A stretch of DNA of 64,000 nucleotides, taken from assembly GCF_010614725.1 (NCBI RefSeq), contig NZ_JAAEHL010000004.1, positions 62,001 through 126,000 on the forward strand, read 5' to 3'. The notes under the pieces were generated by a model that saw only the letters and a program-made list of their open reading frames with translations, had not been told where the DNA came from and ran no database searches. Position numbers and translations under genes: made by a program. The DNA is from Flavobacterium ajazii. Lineage in GTDB: Bacteria; Bacteroidota; Bacteroidia; Flavobacteriales; Flavobacteriaceae. Shown in pieces: positions 1 to 64,000 of this stretch; position 1 is the stretch's first letter; each line of letters opens with the position of its first letter.

Positions 1-3000
1 AAAATATTAATGTCTGCATAACGATAAATATCACGTGAAGCACTGTTAAAATCAGATTCATACTCATAAACCACACGAGGAATATTAGTGAATGCCTCGT
101 CCCCAGGTTGTTGCCAAGCATTTACAATGTCTTTATTTATCACAGTGATGTCTGCCACATAGCCTCCCATTGCACTATTATAATTATTATTTAACATTGG
201 TAAAAAGGTATTTCTAACTTTATGGCCTAACTCATAAATGAATAAGGCAGATAAAGAGAAGTTTTTGTACGCAACTGAAGTATGGAAAGATCCTGTATGT
301 GTAGGCACAGTAGAACCATAATCCTTAATAGCATCTAAATCTGCAGGATTATAAATTACAGTATTTCCAGAAGCATCATAAACCTGTGGTAAACCTGTAC
401 TGCTTAATCCCGCCCATTTGTATCCATAAATTGAGGTATAATTTTTACCAATTCTAGGATAAGCTGATGGGTAATCCAACTGTAAATAATATACTGGAGC
501 TTTTACATTTACATAAGTTACTTCATTTTTATTATTCGCATACAAAACGGATGCGTCCCAATTAAATGAAGGTGTTTTTATAATAGATCCTCTTAAACTT
601 ACTTCAAAACCTTTGTTGGTCATTTCCCCATTGTTGATTTTGTAGGTAGAATACCCCCAACCTTCTGTTGGAATTCCGGTAGTACTCGCTAATAAATCTT
701 CTCCTTTTTTGTTGTATACATCAAGAGTTCCGCCCAATCTGCTTTTGAATAATTCAAAATCTAAACCAATGTTGGTTGTAGTGGTTTTTTCCCATGATAA
801 CTCAGGATTTGGTCTTGAATTTACTCCACCATACATACCTCCAACATTGGTATTCGCATAATAATAAGCTGTTAGATATGGTGCCGAATCTTTGGCTACG
901 TTACCACCAATACCATATGAACCACGAAGTTTTAAGGCATCAACCCAGGAAACTTTAAAAAACGATTCTTTATCAATATTCCATCCTGCACCCGCAGACC
1001 AAGTTGGTTTGTTTTGGTATTTATTATCGGTTCCCCAAAGGTTTGAACGATCCCAACGCAAACTTCCTGTAAATGAGTATTTCGCATCATAAACATATCC
1101 AGCTGTACTATAAAATGATACATAGCGGTTTTGAAATTCCTTTTCGGCAGAAAAATCATTTTGAGTCATATAACCACTAAATACACTTCCGTAAACTCCC
1201 AGCAGACTAGCTTGGTTTACCGGTGTAAAAGACAATGTTTGCTCATCCCAACCATAACGGGTATCGTCTCTGTATTCGGCTTTATTATGACGGATTTCCA
1301 TACCTGCAATAGCAGATACATCATGTTTATCATTAAAAGTCTGTCCAAAATTTAACTGCTGACGGAAATTGTAAGCATTCGTAAATTGATTGGTTTCTTT
1401 TAAAATATCACCATAAGGCAAGTTATAGACTGCTTTATTGCTAGCAATCGTTACCATTCCGTTTACTTGGCTTCTAACGCTGAACGATTCTTTTTCTCTT
1501 AAATAATTGGTACGATCTACACCATATTCATATTGAAACATTGCGTTATAGGTAAACGCTTTGCTAAACTTTACATTGAATTTGGCAAACGTTCTGTTCA
1601 TGAAACTTTTAGTCTCGCTTACATTTCGTCCCAACTCTTCCATTGGTGTGATGTCCATATTATACAAACCATAGTTTTGTATAGATTGCAAAGTAAAATT
1701 ATTATAACGAGAAGCTGCTGTAGAGGTAAAATAAGAACCATCATTATTAACCAACTGGTTATAAGGCTGAATCTTAAATCCTGGACTTAGTGCATTGTAA
1801 TTTTGCAGATCTCCTTTACCGAAGTTGATATATGTTCCCAAATCTACAGACAGCCAACTGTTAATTTGTGTTGAGTTTTTTAAGTTAATACCAACTGTTT
1901 CGTTTTCAGAATAAATATCTTCTAATTTATTGTTCTTATAAGTTAAGGATGCATTAAAACTATTGCTTTCAGATGCTTTGCCTAAACTCAGGTTGTGCTG
2001 TGTAAAGAATTGATCACGTTTAGCATATCTTGCGACATCATCATAATATTTATATCCCAGAGATGCCAATTGGTTCAATTGATTGTTTGCATCTGTCTGC
2101 GAAATAGCTCCAGTATAGCCTCTCAAAATAGTATTCATTCCAAGACTTGTAAAAGCAGCATTGTTTAATAATGATTGTGCATAAGTGCCTGCATTTATCC
2201 CTTGTAAATTAGGATTTCCGGCAGCCCAGCCTCTTTCTAAAGCTATGATGTCTGCAGAATTCGTTAAATTATCAGTATAATTTCTGTAAGGTGTAATCGT
2301 TAAGTTACTTGAAAAAGAAATATTTGTTCTTCCGGCTTTAGCTTTTTTCGTGGTAATTACTACGACTCCATTGGCAGCACGTGCACCATAAATAGATGAA
2401 GCTGCTGCATCTTTTAGAACCGTAATGGTTTCAATATCTTCTAAATTCAGATTAGGTAAATTTTCTTCCAATGCAAAATACTGGTTGTATTTTGTGCCTT
2501 CTACCGGAAAACCGTCAATTACGTACAAAGGAGTTGTCAAACCGTTCATAGAAGTTGTACCACGAATTTTTCCGTCCTGATACCCTACAATACGTCCTTC
2601 TAAAATTGAATTTAAACTGCTTAAACGCTGCTCCTGAAAATCCTTTGCTTTTAAATTTGAATAAGCACCTGTTGCTTTTTCTGCTGTAATATTTTGATAT
2701 CCTGTAGTCAAAACTACTCCTTCTAATTCCTGAACATCTTCTTTCAATACAACATTGATAACACTTCTTCCTTCAACTTTTATTTCCTGTCTTACATATC
2801 CTAAATAAGCAAAAGCTAATGTAGTTTGACTGTTTGTCGCTATAATTTGATATTCTCCGTTAAAATCAGTCATAACACCTCTTCCTGAACCATTATCAGA
2901 AACCGCTGCTCCAGCCAAAGGCATTCCTTTTGAATCAGTTACTCTACCTTTTACGATAAAATCCACTTCAGCTTTTGGTTTTTCGACCGGTGCTTTTTTA

Positions 3001-3356
3001 GGAGTTAAAACAATATGTGAACCGCTCACTTTAAAATCGGTACCTGAATCTTTAAAAATGGTATTCAGGATTGTTTCAATAGATGCATTGGTTAGGTTAA
3101 CATCTATTTTACGATTTAAATCAACCGATCTTACATTGTACACAAATCTGTAATCACTTGTATATTCAAGCTTTTCAATTGCTTTTCCAACGGTCATGTT
3201 GCTCGCACTGAAAGAAAGTCTGGCCTTTTGAGAATAGGTCACACCCGCCTGCATAACAGATAAAGTGGTTAATAATAATAATGTAGTCAATTTCATCTTC
3301 AAATCAAATTTCAAAAAAGGCTTGTCGAACCTGATTTTGTTCAATAGTTTTTTCAT
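1..3356 (-). CDS. SusC/RagA-family TonB-dependent receptor with STN domain (3' end cut off by window)
   Basis: Outer-membrane active transporter for an unknown large substrate, probably a glycan or peptide. The gene reads leftward from ATG 3356 and stays open to base 1, so about 1,118 residues are present and the barrel C-terminus is missing. In order: N-terminal signal region (MKLTTLLLLTTLSVMQAG near residues 21-38), a secretin/TonB short N-terminal (STN) domain at about residues 50-115, a carboxypeptidase-like beta-sandwich (KGRVTDSKGMPLAGA), a plug with the motif IYGARAANGVVVITTKK, then the beta-barrel. The STN domain is the part that signals to FecR anti-sigma factors, which fits the fecR-like gene directly upstream on the same strand and the ECF sigma gene beyond it. 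A SusD partner would be expected past the left edge. Family confidence is high; substrate unknown. Confidence 0.93.
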   Translation of the reverse strand, partial: MKKLLNKIRFDKPFLKFDLKMKLTTLLLLTTLSVMQAGVTYSQKARLSFSASNMTVGKAIEKLEYTSDYRFVYNVRSVDLNRKIDVNLTNASIETILNTIFKDSGTDFKVSGSHIVLTPKKAPVEKPKAEVDFIVKGRVTDSKGMPLAGAAVSDNGSGRGVMTDFNGEYQIIATNSQTTLAFAYLGYVRQEIKVEGRSVINVVLKEDVQELEGVVLTTGYQNITAEKATGAYSNLKAKDFQEQRLSSLNSILEGRIVGYQDGKIRGTTSMNGLTTPLYVIDGFPVEGTKYNQYFALEENLPNLNLEDIETITVLKDAAASSIYGARAANGVVVITTKKAKAGRTNISFSSNLTITPYRNYTDNLTNSADIIALERGWAAGNPNLQGINAGTYAQSLLNNAAFTSLGMNTILRGYTGAISQTDANNQLNQLASLGYKYYDDVARYAKRDQFFTQHNLSLGKASESNSFNASLTYKNNKLEDIYSENETVGINLKNSTQINSWLSVDLGTYINFGKGDLQNYNALSPGFKIQPYNQLVNNDGSYFTSTAASRYNNFTLQSIQNYGLYNMDITPMEELGRNVSETKSFMNRTFAKFNVKFSKAFTYNAMFQYEYGVDRTNYLREKESFSVRSQVNGMVTIASNKAVYNLPYGDILKETNQFTNAYNFRQQLNFGQTFNDKHDVSAIAGMEIRHNKAEYRDDTRYGWDEQTLSFTPVNQASLLGVYGSVFSGYMTQNDFSAEKEFQNRYVSFYSTAGYVYDAKYSFTGSLRWDRSNLWGTDNKYQNKPTWSAGAGWNIDKESFFKVSWVDALKLRGSYGIGGNVAKDSAPYLTAYYYANTNVGGMYGGVNSRPNPELSWEKTTTTNIGLDFELFKSRLGGTLDVYNKKGEDLLASTTGIPTEGWGYSTYKINNGEMTNKGFEVSLRGSIIKTPSFNWDASVLYANNKNEVTYVNVKAPVYYLQLDYPSAYPRIGKNYTSIYGYKWAGLSSTGLPQVYDASGNTVIYNPADLDAIKDYGSTVPTHTGSFHTSVAYKNFSLSALFIYELGHKVRNTFLPMLNNNYNSAMGGYVADITVINKDIVNAWQQPGDEAFTNIPRVVYEYESDFNSASRDIYRYADINI

Positions 3357-3411
3357 ACTTTTAAAATGTTTTTTAATGTTGGTTGGTTAATTAACTGACC
3401 GCATTCCTATA

Positions 3412-3443
3412 CCGGGAAATGTTGGCGCATTTTCCGGTTTTTT
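3412..3443 (+). terminator. Hairpin followed by T6, in the susC leader region
   Basis: CCGGGAAATG (3412-3421) pairs with CATTTTCCGG (3428-3437), with one G-U pair and the six-base loop TTGGCG. TTTTTT follows at 3438-3443. It looks like an intrinsic terminator on the + strand, yet no + strand gene precedes it. On the - strand it lies within the expected leader of the SusC gene. It could end an antisense transcript or act as a leader structure. Confidence 0.45.
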
Positions 3444-3603
3444 ACGGCCTCTACTTTTGGACTTTTGTTACATAGGCTTCTTTAGATTTTAAATTTTTGT
3501 TTTCAGATTTTAAATTTTATGTTATTGTCATTAATTTTTGAAATTATCACTATTAGCAATTTTTAGCGTTCCCTTTTGATATTGATTTTTGACATTGACA
3601 TTG

Positions 3604-4755
3604 TTATTTAATCGTGATCTTATCTCTGTCAATAGTATAATCAATCGCATAACTGTCGCTAAAATATTTCAGTACAACTTCAATCGGCTCATTATCAAAA
3701 CGGGCATTAAAAATTTCTTTTCCGAGCATTTTATTTCTGTTAATGAAAGTCACATTGTATCGACGTTCCAGTTTTTTGATAATATCCTCAAATGAAGCAT
3801 TTTTAAACACTAAACCTCCTTTTACCCAGGCCGTGTAATAATCTGTATTGACCTCTTCTGTCGTAATTGTTGATTTCCTTTTTATGTTCGACCCTTTGAA
3901 ACATGGTTTTAAATACACCTGATTTTCATTTGTTTTCAAACCTTTGTAAAGCGAAACCTTACCTTCAACCAGCACGATATCAGTACTTGCATTATCCATA
4001 TACGCATCTGCATTAAACCTGGTTCCCAAAACCTCAACGTTTACTTCATTTGTATTTACCGTAAACGGATGCGCCTTGTCTTTGGCAACTTCAAAATAAG
4101 CTTCTCCTGTCAAATGAACCCTTCTTCCCTCTTTTTTTAAGAACTGTACCGGATACGTTAACTGAGTTCCGGCATTCAGATGCACAAGGGTTCCGTCTGA
4201 TAACTGTATTTCGAATTTTTTACCGTATGGAATTTTAATCGTATTGTAAACTAATTTTCCTTCAGCATACGCTTTATTGTACACCAATCTGTTTTTTTCC
4301 TGTCTTCCGATGATGTTTCCGTCTTTATCGGTTATATTTCGGGTATCGGCTGTGTCAATTTCCTCTTCCGAATTATTATCTAATTGTAAAACAATTTCAT
4401 CCTGTCTCGGAATAATAACATTTTGTTTCTCTTTCGAGATATTCGAATTTTTATAAAAATAAAATCCGCCCAATGCGACAACCAGAATCGCTGCATATTT
4501 ATAATAAGAAGAAAATCTTCTTTTATAAAAAACACTGTTTTCTTTCTGAATTCTTTCTGATAACTGCTTTCTTACTTCAGCAGAATCGAATGTATTCATA
4601 GTGGTATCAATTGCGTAATTTGTTTTTACAAATTCCCTGAATTCAATTTGGTTTTCTTCATCCTTTAACCATTCCGTCAGTTGTTCAATTTCATCCTGAC
4701 TGGCCTGATTTGTGATAAATTTCACCATTAATCGTTCTGACTTTTTTACTGTCAT
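3604..4755 (-). CDS. FecR-family anti-sigma factor
   Basis: Inner-membrane anti-sigma/sensor protein that relays the state of an STN-bearing TonB receptor to an ECF sigma factor. ATG 4755 (MTVKKSERLMVKF) is preferred over an upstream in-frame start whose extra residues look like leader translation. An N-terminal cytoplasmic helical region (about 1-80) precedes a single membrane segment near residues 86-102 (YAAILVVALGGFYFY). The periplasmic FecR domain follows (IPYGKKFEIQLSDGT, GEAYFEVAKD, VEVLGTRFNADAY), and then a C-terminal DUF4974-like region ending ISDRDKITIK-like. It lies 247 bp upstream of the SusC gene on the same strand and is divergent from the sigma gene at 5036. About 384 residues, normal for the family. 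Confidence 0.92.
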   Translation of the reverse strand: MTVKKSERLMVKFITNQASQDEIEQLTEWLKDEENQIEFREFVKTNYAIDTTMNTFDSAEVRKQLSERIQKENSVFYKRRFSSYYKYAAILVVALGGFYFYKNSNISKEKQNVIIPRQDEIVLQLDNNSEEEIDTADTRNITDKDGNIIGRQEKNRLVYNKAYAEGKLVYNTIKIPYGKKFEIQLSDGTLVHLNAGTQLTYPVQFLKKEGRRVHLTGEAYFEVAKDKAHPFTVNTNEVNVEVLGTRFNADAYMDNASTDIVLVEGKVSLYKGLKTNENQVYLKPCFKGSNIKRKSTITTEEVNTDYYTAWVKGGLVFKNASFEDIIKKLERRYNVTFINRNKMLGKEIFNARFDNEPIEVVLKYFSDSYAIDYTIDRDKITIK

Positions 4756-4906
4756 TTTATCCTTTTTTAATATTATTACGAAGCAAAAAAGCAAAACCCT
4801 AACAATTTTATAAAGTTTTTTTGATTTTGCTGATTTTTTTATTTTTTACAAGTGTTTTCTTTCAATAAATTCTACTAATTTAATAGAATTAAATACACAA
4901 ATACCA

Positions 4907-4914
4907 TATCTTTG
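4907..4914 (+). promoter_or_regulatory. Bacteroidota -7 element (TAnnTTTG) upstream of the ECF sigma gene
   Basis: TATCTTTG matches the Bacteroidota -7 consensus TAnnTTTG. No good TTTG lies at the expected -33. It would give a leader of about 115 nt for the sigma gene at 5036. A second match is at 5023-5030. Confidence 0.35.
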
Positions 4915-5022
4915 CATTTTTATGCCTTTTTTATTTGTAATAAAATTCAAATAGAAAACCCAAATAAGAAGCTTTTTTCAGGAAATATCCTTTCTGATTT
5001 AAGCCTTAAAATTTTAAATTTA

Positions 5023-5030
5023 TATATTTG
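5023..5030 (+). promoter_or_regulatory. Second -7 element (TAnnTTTG) next to the sigma start codon
   Basis: TATATTTG matches TAnnTTTG and ends only five bases before ATG 5036. If used, the transcript would be leaderless or nearly so. The -33 region is weak. Which of the two elements is used cannot be decided from sequence. Confidence 0.35.
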
Positions 5031-5035
5031 TTACT

Positions 5036-5638
5036 ATGAAAACCGATGATTATAACGATAACAATATCCTTATTGAATCTCTTAGAAACGGAGATGAAAA
5101 AGCGTATACGTATCTCATCGACTCTTACCATCATAAACTTTGCGTTTATGCCAACAGTCTTGCAAAAAATATCTACAGTGCCGAAGACATCGTTCAGAAT
5201 GTCTTTATAAAAGTTTGGGAGCAAAGAGAGCGTTTAAAATCAGATCATTCCATTAAAAGTTTTCTCTACAAGTCTGTCTATAATGAATTTATTGATTTAT
5301 ACAGAAAAAACCAATCCTTGTTTTCTTTAGAAAAGACCTATTATGATGCCTTAAACTCAGTTGTTCTTGAAGATGATTCTGAATCTTTTCAACGCATATT
5401 AAAGGTAGTAAATAAAGAGATAGAAAGTTTACCCCCTAAATGCAAAGAAGTTTTCATTTTAAGCAAAAAAGAAGGCCTCACCAATATTGAAATTGCGGAA
5501 CATCTTGATGTCTCTATCAAAACTGTTGAAGCACAGATTACCAAAGCGTTTTCAATTTTGCGCTCTTCACTTGAAGAAAAGGTGAAAAGTGTTTTGTTTA
5601 TGTTCTTCGGAAAAAAGAAAAAACTTGGTCTAAACTAA
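5036..5638 (+). CDS. RNA polymerase ECF sigma-70 factor (FecI-like, Bacteroidota type)
   Basis: Extracytoplasmic-function sigma factor, 200 residues. Region 2 holds DEKAYTYLIDSYHHKLCVYA and the -10-binding segment AEDIVQNVFIKVWEQRE (about residues 49-65). Region 4 has LPPKCKEVFILSKKEGLTN and the helix-turn-helix NIEIAEHLDVSIKTVEAQI (about 155-175). It is divergent from the FecR gene, with 280 bp between them, so the pair does not share an mRNA. With the STN-bearing SusC receptor it forms a surface-signalling triad. The C-terminal tail is basic (FFGKKKKLGLN). Confidence 0.93.
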   Translation: MKTDDYNDNNILIESLRNGDEKAYTYLIDSYHHKLCVYANSLAKNIYSAEDIVQNVFIKVWEQRERLKSDHSIKSFLYKSVYNEFIDLYRKNQSLFSLEKTYYDALNSVVLEDDSESFQRILKVVNKEIESLPPKCKEVFILSKKEGLTNIEIAEHLDVSIKTVEAQITKAFSILRSSLEEKVKSVLFMFFGKKKKLGLN

Positions 5639-5814
5639 ATCGAATATCTTTTATTCTAAAGCAATTATTCTCTTTACATTTCTCTTATTTCAAAAAAACT
5701 CTTTGCATCATTTTCTCAAAGATATTTTTCTTAAAGTAAATCGCATTCAATTTTATAATTTCCTGCTTATCTTTAATCTTTGGAAATAATAAATTGTCAT
5801 TTAAAAAACGAAAT

Positions 5815-7095
5815 ATGAGCACTCCCAATGTCATTAGAAAAGTAGCTATTGTAGGTTATAACCGAATCCCTTTTGCAAGAGCCAATACAGCTTATGCCGA
5901 AGTTGGAAATCAGGAAATGATGACCGCAGCCTTAAACGGGCTTATTGAAAAATACAATTTAAAAGGACAGATATTAGGCGAAGTAGTTGGCGGAGCGGTT
6001 ATCAAACATACTTATGACAGCAATCTGATTCGGGAATGCGTCATGAAAACTACTCTCGATCCTGCTACACCTGCCTGCGATTTGCAGCAAGCCTGCGATA
6101 CCGGAATAGAAAGCGCCATTTATATTGCCAATAAAATTGCTCTGGGACAAATAGAATCCGGTATTGCCGGAGGTGTTGATTCCATCAGTGATATGCCGAT
6201 TGCAGTGAGTGAAAAACTTCGAAAAATTTTACTGAACGCCAGAAAAGCAAAATCATTAGGTGAAAAAATCAAAATATTTTTAAAACTCCGTCCCAAAGAT
6301 TTAACGCCGCTGGTTCCCCGAAATGAAGAATCACAAACCGGCCTTTCGATGGGCGGGCATACAGAAATAACGGCAAAACATTATAAAATATCGAGAGAAG
6401 ATCAGGATAATCTTGCCCTTAAAAGTCATTTGAATATGGCAAAAGCCTATGATGAAGGTTTTTTTGATGATATGATTACTCCGTTCAACGGACTTGAGAA
6501 AGACAATAACCTGAGAAAAGACAGCACTATTGAAAAATTAGCCAAATTAAATCCTGCTTTTGATAAAGTAAACGGAACATTAACGGCAGGAAACTCAACT
6601 CCTCTTACGGACGGAGCTTCGTGCATTCTTTTAGCCAGTGAAGAATGGGCAAAAGAACGCGGACTTCCAATTCTGGCCTATATTACTTTTGCTGAAGTCG
6701 CAGCAATTGAATATGTCAAAAATCAGCAAAACCTTTTATTAGCCCCATTATTTGCTGCCAGCAGAATGCTCGAAAAAGCCGGATTAAATCTACAGGATTT
6801 TGACTATTATGAAATTCATGAAGCTTTTGCTGCACAAGTTTTAGCCACCCTGAAAATTTGGGAAAGCCCAGAACTAAGTGCAGAAATAGGTGTGAAAAAA
6901 GCATTAGGAACTATAGACCGTGAAAAACTAAATGTAAAAGGAAGCAGTCTCGCAGCAGCGCATCCGTTTGCAGCAACCGGAGGCCGAATCATTGGTGTAA
7001 TGGCGAAATTACTAAACGAAAAAGGATCCGGAAGAGGATTTATCTCAATTTGTGCCGCAGGTGGTCAGGGAATTACAATGATTATTGAAAAATAA
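5815..7095 (+). CDS. Thiolase-family acetyl-CoA C-acyltransferase
   Basis: Condenses or cleaves acyl-CoA, in beta-oxidation or acetoacetyl-CoA metabolism. I choose ATG 5815 (MSTPNVIRKVAIVGYNRIPF); an in-frame TTG at 5794 would add only seven residues. The acylated cysteine is Cys94 in LQQACDTGIESA. The C-terminal half has the histidine motif YEIHEAFAAQ (near 338) and the second catalytic cysteine in ICAAGGQG (near 414). In most thiolases these read NEAFA and CxGGG, so His replaces Asn in the first. About 426 residues. It stands alone between the sigma gene and a strong terminator. FadA/FadI-like is the best guess, but chain-length preference cannot be read. Confidence 0.9.
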   Translation: MSTPNVIRKVAIVGYNRIPFARANTAYAEVGNQEMMTAALNGLIEKYNLKGQILGEVVGGAVIKHTYDSNLIRECVMKTTLDPATPACDLQQACDTGIESAIYIANKIALGQIESGIAGGVDSISDMPIAVSEKLRKILLNARKAKSLGEKIKIFLKLRPKDLTPLVPRNEESQTGLSMGGHTEITAKHYKISREDQDNLALKSHLNMAKAYDEGFFDDMITPFNGLEKDNNLRKDSTIEKLAKLNPAFDKVNGTLTAGNSTPLTDGASCILLASEEWAKERGLPILAYITFAEVAAIEYVKNQQNLLLAPLFAASRMLEKAGLNLQDFDYYEIHEAFAAQVLATLKIWESPELSAEIGVKKALGTIDREKLNVKGSSLAAAHPFAATGGRIIGVMAKLLNEKGSGRGFISICAAGGQGITMIIEK

Positions 7096-7105
7096 CTTTA
7101 ATAAC

Positions 7106-7133
7106 AAAATCCCGGAAAAAACCGGGATTTTTT
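7106..7133 (+). terminator. Intrinsic terminator after the thiolase gene
   Basis: AAATCCCGG and CCGGGATTT form a GC-rich stem with an A6 loop, followed by a T run. It lies 10 bp past the thiolase stop and, being symmetrical, can also serve the convergent azoreductase gene. Confidence 0.88.
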
Positions 7134-7142
7134 ATGCAAATC

Positions 7143-7754
7143 TTAAAACGAAAATTCCTCAACAGCAGCTAAAGCCTTTGGCAAAGCACTTTCAGCAAAA
7201 TCAGGAATGGATGTTCCTTCTACACGAAAAGTCGTAACATCTGTCATACCTAAAAAACCTAATACAGCACGCAGGTAAGGCTCGGCAAAATCATAGCTTT
7301 TATAAGGTCCTTCAGAAAATATAGCTCCGGATGCAATAGACAAATACACTTTTTTATTGGCTACTAATCCTTTTGGCGAGCCATCAGCATAACTAAAAGT
7401 CACTCCTGCTCTGGAAACCTGATCTACCCAGCCTTTTAATGCTGCCGGAATCCCAAAATTGTAAAGAGGCACGCCAATAACAATAATATCTGCGTCCAAC
7501 AATTTTTTTACCGCGCGATTCGAACTTTTAATCGCTTCTTTTTGTTCAGGTGTATGCGTCTCCTCGGGTGTAAAAAATGCGCCAATCTGCAATCCATCCA
7601 GATAAGGCAACGGTGTTTTAGAAAGATCAAGTGTATCAACTTCGATTTCCGGGTAGGCGATTGTCAGTTTTTCAATAACTGCGTTAGATAATTTATTACT
7701 AAAGGAAGCATCTCCTTTGATGCTTGTTACGATATTCAAAATTCTTTTGCTCAT
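7143..7754 (-). CDS. azoR: FMN-dependent NADH-azoreductase / NAD(P)H dehydrogenase (AzoR type)
   Basis: Flavodoxin-fold, FMN-binding quinone/azo reductase, cytosolic, 203 residues as usual for AzoR. The N-terminus has the first beta strand and phosphate-binding region (ILNIVTSIKGDASFSNKLS). The central PLYNFGIPAALKGWVDQVSRAGVTF (read as two adjoining blocks near 95-120) is the hallmark of the family, and IASGAIFSEGP matches the FMN/active-site loop. It is divergent from an HxlR regulator with a long palindrome between them, the classic layout for quinone- or electrophile-responsive control. Confidence 0.93.
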   Translation of the reverse strand: MSKRILNIVTSIKGDASFSNKLSNAVIEKLTIAYPEIEVDTLDLSKTPLPYLDGLQIGAFFTPEETHTPEQKEAIKSSNRAVKKLLDADIIVIGVPLYNFGIPAALKGWVDQVSRAGVTFSYADGSPKGLVANKKVYLSIASGAIFSEGPYKSYDFAEPYLRAVLGFLGMTDVTTFRVEGTSIPDFAESALPKALAAVEEFSF

Positions 7755-7780
7755 ATTTTTATAACTTTTGTTTTACAACA

Positions 7781-7788
7781 CAAACTTA
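7781..7788 (-). promoter_or_regulatory. -7 promoter element for azoR
   Basis: On the - strand this reads TAAGTTTG, matching TAnnTTTG. It is 27 bp upstream of the azoR ATG. The HxlR-type palindrome at 7815-7850 lies just beyond the expected -33 position. Confidence 0.45.
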
Positions 7789-7814
7789 TTTACATTTACT
7801 ATCTCTTTTATAGT

Positions 7815-7850
7815 ACTATCCTCAATGATAGCGCTATCGTTGAGGATAGT
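7815..7850. promoter_or_regulatory. 36-bp palindromic operator between azoR and hxlR-like gene
   Basis: Left arm ACTATCCTCAATGATAGC (7815-7832) and right arm GCTATCGTTGAGGATAGT (7833-7850) are reverse complements with a single mismatch and no spacer. Each arm contains a smaller CTATC/GATAG inverted repeat, so the site could bind two dimers. Its position between divergent azoR and HxlR genes supports an HxlR operator. Confidence 0.85.
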
Positions 7851-7868
7851 AACTCAAACAATATCAAA

Positions 7869-8243
7869 ATGACAAGCGAAAACACAAATACATGCGAAGA
7901 TAACACCTGCTCAAAAGAATCCTGTTTAAGCGCCTTATTACCGGTAAGAGATGCACTGGAAGTACTTAGCGGAAGATGGAAACTCCCTATTTTAATTGCT
8001 TTGTCAGATCGTCCAAAACGATTCAAAGAAATTTCAAGGGATATGGACGGAATCACAGATAAGATGTTGTCTAAAGAACTTAAAGACCTAGAGATAAACA
8101 AATTGATAATTAGAACCGTTTATGATACTTTTCCACCAACGGTTGAATACAGAAGAACTGAACACAGCAGATCTTTAGGAAATGTAATAATGGCACTGAA
8201 AGACTGGGGAAATCTGCACCGCAAAGAAATCATTGGCAAATAA
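7869..8243 (+). CDS. HxlR-family winged-helix transcriptional regulator
   Basis: DNA-binding regulator, 124 residues, typical HxlR length. The core LEVLSGRWKLPILIALSDRP followed by RFKEISRDMDGITDKMLSKEL and the wing VEYRRTEHSRSL are diagnostic. The N-terminal extension is cysteine-containing (Cys at about residues 9, 14 and 19: NTCEDNTCSKESCL). HxlR members such as HypR and YodB sense electrophiles or quinones through cysteines near the N-terminus, so a redox-sensing role is plausible. It probably represses azoR and itself through the palindrome immediately upstream. Confidence 0.92.
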   Translation: MTSENTNTCEDNTCSKESCLSALLPVRDALEVLSGRWKLPILIALSDRPKRFKEISRDMDGITDKMLSKELKDLEINKLIIRTVYDTFPPTVEYRRTEHSRSLGNVIMALKDWGNLHRKEIIGK

Positions 8244-8307
8244 TTTTTTCAAAATAAGCTTTCAAAAAGATAAAATGATTTTGTTTTCTTTTACAAATTA
8301 AGATTTC

Positions 8308-8315
8308 TATATTTG
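8308..8315 (+). promoter_or_regulatory. -7 promoter element of the small His/Cys gene
   Basis: TATATTTG fits TAnnTTTG. A TTTG at 8280-8283 is 24 bp upstream, slightly long for a -33 partner. The palindrome at 8314-8328 overlaps its end. Confidence 0.5.
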
Positions 8316-8328
8316 CAACTTAGTTGCA
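8314..8328. promoter_or_regulatory. Perfect 7-1-7 palindrome overlapping a promoter (Fur/Nur/Zur-like)
   Basis: TGCAACT-T-AGTTGCA is a perfect 15-bp palindrome with a one-base centre. The 7-1-7 geometry is typical of Fur-superfamily boxes, and TTGCAA-N5-TTGCAT closely resembles the nickel-responsive Nur box. It overlaps the -7 element and the expected start site, ideal for repression. Confidence 0.6.
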
Positions 8329-8358
8329 TTACATCAGCTGAGATTTCCAAAATCAAGA

Positions 8359-8712
8359 ATGAATAAAAAGAAATTTATCATAATTAATCTTTTAATGTCT
8401 TTAACAGTATTGTTCGCAATGCTTTTTCAGACAGTTCACTCTTATGAGCATATTTATAAGCAAATTCACGAGAAACATTGCGACCATAAATACGCTCCGG
8501 GTCAAAAGCAAATTACACACAGCCATAATGTAGAGAATAATTGTCCTATCTGTCATTTTGCATTTAGCACTTTTATTTCAGAGTCATTTCATACTTTTTC
8601 ATTTCATAAATTAAATGTTGTTACTTCGGCTGTTTTCTTTTACAGCAAAGCAACCTCAATGTTTTTCAAAGGCAGTCTCTTTGCTTTAAGAGCACCTCCT
8701 TCCCTATTTTAG
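8359..8712 (+). CDS. Small His/Cys-rich secreted or membrane protein (DUF2946-like)
   Basis: 117 residues of unknown function. The N-terminus is a hydrophobic signal or anchor (INLLMSLTVLFAMLFQ). The middle is rich in potential metal ligands: HSYEHIYKQIHEKHCDH, then HSHNVENNCPICHFAF with a CxxC pair. The C-terminus has a second hydrophobic stretch and ends LFALRAPPSLF. The CPxC motif plus a terminal RAPP is reminiscent of DUF2946 proteins, found beside metal-uptake TonB receptors. The preceding Fur-like palindrome and the downstream TonB/ABC operon suggest metal handling; the metal cannot be named. Confidence 0.75.
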   Translation: MNKKKFIIINLLMSLTVLFAMLFQTVHSYEHIYKQIHEKHCDHKYAPGQKQITHSHNVENNCPICHFAFSTFISESFHTFSFHKLNVVTSAVFFYSKATSMFFKGSLFALRAPPSLF

Positions 8713-8795
8713 TTTACCGGATTCTTACTATTTAAATGTTGAAAATCATTCTTTTTGTTTTAGACAAGAGGAAATATATGTTATTTCAATTTATT

Positions 8796-8829
8796 TGATG
8801 AAATCTATTTTGGCGAATAGATTCCATCA
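8796..8829. other. 14-bp inverted repeat in the leader of the ABC/TonB operon
   Basis: TGATGAAATCTATT (8796-8809) and AATAGATTCCATCA (8816-8829) are inverted with one mismatch around the loop TTGGCG. No T run follows, so it is not a normal terminator on the + strand. It may be an operator or RNA structure in the 275-bp gap before the ABC ATPase gene. Confidence 0.5.
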
Positions 8830-8904
8830 GCAAATTGGATCAATCTCTTTATTTTCAAGTTTAAATAAAAATTCCCTCAGTAAACTCTATCTCTCACATT
8901 TAAT

Positions 8905-8957
8905 AAAATAGCTCTGGGCGTCCCTATGGAACGACCTGAAACAGCTATATCTATTTT
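8905..8957 (+). promoter_or_regulatory. Possible structured RNA leader before the ABC/TonB operon
   Basis: Nested complementary segments: ATAGCT (8908-8913) with AGCTAT (8943-8948), and inside it GGCGTCC (8917-8923) with GGAACGACC (8928-8936), where two adenines bulge, around the loop CTAT. Flanking AAAATAG/CTATTTT can extend the helix. This GC-rich, folded patch is unlike the AT-rich surroundings and ends 30 bp before the ABC ATPase ATG. I do not recognise it as a known riboswitch. Confidence 0.4.
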
Positions 8958-8987
8958 AAAAAATAATAATTTCCAACTCTATACATT

Positions 8988-9683
8988 ATGCTCACAGCAG
9001 TAAACCTGACTAAAAAATACGGTGACCAAATTGCTTTAACCTCTTTGAATTTAACCATCAACAAAGGAGAAATTTTTGCACTTTTAGGACAAAACGGTGC
9101 CGGAAAAACGACTACCATAAACTTGTTTCTCGGCTTTATAAAACCAACAGAGGGCGAAATTAAAATCAATGATATTTCGGTAGTTACCAATGCAGATAAA
9201 ACAAAAAAAGATATAGCCTACATTCCTGAAACAGTAATGTTATATCCAAACCTTACCGGACTGGAAAACCTGAAATTCTTTTCGTCTCTGGCCGGATTTA
9301 AATATTCAACCGGAGAACTGACTTATTTTTTAACCAAAGCCGGCTTGCAAATTACCGCTCACGACCAAAATTTGGGCGTTTACTCAAAAGGAATGCGCCA
9401 AAAAGTAGGTATTGCTATCGCTATTGCAAAAAAAGCAAAAGTGTTACTATTAGATGAACCTACAAGCGGTTTAGACCCAAAAGCTTCTAACGAGTTCTCT
9501 CAAATCCTGAAAGAACTTTCTGCAGACGGGACAGCTATTCTAATGGCTACACATGATATTTTCAGAGCAAGAGAAGTCGCAACACATATCGGAATCATGA
9601 AACAGGGAAATCTTGTTACGATTATCGAAGCCGAAAAAATATCAGCAAACGAACTTGAAAATCTGTATTTACAAACTGTTTAA
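8988..9683 (+). CDS. ABC transporter ATP-binding protein
   Basis: ATPase subunit (231 residues) that should drive the two permeases encoded downstream. Walker A is GQNGAGKTTT (about residues 34-43), the signature region is YSKGMRQKVGIA (Gly-Met in place of the usual Gly-Gly), Walker B is VLLLDEPTSGLDP and the switch histidine lies in ATHDIF. The short N-terminus and single domain match ABC-2 type exporters of the NosF/CcmA kind. It is the first gene of an apparent four-gene operon, 28 bp before the TonB receptor. Confidence 0.94.
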   Translation: MLTAVNLTKKYGDQIALTSLNLTINKGEIFALLGQNGAGKTTTINLFLGFIKPTEGEIKINDISVVTNADKTKKDIAYIPETVMLYPNLTGLENLKFFSSLAGFKYSTGELTYFLTKAGLQITAHDQNLGVYSKGMRQKVGIAIAIAKKAKVLLLDEPTSGLDPKASNEFSQILKELSADGTAILMATHDIFRAREVATHIGIMKQGNLVTIIEAEKISANELENLYLQTV

Positions 9684-9711
9684 AAAAGGAAAAAATTCCA
9701 TCTACATAAAA

Positions 9712-12009
9712 ATGAAACATCTATTTATAGTACTGTTTTTTGTCTTTAGTTCTGCTTACTTAAAAGCTCAGAGTAATACAAAAACAAACGACAGTATCGC
9801 TAAAGATTCCATTAAAACGGAAGCTAAATTAAACGAACTCCAAGCCGTAGAAATCATAGGAAGATCTACCAAAAAATACAATAGTGATTATTCTTTCGGA
9901 GCAACAAAAACGGCAACACTTAACAAAGACATTCCACAATCCATATCAACGGTTACCAAGGAATTAATAGCAGACAAGGCCGCAATTTATCTGGCCGATG
10001 CCGTAAAAATGACAAGCGGTGTAATTCCGGCGAGTTATTACAATCAGTATACCATCAGAGGAATTAGTCAAAACGAAGAAGGACAAATCATCAACGGAAT
10101 GCGTACCCGCCAATATTATTTCCTCCAGCCACTTACCAGCAATATTGAACGTGTTGAGGTAATTAAAGGCCCGTCGAGTGCTACTTTTTCATCTGTTGAT
10201 CCGGGAGGAAGCATCAATCTGGTGACAAAAAAACCATTGGCAACTGACCGAAAAGAAGTAAGCCTGAGTGCCGGAAGTTTTAGCACATTCAGAGGAACTC
10301 TTGATTTTACCGGTCCTTTAAACGAATCAAAAACATTATTATATCGTGTAAATGCGGCCTATCAGGAAGCAAAATCGTTTCGTGATTTAGTGGGCAATAA
10401 ATCGTATTTGCTCTCTCCGTCCTTCAGTTATGTTCCGAATGAAAAAACGGCTGTCAATACCGAGTTGATCTTAAGCGACATGACCGGAATTCTGGATCGC
10501 GGGCAGCCTATTTTTGGAGCAGTTGCCGGAGTTACAAGTCTGAATAAAACGCCCATAAGCCTGAATTTAGGTGCACCAAGTGATTTTTTTAAATCGAAAG
10601 AAATGATTTTCACTACAAATTTCTCTCACAAATTCACTTCAAAAATTGGTTTTAATGCCTCTTACATGAAACAATCCTGGAGAGAAGATTTACAGGAACA
10701 CAGAACCACAAACGGATTTGCCGTAGACATGAACAACCAGCCAGTCACAAGCCTTGCGATGATGCAGTTTGTACAGCGTCAGCAATATTGGAATGTGGAC
10801 AATTTAACCGCTTTCTTAAATTTCGATTTTAAAACCGGAAAACTGAATCATAAATTATTAACAGGTTACGATTTAAGCAGCTGGAACAAAACCAAAGGCG
10901 GCGGACAAAACGCAGCCAGAGGTTATCTTCTTAAAGACGGAACTGTTGCCAGTACTTTTGTACCAGCAAATGCATCCAATTATCAAACCATTACTGTAGA
11001 CGGTGTTGTTTTGCCAAAGCCAAATGTGAATTATTTTAATTTAAATAATCCAACTTATACCGTAAGAAGTCCTGATGATTATACGTTGAATGTGAGAACA
11101 GCATTGCCTTCAGCTTTAACCACTACGAATGCTATTTATATTCAGGATCAGATTCAATGGAACAAGTTTACGTTTCTTTTGGGATTACGAAATGAATGGT
11201 TTGAAGACATCACCAATTATGAAACCAATAACGAATTAACTGTTAAGAAATCGGCTTTATTGCCTCGCGTTGGTGTTACGTATGCCATCAATACTGCTAT
11301 TAATGTTTACACGACTTATCTCGAAGGTTATCAGCCACAATCAAACACCGTTACTTTGATGCCGCAAACCGGAAGTCTGCCTGCCGGAAGTTTGTTTGAT
11401 CCTCTCGAAAGCAATTTGAAAGAAGCGGGGTTAAAAGCTACTTTTTTTAATAATTCAATGAGTTTTAACGCAGCGGTTTACGAAATTAACCAGCGCAACA
11501 TCCTAATGAATGCAAACGATCCTGTGAATCCTGATTTACTGGTAACAAGAGGTTCTGAGCGCAGTCGTGGTTTCGAATGTGATCTGGCTGGATACATTAC
11601 ACCCGACTGGCAAATCAATGCTTCGTACAGTTATATCGATGCCAAAATTACAAATGACCGCAATGCTTCCTTAATTGGTGCCAGAAAACAAAACACGCCA
11701 AAAAACAGCGCCAACTTATGGACACGTTACAATTTCAAATCCGATTCTGCTTTGGATAATTTCGGAGTTGGTTTGGGAATGCAGTATCAAAGCAGCAAAA
11801 TTCCGTGGTTTACAAGAGATTTTACACTTCCTGATTTTACCATTTTTGATGCCGCTATATACTACAAACCTGAAAAAAGTAATATTCAGGTTGCTGTAAA
11901 TGCAGGAAACATTTTCAACAGAACTTACTGGTTAGGCGCTCAGAATTATTTGAGATTATTTCCCGGAGCTCCAAGAAATGCAACGCTTACCGTAACGTAT
12001 AAATTTTAA
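9712..12009 (+). CDS. TonB-dependent siderophore-type receptor
   Basis: Outer-membrane receptor, 765 residues from ATG 9712 (MKHLFIVLFFVFSSAYLKAQ, a clear signal peptide); an upstream in-frame start at 9613 lies inside the ATPase gene and is rejected. The plug has DIPQSISTVTKELIADK, ADAVKMTSGVIP, YTIRGIS and VEVIKGPSSATFSSVDPGGSINLVTKKP, the pattern of the TonB-dependent siderophore receptor subfamily. The barrel ends with the aromatic C-terminus NATLTVTYKF. There is no STN or carboxypeptidase-like domain, unlike the SusC protein at the left edge. It is embedded between an ABC ATPase and two permeases, so it may import the compound, or a metal complex, that the ABC system handles. Confidence 0.93.
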   Translation: MKHLFIVLFFVFSSAYLKAQSNTKTNDSIAKDSIKTEAKLNELQAVEIIGRSTKKYNSDYSFGATKTATLNKDIPQSISTVTKELIADKAAIYLADAVKMTSGVIPASYYNQYTIRGISQNEEGQIINGMRTRQYYFLQPLTSNIERVEVIKGPSSATFSSVDPGGSINLVTKKPLATDRKEVSLSAGSFSTFRGTLDFTGPLNESKTLLYRVNAAYQEAKSFRDLVGNKSYLLSPSFSYVPNEKTAVNTELILSDMTGILDRGQPIFGAVAGVTSLNKTPISLNLGAPSDFFKSKEMIFTTNFSHKFTSKIGFNASYMKQSWREDLQEHRTTNGFAVDMNNQPVTSLAMMQFVQRQQYWNVDNLTAFLNFDFKTGKLNHKLLTGYDLSSWNKTKGGGQNAARGYLLKDGTVASTFVPANASNYQTITVDGVVLPKPNVNYFNLNNPTYTVRSPDDYTLNVRTALPSALTTTNAIYIQDQIQWNKFTFLLGLRNEWFEDITNYETNNELTVKKSALLPRVGVTYAINTAINVYTTYLEGYQPQSNTVTLMPQTGSLPAGSLFDPLESNLKEAGLKATFFNNSMSFNAAVYEINQRNILMNANDPVNPDLLVTRGSERSRGFECDLAGYITPDWQINASYSYIDAKITNDRNASLIGARKQNTPKNSANLWTRYNFKSDSALDNFGVGLGMQYQSSKIPWFTRDFTLPDFTIFDAAIYYKPEKSNIQVAVNAGNIFNRTYWLGAQNYLRLFPGAPRNATLTVTYKF

Positions 12010-12018
12010 TCTGCAGTT

Positions 12019-13467
12019 ATGTCATTACACATAGAAAATTTAATAGCCAGACATTTTAGAAAATCTGTTTTTAAAAATCAGGCTGTTTATATCATCACTC
12101 TTTTTATTGGTGTTTTATTGCTGTACGCTGCTTTTTCGGGCTGGGAGAATTACAGTAATCAAAATAAAACCAGCGAAAAATACCAGCACGAATCCAGAGA
12201 AGACTGGTTGAAAAACCCGGATAAAAATCCGCACAGAATGGCGCATTACGGAAATTTTGCCTTTCGAAAAAGCACTTCGTTAAGCGTTTTTGAATTTGGA
12301 ATGGAACCTTTTTTCGGAAATGCAATTTTTCTGGAAGCTCACAAACAAAATACAGCCAATTTTTCTGAGGCAGGATTTTCTAACAGCATGCTTCGTTTTG
12401 GAGAAATCAGTATTGCCATGGTTTTACAAATACTATTGCCGTTATTGATTTTCTTCCTTGGATTTAATTCGGTGGCATACGAAAGAGAAAATGGAACCCT
12501 AAAACTGCTTTTTAGTCAGGGAATCAGCTGGAAACAGCTTTTACTGGGTAAAACTCTCGGAATTGCCTCTGTTGTTATGATGCTTTTTGTTCCCGCAATT
12601 CTCGTTTTGATTTTCATCTGGTTATTACTTCAAAACTTTAGCATTTCATTGGATGAAACCCTTAAAATGATCTTATTCATTGGGTTCCATTTTATATATC
12701 TATTATTCTTTTGTGCCATTGCCGTTTTGATTTCTGCTTCATGCAAAACTTCAAAAAAAGCGTTGATTTCGCTGATTGGGATTTGGTTGGTTTTCACAAT
12801 TATTTTACCGAGAACAACGCAGGCAATTGGCGCATATATCTATGAAGCTCCTTCAAAAATTCAGTTTAATAGTGATATTGAAAAAGATATTCTGAAACAA
12901 GGAGACAGCCATAATCCGAATGATCCGCATTACAAAGCGATAAAAGATTCTCTGTTGCGGACTTATAAAGTCGATTCGGTTCAAAAATTGCCTTTCAATT
13001 ATTCAGGTTTTATTATGACCGAAGGTGAAAAAATAAGTTCGAATATTTACAACAAACATCTTGAAAGCCTGCTCGAAATTTATAAAAAGCAGAATAGTTT
13101 TTCTAAAACAGTTTCGTTTATAAACCCGTATATCGCGATGAAAAATTTATCGATGGGATTATCCAATACAGATTACGATTCGTATATCGATTTTCAGAAA
13201 CAGGCCGAAGCATATCGTTACAACATGGCGCAAAAAATGAATGCTTTACAAATTAAATACATCAGCAACAAAAAGCCCGAACCAAACGACAAACCACTCA
13301 CAATTGGCAAAGACCACTGGGCTGAAGTACCCGAATTTCATTATGAACCAAAAGGAATTTTGGCTGTTTTGAAAAGTGAAATCATTTCAATTATCTCTAT
13401 TATTCTATGGATTAGCCTGCTGTTTCTTTTTATAAAAATAGCCGCTAAAAACCTAAAAGCCATTTAA
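12019..13467 (+). CDS. ABC-2 type permease, DUF3526-like (first of two)
   Basis: Inner-membrane permease, 482 residues. One N-terminal segment (AVYIITLFIGVLLLYAAF) precedes a large extracytoplasmic loop. A cluster of membrane helices starts at VLQILLPLLIFFLGF, with the cytoplasmic coupling motif VAYERENGTLKLLFSQGISW typical of ABC-2/NosY permeases. A second soluble loop and a last helix (ISIISIILWISLLFLFI) follow. It starts 9 bp after the TonB receptor and ends 1 bp before the next permease, so the genes are co-transcribed and the two permeases probably form a heterodimer with the ATPase at 8988. Confidence 0.86.
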   Translation: MSLHIENLIARHFRKSVFKNQAVYIITLFIGVLLLYAAFSGWENYSNQNKTSEKYQHESREDWLKNPDKNPHRMAHYGNFAFRKSTSLSVFEFGMEPFFGNAIFLEAHKQNTANFSEAGFSNSMLRFGEISIAMVLQILLPLLIFFLGFNSVAYERENGTLKLLFSQGISWKQLLLGKTLGIASVVMMLFVPAILVLIFIWLLLQNFSISLDETLKMILFIGFHFIYLLFFCAIAVLISASCKTSKKALISLIGIWLVFTIILPRTTQAIGAYIYEAPSKIQFNSDIEKDILKQGDSHNPNDPHYKAIKDSLLRTYKVDSVQKLPFNYSGFIMTEGEKISSNIYNKHLESLLEIYKKQNSFSKTVSFINPYIAMKNLSMGLSNTDYDSYIDFQKQAEAYRYNMAQKMNALQIKYISNKKPEPNDKPLTIGKDHWAEVPEFHYEPKGILAVLKSEIISIISIILWISLLFLFIKIAAKNLKAI

Positions 13468-13468
13468 T

Positions 13469-14821
13469 ATGTTAGCATTAGTATTTAAAAATTTCATACG
13501 ATCGAAAGGAACAAAAATCGGATTACTTTTTTTGCTCATAATCGGTTTCATAAGTCTTTTGATTGGGCATCAGTTTCAGGAAAAGCAAAGCCAAAATATA
13601 AAAGAAGCTGCAATCTATCAAAAAGAACATATTGCGAGAAATGCTGCTTATCATTCTGACGAAATGGGACTGCTGCTCTATTACATCAAATTCTCTCTGG
13701 TCAATAAAACGTTTCCGATAAACAGTCTGGCAATTGGACAGCGCGATATAAATCCGTCGATACAAAGTGTAACGATTCGTGGTCTGGAAGGTCAGAAATA
13801 CGATTCGGAATTAAATAATCCAAACAATTTGATGTTAGGAAACATCGATTTTAGTTTTGTACTGATTTATCTTTTTCCGCTTCTTATTATTGCTTTTACG
13901 TATAATGTGATCTCCGAAGAAAAAGAATCCGGAACCTGGAAAATCGTGGCAACGCAAAGTGATAATACATTTTTGTACATTCTGAAATTGTTTTACATCA
14001 GAATTTTAAGTTTGATTGCATTATTGACTATTGTCCTTTTTGCTGCAATTCTCTTTTTACAAATTCCGTTAGACAAATCACTTTTTACATTTTACACAAT
14101 CAGTATTTTGTACATCCTTTTTTGGTTTTCAGTTTGTTTCTTTATCGTTTCCCTGCAAAAGAATTCCAATTTTAATGCTGTGATTTTATTAACCATCTGG
14201 CTGTTTATGATCATTATTCTTCCGGCAGCGATCAATACCTATATCATCAATAAATATCCGATTCCGGAAGCTTTAGAATTGACATTGAAACAGCGAAATG
14301 CCTATCACGAAAAATGGGACATGGATAAAAAAATGACAATGGATAAATTCTATCAACATTATCCGCAATTCAAAAATTATTCTTTACCCGATGAAGAATT
14401 CAGCTGGCTCTGGTATTATGCCATGCAGCAAATGGGCGACGACGAATCGGCAGTTCAGTCTAAAGAACTGGAAAAAAAATTAAAGCAGCGAAATCAGGCC
14501 AGTCAAAACATTGCACAATTTATTCCGACACTGCACACTCAGGTCCAGTTAAACGAAATTGCCAAATCAGACTTAGGAAACCAGCTTTTATTCATGAAAA
14601 AAACGAACCAGTTTCATGAAAAACTACGTTTGTATTTCTACCCTAAAATCTTTGATAATGCCGATGTAAAAAAAGAAAACTGGTCGAAATTTAAGGTTGA
14701 AACTTTTGAAGATTCTTCCAAAGCCAATTTAACAACAACATTTTTACCGTTGGTATTATTCAATTTACTGTTGATTGGTTTGGGATGGAGGAATTTCAGG
14801 AAAGAAAAACAAATCATTTAG
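13469..14821 (+). CDS. ABC-2 type permease, DUF3526-like (second of two)
   Basis: Paralogue of the preceding permease, 450 residues, with the same plan: N-terminal helix (IGLLFLLIIGFISLLIG), extracytoplasmic loop, helices from FVLIYLFPLLIIAFTYNVI with the coupling motif ISEEKESGTWKIVATQ, a second loop, and a C-terminal helix (FLPLVLFNLLLIGLGW). Last gene of the operon before a terminator. The substrate of the complex is unknown. Confidence 0.86.
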   Translation: MLALVFKNFIRSKGTKIGLLFLLIIGFISLLIGHQFQEKQSQNIKEAAIYQKEHIARNAAYHSDEMGLLLYYIKFSLVNKTFPINSLAIGQRDINPSIQSVTIRGLEGQKYDSELNNPNNLMLGNIDFSFVLIYLFPLLIIAFTYNVISEEKESGTWKIVATQSDNTFLYILKLFYIRILSLIALLTIVLFAAILFLQIPLDKSLFTFYTISILYILFWFSVCFFIVSLQKNSNFNAVILLTIWLFMIIILPAAINTYIINKYPIPEALELTLKQRNAYHEKWDMDKKMTMDKFYQHYPQFKNYSLPDEEFSWLWYYAMQQMGDDESAVQSKELEKKLKQRNQASQNIAQFIPTLHTQVQLNEIAKSDLGNQLLFMKKTNQFHEKLRLYFYPKIFDNADVKKENWSKFKVETFEDSSKANLTTTFLPLVLFNLLLIGLGWRNFRKEKQII

Positions 14822-14845
14822 ATTTTCTTTACTAAAAACCATAAA

Positions 14846-14880
14846 AAAAGACTGCTTTATATAAGGCAGTCTTTTGCTTT
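14846..14880 (+). terminator. Intrinsic terminator of the ABC/TonB operon
   Basis: AAAAGACTGC and GCAGTCTTTT form a stem around a ten-base AT-rich loop, followed by TGCTTTTT. It begins 25 bp after the second permease stop and can also act for the convergent small gene at 14897-15202. Confidence 0.82.
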
Positions 14881-14896
14881 TTAAGATCTAAATCAA

Positions 14897-15202
14897 TTAC
14901 GCTCTAAACAAAGCGTATTTATTGTAATCGTATAAAACTTTGTCATAAGGCACTAATAAAGTTTCTATTTTTTCTGAAGAAGCTTCAAAAGTGATTCCGT
15001 TATGTTTTCTGAACAAATAAATCTCTTTCAGACAATTAGACAGACTCTGATGAATTTCTGATGTAAACAATGGCAATTGTTTATCGCCTACTAATAAATC
15101 TATCTGGTAGTTTGAACTGCTTTTTGAAAGATTGTTACCAATTATTCTGATGGTGAATTTCGTATTGTTTCCGTGTTGTTTACCCTGATAATGTATTACC
15201 AT
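14897..15202 (-). CDS. Hypothetical protein, 101 residues
   Basis: I do not recognise this protein. It is soluble, with no signal peptide or membrane segment, and alternates short hydrophobic and charged stretches (TKFTIRIIGNNL, YQIDLLVGDKQLPLF, GITFEASSEKIETLL), suggesting a small alpha/beta or mostly beta fold. The ATG at 15202 is the first in frame. The candidate small RNA and its terminator hairpin (15332-15359) lie on the same strand 130 bp upstream, so its expression may be affected by read-through of that hairpin. Codon use matches its neighbours. Confidence 0.7.
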   Translation of the reverse strand: MVIHYQGKQHGNNTKFTIRIIGNNLSKSSSNYQIDLLVGDKQLPLFTSEIHQSLSNCLKEIYLFRKHNGITFEASSEKIETLLVPYDKVLYDYNKYALFRA

Positions 15203-15326
15203 GACGTTATTATTAAAGATTAAAATTTATTTTAGCTGATTTGAACTCCATTTTGAATTCAATAATTAAAGTTATAAAAAAAAAGCAAAAACGTAAAATT
15301 ACCAATATTAAATTATCATTTTTTTA

Positions 15327-15453
15327 GCATAAAAAAGCCGTAACGAATTACGGCTTTTTCACAATTAACTAAATATGTTTTTAATCAACTTTTTCACGAG
15401 TAAAATTCATTCATAAGCACGATTAATTTAAGATTACATCAGGAACATTGATG
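15327..15453 (-). ncRNA. Candidate small RNA (about 125 nt) with promoter and terminator
   Basis: On the - strand, TAATTTTG at 15466-15459 matches TAnnTTTG exactly, with TTG 20 bp upstream (complement of 15487-15489), a good Bacteroidota promoter. The predicted transcript starts near 15453, opens with a hairpin ACATCA/TGATGT, and ends at the perfect 12-bp stem AAAAAGCCGTAA/TTACGGCTTTTT (15332-15359, loop CGAA) plus U run. It encodes only ORFs of a few codons. It could instead be an attenuated leader of the gene at 14897-15202. Confidence 0.5.
15332..15359 (-). terminator. Perfect terminator hairpin, orphan
   Basis: AAAAAGCCGTAA (15332-15343) and TTACGGCTTTTT (15348-15359) pair perfectly around CGAA. 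The hairpin is symmetrical and works on either strand, but no coding gene ends here. It is best explained by the candidate small RNA. Confidence 0.8.
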
Positions 15454-15607
15454 TGCTGCAAAATTAGATGATTTAAAGCTTTGGCACAAGCAATGTCGAT
15501 AAAGTGTTAATAAGTAAAAACGGCCTTTTTAATAGTTAAAACAAAAACATCATTTACGCTGAATTTTTAATTAAATTTGATTAACTAATTATAAAAACCT
15601 CAAAATC

Positions 15608-16096
15608 ATGAAAATTAACTTTATCACCTTTTTAGCTGCAGCAGTTGTTACACTTGTAATCGGATTTATTTGGTACAATCCAAAGGTTTTTGGTAAAATC
15701 TGGATGAAAGAAAACAATTTTACCGAAGACGATCTCAAAAAAGGCAATATGCTCAAAATATTTGGATTTACTTATATTTTTTCTGTACTGATTTCTATGG
15801 CTTTAATGTCTTTTACAATTCATCAGTCAGGTGCTGTAGGAATGATAGGAGGGCCGCAATTTATCGAAAGTGCAAAACCGTCTTTTCATGCTTTTATGGC
15901 TGATTACGGAACTGCTTTCCGTACTTTTAAACACGGTTCACTTCATGGTTTTATGGCTGGTTTATTTTTTGCTTTTCCTGTGATTGGGATCAATGGTTTA
16001 TTCGAAAGAAAATCATGGAAATACATCTTTGTTCATGCCGGATACTGGATCGTTACACTTACTATTATTGGCGGAATCGTTTGCGCATACGCCTAA
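15608..16096 (+). CDS. DUF1761 family membrane protein
   Basis: 162-residue inner-membrane protein of unknown function. Four predicted helices: FITFLAAAVVTLVIGFIWY near the N-terminus, IFGFTYIFSVLISMALMSF, HGFMAGLFFAFPVIGINGLF and IFVHAGYWIVTLTIIGGIV. The N-terminal WYNPKVFGKIWMK with a following EDDLKKGN stretch, and the FERKSWKYIFVHAGYW block, are typical of DUF1761. It is monocistronic: no gene lies close upstream, and a terminator follows. Confidence 0.85.
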   Translation: MKINFITFLAAAVVTLVIGFIWYNPKVFGKIWMKENNFTEDDLKKGNMLKIFGFTYIFSVLISMALMSFTIHQSGAVGMIGGPQFIESAKPSFHAFMADYGTAFRTFKHGSLHGFMAGLFFAFPVIGINGLFERKSWKYIFVHAGYWIVTLTIIGGIVCAYA

Positions 16097-16109
16097 TAAA
16101 TCATAACCT

Positions 16110-16146
16110 TAAAAATCCGTTTGAAATTCAAATTCAAACGGGTTTT
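16110..16146 (+). terminator. Intrinsic terminator after the DUF1761 gene
   Basis: AAAATCCGTTTGAA and TTCAAACGGGTTTT (one G-U pair) form a stem, followed by CTTAA. It starts about 14 bp past the stop codon. Confidence 0.75.
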
Positions 16147-16189
16147 CTTAATAATAACTTAAACCAAATAAGTTATTACAAATATTATC

Positions 16190-16197
16190 TAATTTTG
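16190..16197 (+). promoter_or_regulatory. -7 promoter element for the GNAT-like gene
   Basis: TAATTTTG fits TAnnTTTG and lies 19 bp before the TTG start at 16217, implying a very short leader. Confidence 0.5.
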
Positions 16198-16216
16198 AAG
16201 AAATTAGCTCACTCTC

Positions 16217-17362
16217 TTGAATACAAACTATTCTTTCTGGATTTATAAAAGCGCATCATTATTGCCTTTAGAATGGAATTCACTCGCCTCAGACAACATT
16301 TTTTTAACCAAAGAATACCTTGAAGTACTGGAAAATTCTTCTCCGGTAAATATGACCTGTCATTTTATTGGGCTTTTTGAAGAAGAAAAACTGATCGGAA
16401 TTGTGCTGACACAATTTTTATTTGCAGAGAAACTGGAATCTTTTGGAGAACGCGATAAATGCTTAAAAACCTCTGTCCGGAATTTTGCTCTCAAGAATTT
16501 CGCTTCACATGTATTGTTTGTAGGAAACAATATGCTTACCGGACAAAATGCTTTTATCTTTGATAAAAATGTAAAACAATCAAAAGTTATTAAAATACTT
16601 CATAAAGCAATTACTCAGCTTAAAAAGGATTTAAAATCAAGCGGAAAAAAAGTACATATAACCAGCATAAAAGATTTTACAGCAGAAGAAATCAAACCGT
16701 TACAGGCAGAATTCAAAAACAATTATACGTTTTCAACTCAGCCCAATATGATTTTTGAAATCAATAAAAACTGGAAAACAGAGCAGGATTACATTGATGC
16801 TTTATCCAAAAAATATCGGGATCAGTATAAACGCGCCCGAAAAAAATCGGAAGGAATTATAAAACAAAAAATGTCTCTGATCGATATTCGAAAATATGAA
16901 GATGTTATTTACGAGTTATATTTTCATGTGGCGAAAAACGCTCCTTTTAATACTTTTTTCTTAGCCCGAAACCATTTTAGCTTTTTCAAGGAAATAATGA
17001 AGGAAAACTTTTTGCTTTATGGCTATTTTTTAGACGAAAAACTAATCGGTTTCAACACATTGATAAAAAACGGAGATGTTATGGACACCTATTTTTTAGG
17101 ATATGATGAAAGTATACAACGTGAAAAAATGCTCTATCTGAATATGCTTTACGACATGATAGCCTATTCTGTCAAAAAAGGTTTTTCAACGATTGTTTTT
17201 GCCAGAACCGCTCTTGAAATCAAAAGTTCTGTTGGTGCAAAACCTGTAAAAATGTATGGTCTGATCACACACAGCAATGCACTAATCAATCACAACATTG
17301 CCCGATTTTTTAATTATCTGGAACCTAAAACTGAGTGGCAGGAACGAAATCCTTTTAAATAA
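16217..17362 (+). CDS. GNAT/BioF2-like acyltransferase domain protein
   Basis: 381-residue cytosolic protein resembling the GNAT-fold proteins annotated as peptidoglycan-bridge or BioF2-like acetyltransferases. The C-terminal half carries KKYRDQYKRARKKSEG, LYFHVAKNAPFNTFFLARNHFSFFKEI, YGYFLDEKLIGFNTLI, and DTYFLGYDES, the acyl-donor-binding side of that fold. The start is unusual: an in-frame TAG lies 9 bp before TTG 16217 and no ATG occurs until far inside the conserved N-terminus, so TTG is the likely start. It converges with the lipid kinase gene with a 9-bp gap. The substrate cannot be predicted. Confidence 0.75.
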   Translation: MNTNYSFWIYKSASLLPLEWNSLASDNIFLTKEYLEVLENSSPVNMTCHFIGLFEEEKLIGIVLTQFLFAEKLESFGERDKCLKTSVRNFALKNFASHVLFVGNNMLTGQNAFIFDKNVKQSKVIKILHKAITQLKKDLKSSGKKVHITSIKDFTAEEIKPLQAEFKNNYTFSTQPNMIFEINKNWKTEQDYIDALSKKYRDQYKRARKKSEGIIKQKMSLIDIRKYEDVIYELYFHVAKNAPFNTFFLARNHFSFFKEIMKENFLLYGYFLDEKLIGFNTLIKNGDVMDTYFLGYDESIQREKMLYLNMLYDMIAYSVKKGFSTIVFARTALEIKSSVGAKPVKMYGLITHSNALINHNIARFFNYLEPKTEWQERNPFK

Positions 17363-17371
17363 CTATTTTTT

Positions 17372-18241
17372 TTAAGGAATCGCGATTTTCATTTGTTTGT
17401 GTAAAATGTGAATTTCTAAAGAAGTCTGCGCTCCACAATATTCGCCATCGATCTGAAAATTTACCGGATAATCAGTTTCTATAATCGCTTTTTCGGTTGA
17501 AATAATAACAACATCTTCAGAATCAATAGGCATATTCCCGGTAACGATTTTCCCAATTAAAAATAAATCAAGACTTTTTAGGATTATCAATTCGAATTTA
17601 CCATCATTCATTGCACCATTTGGGTTAATGGTCACACCTGTGCCGTATTTTTGAGAATTAGCAATCACGATCATTCTTGCGACGTGTTTAACCGTTTCTT
17701 TATTGGCTGTAATTGTAGCTACGAAAGGTTCGTTTACATCGGTCAGGGTTGTAAATGCCTGCAATGCATATCCCCAGAAGCCACGTACATCACTTTCTTC
17801 ATAATTTTTTACCAGATTGGCATTAAGACCAAGATCACTCAAATGAATACTTTTTTTACCGTTGATACAAATCATATCCATTTCGATATAATGATGTAAA
17901 AAAGCAATTTTCAGGTTCTCTTCTATTGTTGAAGGCAAATTTAAATCGACAGAAAGTCCGTTTGCAGAACCAGCAGGTAAAATGCCAATAATCACATCGT
18001 GTTCTTCCATTGCTTCAGCTACCATTTTTATGGTTCCATCTCCACCAGCAACCACAATTCGTTCTGGTTGATATTGATTATATACGGATTGTATTTCTTT
18101 TAAATCACTTTTTCCGGTAGTTTCATAAACTTCTAAATCAAAATGATTTATAGCTGCAAACTCGCTTACAGCCTCAATCAAATCTGATTTATCCAAATCT
18201 CCGGAAATTGGATTCACTACAAACAGAATGTTCTTTTTCAA
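17372..18241 (-). CDS. Diacylglycerol/lipid kinase family protein (YegS/BmrU type)
   Basis: 289 residues, the usual length of YegS/BmrU lipid kinases, which phosphorylate diacylglycerol or related lipids at the inner membrane face. Family marks in order: LFVVNPISGDLDK at the N-terminus, VVAGGDGTIKMVAEAM (the GGDGT nucleotide-binding motif, about residues 61-76), GILPAGSANGLSVDLNLP and HLSDLGLNANLV, then NGAMNDGKFELIIL. The gene is divergent from the App1-type phosphatase with 61 bp between starts, so synthesis and removal of phosphatidate may be co-controlled. Confidence 0.92.
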   Translation of the reverse strand: MKKNILFVVNPISGDLDKSDLIEAVSEFAAINHFDLEVYETTGKSDLKEIQSVYNQYQPERIVVAGGDGTIKMVAEAMEEHDVIIGILPAGSANGLSVDLNLPSTIEENLKIAFLHHYIEMDMICINGKKSIHLSDLGLNANLVKNYEESDVRGFWGYALQAFTTLTDVNEPFVATITANKETVKHVARMIVIANSQKYGTGVTINPNGAMNDGKFELIILKSLDLFLIGKIVTGNMPIDSEDVVIISTEKAIIETDYPVNFQIDGEYCGAQTSLEIHILHKQMKIAIP

Positions 18242-18302
18242 AATTTTATTCTTAAAACCAATTAAATTAAGTAAATTACAGTTACATAAATATACGTAAT
18301 TA

Positions 18303-19265
18303 ATGAAACCAATTTTACAATTATATCGTGGTTATGCAAATGAACAAGAGTTAATTGTAATGGGCCATGTTTTAAAAAGAGAACACAATTACGATTTTGA
18401 GAAAAAGAAATTAAAAAATGCTACTTCAACTCTCAAATTATTTAGGATAAAAACCATTAAAAATTTTGATGTTTATCTTCACTACAACAATGAAATAATT
18501 CATACCAAAACACTTGATGATGGTTATTTCAATTTCTGTATTCCGCTGGAAAAAGAGACTCATTTTGGCTGGATGCCGTATGAGGTAAGTTTAAAGTATA
18601 AAAATGAAACTATTCGCTGCGAAGGCAGTTTTATCAGGCCTCATAAAGGAAAACTCGGTATCATATCGGATATTGATGATACTTTTTTAATTTCCCACAC
18701 GAATAACGTCTTTCGAAAAATTTATGTTTTACTTTTTAAAAATGTTAATGATCGTAAGGTTTTTAAAGATGTTGTAGCACATTATCAGTCTTTAAGTCAG
18801 GCCGGGAGAGAAAGCCCCGAAGAAGGAAATGCTTTTTTCTATATCTCAAGCAGCGAATGGAATTTATACCGGTTTATTGCCAAGTTTACGCGAATTAACA
18901 AACTTCCAAAAGCGGTTTTTTTATTGAAAGACATCAAAAGAGGAGTCACTGATTTTTTTATGAGCGGAAGAGGAAATCACGACCATAAATTCGAAAAAAT
19001 CAAACATGTTGTCGAATTTTATCCGACTTTAAAATATGTCTTAATGGGAGACGATTCACAGCACGATCCTATTTTGTATGAAAGAATCTGCAAAATATTC
19101 CCTGTTACCGTAATTGCAGTTTACATCAGACAAACCGGAAAGTCACAGAAAAAAGAAGTCAAAAAGATTTTAAAGAATTTAGAAAGTCTTGACGTTTCGG
19201 TTTGTTATTTTAAAGAAAGTAGTAAAGCGATTGAACATTCAAGATCTATTGGGATAATAAAGTAG
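18303..19265 (+). CDS. App1-family phosphatidate phosphatase-like protein (DUF2183)
   Basis: 320-residue HAD-fold protein related to yeast App1 phosphatidate phosphatase. The catalytic motif GIISDIDDTFLISH (DxDxT, about residues 118-131) is intact, followed by VFKDVVAHYQSL, the serine motif FYISSSEWNLY, FFMSGRGNHDHKF, and the acidic motif VLMGDDSQHDPILY. The N-terminal 110 residues form the beta-rich region typical of bacterial App1 proteins. It is divergent from a lipid kinase, an enzymatically sensible pairing. Its stop codon begins the inverted repeat at 19265-19315. Confidence 0.9.
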   Translation: MKPILQLYRGYANEQELIVMGHVLKREHNYDFEKKKLKNATSTLKLFRIKTIKNFDVYLHYNNEIIHTKTLDDGYFNFCIPLEKETHFGWMPYEVSLKYKNETIRCEGSFIRPHKGKLGIISDIDDTFLISHTNNVFRKIYVLLFKNVNDRKVFKDVVAHYQSLSQAGRESPEEGNAFFYISSSEWNLYRFIAKFTRINKLPKAVFLLKDIKRGVTDFFMSGRGNHDHKFEKIKHVVEFYPTLKYVLMGDDSQHDPILYERICKIFPVTVIAVYIRQTGKSQKKEVKKILKNLESLDVSVCYFKESSKAIEHSRSIGIIK

Positions 19266-19315
19266 TTCAGGTTTCAGGTTTTCACACGTAACTTGAAACC
19301 CTGAAACCTGAACTA
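19265..19315. repeat. Long inverted repeat of CAGGTTT units between convergent genes
   Basis: AGTTCAGGTTTCAGG (19265-19279) pairs perfectly with CCTGAAACCTGAACT (19301-19315); the stem continues five more pairs beyond one mismatch. It may act as a bidirectional terminator for the convergent App1 and ABC-F genes. The unit CCTGAAAC and the 10-mer AACTTGAAAC recur at 48435-48473 and 52409-52421. Confidence 0.75.
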
Positions 19316-19320
19316 AAAAA

Positions 19321-21240
19321 CTATGAGTTAAAATTATCAATTTCTTCCTGAACAACTTCCCAGTCAATTAACAATTGATCCAGATCTGCTTTCTTTTTAT
19401 TGTAAGCAGTAAAAAAAGATGCGTCTTCGATGTGTTTATCATAATTGGTTTCCAACATTTTATCATCATGCTGAATTTGTTTTTCTAACTGCTGAATCTG
19501 ACTTTCGATTTTACTTAATCTGTTTTGAAGCGCTTTTGTTTTCTTTTGATCTTCATAAGATACTTTGCTAACTTCTTTCTCTTTTGGAGCTGCAGCTTTT
19601 ACAACATCTTTTTTCTCGACTTCGCGCATATTTTCAAGATTGCGTTGTTCTAAGAAGAAGTTGATATCTCCTAAATATTCTTTAATTTTTTGATCTTTAA
19701 ATTCATAAACGATATTCGACATTCCCTGAAGAAAATCCCTGTCGTGAGAAACTAACAATAAAGTTCCTCCGAATTTTTGAAGCGCTGCTTTTAATACGTT
19801 TTTAGATTTAATATCCAGATGGTTAGTCGGCTCATCCATCAGCAACACATTTATTGGCTGCAATAACAATTTACAAAGCGCCAAACGGTTACGCTCACCT
19901 CCGGAAAGTACTTTTACTTTTTTCTCTACATCATCTCCGCGAAATAAAAACGAACCCAACATATCACGCACTTTCATACGGTTGGTATCTGTTGCAGCAT
20001 CTTCCATGGTTTGAAGCAAGGTAATCTCACCATCAAGATATTCTGCCTGATTCTGAGCAAAATATCCTAATTGCACATTGTGTCCCAATTTGATATTTCC
20101 CTGATATTCAAATTCATTTACAAGCGCTTTGATGAAAGTCGATTTTCCTTGTCCGTTTTGACCAACGAAAGCAATTTTACTTCCTCTTTCAACCAATAAA
20201 CTAATATCCTTAAGAATCGTTTTATCTCCGTAAGCTTTCGTTACATGTTCAGCCTCAATAACTACTTTTCCCGGTTCTTTTGAAACTGGAAACGAGATAT
20301 TCATTACTGAATTATCATCTTCATCAACTTCGATTCTTTCTACTTTATCTAATTTTTTAATCAGCGATTGAGCCATCGAAGCTTTTGAAGCCTTGGCACG
20401 GAATTTCTCGATTAATTTTTCAGTTTCCTCAATCTTCTTCTGCTGATTTTTTTGAGTCGCTAATTGCTTCTCACGAATTTCATGACGCAATTCTAAATAT
20501 TGAGAATAAGGTTTGTTGAAATCGTATGCTTTTCCTAACGAAATTTCGATTGTTCTATTCGTTACATTATCCAGGAACATTTTATCGTGCGATACTATCA
20601 CGACAACTCCCGGATAACTGCGAAGGAAGTTTTCTAACCAGATAATACTTTCAATATCTAAATGGTTCGTTGGCTCATCCAGAAGCAATACATCATTAGA
20701 CTGCAATAAAAGTTTTGCAAGCTCAATACGCATTCGCCATCCTCCTGAAAAGGTTTCGGTTTGGTTATTGAAAACTTCTCTTTTGAAACCTAATCCTAAA
20801 AGAATTTTCTCTGTGTCTCCAACATAATTGTAACCTCCGAGAAGATCAAAACGATGTGTATAATCAGATAAATCTTCAATGATTTGTCCGTATTCTTCAC
20901 TTTCATAATCAGTTCTGGTCACCAATTGATGATTGATTTCCTCCAGTTTTTTTTCTACAACTTTAATTTCAGTAAAAGCTTCGTATGCTTCTTCTAAAAC
21001 AGTTCTTCCTTGTTCAAAATCGATATCCTGGCGAAGGAAGCCCATTTTGATATCTTTCTCTTGCGAGATAACTCCTGAGTCCGGTTTAAAATCCCCAGCC
21101 AGCATTTTTAGCATTGTAGATTTACCCGCCCCGTTTTTACCAACAAGACCTACGCGGTCGCCGGCACCCAAACGGAAAGTAACTTCTTCAAATAAATAGG
21201 TTCCTCCAAAAGAAACAGAAAGATTGTGTATATTAAGCAT
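19321..21240 (-). CDS. ABC-F family ATPase (translation/ribosome-associated, Uup/YheS-like)
   Basis: Soluble twin-ATPase protein, 639 residues, acting on ribosomes rather than in transport. Domain 1: Walker A GLVGKNGAGKST, signature FSGGWRMR, Walker B VLLLDEPTNHLD. A charged linker helix region (about 240-300) follows. Domain 2: Walker A FVGQNGQGKST, signature LSGGERNR, Walker B VLLMDEPTNHLD. A C-terminal coiled-coil extension (about 565-639) resembles the Uup/YheS C-terminal domain. No membrane segments. Exact subfamily cannot be fixed by eye. Confidence 0.93.
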   Translation of the reverse strand: MLNIHNLSVSFGGTYLFEEVTFRLGAGDRVGLVGKNGAGKSTMLKMLAGDFKPDSGVISQEKDIKMGFLRQDIDFEQGRTVLEEAYEAFTEIKVVEKKLEEINHQLVTRTDYESEEYGQIIEDLSDYTHRFDLLGGYNYVGDTEKILLGLGFKREVFNNQTETFSGGWRMRIELAKLLLQSNDVLLLDEPTNHLDIESIIWLENFLRSYPGVVVIVSHDKMFLDNVTNRTIEISLGKAYDFNKPYSQYLELRHEIREKQLATQKNQQKKIEETEKLIEKFRAKASKASMAQSLIKKLDKVERIEVDEDDNSVMNISFPVSKEPGKVVIEAEHVTKAYGDKTILKDISLLVERGSKIAFVGQNGQGKSTFIKALVNEFEYQGNIKLGHNVQLGYFAQNQAEYLDGEITLLQTMEDAATDTNRMKVRDMLGSFLFRGDDVEKKVKVLSGGERNRLALCKLLLQPINVLLMDEPTNHLDIKSKNVLKAALQKFGGTLLLVSHDRDFLQGMSNIVYEFKDQKIKEYLGDINFFLEQRNLENMREVEKKDVVKAAAPKEKEVSKVSYEDQKKTKALQNRLSKIESQIQQLEKQIQHDDKMLETNYDKHIEDASFFTAYNKKKADLDQLLIDWEVVQEEIDNFNS

Positions 21241-21335
21241 AATTTGAGTAAAAACTAAAGGCCGTAAAAAAACTTTATTTTATTAATAAAAAACAAATTG
21301 TAAATACACCTTTGGGTTTTACAATTTTGAAAGTG

Positions 21336-21343
21336 CAAAAGTA
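21336..21343 (-). promoter_or_regulatory. -7 promoter element for the ABC-F gene
   Basis: On the - strand this reads TACTTTTG, matching TAnnTTTG, about 95 bp before the ABC-F start at 21240. A matching -33 is not clear. Confidence 0.35.
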
Positions 21344-21401
21344 TAACTTTTAATTGAAGTTTTATACTGAAAAACAATCGCTTTACAATATTCTAAAACC
21401 A

Positions 21402-21441
21402 GAAACGGATTGAAAATTCAATGTGATTTTCAATCCGTTTC
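21402..21441 (-). terminator. Terminator hairpin at the end of the ter/terC transcript
   Basis: GAAACGGATTGAAAAT (21402-21417) and ATTTTCAATCCGTTTC (21426-21441) pair perfectly over 16 bp with an 8-base loop. It lies about 30 bp past the terC stop, the natural end of the long - strand cluster. The T run after it is short (TGGTTTTAG). Confidence 0.8.
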
Positions 21442-21473
21442 CGGTTTATTTAGATTTTAAAAATCTTTTTTAA

Positions 21474-22478
21474 TTAAGCTTCTTCTCCTTTAGGCTCTGG
21501 CATTAAAATAGAAGCTATAACTGAAATCACAAGAACACCTCCAATTACCAATAATGAATAAATAGATTCGATATGATAGAATGGAGAAATAATCATTTTT
21601 ATTCCGATAAACGACAAGATAATTGCCAAACCGTATTGTAATTTACTAAACAAGTGAATAAAGTTATCTAACAAGAAGAACAATGCTCTAAGTCCTAAAA
21701 TTGCAAAAATGTTAGAAGTATAAAGAATAAACGGATCATTTGAAATTGCAAAAATCGCAGGAATAGAATCTACTGCAAACAATAAATCTGTAAACTCAAT
21801 TACAGCTACTACTACTAAAAGCGGTGTTGCTAATTTTTTTCCGTTTTCGATTGTAAAAAATTTATCTCCATCGTATTTATCGCTAACATTAAAAAACTTT
21901 CTGATTAATCTTGCACCTCTTGTGTTATTGTAATCTTCATCGTCGTCGTCATCTCCAGAAGACCATGATTTAACTCCAGCGTATACTAAGAACAATCCGA
22001 AAGCGGTCATGATTAAGTTAATATCATATTTGAATCCTTCTAATCCTGCTAGGCCTAAAAGTTTGTTTAAATAAGTAAGTTCGATTAAGAATGCGCCTGA
22101 GAATATAAAAATTGCACGTAAAACCAACGCTCCTATAATACCCCAGAATAAAACTTTGTGCTTGTTTTCGTTTTGTACATCAAAAAACTTAAAAACTAAT
22201 ATAAAGACAAACAGATTGTCTACAGAAAGTGCTTTTTCGATCCAGTATGCAGACTGAAATTCATAGAATTTTGCTGCTCCCGCAAAGTGATATACCAAAC
22301 CACTAAAAATCATGGCTAAACTGATCCATACTAATGACCATGTTATCGCTTCTTTATTTGTTACTACGTGACTTTTTTTATTGAAAATTCCTAAATCCAG
22401 CAAGAGCATAATAAGTACTGCAACTGCAAAAACGATAACTAGACCGGGATGTTCCGAAAAAATTGGGTGTTGATTCAT
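21474..22478 (-). CDS. terC: TerC-family integral membrane protein
   Basis: 334-residue inner-membrane protein of the TerC/Alx family, linked to tellurite resistance and to manganese or metal homeostasis. About eight or nine hydrophobic segments are visible. Family hallmarks: MLLLDLGIFNKK, IEKALSVDNLFVFILVFKFF, and FTDLLFAVDSIPAIFAISNDPF, with acidic residues inside membrane helices likely to bind a cation. A cytoplasmic acidic loop (GDDDDDED) lies mid-protein. It begins 30 bp after the kinase gene and closes the Ter locus, so it is probably the membrane component of that system. Confidence 0.93.
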   Translation of the reverse strand: MNQHPIFSEHPGLVIVFAVAVLIMLLLDLGIFNKKSHVVTNKEAITWSLVWISLAMIFSGLVYHFAGAAKFYEFQSAYWIEKALSVDNLFVFILVFKFFDVQNENKHKVLFWGIIGALVLRAIFIFSGAFLIELTYLNKLLGLAGLEGFKYDINLIMTAFGLFLVYAGVKSWSSGDDDDDEDYNNTRGARLIRKFFNVSDKYDGDKFFTIENGKKLATPLLVVVAVIEFTDLLFAVDSIPAIFAISNDPFILYTSNIFAILGLRALFFLLDNFIHLFSKLQYGLAIILSFIGIKMIISPFYHIESIYSLLVIGGVLVISVIASILMPEPKGEEA

Positions 22479-22508
22479 TTTAGATATTAATTAAGTTAAA
22501 TTTTAAAA

Positions 22509-24020
22509 TTATGTATTAGCCATTGTTACCATTATTACTCTTCCTCCTTCTTCATTAGAAAGGAGTATTTTTTTTCCGTGTGTAAGCTCCACCATGGTAC
22601 CTATTGGAATTTCCGTGTTCTCTGTTAAATCTTTGAGCGATGTCAGTTTTTGATTGACTAACACCCACTTACCATTAAAAAATGTAAAATAGCCAACCGG
22701 AACTTTGTGTTGTGGTGCTAACTTTTCATTTCTGACAATATTACGATTAACATGCCATTGAAACAAATATTGATCATTATAAACCATCAATCTATGATTC
22801 TCGGGCTTCCAGGTCGTTTCCTGAAACTGATAATACAGATCCAAAATCGGAAGTGTACCCTGATGTGCAGTACCACAAAAAGGACATTTCGGTGTATTGG
22901 TATTATCAAAAACATACCATTTTTGCTCGCATGTAGGATTATGGCATTTCTGCATTAAGTCAGTTGTTTTAAGCAATGCAATTTCCCATTCTTCTGCATT
23001 TGGCCGCTGCATCGGACTGTGTAACCCGTCTACAAAAACTTTATCAAAGAGTGTTTTCAAATAAGGACCTGTAATGGTATAAGGCAATTTTGTAATGTCT
23101 GCCCAAGGCAAATCCCATTTAGAAACCTGATTAATTTTTGGTCTGTTTGTATCATCTGTTGGATGCTCAATGAACATAGCTTTTTCACCCATTGATAACA
23201 AATCGTCTTTTTCCGTATCCAAATCATGGACTTTTCCTCCTTTTAGAGGATGTCTGTGCAATAAAAACATATAAATCAAAACCGGAAGCGCATGCAAATC
23301 GGTAAGTCTGTTTGGCAATTTTCGATTCGGATCATTTTTATCTAAATGTTTACTCGAAAGTACTTCAGGAGCAATAAACTCGGCTGTACCAATTACTTCA
23401 GCCGGAAACAATCCAGGCACAACTAATCCGTCCAAATCGATCATACAAGCTGATCTTTCTATTGGATCGATCAAAACATTATTGTATGATAAATCAGAAT
23501 GAGCCAATCCCATGGCATGCATTTTTTTTACACCCCTGGAAAGATTTACACAAACCTGAAAATAACTCAGCCAATCTCCCAGTTCTGAAGTTGCAACGCG
23601 TAATGGGAAATGCGGATTTCTGAATTTTGGTCCTGCAAACCACTTTCCGTTTTTTTCTTTTCCCTGAATTAAATCGCTAGTCTGATATCCCTTTCTAAAA
23701 AAGAATTTTGGCTTATAAACAGGAACAATAATTCCAGTTAAACCATTATACTCTATAACATCCGTTGGCCATCTGAAAACTTCATTTAAATAATAATCTC
23801 CAGCTTCTCCATTCTGGATTTGAGAATAGTATTTATTCGTTATTTTTTGAAGTCTTTCCTTCTGATTAAAATCTAATTTTTCTCTAAAAATAGCGACAAC
23901 ATATTTACGGTCAGGGCTGAAATAGACATCTTTTACACCACCTCGCATTGGTTCTCCGTTATCAACAAATTGATAGGTTTTTGCCGGGTCGTTTATTGAT
24001 TTTACTGTAACTGTACTCAT
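22509..24020 (-). CDS. Ter-associated protein kinase with C-terminal zinc ribbon
   Basis: 503 residues. The kinase domain (about 20-340) has a glycine-rich start (MRGGVKDVYF), catalytic loop HSDLSYNN (about 174-181, HSD for HRD), metal motif IDLDGL (for DFG, about 194-199) and GTAEFIAPE (about 211-219). The usual VAxK lysine position reads VVAIFREK, so the ATP-binding lysine is uncertain. After the kinase comes a zinc ribbon with Cys near 359, 364, 379 and 382 (KCHNPTCEQKW, KCPFCGTAH), then a beta-rich domain of about 100 residues. It is encoded 2 bp after the PP2C gene. Kinase, PP2C and vWA together are the known TerY-P triad of Ter systems. Confidence 0.88.
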   Translation of the reverse strand: MSTVTVKSINDPAKTYQFVDNGEPMRGGVKDVYFSPDRKYVVAIFREKLDFNQKERLQKITNKYYSQIQNGEAGDYYLNEVFRWPTDVIEYNGLTGIIVPVYKPKFFFRKGYQTSDLIQGKEKNGKWFAGPKFRNPHFPLRVATSELGDWLSYFQVCVNLSRGVKKMHAMGLAHSDLSYNNVLIDPIERSACMIDLDGLVVPGLFPAEVIGTAEFIAPEVLSSKHLDKNDPNRKLPNRLTDLHALPVLIYMFLLHRHPLKGGKVHDLDTEKDDLLSMGEKAMFIEHPTDDTNRPKINQVSKWDLPWADITKLPYTITGPYLKTLFDKVFVDGLHSPMQRPNAEEWEIALLKTTDLMQKCHNPTCEQKWYVFDNTNTPKCPFCGTAHQGTLPILDLYYQFQETTWKPENHRLMVYNDQYLFQWHVNRNIVRNEKLAPQHKVPVGYFTFFNGKWVLVNQKLTSLKDLTENTEIPIGTMVELTHGKKILLSNEEGGRVIMVTMANT

Positions 24021-24022
24021 TT

Positions 24023-25432
24023 TTAGTAAATTATAGCAAGTGTTCTGTCATCATGGTTTCCCGGACTCCAAAAATCCATCCAGGTCGAAAGCTGTGCTGC
24101 AATATCTGCATTTTCATTTTCAAAATCAACTTTAGATCCATCTTCATTATTTCCTTTTAAATCAGACAAAAACTCATTCCACCTTTCTATTTTTTCCAGA
24201 TTAGCTTCGACAACAAATTTAGGATCGTAAATTCCGTCTGTCATCAGCATTAAATAAGAGAAATCGTTTACCAATTTAAACCCAAAACGCGAAGAAAGTT
24301 TATCACTTTGAAAAATTTCTGGCATGGTAATAAAACGTGTTCCGCCACCAAATTCGCTAACATCTATAACATTCATTAGCGTAATTTCGGTTAAATCTTT
24401 ATTTAGCAAACCAATCGGACAATCGCCAACTCCAAAAGTTAGAATGGCATATCCAAAATCATATTTTTTAACTAAAGCAAAAATTAAAGTCGCATGAAAT
24501 TTTTTCAGTTCTTCATTATTCTCAGTTGCAAATTCTTCAATCTTCTGATTTACAAAATGAGCTGCTTTTAACAGAGTATTGTAAACAAAATATGATATTT
24601 TTTTGGATGAATCCGAATCTGTTTTTTTGTAATGACTGAATAAAATCTCATCAAACTCTTTTAAATTTTCTTTGTCAAGATTCTCTTCGAAGTATTCAAT
24701 TAATGTATCACAGGCTAATTGAGAGCCTTTTCTTGACAAAGAAGATGAACCTGCACCATCTGAAACAGCCAAAACACTCCAGCCATTTGAACTGAAATTT
24801 CTAAATGCAAAATCGTCTTCTCTAAAAGAACCAACATTGGCATGACTTCTTCCTCTTTTAGACGCAACAACAATTTTTTTATCTAAAAATGAACCTGCAG
24901 CTGCTGCATTATCTTCTTTACTGAAAGGAGCATTTTTATCACTTTCAATATTTTTCCATAGTGATTTTGGATCCGGATTTATGATTACTGCAAATACTTT
25001 TTCATTTAAAGGCGTTTCTTCAGCTTCGCCATCAATTTTAAAAAGCATTTTAATTTTTAAATCACCGCTTATTTTTGGGTTTCCTGAAAGCAATTCTTTT
25101 TCGCGATCAAATGAAAGTCCGGTTTCTTCTAAATTTTGAATTTCGTACGAAATAATATCATCCCAACCTAACTGAATAAAATCAATTTTTGCTTCGTATG
25201 TTTTATTCACGGTACCGTTTGGCAGAAAAACAGATTGATTCGTAATATCATCAATTCGATTTATTAAGTTCCAATTTCGCATCATCATCTGCTGTTTTTC
25301 TTTAATTATTTTTACTGCTGTAATATTGATTTCATCGCTAATAAAATCTTCAAAAAGCGATTGTTTGCTTCTTGGAATATCGATTTTATTTTGGAATAAA
25401 AAAGACTGAAGATATCTTTTGATCTCTTCCAT
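24023..25432 (-). CDS. PP2C-type protein phosphatase of the TerY-P triad
   Basis: 469 residues. The C-terminal two thirds are a PP2C domain: SHANVGSFREDDFAFR with the first metal-binding acid, VLAVSDGAGSSSLS (the DGxG motif), FGVGDCPIGLL, YLMLMTDGIYD and the terminal HDDRTLAII. The N-terminal 170 residues are not PP2C; they are predicted mixed alpha/beta and unassigned (LQSFLFQNKIDIPRS start). The key acidic residues are present, so it should be an active Mg/Mn-dependent Ser/Thr phosphatase opposing the kinase. Gaps are 5 bp to the vWA gene before it and 2 bp to the kinase after it. Confidence 0.9.
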   Translation of the reverse strand: MEEIKRYLQSFLFQNKIDIPRSKQSLFEDFISDEINITAVKIIKEKQQMMMRNWNLINRIDDITNQSVFLPNGTVNKTYEAKIDFIQLGWDDIISYEIQNLEETGLSFDREKELLSGNPKISGDLKIKMLFKIDGEAEETPLNEKVFAVIINPDPKSLWKNIESDKNAPFSKEDNAAAAGSFLDKKIVVASKRGRSHANVGSFREDDFAFRNFSSNGWSVLAVSDGAGSSSLSRKGSQLACDTLIEYFEENLDKENLKEFDEILFSHYKKTDSDSSKKISYFVYNTLLKAAHFVNQKIEEFATENNEELKKFHATLIFALVKKYDFGYAILTFGVGDCPIGLLNKDLTEITLMNVIDVSEFGGGTRFITMPEIFQSDKLSSRFGFKLVNDFSYLMLMTDGIYDPKFVVEANLEKIERWNEFLSDLKGNNEDGSKVDFENENADIAAQLSTWMDFWSPGNHDDRTLAIIY

Positions 25433-25437
25433 ACGTA

Positions 25438-26490
25438 TTATCCTTGTGTTCTGTTTACATCAAAACCGCCTTCACCATAACCGTAAGAACCTTGATTATT
25501 ACACCATGGACATGTACTTATGTCTTCATCCCCTATGCAATGTATTTTTTGGCAGACACATACTGCAAAAGCAATCTGATTGCCGCAACAAGGACAAGTA
25601 GGTCCCCCAATCAATTCCTCAGTATTCACTTTAGTATTAAAATTTGTATTATCAGCCAATTCAAAATAAGTATTATCAACCTGATAAGCACCAACCAATT
25701 TGTAATTTTTAGACGATAATTCAATACCTGCATAAATCGATTCTGCAATCGTTTTACGGTATTTCATCAAATAAGGTCTTTTTGTGTTTTGACATTTACC
25801 GTTTAAAACCACATAATTATCATCAACATATTGTTTGATTGGAACCTCTTTAGTCAAATCTATTTTTGAAAGCGTTTCACCGTCTAATTTTGCCAATTCA
25901 AAACCTGTAGAATTATTTTCGACACTAATGCTGCTGGTTTTAATAGAATCGGTTACCCATTTAAAAAACTCTTTGTACGACTGTACATTTGTATTTTTAA
26001 AGTGCAGTACATTTTCTGTCAGCTCGCCTAATAATTTTGTATCTGTTTCGTTTCCAAAAGAAATTGCAATTAAATTGGCAGTTCGTTGCCAGTTTTGTTT
26101 CCATTCATTAATTGCTGCATGACTGTCATCAGTAGGAACTCCATCGGTAAACAAGAAAACTATTGGTTTCCAGTCTCCTTTTACTTCGTAAGTCGTTTTA
26201 ACAATATTGCTTCTTAATTCATGCATTAAATGACCTAAACCTTTACTGAGAGATGTACCGCTTCCAATTGGAAATTTAGGCGGATAGAAACTCACTATTT
26301 CCTGTAAAGGCACTAATGTTTTCGGCTGTCCTGCAAATACAATTATAGAAACATAAACGGTTTCTAAAGCATGAGGATCTGTCTTTAATGCCTGAATAAT
26401 AGTCGCCAAACCTTCTTCAACTTGCTGGATTGGTTCGCCAACCATTGATTCAGAAATATCAATTAAAAAATATATTGGTAATCTTCTCAT
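25438..26490 (-). CDS. TerY-type vWA protein with C-terminal Cys-rich zinc ribbon
   Basis: 350 residues from ATG 26490 (MRRLPIYFLIDISESM); a longer in-frame start at 26544 adds an implausible hydrophobic leader, and the two sister vWA genes begin at the same MRRLP. The vWA domain (1-200) keeps the MIDAS motif DISES and the downstream FTDGVPTDD. A middle region of about 100 residues precedes the C-terminal zinc ribbon TCPCCGNQIAF, CVCQKIHC, and CPWC. First of the three triad genes; a 248-bp gap precedes it, so it may have its own promoter. Confidence 0.9.
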   Translation of the reverse strand: MRRLPIYFLIDISESMVGEPIQQVEEGLATIIQALKTDPHALETVYVSIIVFAGQPKTLVPLQEIVSFYPPKFPIGSGTSLSKGLGHLMHELRSNIVKTTYEVKGDWKPIVFLFTDGVPTDDSHAAINEWKQNWQRTANLIAISFGNETDTKLLGELTENVLHFKNTNVQSYKEFFKWVTDSIKTSSISVENNSTGFELAKLDGETLSKIDLTKEVPIKQYVDDNYVVLNGKCQNTKRPYLMKYRKTIAESIYAGIELSSKNYKLVGAYQVDNTYFELADNTNFNTKVNTEELIGGPTCPCCGNQIAFAVCVCQKIHCIGDEDISTCPWCNNQGSYGYGEGGFDVNRTQG

Positions 26491-26738
26491 TTTAAAGGAA
26501 TTTAGTAACATTAGAAAAATAACTAAAAGTACAATCCGCGTCATATATACAGATAAACCAACTCCAGTCGAAAAAGGTTTTTATCATTGGCTTCAAAAAA
26601 TTAAATATAGACGAAAAAATACTATTGAAAAAAATCAAAAATGGTTTTTTACTGTGGGTTTAACTTGTCTTTGTATGGTAATAATTTTGGACCCAAAAAC
26701 AGACCTGGAATATTCATGAATATTTTGATAAAAACCAT

Positions 26739-27194
26739 TTAAAAAATAGCTAATAATTCTTGCGCAATATTTTTAAACACTTCTTTTTCTGAAGTATTTC
26801 TGGTATCATAACCGTAAACAGAAATGCTATTATTAGCATCCATATAATTCACAGAAAAAGTTGTTCCAAAACATTTATTAGCATCTCTGAAAGGTATAGC
26901 ATGAGTTACTTTTATATAAATACAATTTTTTCGGGTGATAACTTCGTCTATTACAAAATGACTATTTGGAAAATAGTTTCTTAAGGCTTGATGTACTTTT
27001 TCTGCTGAATAACGATCTACTTTTATTGACGATTGATAACATACTATCAAATTATCAATATTCATAACTTGCAATTTTTCGTCATCGCTTAGAACAATAG
27101 AATCTACACCATCTTGAGATTCATAATAAGCTTCCCCTGCATATGTCGCAACTTTAATTAGTCCTTTTGAAAATGTAAATAGCATATCAAGCAT
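26739..27194 (-). CDS. Unassigned Ter-locus protein, 151 residues
   Basis: I do not recognise this protein. It sits between vWA genes, 6 bp after the 27201 gene, so it belongs to the operon. Soluble by eye, with no clear signal peptide. The first 30 residues (LFTFSKGLIKVATYAGEAYYESQDG) may be amphipathic; the rest alternates strands and helices (DNLIVCYQSSIKVDRYSAEKVHQALRNYF is a helix-rich stretch, read as two parts), then KNCIYIKVTHAIPF and a C-terminal helix. The start could equally be the second methionine at 27185. Confidence 0.72.
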   Translation of the reverse strand: MLDMLFTFSKGLIKVATYAGEAYYESQDGVDSIVLSDDEKLQVMNIDNLIVCYQSSIKVDRYSAEKVHQALRNYFPNSHFVIDEVITRKNCIYIKVTHAIPFRDANKCFGTTFSVNYMDANNSISVYGYDTRNTSEKEVFKNIAQELLAIF

Positions 27195-27200
27195 TTTAAA

Positions 27201-27836
27201 TTAAATCACAACAGTTATTTCACTCGGTGGAGGCGGCAAAGTTACGCTTTCACCAGTTCCCTGGCTTTTATTTCCTTGTTCGATCGTTTCAGAAACCCAT
27301 TTAAAAAATTGTTTTAAAGTCGAACTATCGGCAGAATCTAAATGAACAACATTATCGGTAAGTTCTTTCAAAATACTATCGTTTGCCATATGGCCAGCTG
27401 CGCAGCCAACAACGGCACCAAAGTCCAAAGCTTTAACTTCCTGTATTTTTTCTCTGTAGAATTGAATATCCGAAGGTTTTCCATCTGTAAAAACAAAAAG
27501 CAGTGGTTTCCAATCGCCTTTCTGAGTGGCAGATCCTCTGATAACTTCTGCTTTTACTTTCTGAATTACATAATCTAATCCTGCACCAGTATTGGTTGGA
27601 CCACTCTGCGGACAGGTTATTTCAGGAAGCTGAAAATGAACCAGTTCTGTTAACGGCACAATTTCTTTTACTTCTCTGTCATAAGTTATAATACTAATCC
27701 AAAGAGAATCTAACGCCTGAGCATCTGAACGAAGCGTATTAATCATACCGCTTAAAGCATTATTCAAAGCCTGAATGGGTTCTCCATACATAGAACCTGA
27801 AGTATCCAGCAAAAAATATACGGGTAGTCTTCTCAT
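27201..27836 (-). CDS. TerY-type vWA protein (211 residues)
   Basis: Stand-alone von Willebrand factor A domain of the TerY family. The MIDAS motif is complete: LLDTSGSMYGEPIQ at the N-terminus (DxSxS), the Thr in the GPTNTGAG loop, and FVFTDGKPSD (Asp). The C-terminus ends in a proline-rich tail (TLPPPPSEITVVI) shared with the sister at 27912, which may be a binding motif. Presumably a metal-dependent adaptor in the cytoplasm, with phosphorylation by the nearby kinase inferred from other TerY-P systems. Confidence 0.9.
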   Translation of the reverse strand: MRRLPVYFLLDTSGSMYGEPIQALNNALSGMINTLRSDAQALDSLWISIITYDREVKEIVPLTELVHFQLPEITCPQSGPTNTGAGLDYVIQKVKAEVIRGSATQKGDWKPLLFVFTDGKPSDIQFYREKIQEVKALDFGAVVGCAAGHMANDSILKELTDNVVHLDSADSSTLKQFFKWVSETIEQGNKSQGTGESVTLPPPPSEITVVI

Positions 27837-27911
27837 ATTAATTTTAAAAACTAGTAAAACAATGAATTCCTAAACTATTAATTAAGCGAAAAAACTCCGC
27901 CTTCTCTAAAT

Positions 27912-28550
27912 TTAAACCACAATATTCAATTCAGATGGTGGCGGAGGTAATTCTTTAAAGTTTGTAAGTTCTTTTCCTGAATCTTCAATTCTCGTTGAAG
28001 TTACACCAATTGAAGCTGTTACCCATTGAAAAAACTTACCAATACTTGAACTGTCTGTATTCTCCAGACTTACAACTGTATCTGTAATTTGTTTTAAAAC
28101 ATTGGTATCTGCCCCTGCTCCTGCTGCACAAGCAACAGTAAAAGCAGTTTTTACTTTTTTGAACTCTGCAAGACCAATCTCCCAATTATCTGTCGGAATT
28201 CCGTCGGTCATAATAAAAACTAATGGTTTCCAATCACCTTTTTGTTCAGTTGTTGTTTTTGCAACTTCTGTTTCTATTTTCTGAGCAGTCAATTTTAAAG
28301 CATCTCCCAAAGCGGTTACTCCAGTTGCTTTTAAATCTACCATTTGAAAAGAAGCCAAATCGGTTAAAGGTATAATTTGCTGTGCTATACTATCAAAAGT
28401 AATCACACTTAAAAAAGCAGTTTCAATTGCCTGCGGATTCTGGCGCAGTGAACTGATCATCATCTGAACGCCATTTTTAACAGCTTCGATAGGTTCTCCA
28501 GTCATTGAACCAGATGTATCTAAAAGTAAATATACAGGCAGTCTTCTCAT
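27912..28550 (-). CDS. TerY-type vWA protein (212 residues)
   Basis: Close paralogue of the next gene downstream. The MIDAS is intact: LLDTSGSMTGEPIEAV, the VTALGDALKLT loop and FIMTDGIPTD. It ends with the same proline-rich tail (LPPPPSELNIVV). The two paralogues are in tandem, separated by 75 bp, and look like a local duplication. It starts 11 bp after the small membrane protein gene at 28562. Confidence 0.9.
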   Translation of the reverse strand: MRRLPVYLLLDTSGSMTGEPIEAVKNGVQMMISSLRQNPQAIETAFLSVITFDSIAQQIIPLTDLASFQMVDLKATGVTALGDALKLTAQKIETEVAKTTTEQKGDWKPLVFIMTDGIPTDNWEIGLAEFKKVKTAFTVACAAGAGADTNVLKQITDTVVSLENTDSSSIGKFFQWVTASIGVTSTRIEDSGKELTNFKELPPPPSELNIVV

Positions 28551-28561
28551 AAGGCAATTAT

Positions 28562-28975
28562 TTATACAGGAATATTATAAGTTGGAGTTTCAGCAGCTCT
28601 ATTTCCTTCGTTAGAGCTTTCAATTCCGTCAATATTGTAAGTACTTGTATTAGCTTCCGGATCGTGTTGTCCTAAATGATTCATTACTTCAAAAGTCAAA
28701 TCTTTACCTCCACAAATGTGATGGTATAGTGACCCAATAGTATAAATTGGTCCCCAGGGAAATCCCCACCACCCAATGAAAAAGTTTAATAAAACATACC
28801 CGTAAGAATATTTAAAAGTGTTTTCATCTGGCCTAATAAAATAAATATCTGAACTTCTTTTTAGAGTCATTAATACAAAAGAAATTGTATAAGGAAAAAT
28901 AACAAATTTTCCACCCTGCCCAACTATGTCTCTTATCTGAGAAACTTTTAGTCCTTCTATATTTTTAATTTGCAT
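28562..28975 (-). CDS. Small membrane protein with GWWG-PWGPIYT motif
   Basis: 137 residues, function unknown. From memory it belongs to a widespread family of small membrane proteins that combine GGKFVIFPYTISFVLMTLKR, a SSDIYFIRP segment, and a membrane hairpin GWWGFPWGPIYTIGSL. Two hydrophobic regions are visible (about 22-38 and 58-85). The C-terminal tail (about 95-137) is polar. The start codon overlaps the stop of the TerD gene before it (TAATG), so translation is probably coupled. Its place between TerD and TerY genes suggests a membrane anchor for the Ter complex; that is inference. Confidence 0.75.
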   Translation of the reverse strand: MQIKNIEGLKVSQIRDIVGQGGKFVIFPYTISFVLMTLKRSSDIYFIRPDENTFKYSYGYVLLNFFIGWWGFPWGPIYTIGSLYHHICGGKDLTFEVMNHLGQHDPEANTSTYNIDGIESSNEGNRAAETPTYNIPV

Positions 28976-29634
28976 TACAGATAAGACTTAACGATTTTGT
29001 GAATAGTCTGTCCTAAGAAAGTATCATCTGTAGGGTCACCAATTGCGCTGAATTTCCATTCACCATTACGTTTATATAATTTACCCATAATAATCGAACG
29101 TTTGTTTACATACTGCGCTTCAGCAGAAACATTATAAGATGCAAATTCTGAAGCTACTCTTGTTGGAGTTCCTTCATACATTCTGATTTTTGCATACGGA
29201 ATTTGAGAAAAGTCTTCTTTTCCTGCATTATTTAAAAAGAAAAATATCTGACTTACTTTAGCATCAACTTTAGAAAGGTCTACGGTAATAATTTCATTAT
29301 CCAAACCATCATCACCGCCTGTATCTCCGGCAAGATCATCACCGGTATGCCTTAGAGCTCCGTCAACACTCACTAATTTACCTTTTGGCAAACCAAACTG
29401 CTGCAATACTTCTACTCTGTACAATGGCGAATACAAATGATCACAAAGTTTGTTTTGGTCATCAATAAGTACACAGCTTAAATCTAAGTCTACTTCTGTT
29501 ACATTTTTTGATAATCCTAAAAATCCTTTTGTTTCAATTGCCCCCCAGTTTACTCCGACGCAAAAATTTGTTAATGTTTCACCGCTTGATTTTCGCAAAT
29601 CAATTTTTTGTCCTTTGGTTAAGTTAATTGCCAT
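28975..29634 (-). CDS. TerD-family calcium-binding protein (219 residues)
   Basis: TerD paralogue of the longer type. The N-terminus MAINLTKGQKIDL, the strand FCVGVNWGAIETKGFLG, and the acidic calcium-site block RHTGDDLAGD followed by GGDDGLDNEIITVDL are conserved with the 202-residue paralogue at 32309. RVASEFASYNVSAEAQ and LYKRNGEWKFSAIGDP complete the fold. Compared with that paralogue it carries an insertion (YSPLYRVEVLQQFGLPKG) near residue 70. It lies 20 bp after the short TerD at 29655, forming the second of two TerD pairs. Confidence 0.93.
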   Translation of the reverse strand: MAINLTKGQKIDLRKSSGETLTNFCVGVNWGAIETKGFLGLSKNVTEVDLDLSCVLIDDQNKLCDHLYSPLYRVEVLQQFGLPKGKLVSVDGALRHTGDDLAGDTGGDDGLDNEIITVDLSKVDAKVSQIFFFLNNAGKEDFSQIPYAKIRMYEGTPTRVASEFASYNVSAEAQYVNKRSIIMGKLYKRNGEWKFSAIGDPTDDTFLGQTIHKIVKSYL

Positions 29635-29654
29635 GCTTTTAAATTGGTTTTAAA

Positions 29655-30206
29655 TTAGTTATATTTATTCAAATAATCCTGTAAGCCACCTTTCATTCCT
29701 ATGCCAACTGCTTCAAATTTCCACTCGTTGTTTCTTTTATAAATTCTTCCAAATTCTACTGCAGTTTCAATAGAAAAATCTTCATCAAGTTCATATTTAA
29801 CCAATTCAGTTTTTGACTCATCCAGAATTCTGATAAATGAATTTCTAATCTGTCCAAAATTCTGTCTTTTTGTATCTGCCTGATGAATCGTTACCACAAA
29901 AGAAATTTCTTGTACATCCGGGGAGATTACAGATAAATCAATCTGGATTTTTTCGTCATCTCCATCGCCATCGCCGGTTAAATTATCTCCTGCGTGAATT
30001 ACTGCTCCATCAGGTGATTTTAAATTATTGTAATAAACAAAATGGTTGTCATTTGGAATTTTTCCGTTTGCACCAACTAAAAATACTGAAGCATCCACAT
30101 CAAAACTTGATCCTGTGTTGCTTGAATTACTATCCCATCCAAGTCCTACAGTAAATTTAGGAGCATCGATACTCTGTCTTTGTCCTTTTTCTAAGTTAAT
30201 TGCCAT
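29655..30206 (-). CDS. TerD-family calcium-binding protein (183 residues)
   Basis: Canonical TerD length. FTVGLGWDSN, the FDVDASVFLVG strand, and the calcium motif HAGDNLTGDGDGDDE (residues 71-85), then KIQIDL; later FGQIRNSFIRIL and FSIETAVEFGRIYKRNNEWKFEAVG. Nearly identical in layout to the 184-residue TerD at 32921, its probable duplicate. TerD proteins bind Ca2+ in the cytoplasm and associate with membrane partners in tellurite or general stress responses. Confidence 0.95.
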   Translation of the reverse strand: MAINLEKGQRQSIDAPKFTVGLGWDSNSSNTGSSFDVDASVFLVGANGKIPNDNHFVYYNNLKSPDGAVIHAGDNLTGDGDGDDEKIQIDLSVISPDVQEISFVVTIHQADTKRQNFGQIRNSFIRILDESKTELVKYELDEDFSIETAVEFGRIYKRNNEWKFEAVGIGMKGGLQDYLNKYN

Positions 30207-30215
30207 TATATTTTT

Positions 30216-31184
30216 TTAATTAATATTAATATTCAACATTGTTTTTAAAATATTTGTCTGCTCATCAACATTCTGCAATTCATCCAGAAAATCTACTGAT
30301 GAAATTTTTTCATGATATTCTTTTAATACGTCCAGAACACTTTCAGGCAGTGTCGTTTTTATTGTACTAAGTTCTTTTTTTAATTCGGCATTTTTGTTTT
30401 TTAATCCTTTTACAATTGCCTCTTTAGATGAATCATTTTTTGAAAGGTCAACTCCTTTAACAGCCTCTTCATTTAAGAAATAAAACGATTTTTCATTAGC
30501 AACAAAAACAAATTTATCATTAGAATCCCTAAACTCGTAAATCTCTATTATTTCATTATTGCAGACCAAACCACAGGAAAACTTTATCTTGAAATTTAGA
30601 ATATTTAACCGTCCTAAAAGTTTTCGCTCAAATCTTGCCTGTTCGTTTTGGTAAACACTTTTGTTAAACTGAGACAACTTTTCATACTGGTCTATTGTTA
30701 TCTCTCTGTAATATTCAGACTGAACTCTTTGAGAAAAAGTTATTAAATCGTTCCAGTTAAAGAAAACTTCTTTTTTATCTGTAGCGAAGATATGATAGAG
30801 TTCTTCTATTTTTCCTGACATATTCTGCGCATGCAGCTGCATTTGTTTGGCAAATTTTGTTTCGCCAATTTCCAGCTTTAATTTTGTCAAAATATCTTCA
30901 TTAATATAAATCTCATCTGAAATTAAAACATATTGCTGTTCTTTGGACTTTTTCAGTTTTTGAAATAAATCAATAAGACTATTAGTATATTGAATATGGA
31001 AAAGTTCCAGTTTATTAATATCTAATATTCTATTATTTTCAAAAAGTTTATGAATGATTTTTGTTCTTACCAAAACTCCAAAAAGATCCTTGTGATTAAA
31101 GAAATTGGCCAGCAATTCTAAAATCACAAGTTTTCTGTTGCTCTCTTTTATTATTTCGAGATATCTCTCCTCTTCCTCCTGCAT
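30216..31184 (-). CDS. Unassigned Ter-locus protein, 322 residues
   Basis: I do not recognise this protein. It is soluble and helix-rich, with a highly charged start (MQEEEERYLEIIKES), a central region (about 60-190) of long helices, a short beta-rich patch (about 192-240: FKIKFSCGLVCNNEIIEIYEF, FVFVANEKSFYFL), and a coiled-coil-like stretch (about 250-300: IVKGLKNKNAELKKELSTI). It lies between telA and a TerD gene, 33 and 9 bp away, so it is part of the operon. TelA is also a long-helix protein, making this a candidate partner for it. Confidence 0.78.
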   Translation of the reverse strand: MQEEEERYLEIIKESNRKLVILELLANFFNHKDLFGVLVRTKIIHKLFENNRILDINKLELFHIQYTNSLIDLFQKLKKSKEQQYVLISDEIYINEDILTKLKLEIGETKFAKQMQLHAQNMSGKIEELYHIFATDKKEVFFNWNDLITFSQRVQSEYYREITIDQYEKLSQFNKSVYQNEQARFERKLLGRLNILNFKIKFSCGLVCNNEIIEIYEFRDSNDKFVFVANEKSFYFLNEEAVKGVDLSKNDSSKEAIVKGLKNKNAELKKELSTIKTTLPESVLDVLKEYHEKISSVDFLDELQNVDEQTNILKTMLNININ

Positions 31185-31217
31185 TTATCTACTTTCAAAC
31201 ATTCAAATTTTATTAAT

Positions 31218-32303
31218 CTAGCTCACAACGCCTTTTTTCAATTCCTGCTCAAGACTTTGTAAACCAGCATCAAGCTGTCTTCTGGTTTCTGTACCCTGAT
31301 CGTGTATTTGTTTTACTTCTGTCAGAGTATCGATCAGAGATTTTGTTGTCATTTTAAGTGTTTCAAGAGAAACGATTGTGTTTTCGTTTTCTTTTGCCAC
31401 TTCAATACTGTTTTGTTTCAGCATTTCAGCATTTTTCTGCAAAATAGTATTTGTGGTTTCTGATACTCTTCTTTGTACTTCGATATTTTGCTTTTGTCTT
31501 TGCAAAGCAACCGCCAGTGTCAATTGATTTTTCCAAACTGGCATTGTTGTGGTCAGGATTGACTGGGCTTTTTCTGCAATAGAAGTATTATTGTTCTGAA
31601 CTACTCTAATCTGAGCCAGAGATTGTAACATGATAAAACGAACAATTTTCATATCGGCAAGACGCTTATCTAAACGATTGATAAAAGTTCTTTTATCAGA
31701 AATCTGATAGTCCTGATATTGTGCACTATTTCCTTCCATTACAGCAAGCTCTTCATTTAATTCCTTAAATCGAATCTGCCCTGCAATAATGTGTTTTTCC
31801 ATTTCCTTGATAAGATTCACATTCCCGTCAAACATAGTCTGAAGCGCACTGTTATCTTTCACAGAATTAATCATTCCGGCTTTTACTTTATTACTGATTT
31901 TTTCAATATTTACAGTAATTCTGTCATATTCCTGGAATAATTTTTTAACATCTGTAATTAACTTATTCAGTAAAGGAATTTTAGAGATAAATCTTTTGAA
32001 CGGTCCCTGGTCTAACTGATCAACATCGACATAATTTAATTCTGTCAATAAATCATTAATCAAAGTTCCTACCTCGCCTGAGTTGTAAGTTCTAACATTT
32101 GTTAAGAAAGTATCACTCTGTTTGGCAATAGAGTTTTGAATTTCGGCACCATAATTCAGAATTGAATTGGCATCATTCTCATTTAACTGATTTGAAATGG
32201 ATTTGTAATTATTTACATCAGCTTCTGTAATTGAAGCTAAATTAACATTTCCATCCTTATCAATCAAAGCATTATTCTCCTGAGTAACTAATTGATTTTC
32301 CAT
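31218..32303 (-). CDS. telA: TelA-family toxic anion resistance protein
   Basis: 361 residues, all-helical, matching the TelA (toxic anion resistance) family, cytoplasmic or membrane-peripheral. Hallmarks: LLTELNYVDVDQ, the LFQEYDRITVNIEKISNKV block, MIKEMEKHIIAGQIRFKELNEEL-like helices, QYQDYQISDKRTFINRLDKRLADMK, and TMPVWKNQLTLAVALQRQ. The C-terminus is coiled coil (TLTEVKQIHDQGTETRRQLD). Between the two TerD pairs; 5 bp after the TerD at 32309. Found with TerD/TerC in most Ter loci. Confidence 0.92.
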   Translation of the reverse strand: MENQLVTQENNALIDKDGNVNLASITEADVNNYKSISNQLNENDANSILNYGAEIQNSIAKQSDTFLTNVRTYNSGEVGTLINDLLTELNYVDVDQLDQGPFKRFISKIPLLNKLITDVKKLFQEYDRITVNIEKISNKVKAGMINSVKDNSALQTMFDGNVNLIKEMEKHIIAGQIRFKELNEELAVMEGNSAQYQDYQISDKRTFINRLDKRLADMKIVRFIMLQSLAQIRVVQNNNTSIAEKAQSILTTTMPVWKNQLTLAVALQRQKQNIEVQRRVSETTNTILQKNAEMLKQNSIEVAKENENTIVSLETLKMTTKSLIDTLTEVKQIHDQGTETRRQLDAGLQSLEQELKKGVVS

Positions 32304-32308
32304 GACTT

Positions 32309-32917
32309 TTATAAATAATTCTGTTGAATTGTAACAATTGTCTGTTCTAATTTTTTATCATTTGTCGGTACACCTACTGCATTAAATTTCCATTCGTCGT
32401 TTCTTTTATAAAAAACTCCCAAAACCATAGAAACATTCCCTGCAAAAGAAGCATCATTTGCAACATCATAACGAGCAAACTCCTGACTAACTCTTGTTGG
32501 AGTCCCTTCATATATTCTGATAGATGCAAAAGGAATATCTTTAAAATCCTGGCCTCTGAAACTATTTATAAAAAATGCAACATAATTTGCAGAAGGTGTT
32601 AACTGAGAAAAATCTAAAGTAATAACTTCATTATCTAATCCGTCATCGCCATTTAAATCTCCAGTCAAATCGTCACCACTATGTTTAATAGCACGATCAT
32701 TCGAAATTAATTTTCTAAAGTTTACCGAATCGATGTGGTTCTTTTTGTCATCATAAACAGCACAGCTGCCGTCTAAATCTACAGCCTCTTTTTTTGTTCC
32801 AAAAAAACCTTTTTTTTCAATTGCTCCCCAGTTTACTCCCACACAAACGTTTACCAGTTTTGAACCGTTACTTTTTTCAAGATTAATACGTTGTCCTTTT
32901 TCTAAATTAATTGCCAT
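32309..32917 (-). CDS. TerD-family calcium-binding protein (202 residues)
   Basis: Longer-type TerD. CVGVNWGAIEKKGFFGTK, the calcium block KHSGDDLTGDLNGDDGLDNE, then VITLDFSQL; RVSQEFARYDVANDAS and FYKRNDEWKFNAVGVP follow. It shares the modified acidic loop (GDDGLDNE) with the 219-residue protein, unlike the GDGDGDDE of the short type. It starts 3 bp after the short TerD at 32921, the first TerD pair. Confidence 0.93.
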   Translation of the reverse strand: MAINLEKGQRINLEKSNGSKLVNVCVGVNWGAIEKKGFFGTKKEAVDLDGSCAVYDDKKNHIDSVNFRKLISNDRAIKHSGDDLTGDLNGDDGLDNEVITLDFSQLTPSANYVAFFINSFRGQDFKDIPFASIRIYEGTPTRVSQEFARYDVANDASFAGNVSMVLGVFYKRNDEWKFNAVGVPTNDKKLEQTIVTIQQNYL

Positions 32918-32920
32918 ATC

Positions 32921-33475
32921 TTAGTTATATTTATTTAAATAATCCTCTAATCCGCCTTTCATTCCAACTCCTACTGCTTCAAATTTCCACTGCCCATCTT
33001 TATTGTAAATTCTTCCGAATTCAACAGCTGTCTCTATTGAAAAATCTTCTTCTAATTCATATTTAACCATTTCTGTATTATTAGAATCATCTACAATACG
33101 AATGAATGAATTACGTACCTGTCCAAAATTTTGTCTTCTGCTTTCAGCATCATGAATTGTAACAACTACACAAATTTCTTTTACAGCACCGTTAATTTTA
33201 GCCAAATCGATTTTTATTTGTTCATCATCTCCATCTCCGTCTCCAGTTAAGTTGTCTCCTGTATGAATGACAGAATCATCAGGTGCTTTCAAATTATTAT
33301 AAAAAATGAAATGAGAATCAGATAATATTTTTCCATTAGTTCCCAAAATAAAAACTGAAGCATCAAGATCAAAACTCGAACCTGTACTGCTGCTGTTGGT
33401 ATCCCATCCTAAACCAATAGTAAATTTTGGGGCATTAATATTTTCTCTTTGCCCTTTCTGCAAATTAATAGCCAT
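32921..33475 (-). CDS. TerD-family calcium-binding protein (184 residues)
   Basis: Canonical TerD: FTIGLGWDTN, FDLDASVFILG, the calcium motif HTGDNLTGDGDGDDE (71-85), FGQVRNSFIRIV and FSIETAVEFGRIY. Highly similar in sequence to the 183-residue paralogue at 29655. It is 3 bp after the phosphoribosyltransferase gene and 3 bp before its long-type partner. Confidence 0.95.
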   Translation of the reverse strand: MAINLQKGQRENINAPKFTIGLGWDTNSSSTGSSFDLDASVFILGTNGKILSDSHFIFYNNLKAPDDSVIHTGDNLTGDGDGDDEQIKIDLAKINGAVKEICVVVTIHDAESRRQNFGQVRNSFIRIVDDSNNTEMVKYELEEDFSIETAVEFGRIYNKDGQWKFEAVGVGMKGGLEDYLNKYN

Positions 33476-33478
33476 AAT

Positions 33479-34285
33479 CTAATCTATTTTTATTATGTTA
33501 ATATTATTTTTGTATTCTAAAATCTGATGATAATTATTACTGATTGCAAGATGAAATAATTCGTTGCTTTTCTTTCTGGAAATATTTGAAATCAAATAAG
33601 CAAACTGTTTATCATCGAGACTTAATATAAATTTCACAATTCTGGTATTGTATTGAAAATCTTCGCTGTTTACAATAGAGACAATATCTTCTACTCCTTT
33701 TACAGCAAAATAATTGTAGTGATTTTCTATTTTAGGGTGAATCTCTTTATTTGCTAATTCTGCGTAGTAAACGAATAGAAAATCTCCATCAACATTATAT
33801 TGATCTAAGATTTTGTTCACTGTGTGCTCATGACTTCCGGTTATTTTGATATCATCTACAAAAATGCATAGTTTACCTTCAATGAAATTACGATCTATAT
33901 AGTACGTATCATTTGATATCAATTTTACTCTTTGCTCAAAATCCAAATTTCCGTAATCTGTTACGTAAGTTTGATTTCTATAAATTTTAGATTCGATACA
34001 GGCTTTTTTACCATTTTTAAATAAATAACTGTTAAGCTCTTTTTTAAAATAATAGCACAAAAAGTTTGATGCCGTAGGAATAGACAAATAAGGACTTGGT
34101 AAAATAACGATATCTTTATCTGATAATATTAAATCTCTATGCTGAACAACAAATCCATCAAAGAGTTCTTCTGCAAATTTCTCTGCATAAAGCTTATCTC
34201 CAAATTTAAACCTGCTGTATTCTGCTTCCTTAAAAGGGCAGTTTTTTTCTTCAACAATTTTATGTAAACTATAGCTTATATTCAC
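33479..34285 (-). CDS. Ter-associated phosphoribosyltransferase-like protein
   Basis: 268 residues. The PRPP-binding loop is clear: LCIFVDDIKITGSHEHT at about 139-155 (hydrophobic strand, two acids, TG loop), preceded by strands typical of type-I phosphoribosyltransferases (DIVILPSPYLSIPTASNF) and an N-terminal helical region. Ter loci are known to carry a predicted nucleoside-like biosynthetic module containing such enzymes. Here it is paired with a HAD protein (2-bp gap), but no ATP-grasp partner is in the window. The C-terminal 70 residues are helical and unassigned. Confidence 0.8.
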   Translation of the reverse strand: MNISYSLHKIVEEKNCPFKEAEYSRFKFGDKLYAEKFAEELFDGFVVQHRDLILSDKDIVILPSPYLSIPTASNFLCYYFKKELNSYLFKNGKKACIESKIYRNQTYVTDYGNLDFEQRVKLISNDTYYIDRNFIEGKLCIFVDDIKITGSHEHTVNKILDQYNVDGDFLFVYYAELANKEIHPKIENHYNYFAVKGVEDIVSIVNSEDFQYNTRIVKFILSLDDKQFAYLISNISRKKSNELFHLAISNNYHQILEYKNNINIIKID

Positions 34286-34287
34286 TT

Positions 34288-34953
34288 TTATATTTTTAAT
34301 AGATGTGCATCAAAACCAAATTTCAATGCCCCATTGTAATCAGCAATACTATTATCACCAATATGCAAAACATCCTTTTTTTCTATTTTTTTATATTTAT
34401 TAACTTCATCAAATACTAATTTAAAAATTTTAGTATTTGGTTTAGAAAACCCAACTTCATCAGAATAGATCTGAAATTTTAAGTATTCTGCCAGCTCGTA
34501 ATGCTCTAATATTTTTCTTAAAACCCTTCCTTTAATAAATGCCGTATTACTTAAAATATTAATCGATTTGCCCTGATTAGTTACGTCTTTAAACATTTTC
34601 TCTATATCCGAATAAATTAAAACTGGCTTATATTCTAAAAAAAGTTCTTCTGTATGACTGTAAAACTCCTTTAAACGATCAGTTTCATTTTTATCAAAAT
34701 CTACATCTAACGCGCCTAAAATTAGGTAATAAATTTCGTATGTATCAATATTTAATCCTGTTTTTTCGTTAATATTATTACACAAAACATCATAATACCG
34801 TACAACTTCGTTTACCTTTTCAATTCCATGTTCTATTTCAAAAAAATCTTTAAATAATAAATTCCTTTTTTGTTTAAACTCTGGATTTGACTTTATCAAT
34901 GTCAGCCACAAATCAAAAGAAAGATGGCTGTAATTTTCATGATTTATTTTCAA
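34288..34953 (-). CDS. HAD-superfamily hydrolase of the Ter locus
   Basis: 221 residues with a full HAD layout: nucleophile motif FDLWLTL (Asp14), a helical cap (about 20-110), motif II Ser/Thr in NILSNTAFI, the motif III lysine in GFSKPNTKIF, and the acidic motif IV HIGDNSIADYNGA. The residue two after the nucleophile is Trp rather than Asp, as in haloacid dehalogenase-type members (which have DxY). It may therefore not be a classical phosphatase. It probably acts with the adjoining phosphoribosyltransferase. Confidence 0.87.
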   Translation of the reverse strand: MKINHENYSHLSFDLWLTLIKSNPEFKQKRNLLFKDFFEIEHGIEKVNEVVRYYDVLCNNINEKTGLNIDTYEIYYLILGALDVDFDKNETDRLKEFYSHTEELFLEYKPVLIYSDIEKMFKDVTNQGKSINILSNTAFIKGRVLRKILEHYELAEYLKFQIYSDEVGFSKPNTKIFKLVFDEVNKYKKIEKKDVLHIGDNSIADYNGALKFGFDAHLLKI

Positions 34954-35024
34954 AACTCTCTTTTTAATATATTCTCCGTAATTTCTTTTTCTAAAAAGAA
35001 TAATTTAGAAAAAAGAATTTACCA

Positions 35025-35600
35025 TTATTTAATTATTTCTCCAGAATAATATTTTTCCAGAAAGAACCCTAAATCAGCTCTGTAACCAATTCCTGAAGCT
35101 TCAAATCTCCAGTTATCATTTCTCTTGTATAATCTTCCGAATTCCACTCCTGTTTCAATCGAAAAATCTTCGCCTAATTCATACTTCGCAATTTCCTGTC
35201 CATTTGAATCGTCAACTATTCTAATATAAGAATTTCTAACCTGTCCAAAGTTTTGTTTTCTGCGCTCAAAATCTTCAATTGTAACTACAAAAAGAATCTC
35301 TTCTACTGCAGAATCGATTTTAGCTAAATCAACCTTTATTGCTTCGTCATCATCACCGTCACTATTTCCTCCTGTTGGATCATCACCTGTATGTAATAGA
35401 GCGCCATCTGGAGATGATAAATTATTGTAAAATATAAAATAGTTTTCTCCCAAAAGTTTTCTATCTGAATTAATCATAATTGCTGATGCATCTAAATCAA
35501 AATCATGGCCAGTTCCTTCATTTGGATCCCATCCTAAACCAACAGTAATATTAGACAATCCAATGTCTATTTTTTGTCCTTTTTGTAAATTTATTGCCAT
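35025..35600 (-). CDS. TerD-family calcium-binding protein (191 residues), first gene of the Ter locus
   Basis: TerD with N-terminus MAINLQKGQKIDIG, strand ITVGLGWDPNEG, FDLDASAIMIN, and a variant calcium motif LHTGDDPTGGNSDGDDDE (longer than in its paralogues by a few residues), then FGQVRNSYIRIV and FSIETGVEFGRLYKRN. A short extra C-terminal tail (YYSGEIIK) is present. It opens the gene cluster and is separated from the HAD gene by 71 bp, the widest gap in the upstream half of the locus. Confidence 0.93.
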   Translation of the reverse strand: MAINLQKGQKIDIGLSNITVGLGWDPNEGTGHDFDLDASAIMINSDRKLLGENYFIFYNNLSSPDGALLHTGDDPTGGNSDGDDDEAIKVDLAKIDSAVEEILFVVTIEDFERRKQNFGQVRNSYIRIVDDSNGQEIAKYELGEDFSIETGVEFGRLYKRNDNWRFEASGIGYRADLGFFLEKYYSGEIIK

Positions 35601-35904
35601 TATATTATTTTAATTTAAAAAATTAACCTGTACAATAATACAAAAAAGAAGACTATTAAGTAATTAGTAAAAGTGTAAAAGACGAAAATTATCAACAAAT
35701 TCAACAGCGTTTTATTAAAATCACTGCAATTTTAATTTTGACGAAAAAATTATTCACCTAAAATCTTATCGAAACTAATGATAAGACAGTGTCAAAGAAA
35801 AGACAAACATTATCACTATATTTACATTTTATTCTTAAAATTTAAAATTGCCATGTAAATAGTTTATTTCGTTTGCAATTTTTAAAAATAATATCATCGA
35901 AAAA
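35601..35904. other. 304-bp divergent control region of the Ter locus and DUF983 gene
   Basis: No ORF of note. It should hold the promoter for the 14-kb Ter cluster (- strand) and one for the DUF983 gene (+ strand). No perfect TAnnTTTG was found on the - strand; TAGTTTCG (complement of 35770-35777) is one mismatch away and lies inside the inverted repeat at 35764-35786. Confidence 0.6.
35764..35786. promoter_or_regulatory. Inverted repeat, possible operator of the Ter locus
   Basis: TCTTATC (35764-35770) and GATAAGA (35780-35786) are perfect 7-bp inverted arms around nine bases that include a near-consensus -7 element on the - strand. A regulator bound here would cover the promoter. Confidence 0.4.
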
Positions 35905-36288
35905 ATGTTTAAAAGAGGCTCTAAACTAAATAGCATTGCAACAGGAAGTTGTCCAAAATGCCAAAAAGAAAGCATGTATCAAGACAAAAACCCACTTCAT
36001 TTAAGTAAAGTTCTAAAAATGAATGATCATTGCAGCCACTGCGGATTCAAATACCAAATCGAGCCTTCTTTTTTTTATGGTGCAATGTATGTCAGTTATG
36101 GATTAAACGTAGCTTTAGGAATTGCAGCTTTTATTGTTTCGTTCATAATTATCGGAGTCACTATAGAACAATCTTTTTTAGCAATTGTCATTACTTTGAT
36201 TGTTTTATTTCCTTTCATTTTAAGACTTTCAAGAAATTTATATATTAATATGTTTATTTCTTATGATCCTGAGGCCGGGAATAAATAA
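35905..36288 (+). CDS. DUF983 family zinc-ribbon membrane protein
   Basis: 127 residues. An N-terminal zinc ribbon (GSCPKCQKESMYQ and HCSHCGFKY, two CxxC pairs) is followed by two membrane helices (SYGLNVALGIAAFIVSFII, AIVITLIVLFPFILRL) and the closing YINMFISYDPEA. This is the standard DUF983 architecture of Bacteroidota and proteobacteria; function unknown. Its last 35 bp overlap the convergent FAD oxidoreductase gene. Confidence 0.9.
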   Translation: MFKRGSKLNSIATGSCPKCQKESMYQDKNPLHLSKVLKMNDHCSHCGFKYQIEPSFFYGAMYVSYGLNVALGIAAFIVSFIIIGVTIEQSFLAIVITLIVLFPFILRLSRNLYINMFISYDPEAGNK

Positions 36289-37342
36289 GAGCCTTTAAAT
36301 ACCTTTTATGGAATCGTTTAATATCAGCTTCCTGATCAATTGGATCTCCTTTTTCGATATGATTAAATAATATCAGTGCTAAAGCAGGCCCTAGCATTAC
36401 TCCGCGTGTTCCTAATCCGTTTAAAATATGAAGTGATTTGTATGCTTCATGAGTACCAATGATAGGTCTTCTATCTGCAACCGTAGGACGAACTCCTCCG
36501 AAATGTTTCACAATCTCAAAATCGCATGTAATAATCTCTCTAATGCGTTCTAAAAGTTCTTTTTTACCTTCTTCAGTAGGTTCTGCTGTTTTGTCATACC
36601 AATTGTAAGTAGCGCCAACTTTAAAAAGATCATTTCCAAGAGGCAGTATAAAAACACTAGTATTTACAATAACATCAAGATCTAAATTTGGAGCTTTTAT
36701 TATAAACAACTCTCCTTTTGTACCATCCAGCGGAAGGTAATTAAAAAAAGGGTTTTTATGCAACCCGAAACCTTCTGCAAAAACAATATGCCTTGCCTGA
36801 ATATTTTTATATTTAATTCCAGGATCTAAAAATTCAATATCATTACTCTCAAAAGTCTCATTAAGCAATAAACTATTTTCTATTAAATATTGTTTATACT
36901 TCTCTAATAGCAAAGCTGTATTAACATATCCCGTATGCAAAACCTCTCCGTAATCGTATGGAGAATCAATACCATTAAACTTTTTAGATATTAATTTAGT
37001 TGACAAAAAGGGCTCCAGATTAATTTTATCAGAAGCAGCAAACCAATTATTCTGTTCTTCAATAGAGAAAAACTTTCTTAAAATTGGCATTTGAAAATTA
37101 AATTTTGTTTTTAATTTATTCTCAACCTGACTATAAAAATCATTCATTAAAACTAATTGTTGTTTAGCATTCCAAACTTCACTAAAACGCTTCAAAATTA
37201 CAGGATTGTATAATCCGCCTGCAACTTTGGAAGAGTTCTGTGATTCATCATCAATAAGCAAAATAGTTTTATTGTTTTTAAGGGCAACTTCCGCAAAAGA
37301 AATTCCTGCCAATCCAGATCCGACGATTAAATAATCAAGCAT
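36254..37342 (-). CDS. FAD-dependent oxidoreductase (DAO family)
   Basis: 362 residues. The N-terminus DYLIVGSGLAGISFAEVAL is the FAD-binding Rossmann motif (GxGxxG), followed by GGLYNPVILKRF. C-terminal FGGVRPTVADRRPIIG and LGTRGVMLGPALALIL match the closing FAD site of D-amino-acid-oxidase-like proteins such as MnmC- or GlpD-type domains. The substrate is unknown. Its 3' end overlaps the DUF983 gene tail to tail. It lies just beyond the gldN terminator, so it probably has its own promoter. Confidence 0.88.
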   Translation of the reverse strand: MLDYLIVGSGLAGISFAEVALKNNKTILLIDDESQNSSKVAGGLYNPVILKRFSEVWNAKQQLVLMNDFYSQVENKLKTKFNFQMPILRKFFSIEEQNNWFAASDKINLEPFLSTKLISKKFNGIDSPYDYGEVLHTGYVNTALLLEKYKQYLIENSLLLNETFESNDIEFLDPGIKYKNIQARHIVFAEGFGLHKNPFFNYLPLDGTKGELFIIKAPNLDLDVIVNTSVFILPLGNDLFKVGATYNWYDKTAEPTEEGKKELLERIREIITCDFEIVKHFGGVRPTVADRRPIIGTHEAYKSLHILNGLGTRGVMLGPALALILFNHIEKGDPIDQEADIKRFHKRYLKALIYSRPQDHKK

Positions 37343-37363
37343 TAGAAAATAGTATATAAATAA

Positions 37364-37395
37364 AAAACTCTTACTACAAAGGTAGTAAGAGTTTT
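37364..37395 (-). terminator. Intrinsic terminator of the gldKLMN operon
   Basis: AAAACTCTTACTAC (37364-37377) and GTAGTAAGAGTTTT (37382-37395) pair perfectly over 14 bp with the loop AAAG. On the - strand it follows gldN by 20 bp and ends in a T run. Its loop also contains TACCTTTG on the - strand, a TAnnTTTG match that could start the FAD oxidoreductase transcript. Confidence 0.88.
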
Positions 37396-37415
37396 GGTAT
37401 AATGTAATATAAAAC

Positions 37416-38408
37416 TTAGTAGTTCCACATATCTTGTTCGAAATTACGAATCTTTTCTTTTACTCTTTCAGATTCTAATAACTGGTTTTGTGCATTGTCT
37501 TTCATGTATTCCTTAATCTCACGATCTCCATACATGTTTTCTTCTTTATACACAACAGCGTTAAAACGACGAGAATTAAGAATCTGATCAAATGAGATTG
37601 GAAGAGCTGAGTTACTATCATTAAAAGCCTTTGCTTCATGCAAAACTTCTCTTGAATTTGGATAAAAAATCCAAAATAACTCAATATAATCCTTTTCATC
37701 ACTGTTCATAGTATAAACGTCAGGCGTTACAGGACAAATTCCTAGTAAACGATATTTTAATTCACTTTGACGTTTGTCAAAATACCAATATCCTTTTATT
37801 TTATACTGTGTTACATCTGCAGCTGTAAGATCTTGTTTTAAGATATATTCTGCAGGAACAGTTCTAGTTGGCCCAACTGTTTCATCAACATAAGTCACAA
37901 CTTTCTTTTTACCGGTTCCTGTAACTACTTTTTTCTTAACAACACGAGTCTTGTAATCATCCGGATACTGGTTGATTAATTCTCTACCTGCGTCAGTTGT
38001 ATCAATACGTGATAATGATCCCTCGATGTCTTTCAAAGATTTTTTAGTATTGAAATAACTATCAGCATATACTTCTGTAATTTTTCCCTTTTTCATGGCT
38101 TTAGTCAAAACATCATAAAGAGAACGTCTATCTGCACCGATATTAGCTGTATCTACAGGAAAATATAATGGAAAGTTTATTTTTTCATTTAAATCAATAA
38201 TCTCCCAGGTAGTTTTCCCCATTAATACATCTCTATCATCCACATAACCATAAGCCAAAGGCTTGTCATTGTCTGAAATTAGCTGTGCAGGAGTTTTAAG
38301 TCCAATTTGTGCAGGCGTCTTAGCATTAAGCAAATTGGATTGCGCATTAGAAGTAAAACCTCCAGCGATAGAAACAATAGCTATTAAAAAATTTCTTACT
38401 TTCATCAT
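37416..38408 (-). CDS. gldN: Gliding motility/type IX secretion protein GldN
   Basis: 330-residue periplasmic component of the type IX secretion system, which exports adhesins and enzymes and powers gliding together with GldK, L and M. Signal peptide at the N-terminus (FLIAIVSIAGGFTSNAQ). Family marks: YVDDRDVLMGKTTWEIIDLNEKINFPLYFP (read as two blocks), DRRSLYDVLTKAMKKG, YKIKGYWYFDKRQSEL, RLLGICPVTPDV. ATG at 38408 or the next at 38405 are equivalent. Last gene of the operon, 42 bp after gldM. No gldO paralogue follows, unlike in F. johnsoniae. Confidence 0.96.
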   Translation of the reverse strand: MMKVRNFLIAIVSIAGGFTSNAQSNLLNAKTPAQIGLKTPAQLISDNDKPLAYGYVDDRDVLMGKTTWEIIDLNEKINFPLYFPVDTANIGADRRSLYDVLTKAMKKGKITEVYADSYFNTKKSLKDIEGSLSRIDTTDAGRELINQYPDDYKTRVVKKKVVTGTGKKKVVTYVDETVGPTRTVPAEYILKQDLTAADVTQYKIKGYWYFDKRQSELKYRLLGICPVTPDVYTMNSDEKDYIELFWIFYPNSREVLHEAKAFNDSNSALPISFDQILNSRRFNAVVYKEENMYGDREIKEYMKDNAQNQLLESERVKEKIRNFEQDMWNY

Positions 38409-38450
38409 GATATCATTATAAGATATTGAACGTAGGATATACCTACTTTA

Positions 38451-39992
38451 TTATTGTATTTCGTAAATTACCGGAGCAGTTCTTGGCAATAAATAACTTC
38501 CAGCTCCAACAAGTTTTGTTTTAATTTCAGAAATAGTAACCTGATCTCCTTTACCAGCTTTTGAAAGAACTGATTTACATTGTGCATTTAATCTATTACC
38601 AGAAACTACAACTGTAGGCTGCCCTGTAATTTTTAAATTAAATCCTACAACATCTAAAGCAACTTCAAAATCAAAATCAAGTAACTTAGCACCAATAGTA
38701 GCAATTTCTAAGTTAGATTTAGGACCTTTAACAACTCCCATCTCACCTCTAATTGTACCAGTTGGACCAGGAATACCTTTAATTCTGAAAGTTTTCTTAT
38801 CAGCTACTTTGTCTCCGTTTGGCAATGTTCCTGTAACAGAAATAGTTGCTTCAGTACCCTGACCAGGACTCATATTATATTTACCTGGTTTTCCTGCAGA
38901 AACTAATCCTGGAGCACTAGCAACAATTTTGTTAGCATCAACACCAGCAAAAGATACAGAGATTGGATTAACAACTCCTCTATATACCACATTCATTTTA
39001 TCAGCAGAAATTGTAGCAGAATTTGGTCTTGGTACTACAACGTATTTTCCTGAAAATTTAAGCGGGATATTTTTACCATCTTCTAAGAAAGTAAATTGTC
39101 CGTTAATATCTTGTTCTCCAACTCCACCAGCAGTTAAAGAGATAACAGCTTGTCCGTTAACAATCTGTCCAGGTCCTTGGAACGAAGTAGGTTTTGTATT
39201 CTCGTCATAACGTCCTAAAACTACTTTACCAGTAACTTTCTCCCCTTGAAAATAAGCATTTTTATCTAAAACTACAATTGCCTGATAATTGCTGTAAGAA
39301 GCAGCAGCAACAGCAGCTTTACCTAAAGCACTGTTATAAACATCAGCTTCAACTTTCTTAACATCATTTTGCCAAGCAGAAAGTTTTGCAGCTGTAGCGA
39401 TCGCAGGAAATCCTTTGAAGTGGTAAGCTAAGTATTTCTCTTTGATACCTTCTTTGTTTTTCACCTCAGATACATCAAATTTCTTCTCAACCTCTGAAAT
39501 AATTCCAGCGTATTTTTTATCTGTTCCTAAAGTAGCTTTGATATCAGCTTTGTATTTTTCGATTTTAGAAATAATTTCGTTTCCTTTTTTAGTATACCCG
39601 TCTCCGGTAAACCAGTCATCAATATTATCTCCTCTATCCATAGACTCATAAGGCATTTTACCAGTTTCTTTATCAACTTCAAAACCTTTTACTGCCTGAG
39701 CTTTTAGAGTAGCTATATAATCATAAAATTCTTTTGTAATAGTTTCAACTTTGTGAGCTGTTTCTGCTGCAATAGCAAATTCTCCTTTTGCTTCAGCTGC
39801 CTTTTGATCTAAAGACATTAATAAGCTAGCGTTTGTCTCTGTTGAAGTAGTATTCGCACCTTCAAATTTCTCATTCATCAAACCAAAAGCAGAAATTACT
39901 TCTTTTGATACGTTCATTGCTAACATTGCGATGAAAACCAGATACATCAGGTTAATCATCTTCTGTCTAGGGGTTAATTTTCCTCCTGCCAT
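38451..39992 (-). CDS. gldM: Gliding motility/type IX secretion protein GldM
   Basis: 513 residues. The N-terminus MAGGKLTPRQKMINLMYLVF leads into the single membrane helix (NLMYLVFIAMLAMNV) that pairs with GldL in the inner-membrane proton-driven motor. The remainder is the long periplasmic shaft of stacked beta domains (ANKIVASAPGLVSAGKPGKYNM, KKTFRIKGIPGPTGTIRGE). Standard length. Operon gap to gldL is 52 bp and to gldN 42 bp. Confidence 0.97.
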   Translation of the reverse strand: MAGGKLTPRQKMINLMYLVFIAMLAMNVSKEVISAFGLMNEKFEGANTTSTETNASLLMSLDQKAAEAKGEFAIAAETAHKVETITKEFYDYIATLKAQAVKGFEVDKETGKMPYESMDRGDNIDDWFTGDGYTKKGNEIISKIEKYKADIKATLGTDKKYAGIISEVEKKFDVSEVKNKEGIKEKYLAYHFKGFPAIATAAKLSAWQNDVKKVEADVYNSALGKAAVAAASYSNYQAIVVLDKNAYFQGEKVTGKVVLGRYDENTKPTSFQGPGQIVNGQAVISLTAGGVGEQDINGQFTFLEDGKNIPLKFSGKYVVVPRPNSATISADKMNVVYRGVVNPISVSFAGVDANKIVASAPGLVSAGKPGKYNMSPGQGTEATISVTGTLPNGDKVADKKTFRIKGIPGPTGTIRGEMGVVKGPKSNLEIATIGAKLLDFDFEVALDVVGFNLKITGQPTVVVSGNRLNAQCKSVLSKAGKGDQVTISEIKTKLVGAGSYLLPRTAPVIYEIQ

Positions 39993-40044
39993 TTTTTTCT
40001 AATTAGTTTCTATTAATAAATTTTAATATTTAGTTAAAAACTAA

Positions 40045-40692
40045 TTATCCTTTGTTACTCATTGCAGAAAGCATACCACCATAAACATTGTTTAAAGAAG
40101 CAATATTAGCAGTCATAGATTGCATTTGCTCTTTTAACTTAGAAGCATTTTCAGCGATTTCTTTATTAGCTTCAGCGTTTCTTGAAGCACTTTCTAATTG
40201 CACTTTATATAAACTGTTTAATGATTCCATTTGAGCAGCAGCAAGAGATAATTCTTCTCCATATTTTTTAGTAGAAGCAATTGAATCTACGGTTGGAGCA
40301 ATTCCTTTAGCAGCTGATTCGAAATTTTTAATGCTGTTTCCTAAACTTGACATTAATTCTCCATCAATTTTAGCTTCTTTTAATAATGAATCAAGTTTTT
40401 GAGATAATAATCCTTGGGCATCAGTTGGAGTTTCAGCTTTAGCCTTTTTTTCTTTAGCTTGTCCGTTAGCTAATTCCGGGTAAACTAAAGTCCAGTCTAA
40501 TTCGTCTTCAACTGGTTCGAAAGCAGATAGTGCAAAAATTAACGCCTCTGTAACTAATCCAACAGAAAGCATAACCGTTCCTGTTAATGGCCCAATTTCA
40601 AAGTGAGTAATTTTGAACAAAGCTCCAACGATTACTACTGCCGCTCCCATACCATAAGCGAAATTCATTGCTTTTTTACTTAATAATGCCAT
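40045..40692 (-). CDS. gldL: Gliding motility/type IX secretion protein GldL
   Basis: 215 residues. Two N-terminal membrane helices (FAYGMGAAVVIVGALFKI and TGTVMLSVGLVTEALIFALS) with the conserved KITHFEIGPLTG loop, followed by a cytoplasmic helical tail. GldL forms the stator-like pentamer around GldM that uses the proton gradient. Its glutamate in the second helix (VTEAL) is the family's key acidic residue. Confidence 0.97.
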   Translation of the reverse strand: MALLSKKAMNFAYGMGAAVVIVGALFKITHFEIGPLTGTVMLSVGLVTEALIFALSAFEPVEDELDWTLVYPELANGQAKEKKAKAETPTDAQGLLSQKLDSLLKEAKIDGELMSSLGNSIKNFESAAKGIAPTVDSIASTKKYGEELSLAAAQMESLNSLYKVQLESASRNAEANKEIAENASKLKEQMQSMTANIASLNNVYGGMLSAMSNKG

Positions 40693-40748
40693 AATAATTC
40701 TTTTTTTTAGGTGTTTTAAATAGATTTGGTTATTGAATTAAATTTAAA

Positions 40749-42146
40749 TTATTTTTTACTTCCAGTTGCCTGAGTTCCCATATAATCCTGTACAGTTCTG
40801 AAACCGATATAACTTCTTGCAGAGTCTGCATATTCATGATCACGTGTTCCTACCTGTAAGAAATAAGCAACATCTTTCCATGAGCCTCCACGAACAACTT
40901 TTCTTTGATTGTTTCCATCAATCACATTTGGATTCATTGTAGAAACATACTCATACGCATTTGGATTATAAGCAGAATCTGTCCATTCTGAAACGTTTCC
41001 TGCCATATTATATAGTCCGTATCCGTTCATTTCATAAGATTTAGCTTCTACTGTATACAAAGCTTCGTCAGCAGCATAATCTCCTCTGCTTGGTTTAAAG
41101 TTAGCCATAAAACAACCTCTATCGCTCTTAGTATAAGGACCTCCCCAAGGATATGTAGCTGACTCAAGACCACCTCTCGCAGCATACTCCCATTCTGCCT
41201 CAGTTGGCAATCTGAAAGCGTTTATTAAATCACGTCCTTTTTTCTTAGATTTAATGTAGCTATTTTTATTTAAAGTTCTCCAAGCGCAAAATGCTTTAGC
41301 TTGTTTCCAAGTTACACCAACAACAGGATAATCTCCATATGCTTTGTGCCAAAAATAATCGTTATGCATTGGCTCATTATAAGAATAAGCAAAATCTTTA
41401 ATCCATACAGCAGTATCAGGATAAATTGGCACCTCTTCTGTTTTCACAAAATCTTTTCTTTTTCCAACTTTTGCTTTCGCAGCTGCCTGAATATCCATCC
41501 AAGAATAACGGAATTTCAATTTATTCACATCAATCGTTCTCAAACCATTATATGATTCTTCAATTGGCAAATACATAGAGTCCATTACTTCAGCATAATA
41601 CTCATCAGGATATGCTTTTGTATCTCTAATTAACTTAACTTTTTTATTTAATTTTCTTCCTGCATAAGGATCATCTTTTGTGCCTACACTGTAATAATTA
41701 TCATACATGTATTTATCATAAGCTGTCATTTTATCAGGCTCTGAATCATTAAAAGCATAATCTGCAATACTTCCTGCTTTTTTACCTTTACCAGCATCAG
41801 CACTAGCCTTTTGCCCAGTCTCATCAGCTAAAATAGCTAAACGAACTCTCATTGTAGAATCTTTTACCCACTCCACAAACTGACGATATTCTGAGTTAGT
41901 AATCTCAGTTTCATCCATATAAAACGAACGAACAGTTACTGTTTTAGTAGGAGCGTCTTCTACAGCAGCTAAATCACCATCGGATTTACCCATGATAAAA
42001 GATCCACCAGGAACCAAAGTCATTCCATAAGGCTTTTCAGGATGCCATTTTCCTCCTTGCACACCTACTAACTCGCCTTTATCGCCTGATTTTCCACAGC
42101 CAATTACTAGTGTTAACATTGTCGCAAATGCAATAAACTTCTTCAT
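40749..42146 (-). CDS. gldK: Gliding motility lipoprotein GldK (type IX secretion ring)
   Basis: 465 residues. Lipoprotein signal (FIAFATMLTLVIGCGKSG, lipobox Cys near residue 17) anchors it in the outer membrane, where it forms the ring with GldN. The body is a formylglycine-generating-enzyme-like (SUMF) domain: MTLVPGGSFIMGKSDGD, YMDETEITNSEYRQFV, FRLPTEAEWEYAARGG, MAGNVSEWTDSA, VVRGGSWKD. First gene of gldKLMN, with a promoter candidate 94 bp upstream. Confidence 0.97.
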   Translation of the reverse strand: MKKFIAFATMLTLVIGCGKSGDKGELVGVQGGKWHPEKPYGMTLVPGGSFIMGKSDGDLAAVEDAPTKTVTVRSFYMDETEITNSEYRQFVEWVKDSTMRVRLAILADETGQKASADAGKGKKAGSIADYAFNDSEPDKMTAYDKYMYDNYYSVGTKDDPYAGRKLNKKVKLIRDTKAYPDEYYAEVMDSMYLPIEESYNGLRTIDVNKLKFRYSWMDIQAAAKAKVGKRKDFVKTEEVPIYPDTAVWIKDFAYSYNEPMHNDYFWHKAYGDYPVVGVTWKQAKAFCAWRTLNKNSYIKSKKKGRDLINAFRLPTEAEWEYAARGGLESATYPWGGPYTKSDRGCFMANFKPSRGDYAADEALYTVEAKSYEMNGYGLYNMAGNVSEWTDSAYNPNAYEYVSTMNPNVIDGNNQRKVVRGGSWKDVAYFLQVGTRDHEYADSARSYIGFRTVQDYMGTQATGSKK

Positions 42147-42239
42147 ATAAATTTGGGATTTCTATTCATTATTTTAAATCGTAAACGTATTTATTATTTT
42201 TTAAAAAAACAATACTATATCTATATTTATTTCAGCGTT

Positions 42240-42247
42240 CAAAATTA
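42240..42247 (-). promoter_or_regulatory. -7 promoter element of gldKLMN
   Basis: On the - strand this reads TAATTTTG (TAnnTTTG), about 94 bp before the gldK ATG. The surrounding sequence is A/T-only over long runs; no clear -33 TTTG. Confidence 0.4.
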
Positions 42248-42395
42248 ATGTTAAAAAAAATAAAAAAAAAATATTTTGTTAGTAAAGTACCAGAAATTAT
42301 CGGCATAAAACGTTAAATTTTATGTTTTAAAAACTGTATTCTTACTAATATCTTCAAGAAATCAAAAAACAACGTGATTATCAACAAACTACAAC

Positions 42396-43547
42396 CTACA
42401 AAGCATTTTTACGTTGCGCTTTCCACCATCTTTCTGGCAGTTCCTGATTGCAGGCACATAAATATTCTTCATAAGAACAAGGTAACAACGTATTTCTTTT
42501 TAATTTATTGTTTCCATTAGACAAAAAAGGAATTTCAATCCACCAACGGTCCGTTTTATCACTTTTATAAAATACTAGTTCCTCATCTTCTAACGGAACA
42601 ATATATTTCAAATAATTAGTTCTGCTCCCAAACGGATACTCTTTAGAACGGTAATGATAACCTTCTACAAAATACCAAATTATCTGCGCTATCATAGCAG
42701 CTTCTGAAACAGTACTATTATGATTAAATATTCCAAAAGAAGAAACCTTATCACTAATTCCTGCATATCTGGACAAAGCACAAATTTCTTTTCCGTTAAA
42801 GCCATTTGGTTCAAACGAAACTATATTTCCCGAAGCAGAAGATTTAACTGCATTCAAATCAACAGTAACCAGATCAGCATCCCTAAAAACAGGCTCCGCC
42901 AAAGCTATATTATTTGAAATTTCACCTAAACGATAAGCATCAAAAAACAACTTTTCAATTAGATCAATTTCTTCTTGCGAATTATAATAGGTCTGATATC
43001 CTATATTACAGTAATTAAAAAGATTATTTGGCTCATCAATAATTATTTTTGTCAAATAAGAACTAGCTGAAACAGATTCATTTTCTTTACCAAAATCAAA
43101 TCGGTTATCTACAGAAACCATATTTACCATCTGCTCTAAATCGTCATAAGCTCGATACAAAGCATAAGTCAAATCCTGTGAACCTCCCAAAACTATCGGA
43201 ATCACTTTATTTTTTATCAGTTCTGATGTTATTTTTTTTAAAGCAAAGTACGTATCTTCTACAGACTCTCCTGCTAAAACATCACCTAAATCAGCAATTG
43301 AAGCATCCCAATTACCCGGAAACATACTGTATAGCTTTTTTCGAATTGCAGTCAGATTAACTTCATTCACCATATTAATGTTTCGTCTGTCTTCCAAAAC
43401 ACCAACAATGGCAATATTTATTTTACTTATATCAGGAAATTGATCATGGGTATGCAATACTATTTTATTACCCAACTCTTGAGATGACAACGAATTGACA
43501 AAATTCACAATTCCGTCATTAACTGGTTCTAGAAAATCAAATCCCAT
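42396..43547 (-). CDS. Arginase/formimidoylglutamase-fold protein with degenerate metal site
   Basis: 383 residues with the overall pattern of the ureohydrolase family, but the manganese ligands look replaced. GGDHS-type motif reads GGSQD (121-125, His to Gln); DAHxD reads DNRFD (147-151, His to Arg); and DxD reads DLN (230-232, Asp to Asn). A normal arginase or formimidoylglutamase activity is therefore doubtful. The gene follows topA by 14 bp and precedes gldK by 249 bp on the same strand, so it may be co-transcribed with topA. A non-catalytic or altered function is my inference. Confidence 0.75.
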   Translation of the reverse strand: MGFDFLEPVNDGIVNFVNSLSSQELGNKIVLHTHDQFPDISKINIAIVGVLEDRRNINMVNEVNLTAIRKKLYSMFPGNWDASIADLGDVLAGESVEDTYFALKKITSELIKNKVIPIVLGGSQDLTYALYRAYDDLEQMVNMVSVDNRFDFGKENESVSASSYLTKIIIDEPNNLFNYCNIGYQTYYNSQEEIDLIEKLFFDAYRLGEISNNIALAEPVFRDADLVTVDLNAVKSSASGNIVSFEPNGFNGKEICALSRYAGISDKVSSFGIFNHNSTVSEAAMIAQIIWYFVEGYHYRSKEYPFGSRTNYLKYIVPLEDEELVFYKSDKTDRWWIEIPFLSNGNNKLKRNTLLPCSYEEYLCACNQELPERWWKAQRKNAL

Positions 43548-43561
43548 TTATTGTGCTTAAA

Positions 43562-46078
43562 TTATTTCTTTTTGGCAGCTGTTTTTTTAGCTGGAGTTTT
43601 CTTTGCGGCTGTTGTTTTTTTAGCAGCTGTTTTTTTAGCCGGTGCTTTTGCTTCAATCATTTCCTGAACCTGAGCCAGTGTTAATTTTGAAGCATCAACA
43701 TCTTTACTTAATTCGATTTTAATTTTCCCTTTCAGAATTACAGAACGTCCCCAACGTGCTTTTTCAACAACAATACCCTCTTCTTCCCAATTATGAAGTA
43801 CTTTATCTATATTTTTCTGTAATTTATCTTCAATCAACTCTTCAACATCTGCCTGAGATAAATTATCAAAATTATATTTTTTACTCACGTTAACAAAAAG
43901 CCCATTCCACTTGATAAATGGACCAAAACGCCCCACTCCTTTTTGAACCGCTTCTCCTTTATAAGTAGCAATAGGCGCATCAGCAAGTGCTTTTTCATCG
44001 ATTAATTCCTGAGCTCGTTCTTTAGAAACTCCAAGCGGATCTTCTCCTCTTGGCAATGAAATAAAAACACTTCCGTGACGTACATATGGACCATAACGCC
44101 CATTATTTACTTCCACTTCTTCTCCTTTATAATCACCTAAACTTTTAGGAAGCAAAAATAAATTCAAAGCTTCTTCAAGTGTAATGTTTCCAATATTTTG
44201 ATCTGCCATTAAGCTGGCAAACTTTTTATCCTCATCATCTGCCTCTCCAATTTGAGCCATTGGACCAAATTTCCCTAAACGAACAGAAACTTGTCTCCCA
44301 TCAGCATCTTTTCCTAAAATTCTTTCTCCGCTTTCACGCTCGGCATTTGCTTCAACTTCTTTTACATTTGGATGAAAATGACTATAAAAATCCTGCATCA
44401 TGTTTGCCCAATCAATATTTCCTTCGGCAATTTCGTCAAAATCCTGCTCTACTTTTGCAGTAAAATTGTAATCCAAAATGTTTTCGAAATTCTTCACTAA
44501 GAAATCCGTAACAATTGTTCCTATATCAGTCGGAACTAATTTTCCTTTATCAGAACCTGTATTTTCTTTCAGGACTTTTTCCCCTACTTTGCTATTTTGC
44601 AGTGTAAGCTGCGTATAATTTCTTTCTACACCTTCTAAAGTTCCTTTTTCAACATAATTTCTATTAATAATTGTTGAAATAGTTGGCGCGTAAGTAGAAG
44701 GACGGCCAATTCCAAGTTCCTCTAGTTTTTTAACCAAAGAAGCTTCTGTATAACGTGCCGGCGGTCTTGAATATCGCTCTGTAGCTGTAATATAATTGTT
44801 AGCTAATTTTTCGTTCACTTTTAAAGCAGGCAGCATTCCCTCTTGCTCTTCTTCATCATCATCGTGCCCTTCTAAGTACACTTTTAAGAAACCTTCAAAA
44901 AGCAAAACTTCACCAGAAGCTGTGAAAATTTCGTTGTGATTATCTGCTTCGATTTTTACGTTTGTTCTTTCCAACTGCGCATCGCTCATTTGAGATGCTA
45001 AAGTTCTTTTCCAGATCAAATCGTATAAACGAGCCTGGTCACGATCTATATTGACAGAGTGACGAGACATATCTGTTGGACGAATAGCTTCGTGCGCCTC
45101 TTGTGCTCCTTTGTTTTTATTAGCAAAAATACGAGGTTTCGAATATTCTTTTCCGTAAGATTTAATAATTTCTGCCTCAGCCGCATCCATTGCTTCTTTC
45201 GAGAGATTCACAGAATCCGTTCTCATATAAGTAATAAGTCCGGCTTCGTAAAGACGCTGTGCTAACTGCATAGTAATTCCAACTGGCAAGTATAATTTTC
45301 TTGCTGCTTCTTGTTGTAACGTAGATGTTGTAAAAGGAGCTGTTGGCGATTTTTTGGTAGGTTTAGTTTCTAAGTCTGCTACCTTATATTGTGAACCGAT
45401 ATTTTGTTTTAAAAAATCTTCGGCTTCTTTTTTTGTATTGAAATTTTTTGGAAGTTTTGCTTTAAAAGCTTTCCCTGCTTCGTTTATAAACTCTGCTACT
45501 ACAGAATAAGTCGCTATTGCATTAAAGCTCTGTATTTCGCGTTCTCTTTCTACAATCAAACGTACAGAAACAGATTGCACACGTCCGGCAGAAAGTCCTC
45601 CTTTGATTTTTCTCCATAAAACCGGAGATAATTCATAACCTACTAAACGATCCAAAACACGACGTGCTTGCTGTGCATTTACTAAATTATAGTCAATTTC
45701 TCTTGGATTGTCAATTGCTTTAAGAATCGCAGATTTTGTAATCTCATGAAAAACAATTCTTTTGGTCTTTTTTGTATCCAGTTTTAATTCTTCCGCCAAG
45801 TGCCATGAAATAGCCTCTCCCTCGCGGTCCTCATCGGATGCTAACCAAACCGTTTCGGCATTCTTAGAAAGTGATTTTAGTTTCGTAACCAAGGCTTTTT
45901 TATCCGGAGAAACTTCATATTTAGGTTTAAAACCATTTTCTACATCTACTCCTATTTCCTTTGATGGTAAGTCTGCTATGTGACCATAACTTGACTCCAC
46001 CTGAAAATCGCTTCCGAGGAATTTCTCGATCGTTTTCGCCTTTGCAGGTGACTCCACTATTACTAAATTCTTTGCCAT
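43562..46078 (-). CDS. topA: DNA topoisomerase I
   Basis: Type IA topoisomerase relaxing negative supercoils, 838 residues from ATG 46078 (MAKNLVIVESPAKAKTI); an in-frame ATG seven codons upstream is less likely. The Toprim domain has VIVESPAKAKTIEKFLG and WLASDEDREGEAISWHLAE. The catalytic tyrosine lies in ITYMRTDSVNLS. C-terminal topo repeats appear as GRYGPYVRHGSVF and GRFGPFIKW, lacking the zinc-finger cysteines of E. coli. The end is a Lys/Ala/Pro tail (KKTAAKKTTAAKKTPAKK), a histone-H1-like DNA-binding tail common in Bacteroidota TopA. Confidence 0.97.
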   Translation of the reverse strand: MAKNLVIVESPAKAKTIEKFLGSDFQVESSYGHIADLPSKEIGVDVENGFKPKYEVSPDKKALVTKLKSLSKNAETVWLASDEDREGEAISWHLAEELKLDTKKTKRIVFHEITKSAILKAIDNPREIDYNLVNAQQARRVLDRLVGYELSPVLWRKIKGGLSAGRVQSVSVRLIVEREREIQSFNAIATYSVVAEFINEAGKAFKAKLPKNFNTKKEAEDFLKQNIGSQYKVADLETKPTKKSPTAPFTTSTLQQEAARKLYLPVGITMQLAQRLYEAGLITYMRTDSVNLSKEAMDAAEAEIIKSYGKEYSKPRIFANKNKGAQEAHEAIRPTDMSRHSVNIDRDQARLYDLIWKRTLASQMSDAQLERTNVKIEADNHNEIFTASGEVLLFEGFLKVYLEGHDDDEEEQEGMLPALKVNEKLANNYITATERYSRPPARYTEASLVKKLEELGIGRPSTYAPTISTIINRNYVEKGTLEGVERNYTQLTLQNSKVGEKVLKENTGSDKGKLVPTDIGTIVTDFLVKNFENILDYNFTAKVEQDFDEIAEGNIDWANMMQDFYSHFHPNVKEVEANAERESGERILGKDADGRQVSVRLGKFGPMAQIGEADDEDKKFASLMADQNIGNITLEEALNLFLLPKSLGDYKGEEVEVNNGRYGPYVRHGSVFISLPRGEDPLGVSKERAQELIDEKALADAPIATYKGEAVQKGVGRFGPFIKWNGLFVNVSKKYNFDNLSQADVEELIEDKLQKNIDKVLHNWEEEGIVVEKARWGRSVILKGKIKIELSKDVDASKLTLAQVQEMIEAKAPAKKTAAKKTTAAKKTPAKKTAAKKK

Positions 46079-46262
46079 TGCTCTTATTTTCTGGAACAAA
46101 AGTATCTATTTTTTTTAAATATTAACCTTAAGAATGCATTTTTGAAGTATTTTGATATTATGAAACTTAAAATTGCATATTTATCTGTAATCTTCTCTAT
46201 TATATATATAGGTACAACTTTTAATGATTTCAGACCGAGAAATGTGCTTTTTGAAACCTTTT

Positions 46263-46313
46263 CTTGATAGCCCAGATTGCAATGGAATGCTGGAAATAGC
46301 TCCTAAAAGCTAC
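46263..46313 (+). ncRNA. Possible structured RNA (Flavo-1-like?) upstream of miaB
   Basis: A nested fold is visible: AGC (46269-46271) with GCT (46299-46301); CCA (46272-46274) with TGG (46291-46293); GCA (46279-46281) with TGC (46288-46290), separated by GATT and AAATA bulges, with loop ATGGAA. The phrases TAGCCCAGAT and GGAAATAGCTCC resemble, from memory, a sequence recurring in flavobacterial intergenic regions, possibly the Flavo-1 RNA. I could not check this. Confidence 0.4.
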
Positions 46314-46381
46314 CCAATGATATTTCTCAAAACATTGTTAATTCTTTATCTGACATCTTGTCATATTAAGCGTAATTACTC

Positions 46382-46389
46382 TATCTTTG
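46382..46389 (+). promoter_or_regulatory. Promoter of miaB
   Basis: TATCTTTG fits TAnnTTTG, and TTG at 46358-46360 lies 21 bp upstream as the -33 element. The predicted start is about 12-15 nt before ATG 46407. Confidence 0.6.
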
Positions 46390-46406
46390 CACTTTGAATT
46401 TTTATA

Positions 46407-47852
46407 ATGGAAAAGATTATTGAAGAAAGCAAACAAGGTGAAAGTCTTGTTTTGGAAAATAAACCTGAGAATACTAAAAAACTCTTTATAGAAAGTTACG
46501 GCTGTGCGATGAATTTTTCGGACAGTGAAGTCGTAGCTTCCATTTTGTCTGAAGGAGGATATAATACAACTTCAGTTTTAGAAGAAGCTGATTTGGTTTT
46601 GGTTAATACTTGTTCTATTCGTGACAAAGCCGAACAAACTATTCGTAAACGTTTAGAAAAATACAATGCTGTAAAACGTACAAATCCGAAAATGAAAGTG
46701 GGGGTTTTGGGCTGTATGGCTGAACGTTTGAAAAGCCAATTTTTGGAAGAAGAAAAAATCGTTGATCTTGTTGTTGGTCCTGATGCTTATAAAGATCTGC
46801 CTAATTTATTAGCAGAAGTTGAAGAAGGGCGTGACGCTATTAATGTAATCTTATCAAAAGAAGAAACTTACGGAGATATTTCTCCTGTTCGTTTAATGAG
46901 CAACGGAATCACAGCTTTGGTTTCGATCACTCGCGGATGCGATAATATGTGTACATTTTGTGTGGTTCCTTTTACACGTGGTCGCGAAAGAAGTCGTGAA
47001 CCGCAAAGTATTATGGCTGAAATTCAGGATTTATGGAGCAAAGGTTTTAAAGAAATTACACTTCTTGGACAAAACGTTGATAGTTACCTTTGGTATGGAG
47101 GTGGTTTGAAAAAGGATTTTGTAAACGCTTCTGAAATGCAAAAAGCAACTGCTGTTGATTTTGATCAATTGCTTGAAATGGTTGCTGTTGGTTTTCCTAA
47201 AATGCGTATTCGTTTTTCAACTTCTAATCCGCAGGATATGCACGAAAGTATTTTGCACGTTATGGCAAAATATCCAAATATCTGTAAACATATTCACTTA
47301 CCTGTTCAATCTGGAAGTAATAGAATTTTAAAAGAAATGAATCGTCTGCATTCTCGCGAAGAATATATGGCTTTGATTGATAAAATTAGAGCGATTGTTC
47401 CTGATGCTTCGATTTCGCAAGATATGATAGCCGGTTTCCCAACAGAAACAGAGCAAGATCACCAAGACACAATGAGCTTAATGGAATATGTAAAATATAA
47501 TTTTGGTTATATGTATTCGTATTCTGAAAGACCAGGAACTCTTGCCGGAAGAAAAATGAAGGACGATGTTGAAGAAGAAACCAAGGCCAGAAGATTACAG
47601 GAAATCGTAGATTTACAACAAAAACATGCTTGGTTTAGAAGTGAAGAATTTGTTGGAAAAACAGTTGAAGTTTTAGTAGAGAAAGTTTCTAAAAAATCGA
47701 AAGAGGAATTCTCAGGAAGAAACTCACAAAGTATAACGGTAGTTTTTCCAAAAGAAAATTACAAAATTGGAGATTTTGTAAACGTGAAAATTACAAGCTG
47801 TACTAGTGGAACTTTAAAAGGTGAAGCTGTGGGGTATTCTGAAATGAATTAA
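46407..47852 (+). CDS. miaB: tRNA-2-methylthio-N6-dimethylallyladenosine synthase MiaB
   Basis: Radical-SAM methylthiotransferase that adds the 2-methylthio group to i6A37 in tRNAs. 481 residues. The N-terminal MTTase domain carries three cluster cysteines (SYGCAMN, NTCSIRD, GCMAER). The radical-SAM core has RGCDNMCTFCVVPFTRGRERSR with the CxxxCxxC motif, followed by LLGQNVDSY. C-terminal TRAM domain ends the protein. Alternative MtaB/RimO are less likely given the RERSREPQSI signature. Confidence 0.95.
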   Translation: MEKIIEESKQGESLVLENKPENTKKLFIESYGCAMNFSDSEVVASILSEGGYNTTSVLEEADLVLVNTCSIRDKAEQTIRKRLEKYNAVKRTNPKMKVGVLGCMAERLKSQFLEEEKIVDLVVGPDAYKDLPNLLAEVEEGRDAINVILSKEETYGDISPVRLMSNGITALVSITRGCDNMCTFCVVPFTRGRERSREPQSIMAEIQDLWSKGFKEITLLGQNVDSYLWYGGGLKKDFVNASEMQKATAVDFDQLLEMVAVGFPKMRIRFSTSNPQDMHESILHVMAKYPNICKHIHLPVQSGSNRILKEMNRLHSREEYMALIDKIRAIVPDASISQDMIAGFPTETEQDHQDTMSLMEYVKYNFGYMYSYSERPGTLAGRKMKDDVEEETKARRLQEIVDLQQKHAWFRSEEFVGKTVEVLVEKVSKKSKEEFSGRNSQSITVVFPKENYKIGDFVNVKITSCTSGTLKGEAVGYSEMN

Positions 47853-47855
47853 TTT

Positions 47856-48321
47856 TTAACCGCAAATTACACAAATTTCCACAAATTCTTTTTTTATGAT
47901 TGATACCAATGAATATTACTACAAGAAAGATCAAAACTATGAAATTGTAGGCTTATGCATGGAAGTACATAGATTATTAGGGCCTGGATTACTTGAAATT
48001 GTGTATAAAGATGCATTAGAAATTGAATTTAAAAATAATAATATTCCTTATCATCGAGAAAAGGAATTTTCAATAGAATACAAAGGAGTTATCTTACCCC
48101 ATAAATTTTATGCCGATTTTATTGTTTATGAAGACATAATATTAGAAGTAAAATCAGTGAAAGAAATTAGCAATGATCACCTTGCTCAAACTTTAAATTA
48201 CATGAAGCTTGCAGATACTCCTGTTGGAATAATTGCAAACTTTCAAAACAAATCACTAGTTCATAAAAGATTGATAAATTCATAAATTGAATTTGCGCTA
48301 ATTTGTGTAATTTGTGGTTAA
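47856..48321. mobile_element. 466-bp unit bounded by 22-bp inverted repeats, carrying a GxxExxY gene
   Basis: Left arm (47856-47877) and right arm (48300-48321) are inverted copies with one mismatch, sharing the core CAAATTACACAAATT on the inner side. The similarity extends inward through an imperfect stretch to another CAAATTC. The gene between is intact. It may be a small mobile or non-autonomous element, or repeats acting as a flanking structure. No target-site duplication was verified. Confidence 0.5.
47896..48285 (+). CDS. GxxExxY family protein
   Basis: 129-residue protein of the GxxExxY family, related to PD-(D/E)XK-like nucleases and of unknown role. Signature: VHRLLGPGLLEIVYKDAL (G-x-x-E-x-x-Y at about 29-35), IPYHREKEFSIEYKG, KFYADFIVYEDIILEVKSVKEI with the acidic-Lys arrangement D-x-E-x-K of the nuclease fold, then LAQTLNYMKLADTPVGIIANF. 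In Bacteroidota these genes are typically isolated and scattered, here inside the inverted-repeat-bounded unit between miaB and the sigma-54 activator. Confidence 0.93.
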   Translation: MIDTNEYYYKKDQNYEIVGLCMEVHRLLGPGLLEIVYKDALEIEFKNNNIPYHREKEFSIEYKGVILPHKFYADFIVYEDIILEVKSVKEISNDHLAQTLNYMKLADTPVGIIANFQNKSLVHKRLINS

Positions 48322-48434
48322 TTAAAAAAATGGCGTCATACTAAAAAGAAATATTCATTTCAAAATAAAAAATGATAATCCTTATTAATCTGTGGCAAAA
48401 GAAAAAATATAAGCCAAAGTTTTAAGTTTTAGAG

Positions 48435-48473
48435 AAAACCTGAAACCTGAAACAAATAAAAACTTGAAACAAA
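48435..48473 (+). repeat. CCTGAAAC-unit intergenic repeat
   Basis: Contains AACCTGAAACCTGAAAC and then AACTTGAAACAAA just before the sigma-54 activator ATG. The same units form the inverted repeat at 19265-19315 and recur as AACTTGAAACAAA at 52409-52421. Confidence 0.6.
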
Positions 48474-48480
48474 AATCTAC

Positions 48481-49737
48481 ATGGAAACAGTTCAAGCAAT
48501 AAAACAGCGATTCGAGATTATTGGTAATGATCCGAAATTAAATCGTGCTATCGAAAAAGCCATTCAGGTTGCTCCAACTGATATTTCGGTTATGGTAACT
48601 GGGGAAAGCGGTGTTGGTAAAGAAAACATTCCAAGAATTATACATTCGCTTTCACACAGAAAGCATGGTAAATATATTGCTGTAAACTGTGGAGCAATTC
48701 CCGAAGGAACAATTGATAGTGAACTTTTCGGACATGAAAAAGGAGCTTTTACAGGTGCAACAAGTACACGTGAAGGTTATTTTGAAGTGGCTGACGGCGG
48801 AACTATCTTTCTTGATGAAGTTGGAGAATTACCATTGACAACTCAGGTAAGATTACTTCGTGTTTTGGAAAATGGTGAATTTATAAAAGTTGGTTCTTCT
48901 CATGTTCAAAAAACAAATGTCAGAATCGTAGCCGCAACCAATGTAAATTTGTTTAATGCTATCGAAAAGGGAAAATTCCGTGAAGATTTGTATTATCGTT
49001 TAAGTACAGTTGAAATCACATTACCTCCTTTACGTGAGCGAAATGACGATATTCATTTATTGTTCAGAAAATTTGTGGCCGATTTTGCTCACAAATACAA
49101 AATGCCACCTTTAAGACTGGATGATGATGCAGTTCAGCTTTTACAAAAGTTCAGATGGAGCGGTAATATCCGTCAGCTTCGAAATGTGGCAGAACAGATT
49201 TCTGTTTTAGAAACCAATCGCGATATTAGTTTGGCTACTTTACAATCTTATTTGCCAGCAGAAGGAAGCAATTTACCTTCTGTTATTAGCGATAGCAAAA
49301 AAGAAAGCGATTTCAGCACTGAAAGAGACATCTTGTACAAAGTTCTTTTTGATATGAGAAGCGATTTAAACGATTTGAAAAAACTGACTCTCGAATTAAT
49401 GAAAAACGGTTCGTCAAAAGTACAGGATATCAATCCAAATTTGATTCAGAAGATTTACGGAAATCAGCAAAACGACAGCGAAATTGATTTCGAGGAAGAA
49501 CCAAGAACGGCTGTTATGAAACCTGCAGTACGTGAAGACAATTATCAGATTCCTGACGACAATTATTTATTTGCCGAAACTATTGAAGAGGAAGAAATTT
49601 TACGTTTAGAACAGAAAGAAATCGAAATGATCAAAAAATCATTAGAGAAAAACAAAGGAAAACGCAAGGCTGCCGCTGATGAATTAGGTATTTCTGAAAG
49701 AACTTTATACCGCAAAATCAAGCAATTCGATTTATAA
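48481..49737 (+). CDS. Sigma-54-dependent transcriptional activator, AAA+ with Fis-type HTH
   Basis: 418 residues. The AAA+ core begins almost at the N-terminus: Walker A GESGVGKE (41-48), GAFTGA sigma-54 contact motif (88-93), Walker B GTIFLDEVGELP, arginine region ATNVNLF, PPLRERNDDIHLL. The C-terminus is a Fis-like helix-turn-helix (KAAADELGISERTLYRKIK). No receiver or sensory domain precedes the AAA+ core, so it is either constitutive or controlled by partners. It is followed by lptE and others, 100 bp downstream. GroES has a partial sigma-54-like promoter 3.5 kb away. Confidence 0.93.
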   Translation: METVQAIKQRFEIIGNDPKLNRAIEKAIQVAPTDISVMVTGESGVGKENIPRIIHSLSHRKHGKYIAVNCGAIPEGTIDSELFGHEKGAFTGATSTREGYFEVADGGTIFLDEVGELPLTTQVRLLRVLENGEFIKVGSSHVQKTNVRIVAATNVNLFNAIEKGKFREDLYYRLSTVEITLPPLRERNDDIHLLFRKFVADFAHKYKMPPLRLDDDAVQLLQKFRWSGNIRQLRNVAEQISVLETNRDISLATLQSYLPAEGSNLPSVISDSKKESDFSTERDILYKVLFDMRSDLNDLKKLTLELMKNGSSKVQDINPNLIQKIYGNQQNDSEIDFEEEPRTAVMKPAVREDNYQIPDDNYLFAETIEEEEILRLEQKEIEMIKKSLEKNKGKRKAAADELGISERTLYRKIKQFDL

Positions 49738-49760
49738 AAAATAATTAAATTACAATTTCA

Positions 49761-49812
49761 AAATTCCAAAATCCAATTACCTATATTTGGACACAATTGG
49801 AATTTGGAATTT
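49761..49812. repeat. Inverted repeat of AATTCCAAA units before lptE
   Basis: AAATTCCAAAATCCAATT (49761-49778) and AATTGGAATTTGGAATTT (49795-49812) are inverted with one mismatch around a 16-base loop. It lies in the 65-bp gap between the sigma-54 activator and lptE and may act as a weak terminator or intergenic repeat. Confidence 0.6.
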
Positions 49813-49839
49813 AAAACATTGTACTTTTCTAATAATATT

Positions 49840-50361
49840 ATGAAAAAAATATATTCTCTTTTCGCACTTATCAGTCTTTTAACACTGAGCGGTTGTACTG
49901 TAAAATATAACTTCACGGGTGCTTCTCCTATTGAAGGCAAAACATTTCAGGTGAACTTTTTTCAGAATAATGCCGATTTGATTGAACCTGGTATTGACAG
50001 AGAGTTTACGTTGGCATTACAGGATTTAATTATGAACCAGACCAATTTAAATCTGGTTAGCTCTAATGGTGATTTGCTTTATGAAGGCGAAATCATAGAT
50101 TACAGAATTTCTCCGATGACAGCAACAGCCGTCACAACAAATGGTGATGCGGGAGCTTCGCAAAACCGTTTGACGATTCGTGTAAATGTTCGTTTTTCAA
50201 ACAGAAAGAAAGAAACTGATGATTTTGAAAAAACATTTGAATTTTATTATGATTATCCGGCACAGTCACAGCTTGTTGGAAGCGTGTTAAATGAGGCAAT
50301 AAAAACTATTTTTGAAAGAATTACACAAGACATCTTTAATGAGTCTTTGGCCAAATGGTAA
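49840..50361 (+). CDS. lptE: LPS-assembly lipoprotein LptE
   Basis: 173 residues from ATG 49840 (MKKIYSLFALISLLTLSGC, lipobox Cys19); an upstream in-frame start is rejected because it lies in the inverted repeat and disturbs the signal. The mature protein has GASPIEGKTFQVNFFQNN, ADLIEPGIDREFTLALQDLI, LLYEGEIIDYRISP, NRLTIRVNVRF and a terminal helix (IFERITQDIFNESLAKW). This is the Bacteroidota LptE pattern, the plug partner of LptD in the outer membrane. It precedes the TPR protein and secG. Confidence 0.9.
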   Translation: MKKIYSLFALISLLTLSGCTVKYNFTGASPIEGKTFQVNFFQNNADLIEPGIDREFTLALQDLIMNQTNLNLVSSNGDLLYEGEIIDYRISPMTATAVTTNGDAGASQNRLTIRVNVRFSNRKKETDDFEKTFEFYYDYPAQSQLVGSVLNEAIKTIFERITQDIFNESLAKW

Positions 50362-50424
50362 TTTTTTTGTTTTGTAAATCAAACAAACTATTTTTGGTCA
50401 ATTATAATAAAAGCAAAGAATTAA

Positions 50425-51600
50425 ATGAACGTAACTAATTATATATACCTTATAAACAATCCTGATACAATCACAGAAAAGCAGACAGAAGCACTGTCAA
50501 GTGTCCTGAATGAATTTCCGTATTTTCAAAGTGCCAGAGCATTGCGTTTAAAAGGGCTTTATATTCAAAATAGTTTTAAGTACAATTATGCTTTAAAAGT
50601 TACTGGTGCCCATACAACAGACCGTTCTGTTTTGTTTGATTTTATCAATTCAGAAACATTCACTTCTATTCAGGGCGAATTTTATGATCAAAAACTCAAT
50701 GCTTTACTAAATATGACTGTTTTTGACAGTGAAATTGTTTTAGCCGAAGAAAAGAAAAAGACTGCAGAAATCCGTATCGACCCTATTGAACGTTCCATTT
50801 TGGATTCTATAAAAGAAGCCACATCAGTAATTTTTGAAGAACCTGAAAAAATTGAAGAAAAACCAACGGAACCTGTTATTGAGCAAACAGTATTTTTACC
50901 TGTGGAAGAATTAATCCCAGTTGAAACAGCTTCAATTATTGAAGAAACTCCAACTATTGAAACAGCCCCAATTACCGAAACAGCTCCAGTTCCTAAGCCC
51001 ATTATAACTTTTTTTGATGAAATTGTAGAAGACGAAGATGAAATAGAGTTCCAGCCTGTAGTTTCTCAATTATCTGAAAAAGCAATATCTGTAGTTCTGA
51101 AAGAGCCACAAAATACAGAAGAACCAAAAGAAACAGAAATTACTGAACCGGTTCTGGAAGCAACGGAAGAAAATCCCGAAATTCAAACCCTCCCGGATTT
51201 TTCAATGAACGAGAAACACTCTTTTCAGGAGTGGCTCAAACTATCAAAAACGGAGCCTATTGACAGATCTCCGGAACATATAGCAGAGATTCAAAAAGTC
51301 GAAGAAGAAAAAAAGAAAAAAGCAGATATAATTGATAAATTCATAGAAAACAACCCAAAAATTTCTCCTATAAAGCAGACCGTAATAAACGCGGCAGTAC
51401 AACTGGACACAAACAAAGAAGATAATTCATATTTAATGACCGAGACTTTAGCAAGGGTTTATCTGGATCAAAAAAAATACACAAAGGCGATACAAGCATA
51501 TGAAATATTAATTTTGAAATATCCAGAAAAAATTACTTTCTTTGCAGACCGCATATCGGATATAAAGATTTTACAACAAAATAACAATAACAATAATTAA
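50425..51600 (+). CDS. TPR-containing protein between lptE and secG
   Basis: 391 residues, cytoplasmic by lack of signal. The N-terminal 110 residues form a helical domain (LNEFPYFQSARALRLKGLY, NYALKVTGAHTTDR). A long acidic Pro/Glu-rich linker (about 115-270) follows, then HSFQEWLKLSKTEPIDRSP and a C-terminal TPR (SYLMTETLARVYLDQKKYTKAIQAYE as two adjoining parts, LKYPEKITFFADRI). It ends in an Asn run (NNNNN). A gene of this type commonly sits between lptE and secG in flavobacteria; function unknown. It ends 3 bp before secG. Confidence 0.85.
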   Translation: MNVTNYIYLINNPDTITEKQTEALSSVLNEFPYFQSARALRLKGLYIQNSFKYNYALKVTGAHTTDRSVLFDFINSETFTSIQGEFYDQKLNALLNMTVFDSEIVLAEEKKKTAEIRIDPIERSILDSIKEATSVIFEEPEKIEEKPTEPVIEQTVFLPVEELIPVETASIIEETPTIETAPITETAPVPKPIITFFDEIVEDEDEIEFQPVVSQLSEKAISVVLKEPQNTEEPKETEITEPVLEATEENPEIQTLPDFSMNEKHSFQEWLKLSKTEPIDRSPEHIAEIQKVEEEKKKKADIIDKFIENNPKISPIKQTVINAAVQLDTNKEDNSYLMTETLARVYLDQKKYTKAIQAYEILILKYPEKITFFADRISDIKILQQNNNNNN

Positions 51601-51603
51601 GTA

Positions 51604-51951
51604 ATGAGCACATTTTCAATTTTTTTAGTTTTAATCACAATAGTTTGTTTTCTATTGATCGTAGTTATTATGGTACAAAACCCTAAAGGAGGTGGATTGT
51701 CTTCTACTATCAGCGGAACACAGATGTTGGGCGGGGTACAAAAAACAACTGACTTTTTAGATAAAAGTACCTGGACACTAGCTACTATTTTGATTGTATT
51801 AATCATGCTTTCAAGTTTAAGTTTTACAGGATCATTAAGTGATACCGAATCTAAAATTATTGAAAAAACTGAAGCAGCACCAGTTAACACCCCTGCGCCA
51901 GCTGCTCCGGCACAACAAACACCTGCTCCGGCAACACCTGCAGCGAAATAA
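51604..51951 (+). CDS. secG: Preprotein translocase subunit SecG
   Basis: 115-residue integral membrane subunit of the SecYEG translocon. Helix one (FSIFLVLITIVCFLLIVVIMV), the conserved QNPKGGGLSST and GGVQKTTDFLDKSTW, then helix two (TLATILIVLIMLSSLSF). The C-terminal tail is Ala/Pro/Thr rich, unlike E. coli but usual in Bacteroidota. A terminator follows. Confidence 0.94.
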   Translation: MSTFSIFLVLITIVCFLLIVVIMVQNPKGGGLSSTISGTQMLGGVQKTTDFLDKSTWTLATILIVLIMLSSLSFTGSLSDTESKIIEKTEAAPVNTPAPAAPAQQTPAPATPAAK

Positions 51952-51968
51952 TAATTTTGATATAAATC

Positions 51969-52002
51969 AAAATGCCAGCCTGTCAAAGCTGGCATTTTTT
52001 TT
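51969..52002 (+). terminator. Intrinsic terminator after secG
   Basis: AAAATGCCAGC and GCTGGCATTTT pair perfectly around an 8-base loop, followed by TTTT. It separates the lptE-secG unit from groESL. Confidence 0.9.
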
Positions 52003-52028
52003 AGGAAATAATGTCAGTTTTTCTAGCA

Positions 52029-52043
52029 TGGCACAGTTTCTGA
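52029..52043 (+). promoter_or_regulatory. Sigma-54-like element before groES
   Basis: TGGCACAGTTTCTGA matches the sigma-54 -24 box (TGGCAC) exactly, with correct spacing to a poor -12 (CTGA rather than TTGC). It lies 50 bp before groES. No CIRCE element is present. Confidence 0.3.
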
Positions 52044-52092
52044 AAGTTTATAGAACATAAAAAAAACGTATAACTTATAATAATATAAAATC

Positions 52093-52368
52093 ATGGCTTT
52101 AAACATTAAACCGCTTTCAGACCGCGTACTTATTGAGCCTGTTGCAGCTGAAACCAAAACTGCCTCAGGTATTTTTATTCCAGATACTGCCAAAGAGAAA
52201 CCACAAAAAGGAACTGTAGTTGCAGTAGGAAACGGAACTAAAGATCACACTATGACTGTAAAAGTTGGAGACACTGTTCTTTATGGTAAATATGCAGGAA
52301 CCGAGCTAAAACTGGAAGGCACTGATTATCTAATCATGCGTGAGGACGACATCTTAGCGATTATCTAA
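52093..52368 (+). CDS. groES: Co-chaperonin GroES
   Basis: 91 residues, the lid of the GroEL folding chamber. [33 protein letters not shown] (mobile loop), [17 protein letters not shown] and [13 protein letters not shown] are all conserved. 77 bp precede groEL, containing AACTTGAAACAAA and AGTACGAAGTATTAAG repeats. Confidence 0.97.
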
Positions 52369-52408
52369 AAAATATTGTATTAAGTACGAAGTATTAAGAA
52401 CTTCATTT

Positions 52409-54077
<1,669 letters not shown>

Positions 54078-54099
54078 GAACTCATTCTCAACTATATAT

Positions 54100-54135
54100 A
54101 AATCCGTTTACCAAAAGTAAACGGATTTTTTTTAG
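54100..54135 (+). terminator. Intrinsic terminator of groESL
   Basis: AAATCCGTTTAC (54100-54111) and GTAAACGGATTT (54117-54128) pair perfectly with loop CAAAA, then TTTTTT. Strong signal 23 bp past groEL. Confidence 0.92.
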
Positions 54136-54278
54136 CTTTTATTTTTTCACACATCATTACAAAATTTTTGATGTTTTAAACAAAACATTAAGAATGCATT
54201 AACTACCACAGATTATTATTGCAATTAAATTTATGTCTGATTTATTCAACATATAATTTAGCTTAAACATTGCTTTGT

Positions 54279-56651
54279 ATGAAACTAATTTCCAGATTTT
54301 TTAGTTTGTTATTCTGTTTACAATCCTTTTCTCAAACTACCAATAATTCGGAAAAAATAAAGGAATATATCAATACTTATTTTCATTACGACAGGGAAAT
54401 TATCCATGTCCAATTCAATAAAAATATTTATATAAACAATGAAGATATCGTTTTTAAGGGATATGTATTCAGTAAAAATAATAACATTCCAAATAGTAAC
54501 ACTACAAACGTTGAATTGGTAATCTATGATGATCAGCAGCAAATAATTCAAAAACAGTTACTTTTTACAGAGCATGGCACTTTTAAGGGAGGAATTCATT
54601 TGAGTGAAAAATTTAAACCCGGCAAATATAACTTCCATTTTTATACCAATTGGATGAATAATTTCAAAGAAGATGATTCTTTTAATCAAACAGTTGAAAT
54701 TATCAGCAAAAGCAATCCCTATCTTTTTGAAACCAATGAACCTAACTGGAAAACAGCTGAAATAAGTTTATTCCCAGAAGGTGGAAATATCATCAACGGC
54801 ATCATTAATACGGTTGGAATTAAAATTAAAGATTGCAATAAAAAAGGCCTGGAAATAATGAACGGAGTCATATTGGATTCAAAATCAAATGAGGTTACAC
54901 ATTTTCATACCAACTCAATGGGAAATGGTGTTTTTTATTTAAAAGCTGATTTAACTGAAAAATATACCCTTAAAATAAACTCTGAGAAATTAAACATATC
55001 ACAGCCATTGGGCAAAATTACTGAAACCGGGATTATTTTGAGTTACAATAACAATCTGACCAAAAACAATTTACTTGTTGTTCTTAAAACCAATGAAAAA
55101 GGTCTTCAGTTATATCAAAATAAAAAATTCATTCTGCTTATTGAACAAGATGGTAATTTTATGCAGCAGGAAATTACTTTCAACAATAATAAAACAGAAC
55201 AGTCCTGTTTTTTTGATAAGAAATTTTTATCAAATGGAGTAAACATTATCAGGGTATTGGATGAAGATTTGAATGAAGTTACTGAGCGATTGGTGTATAT
55301 TGAAAATAATATTGCTCCTACAACAACACTTGAAGCAAAAGCAACAGCGAATGACAGTATTATATTATCCGGAAAGACAGAAGTTAATAAGGGTCATTTA
55401 AGTATTAGCATACTCCCTGAAAAGAACGTTTGTGTAAATCAAAAAAAATCGATTTTAGGGACTTTTTATCTGAATGCTTATTTAGACAAACCTGAAACGA
55501 ATACGTATCCTTATTATAACCCAAACAACAAGAATCGAAAACAAGATATTGAGCTCTTAATGCTTAATCAAAATAAGAGCAAATTTCTCTGGGAAAATAT
55601 TAAATCTGATCCGCCAAAAATGAATTATCAATTTGAAAAAGGGATTACAGTAAGTGGTAAAGTAGAAAAGGAGCTAAAACCAAATTCGAAGAACAAAATT
55701 TCTCTTATATCCTTAAAAGATAATTTATTTGAAGAAGCAAATATAGATCTGCATAATGATTTTAAGTTTGAACATTTTTATGCGCAGGATTCTACCGTAT
55801 TAGCTGTACAAATGGTAAATGAAAAAAACGCAGCAGTATTTACTAAGATAGAAGCCAGAGTTTCCAGAAATGAACCCCGATTTATTTTAGGACCTTCATT
55901 CGAAAATATTACTTGTCCTGTATTAAAAACCACTGACAATGTTTTTAATTTTTCTACCCCAAAACCAGAAGATAAAGTAATTGAACTGAAAGGAATAGCA
56001 ATAAAAAACAATTTCAAAAAAGAAGTTTTAAATCACAAAAACAGCATGAGCGCTGTTGCTAAAGCCTTTAAAATTAAAGAAGGAGAATACAGAACAGTTT
56101 TGAGCTTTCTGACATCAAACGGATATAATACAGGTATCAATCAAAATGACAATAGTGTATATGTCCGCAACGGAAGAGGAACTTATCTGGGCGATTCGGC
56201 AAGTTCTCCATCGATATATATTGATGACATCTTAGTATTTGATTTTAATCAATTATTAAATCTTACTTTGGATCAGATTGATGAAATTTATATTGATCCA
56301 TCAGGCAATTCGGATGTTTCCGCTTCTGGACATGGTACGATTAAAATTTACATGAAAAAAGGACAGAAAAATAATTATTTCAGAGCAAAGTTTACTACGT
56401 TCATAGTAACGAAAGGTTTCGCTCAAAACATTAAATACCAAAATAGTATATTTGAAAATCAGGAGGAGTTCGATTATTTTGGCACTTTAGACTGGTCTTC
56501 GGATATAGATTTAAAAGACGACCACAAGGACTATCAGATAAAATTTCCGAAAAACAATCAAAAAGAAATTCAGATTTTAATTGAAGGATTTTCAGAAGAA
56601 GGACAATTAATTTCAGAAGTTAGAAAAATTCATATCGGGGGAAATTCATAA
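54279..56651 (+). CDS. Secreted macroglobulin-like protein with TonB-plug-like C-terminus
   Basis: 790 residues from ATG 54279 (MKLISRFFSLLFCLQSFSQ, signal peptide). The N-terminal region resembles an MG2-type macroglobulin domain: EIIHVQFNKNIYINNEDIVFKGYVF, GKYNFHFYTNWMNNF, SLFPEGGNIINGI. Several further beta domains follow. Near the C-terminus there is a receptor-plug-like block with YVRNGRGTYLG, SPSIYIDDILVF, LTLDQIDEIYIDPSGNSD and GTIKIYMKKG. No barrel follows, so it is not a TonB receptor. Such MG2-plus-plug proteins occur in Bacteroidota as periplasmic or surface proteins of unknown role. Isolated gene. Confidence 0.8.
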   Translation: MKLISRFFSLLFCLQSFSQTTNNSEKIKEYINTYFHYDREIIHVQFNKNIYINNEDIVFKGYVFSKNNNIPNSNTTNVELVIYDDQQQIIQKQLLFTEHGTFKGGIHLSEKFKPGKYNFHFYTNWMNNFKEDDSFNQTVEIISKSNPYLFETNEPNWKTAEISLFPEGGNIINGIINTVGIKIKDCNKKGLEIMNGVILDSKSNEVTHFHTNSMGNGVFYLKADLTEKYTLKINSEKLNISQPLGKITETGIILSYNNNLTKNNLLVVLKTNEKGLQLYQNKKFILLIEQDGNFMQQEITFNNNKTEQSCFFDKKFLSNGVNIIRVLDEDLNEVTERLVYIENNIAPTTTLEAKATANDSIILSGKTEVNKGHLSISILPEKNVCVNQKKSILGTFYLNAYLDKPETNTYPYYNPNNKNRKQDIELLMLNQNKSKFLWENIKSDPPKMNYQFEKGITVSGKVEKELKPNSKNKISLISLKDNLFEEANIDLHNDFKFEHFYAQDSTVLAVQMVNEKNAAVFTKIEARVSRNEPRFILGPSFENITCPVLKTTDNVFNFSTPKPEDKVIELKGIAIKNNFKKEVLNHKNSMSAVAKAFKIKEGEYRTVLSFLTSNGYNTGINQNDNSVYVRNGRGTYLGDSASSPSIYIDDILVFDFNQLLNLTLDQIDEIYIDPSGNSDVSASGHGTIKIYMKKGQKNNYFRAKFTTFIVTKGFAQNIKYQNSIFENQEEFDYFGTLDWSSDIDLKDDHKDYQIKFPKNNQKEIQILIEGFSEEGQLISEVRKIHIGGNS

Positions 56652-56680
56652 TTTCCTCATGATTGTTAGAACTTATTTTT

Positions 56681-58210
56681 TCATAAAACCACTTTGTATG
56701 TTGGATCTTCAATCACATTTACATTAATAACAGCATTAGCATTTTTTAGCAATTGTCTGCAGTCTTCGCTTAAGTATTTCAACTCAACCACTTTATTAAC
56801 CTGATTGTATTTTTTTGTCAGATTATTTAAAACTTCGATTGCCGACATATCATAAACACGGCTTTCTTTAAAATCAATTATAATATGATTCGGATCGTTC
56901 TGAATATCAAATTTTTCAAGAAAAGTAGTCGTTGAGCCAAAAAATAACGGGCCGTAAATTTCATAATATTTTATTCCGTTTTCGTCGATATAATGCCTTG
57001 CACGAATTCTTTTGGCACTTTCCCATGCAAACACCAAAGCTGAAATAATTACACCAATTAAAACTGCCAAAGCCAGATTATGCAATACAATTGTAATTAC
57101 AGCAACTAGAATTCCGACGAAAATATCGTGGCGTGGCATTTTATTAATAATTTTAAAACTTGCCCATTCAAAAGTTGTTACAGCCACCATCATCATCACC
57201 CCAACTAAAGCAGCCATTGGCAGTTTTCCAATTACAGGAGCTCCAAAAAGTATGATGATTAAAATAGTCAATGCACCAATAATCCCTGAAAGTCTGGCTC
57301 TGGAACCGGCACCAAGATTTACTAAAGTCTGCGCAATCATCGGACAGCCACCCATTCCGTAGAAAAAACCGTTTAAAATATTCGAACTTCCCTGTGCTAT
57401 ACATTCCCTGTTACTGTTTCCTCTCGTTCCGGTAATTTCGTCAACTAAATTCAGTGTTAATAAACCTTCTGTCAAACCAACAGCCGCAACAATTACCGAA
57501 TACGGAAATATCAATTTTAAAGTCTCAAAAGAAAATGGAATATCTGGAATATGAAATGGAGGAAATCCACCCTGAACTGAAGCAATATCTTCTACTGTTT
57601 TAGTTTCGATATTAAAAATAATCACCAAAGCAAAAACTACCATAATAGCAACCAAAGAAGCCGGAACTGTTTTTGTGATTTTGGGAAAAATCAAAACAAT
57701 CGCAATCGTCAAAGCGACTAAGCCTAACATAATATATAAAGGAGTTCCCTGAATCCATGAAACCTGGCCATTTATAACCGTTTTAAACTGCTCTAATTGC
57801 GACATAAAAATCACAACCGCTAATCCGTTTACGAAACCAAACATCACAGGTTGAGGGACTAAACGAATAAATTTCCCAAGTTTAAAAAGTCCGATGCAGA
57901 TTTGAACTACACCCCCAAGTGCAACGGCTGCAAAAACATATTCTATTCCGTGCGACTTCATTAAGGCAATTAAAACAATAACGGTCGCTCCCGCTCCGCC
58001 TGAAATCATTCCCGGTCTTCCTCCAAAAATAGCCGTAACCAATCCGGCAATGAAAGCAGCATACAATCCAACCAATGGCGGAAACCCAGCCAAAATAGCA
58101 AATGACAAAGATTCAGGAATCATGGTCATCGCAACGGTTAAACCGGCTAAAATTTCGTTTCTATAATTTACTTTTTGAGTAAAATCGAAGAGTTGGAATG
58201 CTTTTTTCAT
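56681..58210 (-). CDS. SulP-family inorganic anion transporter with STAS domain
   Basis: 509 residues from ATG 58210 (MKKAFQLFDFTQKVNYRNEILAGL). The membrane domain has about 10-14 helices with the SulP hallmarks TVAMTMIPESLSFAILAGFPPLVGLYAAF, GGRPGMISGGAGATVIV and the later GGCPMIAQTLVNLGAGSRARLSG. The C-terminal STAS domain is seen as DPNHIIIDFKESRVYDMSAIEVLNNL. It likely moves sulfate, bicarbonate or dicarboxylates with a cation; substrate unproven. It shares an operon with the HMA-like protein and the outer-membrane protein upstream. Confidence 0.93.
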   Translation of the reverse strand: MKKAFQLFDFTQKVNYRNEILAGLTVAMTMIPESLSFAILAGFPPLVGLYAAFIAGLVTAIFGGRPGMISGGAGATVIVLIALMKSHGIEYVFAAVALGGVVQICIGLFKLGKFIRLVPQPVMFGFVNGLAVVIFMSQLEQFKTVINGQVSWIQGTPLYIMLGLVALTIAIVLIFPKITKTVPASLVAIMVVFALVIIFNIETKTVEDIASVQGGFPPFHIPDIPFSFETLKLIFPYSVIVAAVGLTEGLLTLNLVDEITGTRGNSNRECIAQGSSNILNGFFYGMGGCPMIAQTLVNLGAGSRARLSGIIGALTILIIILFGAPVIGKLPMAALVGVMMMVAVTTFEWASFKIINKMPRHDIFVGILVAVITIVLHNLALAVLIGVIISALVFAWESAKRIRARHYIDENGIKYYEIYGPLFFGSTTTFLEKFDIQNDPNHIIIDFKESRVYDMSAIEVLNNLTKKYNQVNKVVELKYLSEDCRQLLKNANAVINVNVIEDPTYKVVL

Positions 58211-58339
58211 AGGGCACAAATTTAAAAAAATAATGTGCATAAAATCAACTAAACCTTTCTCTGCAAAAAGGAAACTTATGTAGTTATAACTGCTCCAACA
58301 ACAACATTATACAAGAAAAAATAAAACTGATCATATTTT

Positions 58340-58558
58340 TTATTCTAACGGAACACAAACGTATCCCAGATGATTCACATATTCCACAATATTTTCAGGT
58401 TTCAGTTCATCACCTTCAACCCTTAATATTTTATCACAGTCTTCTAAATCAAAATTGATTTTGTAAGCCGGAAACCGAGTCTGAATAACAGTCATTACAT
58501 GATTTTTATCTGCCTCTTCCTGAACATTTGTTTTAAAAATTTCAACTTCCATAATCAT
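58340..58558 (-). CDS. Small HMA-like ferredoxin-fold protein
   Basis: 72 residues. The pattern of strands and helices (VEIFKTNVQ, VMTVIQTRFPAYKINFDLED, KILRVEGDELKPENIVEYVNHLGY) matches the beta-alpha-beta-beta-alpha-beta fold of heavy-metal-associated domains, but the CxxC metal motif is missing; cysteines are only in DLEDCDK and YVCVPLE. It is probably not a copper chaperone. The start may be the third codon at 58552 (MEVEIFKT). It lies between the outer-membrane protein and SulP genes. Confidence 0.8.
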   Translation of the reverse strand: MIMEVEIFKTNVQEEADKNHVMTVIQTRFPAYKINFDLEDCDKILRVEGDELKPENIVEYVNHLGYVCVPLE

Positions 58559-58582
58559 TAATTTAAATTATAAAACTAAGAA

Positions 58583-59575
58583 CTACTGTTTTTTATTAAA
58601 AAGGTTATATGAGATTCCAAATCTAAAATATCCCTGAGTATCTTCTTTCTGATCATAAACATATCTATTGGTTCGTTCACCTTTTTCGGTAATTCGGGTG
58701 GTCAACACATGATTTACACCACCTTTAACAAATGCAATTATTTTGGGTGAAAAACTATATTCATAGGTGATTCCGGTTTTTAGCTCTAGCTGATTAAGTT
58801 CATAAACGCCTCTTAAATTAGCAGCATTTAAATTGAGATAAAAGTTCTCCGAATTCAATTCTGTACCAAAAGAAATCCTTCCATTCTCGAGCAATTCTCG
58901 TCTAAACAAAATTCGCTGAGGCAGAATAAAATCCATATCCCACTTTGAATCTTTAAACTTATGGTTCATAGAAAAAAGGGGAATAATCGGAATTATCGAT
59001 GAAGGATCCAATAATGCCAAAGCTCCTGCAGTAATAGTAGTAGAAGAAGTTCTTTTAAGCACAAAAACTACCGAAACAAAACCTTTTAAACGTTGAAAAT
59101 CATCTTCGTTTCCATCAGCAATGGCCGTAGCATTATAAATAACCGGTTTGCTAAAAAGCGAAGACATATAGGTTGCATTTACTGCTCCGGCCCAATATTG
59201 AGTATTTTGATCGTCACGGGTATAAGTTTGATCTGTATTGTAATTGTAAATTCCTCCAAAATCATAACTTTCATATTTGTACCGCAATGAAGTCGTCAAA
59301 ACAAACCTTTTGGATTTTGAAGCATAAAAAGGCAAATTAAACGCCGCTTTAAACCGACTATGATTTTCAATTCTTCCTCGTTCAAATCTATTTCCTAATA
59401 ATTCAGAATTGTAATTTGACGGTCCTAATTGTTCATATTGTATATCAAAAGTTCTTGTACTTGGAAATTTATCAATTATAGCTTTACCAAACGTTTTCAT
59501 ACCAGGTTCTTTCTCCTGAGCTATTGTTTGCAAAGATGTAAATACAACGATTAACGAAATGATTTTTGATTTCAT
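58583..59575 (-). CDS. Outer-membrane beta-barrel protein (DUF6268-like?)
   Basis: 330 residues. Signal peptide (SKIISLIVVFTSLQTIAQ), then amphipathic strands throughout (RFVLTTSLRYKYESYDF, YWAGAVNATYMSSLF, RISFGTELNSENFYLNL) ending in an aromatic strand YFRFGISYNLFNKKQ. It resembles the DUF6268 outer-membrane proteins of Bacteroidota, from memory. First gene of the operon with the HMA-like and SulP genes, with a promoter match at 59615-59622 and the LytTR-type repeat 90 bp upstream. Confidence 0.78.
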   Translation of the reverse strand: MKSKIISLIVVFTSLQTIAQEKEPGMKTFGKAIIDKFPSTRTFDIQYEQLGPSNYNSELLGNRFERGRIENHSRFKAAFNLPFYASKSKRFVLTTSLRYKYESYDFGGIYNYNTDQTYTRDDQNTQYWAGAVNATYMSSLFSKPVIYNATAIADGNEDDFQRLKGFVSVVFVLKRTSSTTITAGALALLDPSSIIPIIPLFSMNHKFKDSKWDMDFILPQRILFRRELLENGRISFGTELNSENFYLNLNAANLRGVYELNQLELKTGITYEYSFSPKIIAFVKGGVNHVLTTRITEKGERTNRYVYDQKEDTQGYFRFGISYNLFNKKQ

Positions 59576-59614
59576 AAACTTTAAAATTGTTTTCTATGAT
59601 GATTAAATCCGGAT

Positions 59615-59622
59615 CAAAAATA
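59615..59622 (-). promoter_or_regulatory. -7 promoter element of the OMP-SulP operon
   Basis: On the - strand reads TATTTTTG, matching TAnnTTTG, 40 bp before the ATG at 59575. The direct-repeat operator lies 30-64 bp farther upstream, a usual activator position. Confidence 0.5.
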
Positions 59623-59651
59623 ATTTAGGCCTTCTGATTTTAATAACAATT

Positions 59652-59694
59652 TTATACCAGTGGCGTATGTTTTATACGAATGGCGTTCGTATAA
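59652..59694. promoter_or_regulatory. Direct repeat with 20-bp period, probable LytTR operator
   Basis: TTATACCAGTGGCGT (59652-59666) and TTATACGAATGGCGT (59672-59686) are direct repeats, 13 of 15 bases identical, exactly 20 bp apart, i.e. two helical turns. The second copy is also the left part of a palindrome (TTATACGAA/TTCGTATAA, 59672-59694). LytTR regulators bind paired direct repeats about two turns apart. It sits between the OMP operon and the LytS/LytTR genes. Confidence 0.65.
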
Positions 59695-59733
59695 TTTATA
59701 CATCATAAACAGCTATAAACTATACTATTATAT

Positions 59734-59741
59734 TATTTTTG
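59734..59741 (+). promoter_or_regulatory. -7 promoter element of the histidine kinase gene
   Basis: TATTTTTG matches TAnnTTTG, ending five bases before ATG 59747; a near-leaderless transcript is implied. No clear -33. Confidence 0.45.
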
Positions 59742-59746
59742 CCGTT

Positions 59747-60745
59747 ATGACAATCGCAAAAATTTATCAAAACTTTTTTCTACGCAATCTTATCGTAAAT
59801 ACGCTTGTATATCTGGTTATTCTGGCTTGTGTTTATGATGAAATAAAACTTGACGGTCACGACTGGCCTTATATTCTCAGTAAAATTGCTATTGGTTATT
59901 TCCCAACTATTGTCTGGGTAACCTGTTTTAATCTTTTTATTATCAAACCTTTTTTATTCCGTAAAAAGTTCAGACTTTTTTTTACGCTTCTTGTCGTTTA
60001 CTGGACTGGTTTTTACTATTGTATGGCCTGGTTTTTTCCAGAAGTTGGATTAGGCAATTTAAAAACCCTGCAAATATTGTCACTTATTATAAATGGTACT
60101 TTTTTCTATTTTGTACACATCTTTATTACCAAAAAAATTACGCAGACAGACAAAGACATCATGAATTTTAAGTCGGAACTTTTGTTTTTAAAACAGCAAT
60201 TGAATCCACATTTTTTATTAAATGCCATGAATAATCTTTACGGAGAAGCATTGGCTGAACCTGACAAAGTTCCTGACCGGATACTGAACCTTTCGGATAT
60301 GCTTCGTTATCAGATTGAAGCGACAAAAAAAGATTATGTTTTAATTGAAGAAGAAATAGCTTTTATTAAAAAATATATTGAATATTACACCTTTAGAAAC
60401 GAAAGACTATCTGTAACCCAAAATATTGAAGGCATTTATGATCTGACCGAGATTCCGCCGTTATTCTTTTTACCACTGGTAGAAAACGCGGTGAAATTCT
60501 CTGCTGAAACCGCAAAACCGTTTATTAAACTGGATTTAAAAGTAAAATGCCGAAATTTGACTTTTATTTTAAAAAACAGTTATCTGGAATCAGGATCACG
60601 ACTTTCGGGCACCGGCATTGGAATTGAAAATCTAAAAAGACGTTTGGAAGTCTATGGCTTAAAACACGATTTAAGCTGTAAAAAAGAAAATAATATGTTT
60701 GTTGTAAAATTAAGTATATGGCAATTACCTATCGCTGCCTCATAA
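59747..60745 (+). CDS. LytS/YpdA-type sensor histidine kinase
   Basis: 332 residues from ATG 59747 (MTIAKIYQNFFLRNL); an upstream in-frame start at 59660 would overlap the operator and is rejected. Four membrane helices (LVYLVILACVYDEI, PTIVWVTCFNLFII, LFFTLLVVYWTGFYYCMAWF, ILSLIINGTFFYFVHIFI) make up the sensor. The His_kinase domain has LKQQLNPHFLLNAMNNLYGE with the phospho-acceptor His in NPHFLLNA, and the ATP region has PLFFLPLVENAVKFS and GTGIGIENLKRRLEVYG. Its 3' end overlaps the response-regulator gene by 28 bp, so they are translationally coupled. Confidence 0.93.
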   Translation: MTIAKIYQNFFLRNLIVNTLVYLVILACVYDEIKLDGHDWPYILSKIAIGYFPTIVWVTCFNLFIIKPFLFRKKFRLFFTLLVVYWTGFYYCMAWFFPEVGLGNLKTLQILSLIINGTFFYFVHIFITKKITQTDKDIMNFKSELLFLKQQLNPHFLLNAMNNLYGEALAEPDKVPDRILNLSDMLRYQIEATKKDYVLIEEEIAFIKKYIEYYTFRNERLSVTQNIEGIYDLTEIPPLFFLPLVENAVKFSAETAKPFIKLDLKVKCRNLTFILKNSYLESGSRLSGTGIGIENLKRRLEVYGLKHDLSCKKENNMFVVKLSIWQLPIAAS

Positions 60746-61428
60746 TTGATGATGAATCACCTGCGCATAAAGCACTGATCTCTCATATCTCAAAATTTGA
60801 CGAACTGGAACATTCCGGAAGTGCCTTTAATGGCATGGAAGCCATAAAAATGCTTAACGAAAACCAATATGATATTATTTTTCTCGACATAAATATGCCT
60901 GTAATTTCAGGCGTCGAATTAATGGAACTCCAGCCCAATCGTCCGCTTACAATTGTAACGACAGCTTATTCTGATTTTGCGCTTTCAGCTTACCAGAATG
61001 ATGCAATTGATTATCTGCTAAAACCTATTTCTCCTGAAAAATTTGCCAAAGCCATAGAAAAAGCTAAAACTTATTTTTCAGGAAATAGCCTTAAAAAAGG
61101 AATCGACACTAACACAAAAACATTCTCCTATCGTATAAACGGACAGATGACCAACATGCCAATCGAAGATATCATTTATATCGAAAGTCTGGGCAACTAC
61201 ATGAAACTCTTTAGCACCAAATTAAAATCTCCGATTATTATTTATGGCTCGCTTTCCAATATCTCCTTAGAAATTGACAATAATAATTTTATGCAGGTAC
61301 ATCGTTCTTATATTGTAAATCTCTCTAAGACTATTTCTGTTAACTTCAAAGCTTTAACGATGTCCAACGGAGATGTTATTCCTGTTGGCCGAAAATATAA
61401 GATTTTATTAGATGGTTTATCTATTTAA
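60718..61428 (+). CDS. LytTR-family response regulator
   Basis: 236 residues. Receiver domain: LIIDDESPAHKAL, phospho-acceptor Asp57 in IIFLDINMP, TAYSDFALSAYQ, DYLLKPIS. The LytTR DNA-binding domain has IEDIIYIESLGNYMKLFS, MQVHRSYIVNLSKTISV and MSNGDVIPVGRKYK. Partner of the overlapping histidine kinase. The operator at 59652-59694 between this pair and the OMP-SulP operon is the likely target. Confidence 0.95.
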   Translation: MAITYRCLIIDDESPAHKALISHISKFDELEHSGSAFNGMEAIKMLNENQYDIIFLDINMPVISGVELMELQPNRPLTIVTTAYSDFALSAYQNDAIDYLLKPISPEKFAKAIEKAKTYFSGNSLKKGIDTNTKTFSYRINGQMTNMPIEDIIYIESLGNYMKLFSTKLKSPIIIYGSLSNISLEIDNNNFMQVHRSYIVNLSKTISVNFKALTMSNGDVIPVGRKYKILLDGLSI

Positions 61429-61636
61429 TATTTGAGTTATTTTTGAAGTTCTCTTTTTAGTTGACTTATCTGTTTTTCTAATTCTTTTTACAAACAAAAA
61501 AGAATTAAAATCATTGATAAAAAACCAAATACAGCCCCCCTCTTTACAATAAGCATCAAAAAATAAACATTTATATTGATTTGAATATCGCAGTTTTAAA
61601 CTTACTTTTACTACAAAATATTTAACTCAATTAACT

Positions 61637-62017
61637 ATGGCTGCAAAAACTACACTTGATACACTTTATTTAATTAATGATTCCAATCGAATGGTTTCAA
61701 TAGAAATAGTTATTGGAGATCAGGGACAAACCTCTACTTTGAGTATTTCTTTAGACAAAGAAGATCTTATTTCGAATCATGTTGGAAATTTGCCCAAAAC
61801 AGCCATCAAAGAAAATAAATTACTACACGGGAAGAATCTTAAAATTCAGGCAACAATAACAGATACATCAAAAGAAACCAATGTAACTTCCTTAAACGTT
61901 AAACTATCAGGCGGCTTCTTAGTTAGAAACTATCCTTTATACAAAATGGTAGACCAGGAAGGAGAATCCGCAGATTATTATTGCAATATTGAGTTTATTA
62001 ATCCTTCAAAATCGTAA
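61637..62017 (+). CDS. Unassigned protein, 126 residues
   Basis: I do not recognise this protein. It has no signal peptide and is beta-rich (TLYLINDSNRMVSIEIVIG, TLSISLDKEDLI, LKIQATITDTS, SLNVKLSGGF, YCNIEFINP), consistent with an all-beta sandwich. It ends 2 bp before the next gene, so the two are probably translated together, and their products may cooperate. Separated from the LytTR gene by 208 bp containing only an A/T hairpin (61479-61507). Confidence 0.72.
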   Translation: MAAKTTLDTLYLINDSNRMVSIEIVIGDQGQTSTLSISLDKEDLISNHVGNLPKTAIKENKLLHGKNLKIQATITDTSKETNVTSLNVKLSGGFLVRNYPLYKMVDQEGESADYYCNIEFINPSKS

Positions 62018-62019
62018 TC

Positions 62020-63282
62020 ATGAAAATAGCTCTAAAAATTATTTTTGCTTTCGTTTTCCTTACCAGCTTTATGGTTGTAGCACAGCAAAAAGACAGTAGC
62101 GAGGAATTTGATTTATTAAAAGCTCCTATTTCTCCAGCTTCAAATTTGTTAGGCTTTTCACAAAGTGATATTGACAAACCTACAGATGTCTCTGCTTTTA
62201 TGACATCTATCCAAACTGCAACAAATTCATTCTCACAATTACCATCAAATTATGCAATTGATATTGCTCCGTTTTGGCTGTTCAAAAAAAATAATCTGGG
62301 CGATATTACCACAAAAGGTCTTAGTAATTCTTATGGCGAAAAAGTTTTAAAACAAACTTTGGTGTTGTCTTTTGCGGTTAAAAATACAGACTCTGTTTCA
62401 AATAACTTTAATCCCACTAGCACATATGCTGCTACTGGCTTTAGATTTTCAATCTACAGAGGTAAATATGACAGCACAACTGTAAATCAATTAAAAAAAA
62501 TTGCCGTATTACAACAGGAAAAATTAGCGTTAATGAAAAAAAATCAATTTCAGGTATATGATAACCTTCCACAGGAAATTGATAGTTTAAAAAAGCAAAG
62601 AAAAAATATCCTGAACGGATTTGACACTAATGATGAATCCCCAGACAATGTTTTACTTGGTGAATTATTATTAAAAAAAGCGAGTAAATTAGACTCCATT
62701 ATCGCTTTAAAAATAGAAATCTTACTTGAAGGCAATAAAGACACAAAACAATTTGAAAAAATAGATGCCAAAATAAAACAACTGGCAAGCGAATTTCAGC
62801 TCGCCAGAGTAAATTTTACATGGGATATTGCCGGCGGAATCAGTGCCGAATTCAGGAATAAAAATTTTAATAACTCCAAAGTTTACAACTCAGGAATATG
62901 GACTACTTTTGGGTATACCTGGGAAAAATCAGGTTCTTTATTAGGGTTGATACGATATCTTTACAATCCAGATAAAGTTTTTGCATTAGACAATCAGGTT
63001 AACCAAATTGATAATCTTTCTACCCTTGATACAGGAATCAGATATATTATAGGAAAATCGCAATCTAAATTTAACTGCAGTATCGAAGCAATTTACCGGA
63101 GTGCATTGTCAAAAAACACTATCGATTCTTCCTGGAGGCTTATGGCAAATGCAGATTATGCGATATTAAAAAATCAGAAACTGACATTTTCCTTTGGACG
63201 TAATTACGATGGAACAACAACAAAAGATGGCAATTTAATAGCCGCTTTAGGACTTGTGGCAGGATTTGGCAATAAGCGATAA
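62020..63282 (+). CDS. Unassigned exported protein, probable outer-membrane barrel
   Basis: 420 residues with a signal peptide (IALKIIFAFVFLTSFMVVAQQ). I do not recognise the family. An N-terminal region (about 40-140) has strands (YAIDIAPFWLFKK, LVLSFAVKNT, GFRFSIYRGKY). A long charged helical segment follows (about 145-260: LKKIAVLQQEKLALMKKN, IDSLKKQRKNIL). A beta-rich C-terminal part (about 265-420) ends LIAALGLVAGFGNKR. The alternating pattern (GGISAEFRNKNF, WTTFGYTWEKSG, LTFSFGRNYDG) suggests a barrel with a large helical insertion or periplasmic arm. Confidence 0.75.
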   Translation: MKIALKIIFAFVFLTSFMVVAQQKDSSEEFDLLKAPISPASNLLGFSQSDIDKPTDVSAFMTSIQTATNSFSQLPSNYAIDIAPFWLFKKNNLGDITTKGLSNSYGEKVLKQTLVLSFAVKNTDSVSNNFNPTSTYAATGFRFSIYRGKYDSTTVNQLKKIAVLQQEKLALMKKNQFQVYDNLPQEIDSLKKQRKNILNGFDTNDESPDNVLLGELLLKKASKLDSIIALKIEILLEGNKDTKQFEKIDAKIKQLASEFQLARVNFTWDIAGGISAEFRNKNFNNSKVYNSGIWTTFGYTWEKSGSLLGLIRYLYNPDKVFALDNQVNQIDNLSTLDTGIRYIIGKSQSKFNCSIEAIYRSALSKNTIDSSWRLMANADYAILKNQKLTFSFGRNYDGTTTKDGNLIAALGLVAGFGNKR

Positions 63283-63309
63283 ATAAAAAAATTTCAAAAA
63301 ACAATCTGG

Positions 63310-63346
63310 AAAACCTTTTGAAAACAAAACTTCAAAAGGTTTTTTC
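63310..63346 (+). terminator. Intrinsic terminator after the 420-residue gene
   Basis: AAAACCTTTTGAA (63310-63322) and TTCAAAAGGTTTT (63331-63343) pair perfectly around an 8-base loop, followed by TT. It separates the 61637-63282 pair from the last gene. Confidence 0.85.
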
Positions 63347-63430
63347 AAGTAATAATAGAGATAAATTGCGAATTACTTATAGTTACTAAAAAAAATGAGG
63401 CCTTAAAACGCAACTAACAGCTGATTTTTA

Positions 63431-63438
63431 TAGATTTG
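63431..63438 (+). promoter_or_regulatory. -7 promoter element of the last gene
   Basis: TAGATTTG matches TAnnTTTG, 59 bp before ATG 63498. No clear -33. Confidence 0.4.
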
Positions 63439-63497
63439 CAAAGCCCCTGAAATACCATAAAAAAACACTAGGGTAACAATTCCAAAACATAATTATA

Positions 63498-64000
63498 ATG
63501 CGATCTATTATTTTAACATTTTTACTTTTAATCTCCGTCTGTTCTAATTCTTTCGCTCAGTTGAGTTCAGACAAAATATTCGAAAGTTTTAAACAGGGAG
63601 AACGCACAAACTGTTCTTCAATTGCTTTCATTAAGGCTGCTTTGAATATTTATGGATTAGACAATCTTTTTATAACTGAAAAAACAAACGATAGCCTCTA
63701 TAAGATAACATTAAAAAACAATGCTTCTTTCAGTCTTACACAAGATGAATTAAATAAAGCCAAATTTTCTGCTGGTTTTGTTTTTATTAAAACTAACGAG
63801 GAAAGCGAAAAAATAAAAGATTACGCAGTTTTAGCATACGCTGTGATGGCAAAATACAAACAAATCATTGATAAGCACGATACTTTTATGAAAGCGTTAG
63901 ATGATTTAGAAGATGGTGAAGTATATACTCCAACAATTTATAAATATTTGGGGTTCGAGAAAGGGAAACAAATTCTAACACTAAAACGATCATCAGGAAG
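63498..64000 (+). CDS. Exported protein with papain-like Q-x5-C motif (cut by window end)
   Basis: At least 167 residues from ATG 63498; open at the right edge. Signal peptide (SIILTFLLLISVCSNSFAQ). The mature N-terminus contains FKQGERTNCSSIAFIKAAL; the Gln and Cys are six residues apart, the spacing of the oxyanion Gln and catalytic Cys of papain-fold peptidases and calpains (QGxxxxC). The expected His and Asn would lie beyond the window, so peptidase activity is only suggested. The rest (AVLAYAVMAKYKQIIDK, FMKALDDLEDGE) is helical. Confidence 0.7.
   Translation, partial: MRSIILTFLLLISVCSNSFAQLSSDKIFESFKQGERTNCSSIAFIKAALNIYGLDNLFITEKTNDSLYKITLKNNASFSLTQDELNKAKFSAGFVFIKTNEESEKIKDYAVLAYAVMAKYKQIIDKHDTFMKALDDLEDGEVYTPTIYKYLGFEKGKQILTLKRSSG

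Follow-up and report, generated by a model that had tools for sequence, protein, structure and literature searches.

The window, a stretch of 64,000 nucleotides from Flavobacterium ajazii, contains a small GxxExxY gene bracketed by a pair of inverted repeat arrays. It is preceded by a gene at 46407-47852 that, from our own reading of the open reading frames, we take to be miaB, and followed by one at 48481-49737 that we read in the same way as presumably encoding a sigma-54-type AAA regulator. The features of the locus are as follows.

47856-47888, forward strand: left array, TTAACC followed by three direct units (CGCAAATT at 47861-47868, CACAAATT at 47870-47877 and CACAAATT at 47880-47887; spacing 9 and 10)
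47896-48285, forward strand: GxxExxY gene, 129 amino acids, predicted PD-(D/E)XK nuclease fold with active-site residues E34, D74, E84-x-K86 and Q98-x3-Y102
48289-48321, reverse strand: right array, an inverted copy of the left array with units at 48290-48297, 48300-48307 and 48309-48316 and GGTTAA at its end
48377-48397, reverse strand: probably a right arm left over from a different array type, AATCCTTATTAATCTGTGGCA (comparison by eye)

The left arm reads CGCAAATT-A-CACAAATT-TC-CACAAATT, and each arm carries three closely spaced direct CRCAAATT units. A previous sequence-only reading had described 22-bp inverted repeats with one mismatch at 47856-47877 and 48300-48321, separated from the gene by 18 bp on the left and 14 bp on the right. 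These repeats are real, but they form only the outer part of 33-nt arms (47856-47888 and 48289-48321) that match with 4 mismatches and are reported by a repeat tool as 38 nt at 84%. A scan of the 64 kb for inverted repeats (minimum 24 nt, within 900 bp) placed this pair at the top of a list of 10, and Rfam gave no match at gathering score within 47700-48500. A second repeat class, AACCTGAAACCTGAAAC...CTTGAAAC, is found at 48438-48471, ahead of the sigma-54 gene. In relatives, this class occurs at the corresponding place as inverted arrays, GTTTCAGGTTTC...GAAACCTGAAAC, which in one genome (G015) stand around a small gene that we take to be YcxB-like.

The assignment of the gene to the GxxExxY family held: the protein scored 131.7 bits against TIGR04256 (cut-off 35) and 4.1e-34 against PF13366 (PDDEXK_3), which were the only NCBIfam and Pfam families, respectively, over cut-off. 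A structure model of the protein (pLDDT 91.7) had as its closest fold the Cas4 protein SSO0001 (Foldseek E 1.3e-4; Z 9.6, the only chain with a Z-score of at least 8), followed at Z-scores of about 6-7.5 by restriction-endonuclease-like, lambda-exonuclease-like and Holliday-junction-resolvase folds. Searching solved structures by sequence yielded no useful relative (best E 0.34). Among 268 family members (described below), E34, D74 and E84 are invariant, and K86 is found in 267, Q98 in 260 and Y102 in 262. From this active-site layout and the modelled fold, GxxExxY is predicted to be a minimal Cas4/RecB-like PD-(D/E)XK nuclease. A CRISPR Cas4 was considered and rejected, as the protein reached 13 bits against the Pfam Cas4 profile (cut-off 22.7) and neither cas1 nor cas2 is present among the adjacent window genes. 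PADLOC returned no Cas4 match for the window protein at E up to 0.1, and weak ones for two relatives; searches of defence and phage libraries with three of the proteins gave weak matches only.

The family is widespread. A gene over the family cut-off is present in 121 of the 150 genomes that we sampled in the window's genus; for the phylum the figure is 73 of 148. The window's own genome (G000; 5.75 Mb in 33 contigs) has five such genes. For comparison we kept 268 distinct genes with their flanks, 200 from genome-search loci and 68 from named contigs, gathered through profile searches, 80 named contigs, 16 chosen genomes and a site survey. This is a non-random sample, consisting mostly of the best-scoring matches per search; we dropped 17 partial hits as well as identical proteins and any gene with less than 150 bp of flank. 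Stops or frame breaks were seen in the genes at L107 (in G008), L259, L283, L287, L300, L306, L307, L329 and L380, and 6 of the 80 named loci have an in-frame stop inside the matched stretch, which suggests decay.

To each locus we assigned an arm score by aligning its upstream flank locally with the reverse-complemented downstream flank and taking the score of the best match; the threshold was at least 15, and the window locus scores 23. The threshold was reached by 169 of the 268 genes (63.1%), compared with 2.5% among 1340 pairs of mismatched loci and none among 268 shuffles, leaving 99 genes below it. This family-wide test excludes chance as the source of the arms. It also excludes the absence of repeats around other GxxExxY genes, which the sequence-only reading had named as counting against it. 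Arm sequence varies from locus to locus, the two arms of one locus matching each other. The array types found include CGCAAAG, CACAGAG, CACAAATT, CACGAATT, CACGGATT, GCAGATT, ATATAAG and ACATAG, and a further type consists of ACGCGGAT with an inner TTCGCTATCGCGAA. When unit matches were pooled over 111 arms, autocorrelation peaked at lags of 9-12 and 21-22 nt, which correspond to roughly one and two turns of the helix; taken singly, only 35% of these arms had an internal periodicity above the 95% level of shuffles. More A than T was present in 91 of 120 strong left arms. A comparison in direct orientation, meant as a control, gave a high score in 24.6% of loci; in the examples inspected, arm-arm-gene-arm (L020, L034 and L039) or tandem arrangements account for the high score, so that it is not a clean control. 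In the pairing found at L206, and also at L174 and L391, the orientation of the arrays to the gene is reversed, with the TTAACC-type ends facing the gene. CACAGAG arrays are repeated over about 460 bp behind the GxxExxY gene at L025 and at G026 C1:194279-194740.

Arms are also found with family members from six genomes whose labels place them outside the main host group (Pyrinomonadaceae, Planctomycetota, Methylobacter, Chloroherpeton, Melioribacter and Melioribacteraceae), where 6 of 16 scored genes reach the threshold; these genomes are metagenome-assembled and the hits therefore possibly misbinned. The Pyrinomonadaceae genome has arms at all three of its genes, and Melioribacter and Melioribacteraceae have them at one gene each. 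In Methylobacter one gene of two is armed, a copy with a stop whose arms are in opposite orientation. The Planctomycetota gene scores 13.5, below threshold, with arrays visible by eye, and the flank of the Chloroherpeton gene was too short to score.

We read the miaB/sigma-54 site in 30 loci, judging arm types by eye. GxxExxY is present in 11: seven with CACAAATT arms (G000, G006, G005, G029, G001, G003 and G009), one with CACGAATT arms and a broken reading frame (G008), two with CACAGATT-like arms (G004 and G014) and one with CACGGATT arms (G023). No GxxExxY gene was found at the other 19, several of which have short spacers; two (G019 and G033) have apparent gene-less arrays and G015 has its other small gene. 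The array type resembling AATCCTTATTAATCTGTGGCA at 48377-48397 of the window flanks the same-site gene in G004 and G014 (by eye), and this segment looks like a left-over right arm of the G004 type. With the gene in 11 of 30 loci, differing arm types and an apparent left-over arm, the site shows both presence/absence of the gene and turnover of array type. Conservation of the whole unit in place, which the sequence-only reading had counted against a mobile element, is thus partial: the gene recurs at this site, but with differing array types and at fewer than half of the loci.

Away from conserved sites, the arms change together with the protein. We compared pairs classed as non-syntenic, meaning that no flanking ORF matched within about 700-1500 bp, so that some may be syntenic further out. 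At 70% protein identity or more there were 685 such pairs and 383 syntenic ones, and at 80% or more 31 and 241. Matching arms were present in 1.0% of the pairs without a common flanking ORF at 30-40% protein identity (n = 15358), rising to 6.2% at 50-60%, 15.6% at 60-70%, 44.8% at 70-80% (n = 654) and 54.8% at 80-90% (n = 31). Individual cases such as L345/L356 (86% protein identity) and L346/L356 (82%) have matching arms in unrelated outer flanks. Among the 45 closest non-syntenic pairs of those listed, at least one member lay below the arm threshold in 21. For 100 non-syntenic pairs whose arms are strong and similar in length, the arms were 64% identical, against 51% for random arm pairs, and the outer 40 bp were 54-56% identical against a background of 52%. 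As the arms are alike and the outer flanks near background, gene and arms behave as a unit whose limits lie close to those of the arms. The arms therefore accompany the gene where its neighbours differ, in keeping with the original proposal of a discrete unit, and repeat type coevolves with the enzyme, as it does in REPIN/RAYT systems.

That unit rarely multiplies. Within 15 genomes (60 genes kept), the best of 127 within-genome pairs was 63.5% identical, and a flanking ORF was shared in 25 of the 28 between-genome pairs with at least 80% identity. Close neighbouring GxxExxY pairs were noted by coordinates in G261 and G199, which lie outside the 15-genome identity comparison. Near-identical gene-bearing copies, as seen with insertion sequences and classical transposons, were not found. 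The suggestion that the unit may move by itself is not supported by these comparisons, and neither is a self-copying gene unit, with no within-genome pair above 64% identity. The gene-bearing unit moves rarely; it is mostly inherited in place, occasionally relocating with its arms.

The dispersal expected of a mobile element is found instead in the arrays: the kinds that serve as gene arms, among them CGCAAAG, CACAGAG and ATATAAG, are scattered through genomes. The pattern CGCAAAG-N(2-5)-CGCAAAG gave 2494 hits in the 150 genus genomes, against 16 for a control pattern; one hairpin can yield several matches, so hairpins are fewer than hits. Counts ranged from 0 to 218 per genome and exceeded 30 in 23 genomes, and CACAGAG arrays were present in 26 of the 150. 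Inverted pairs with short loops account for many of the places that were read. The window's genome has 36 ATATAAG arrays, 24 of which form 12 pairs within 400 bp in the order forward then reverse, with no pair in the opposite order (by eye); two of the 36 flank an ATATAAG-armed gene (L013), one on each side. Folded as single-stranded DNA, five complete hairpins had z-scores of -4.2 to -10.9, with none of 200 shuffles as good; among them is the complete element at L411, with a z-score of -6.0. In the same genome a CGCAAAG hairpin (C2:101549-101655) is nested within an ATATAAG pair (C2:101506-101703; L045), which points to movement. The amplified, mobile population is that of the gene-less hairpins. 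The array type of the window itself is not amplified: its core, with up to one mismatch, occurs at 9 places in its genome, its own two arms included, compared with 7 for a control.

At L411 (G006 C4), the hairpin element at 17433-17534, with relatives in G015 and G008, appears by eye to lie in frame; by our own reading the host gene is presumably lipoprotein-like, with the hairpin in its signal-peptide part. G000 lacks this element. At L411 16200-16278 there is an array type with CTTAG units, ACTTAGCCCCTTAGTATCTTAGCAACTTAGCATCTTA, which has many short matches in G000, G015 and G008. No duplication was readable as an insertion footprint over L411, where G000, G008 and G015 match G006 at 70-84% in long pieces. 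More generally, neither a target-site duplication nor a clean excision was found among genomes that are too diverged to offer a close empty site.

At the level of the gene family, array number goes with gene presence in statistics uncorrected for ancestry. CGCAAAG hits were absent from 21 of the 29 genus genomes without GxxExxY, compared with 18 of the 121 with it. With gene counts taken at E up to 0.001, and with statistics that ignore the shared ancestry of the genomes, the partial rank correlation between CGCAAAG hits and GxxExxY count, given genome size and Y1 count, was 0.44 (P 2e-8); between hits and Y1 count, given size and GxxExxY, it was 0.04 (P 0.66). A RAYT/Y1 enzyme as driver is thus not supported statistically.

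The link is weaker by array type than at the level of the gene family. At least four CGCAAAG-like units surround a gene in five of seven array-rich genomes (G103, G042, G077, G109 and G049) and in one of nine array-free ones, G025, whose unit spacing escapes the CGCAAAG pattern. In G004 no gene is surrounded by more than two such units. G083, with 130 hits, has a single gene over cut-off, and this gene contains an internal stop and is flanked by arms of the CACAGAG type. Hits without any GxxExxY gene occur in G135 (23), G095 (12), G081 (8) and G002 (5). For ATATAAG, all five genomes with a correspondingly armed gene hold 19-90 arrays, and 5 of the 12 in which none was seen still hold 7-58. Several genomes therefore carry arrays without a matching gene and, like the unamplified type of the window, they speak against a strict partnership.

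The explanation we favour, by a modest degree, is that a nuclease gene and its cognate repeats form a partnership with a RAYT-like layout and an unrelated enzyme, in which the nuclease drives the copying of hairpins and its gene is mostly inherited in place. The GxxExxY protein would recognise the arrays at both ends of its own gene and, elsewhere in the genome, those of gene-less hairpins of its type. It may nick or cut these arrays, probably as hairpins or single strands, and such nicking or cutting could drive the copying of hairpins into new sites; the gene would mostly stay put, relocating only occasionally with its arms. What the sequences show are the arms and their agreement within each locus, their shift along with the protein, the scattered hairpins, the statistical tie to gene presence and the conserved active site; binding, cleavage, the hairpin substrate and the role of the nuclease as spreader are what we infer. 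The initial proposal of a possible miniature mobile element pointed in the right direction, except that what moves is the population of gene-less hairpins, with the gene as their probable partner.

Of the competing explanations, the one that fares best, though we think it unlikely, is that the arrays are non-autonomous elements spread by another enzyme (a RAYT/IS200-type Y1 protein, another transposase or the replication machinery) and that GxxExxY is caught cargo. In its favour, some genomes retain arrays although they lack a matching gene, and relatives can have other small genes at this intergenic site, as G015 does. Arms that change with the protein lineage would not be predicted by such a scheme, however; the number of Y1_Tnp matches does not explain hit number once GxxExxY and size are modelled, and three genomes without any Y1 match (G004, G053 and G054) carry 118, 49 and 48 hits, respectively.

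We give appreciably less weight to the arrays being selected binding sites that serve regulation or some host role of the nuclease, such as hairpin or branched-DNA processing, with old and incidental dispersal. Retention in place between species, the nearly invariant active site and the Holliday-junction-resolvase folds among the structural neighbours would suit it. Against this stand the arms on both sides of the gene, gene-less pair numbers that vary greatly between congeners, and the nested CGCAAAG hairpin. Marginally less probable again is a homing nuclease that cuts gene-less hairpins of its own type, after which repair copies its gene into the break with the arms as homology. The gene does lie between arms whose types also exist as gene-less hairpins, and arm-arm-gene-arm loci occur, yet homing would fill many potential sites, at odds with the lack of recent copies among the 127 within-genome pairs, and would leave the spread of hairpins unexplained. 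Chance, or ordinary low-complexity intergenic sequence around an unrelated gene, has A+T-rich flanks and short repeats in its favour but is hardly credible, being refuted by the shuffled and mismatched loci and by the 16 control hits against 2494.

The uncharacterised GxxExxY gene is small and very common in Bacteroidota. A repeat population of its own offers the family a role that can be tested, and would account for a large group of the repeats found between genes. Should the nuclease indeed spread the hairpins, partnerships of the RAYT kind have arisen two times or more from enzymes unrelated to each other, and the pairs of arms constitute a natural library of DNA specificity change in a nuclease of about 125 residues. 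More tentatively, and with the balance of our judgement somewhat against it, GxxExxY may represent a separate class of repeat population across several bacterial phyla, in which a lone Cas4/RecB-like nuclease mobilises hairpins made of helically phased direct-repeat arrays, with several nuclease-array pairs per chromosome and an origin independent of the HUH-based RAYTs.

Among known systems, the enzyme resembles Cas4 and the RecB-family nucleases (SSO0001, lambda exonuclease and the AddAB nuclease domain) in its fold and in the active-site layout of E, D, ExK and a QxxxY motif. Unlike Cas4, the window protein has only 129 residues and a single cysteine, and so no four-cysteine iron-sulphur site.

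Miniature inverted-repeat elements (MITEs) are short, non-autonomous elements that share their ends with gene-bearing autonomous insertion sequences. Here, too, gene-less inverted-repeat elements share ends with a gene-bearing unit. In contrast to a MITE and its partner, no target duplication was seen, the gene unit is not multicopy and the protein is no known transposase.

Dispersed, paired inverted tandem-repeat arrays have been described in Geobacter metallireducens as 'global regulator binding sites' (PMC2700814). From the portion of that article available to us, these likewise comprise opposite-strand array pairs at variable distance, with three to five short direct units; the unit sequences differ, and that portion makes no link to GxxExxY. 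Parts of the RepRanger paper report two Flavobacterium genomes with thousands of REP sequences, and the words nuclease and RAYT are absent from its main text (PMC12306157). Within open-licence PMC articles we found no description of an association of GxxExxY or PDDEXK_3 with repeat arrays.

The closest parallel is REPIN/RAYT. RAYT (REP-associated tyrosine transposase) genes have two flanking inverted REPs, coevolve with REPs and correlate strongly with REP abundance, according to Nunvar 2010 (PMC2817692), and excerpts of Bertels and Rainey 2011 (PMC3116915) describe REP doublets that form hairpins and RAYT genes that are distinct and single-copy. As far as those sources extend, the GxxExxY system is alike in that the gene lies between two inverted repeats (at threshold in 169 of 268, so not in all), repeat type shifts with enzyme lineage, and the genes of one genome are mutually distinct. 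For the CGCAAAG and ATATAAG types, dispersed arrays often form inverted pairs able to fold into hairpins, whereas dispersal was not seen for the window's own CAAATT type; repeat number goes with enzyme presence at the family level, uncorrected for ancestry, and less clearly by array type. The system differs in having a PD-(D/E)XK nuclease in place of an HUH/Y1 transposase, arrays of short direct units in place of single short palindromes, and a looser match between array type and gene. GxxExxY is not itself a RAYT, since its only matches over cut-off are PF13366 and TIGR04256, with no Y1. On present evidence, the GxxExxY-array system would appear to work like REPIN/RAYT without being a member of it.
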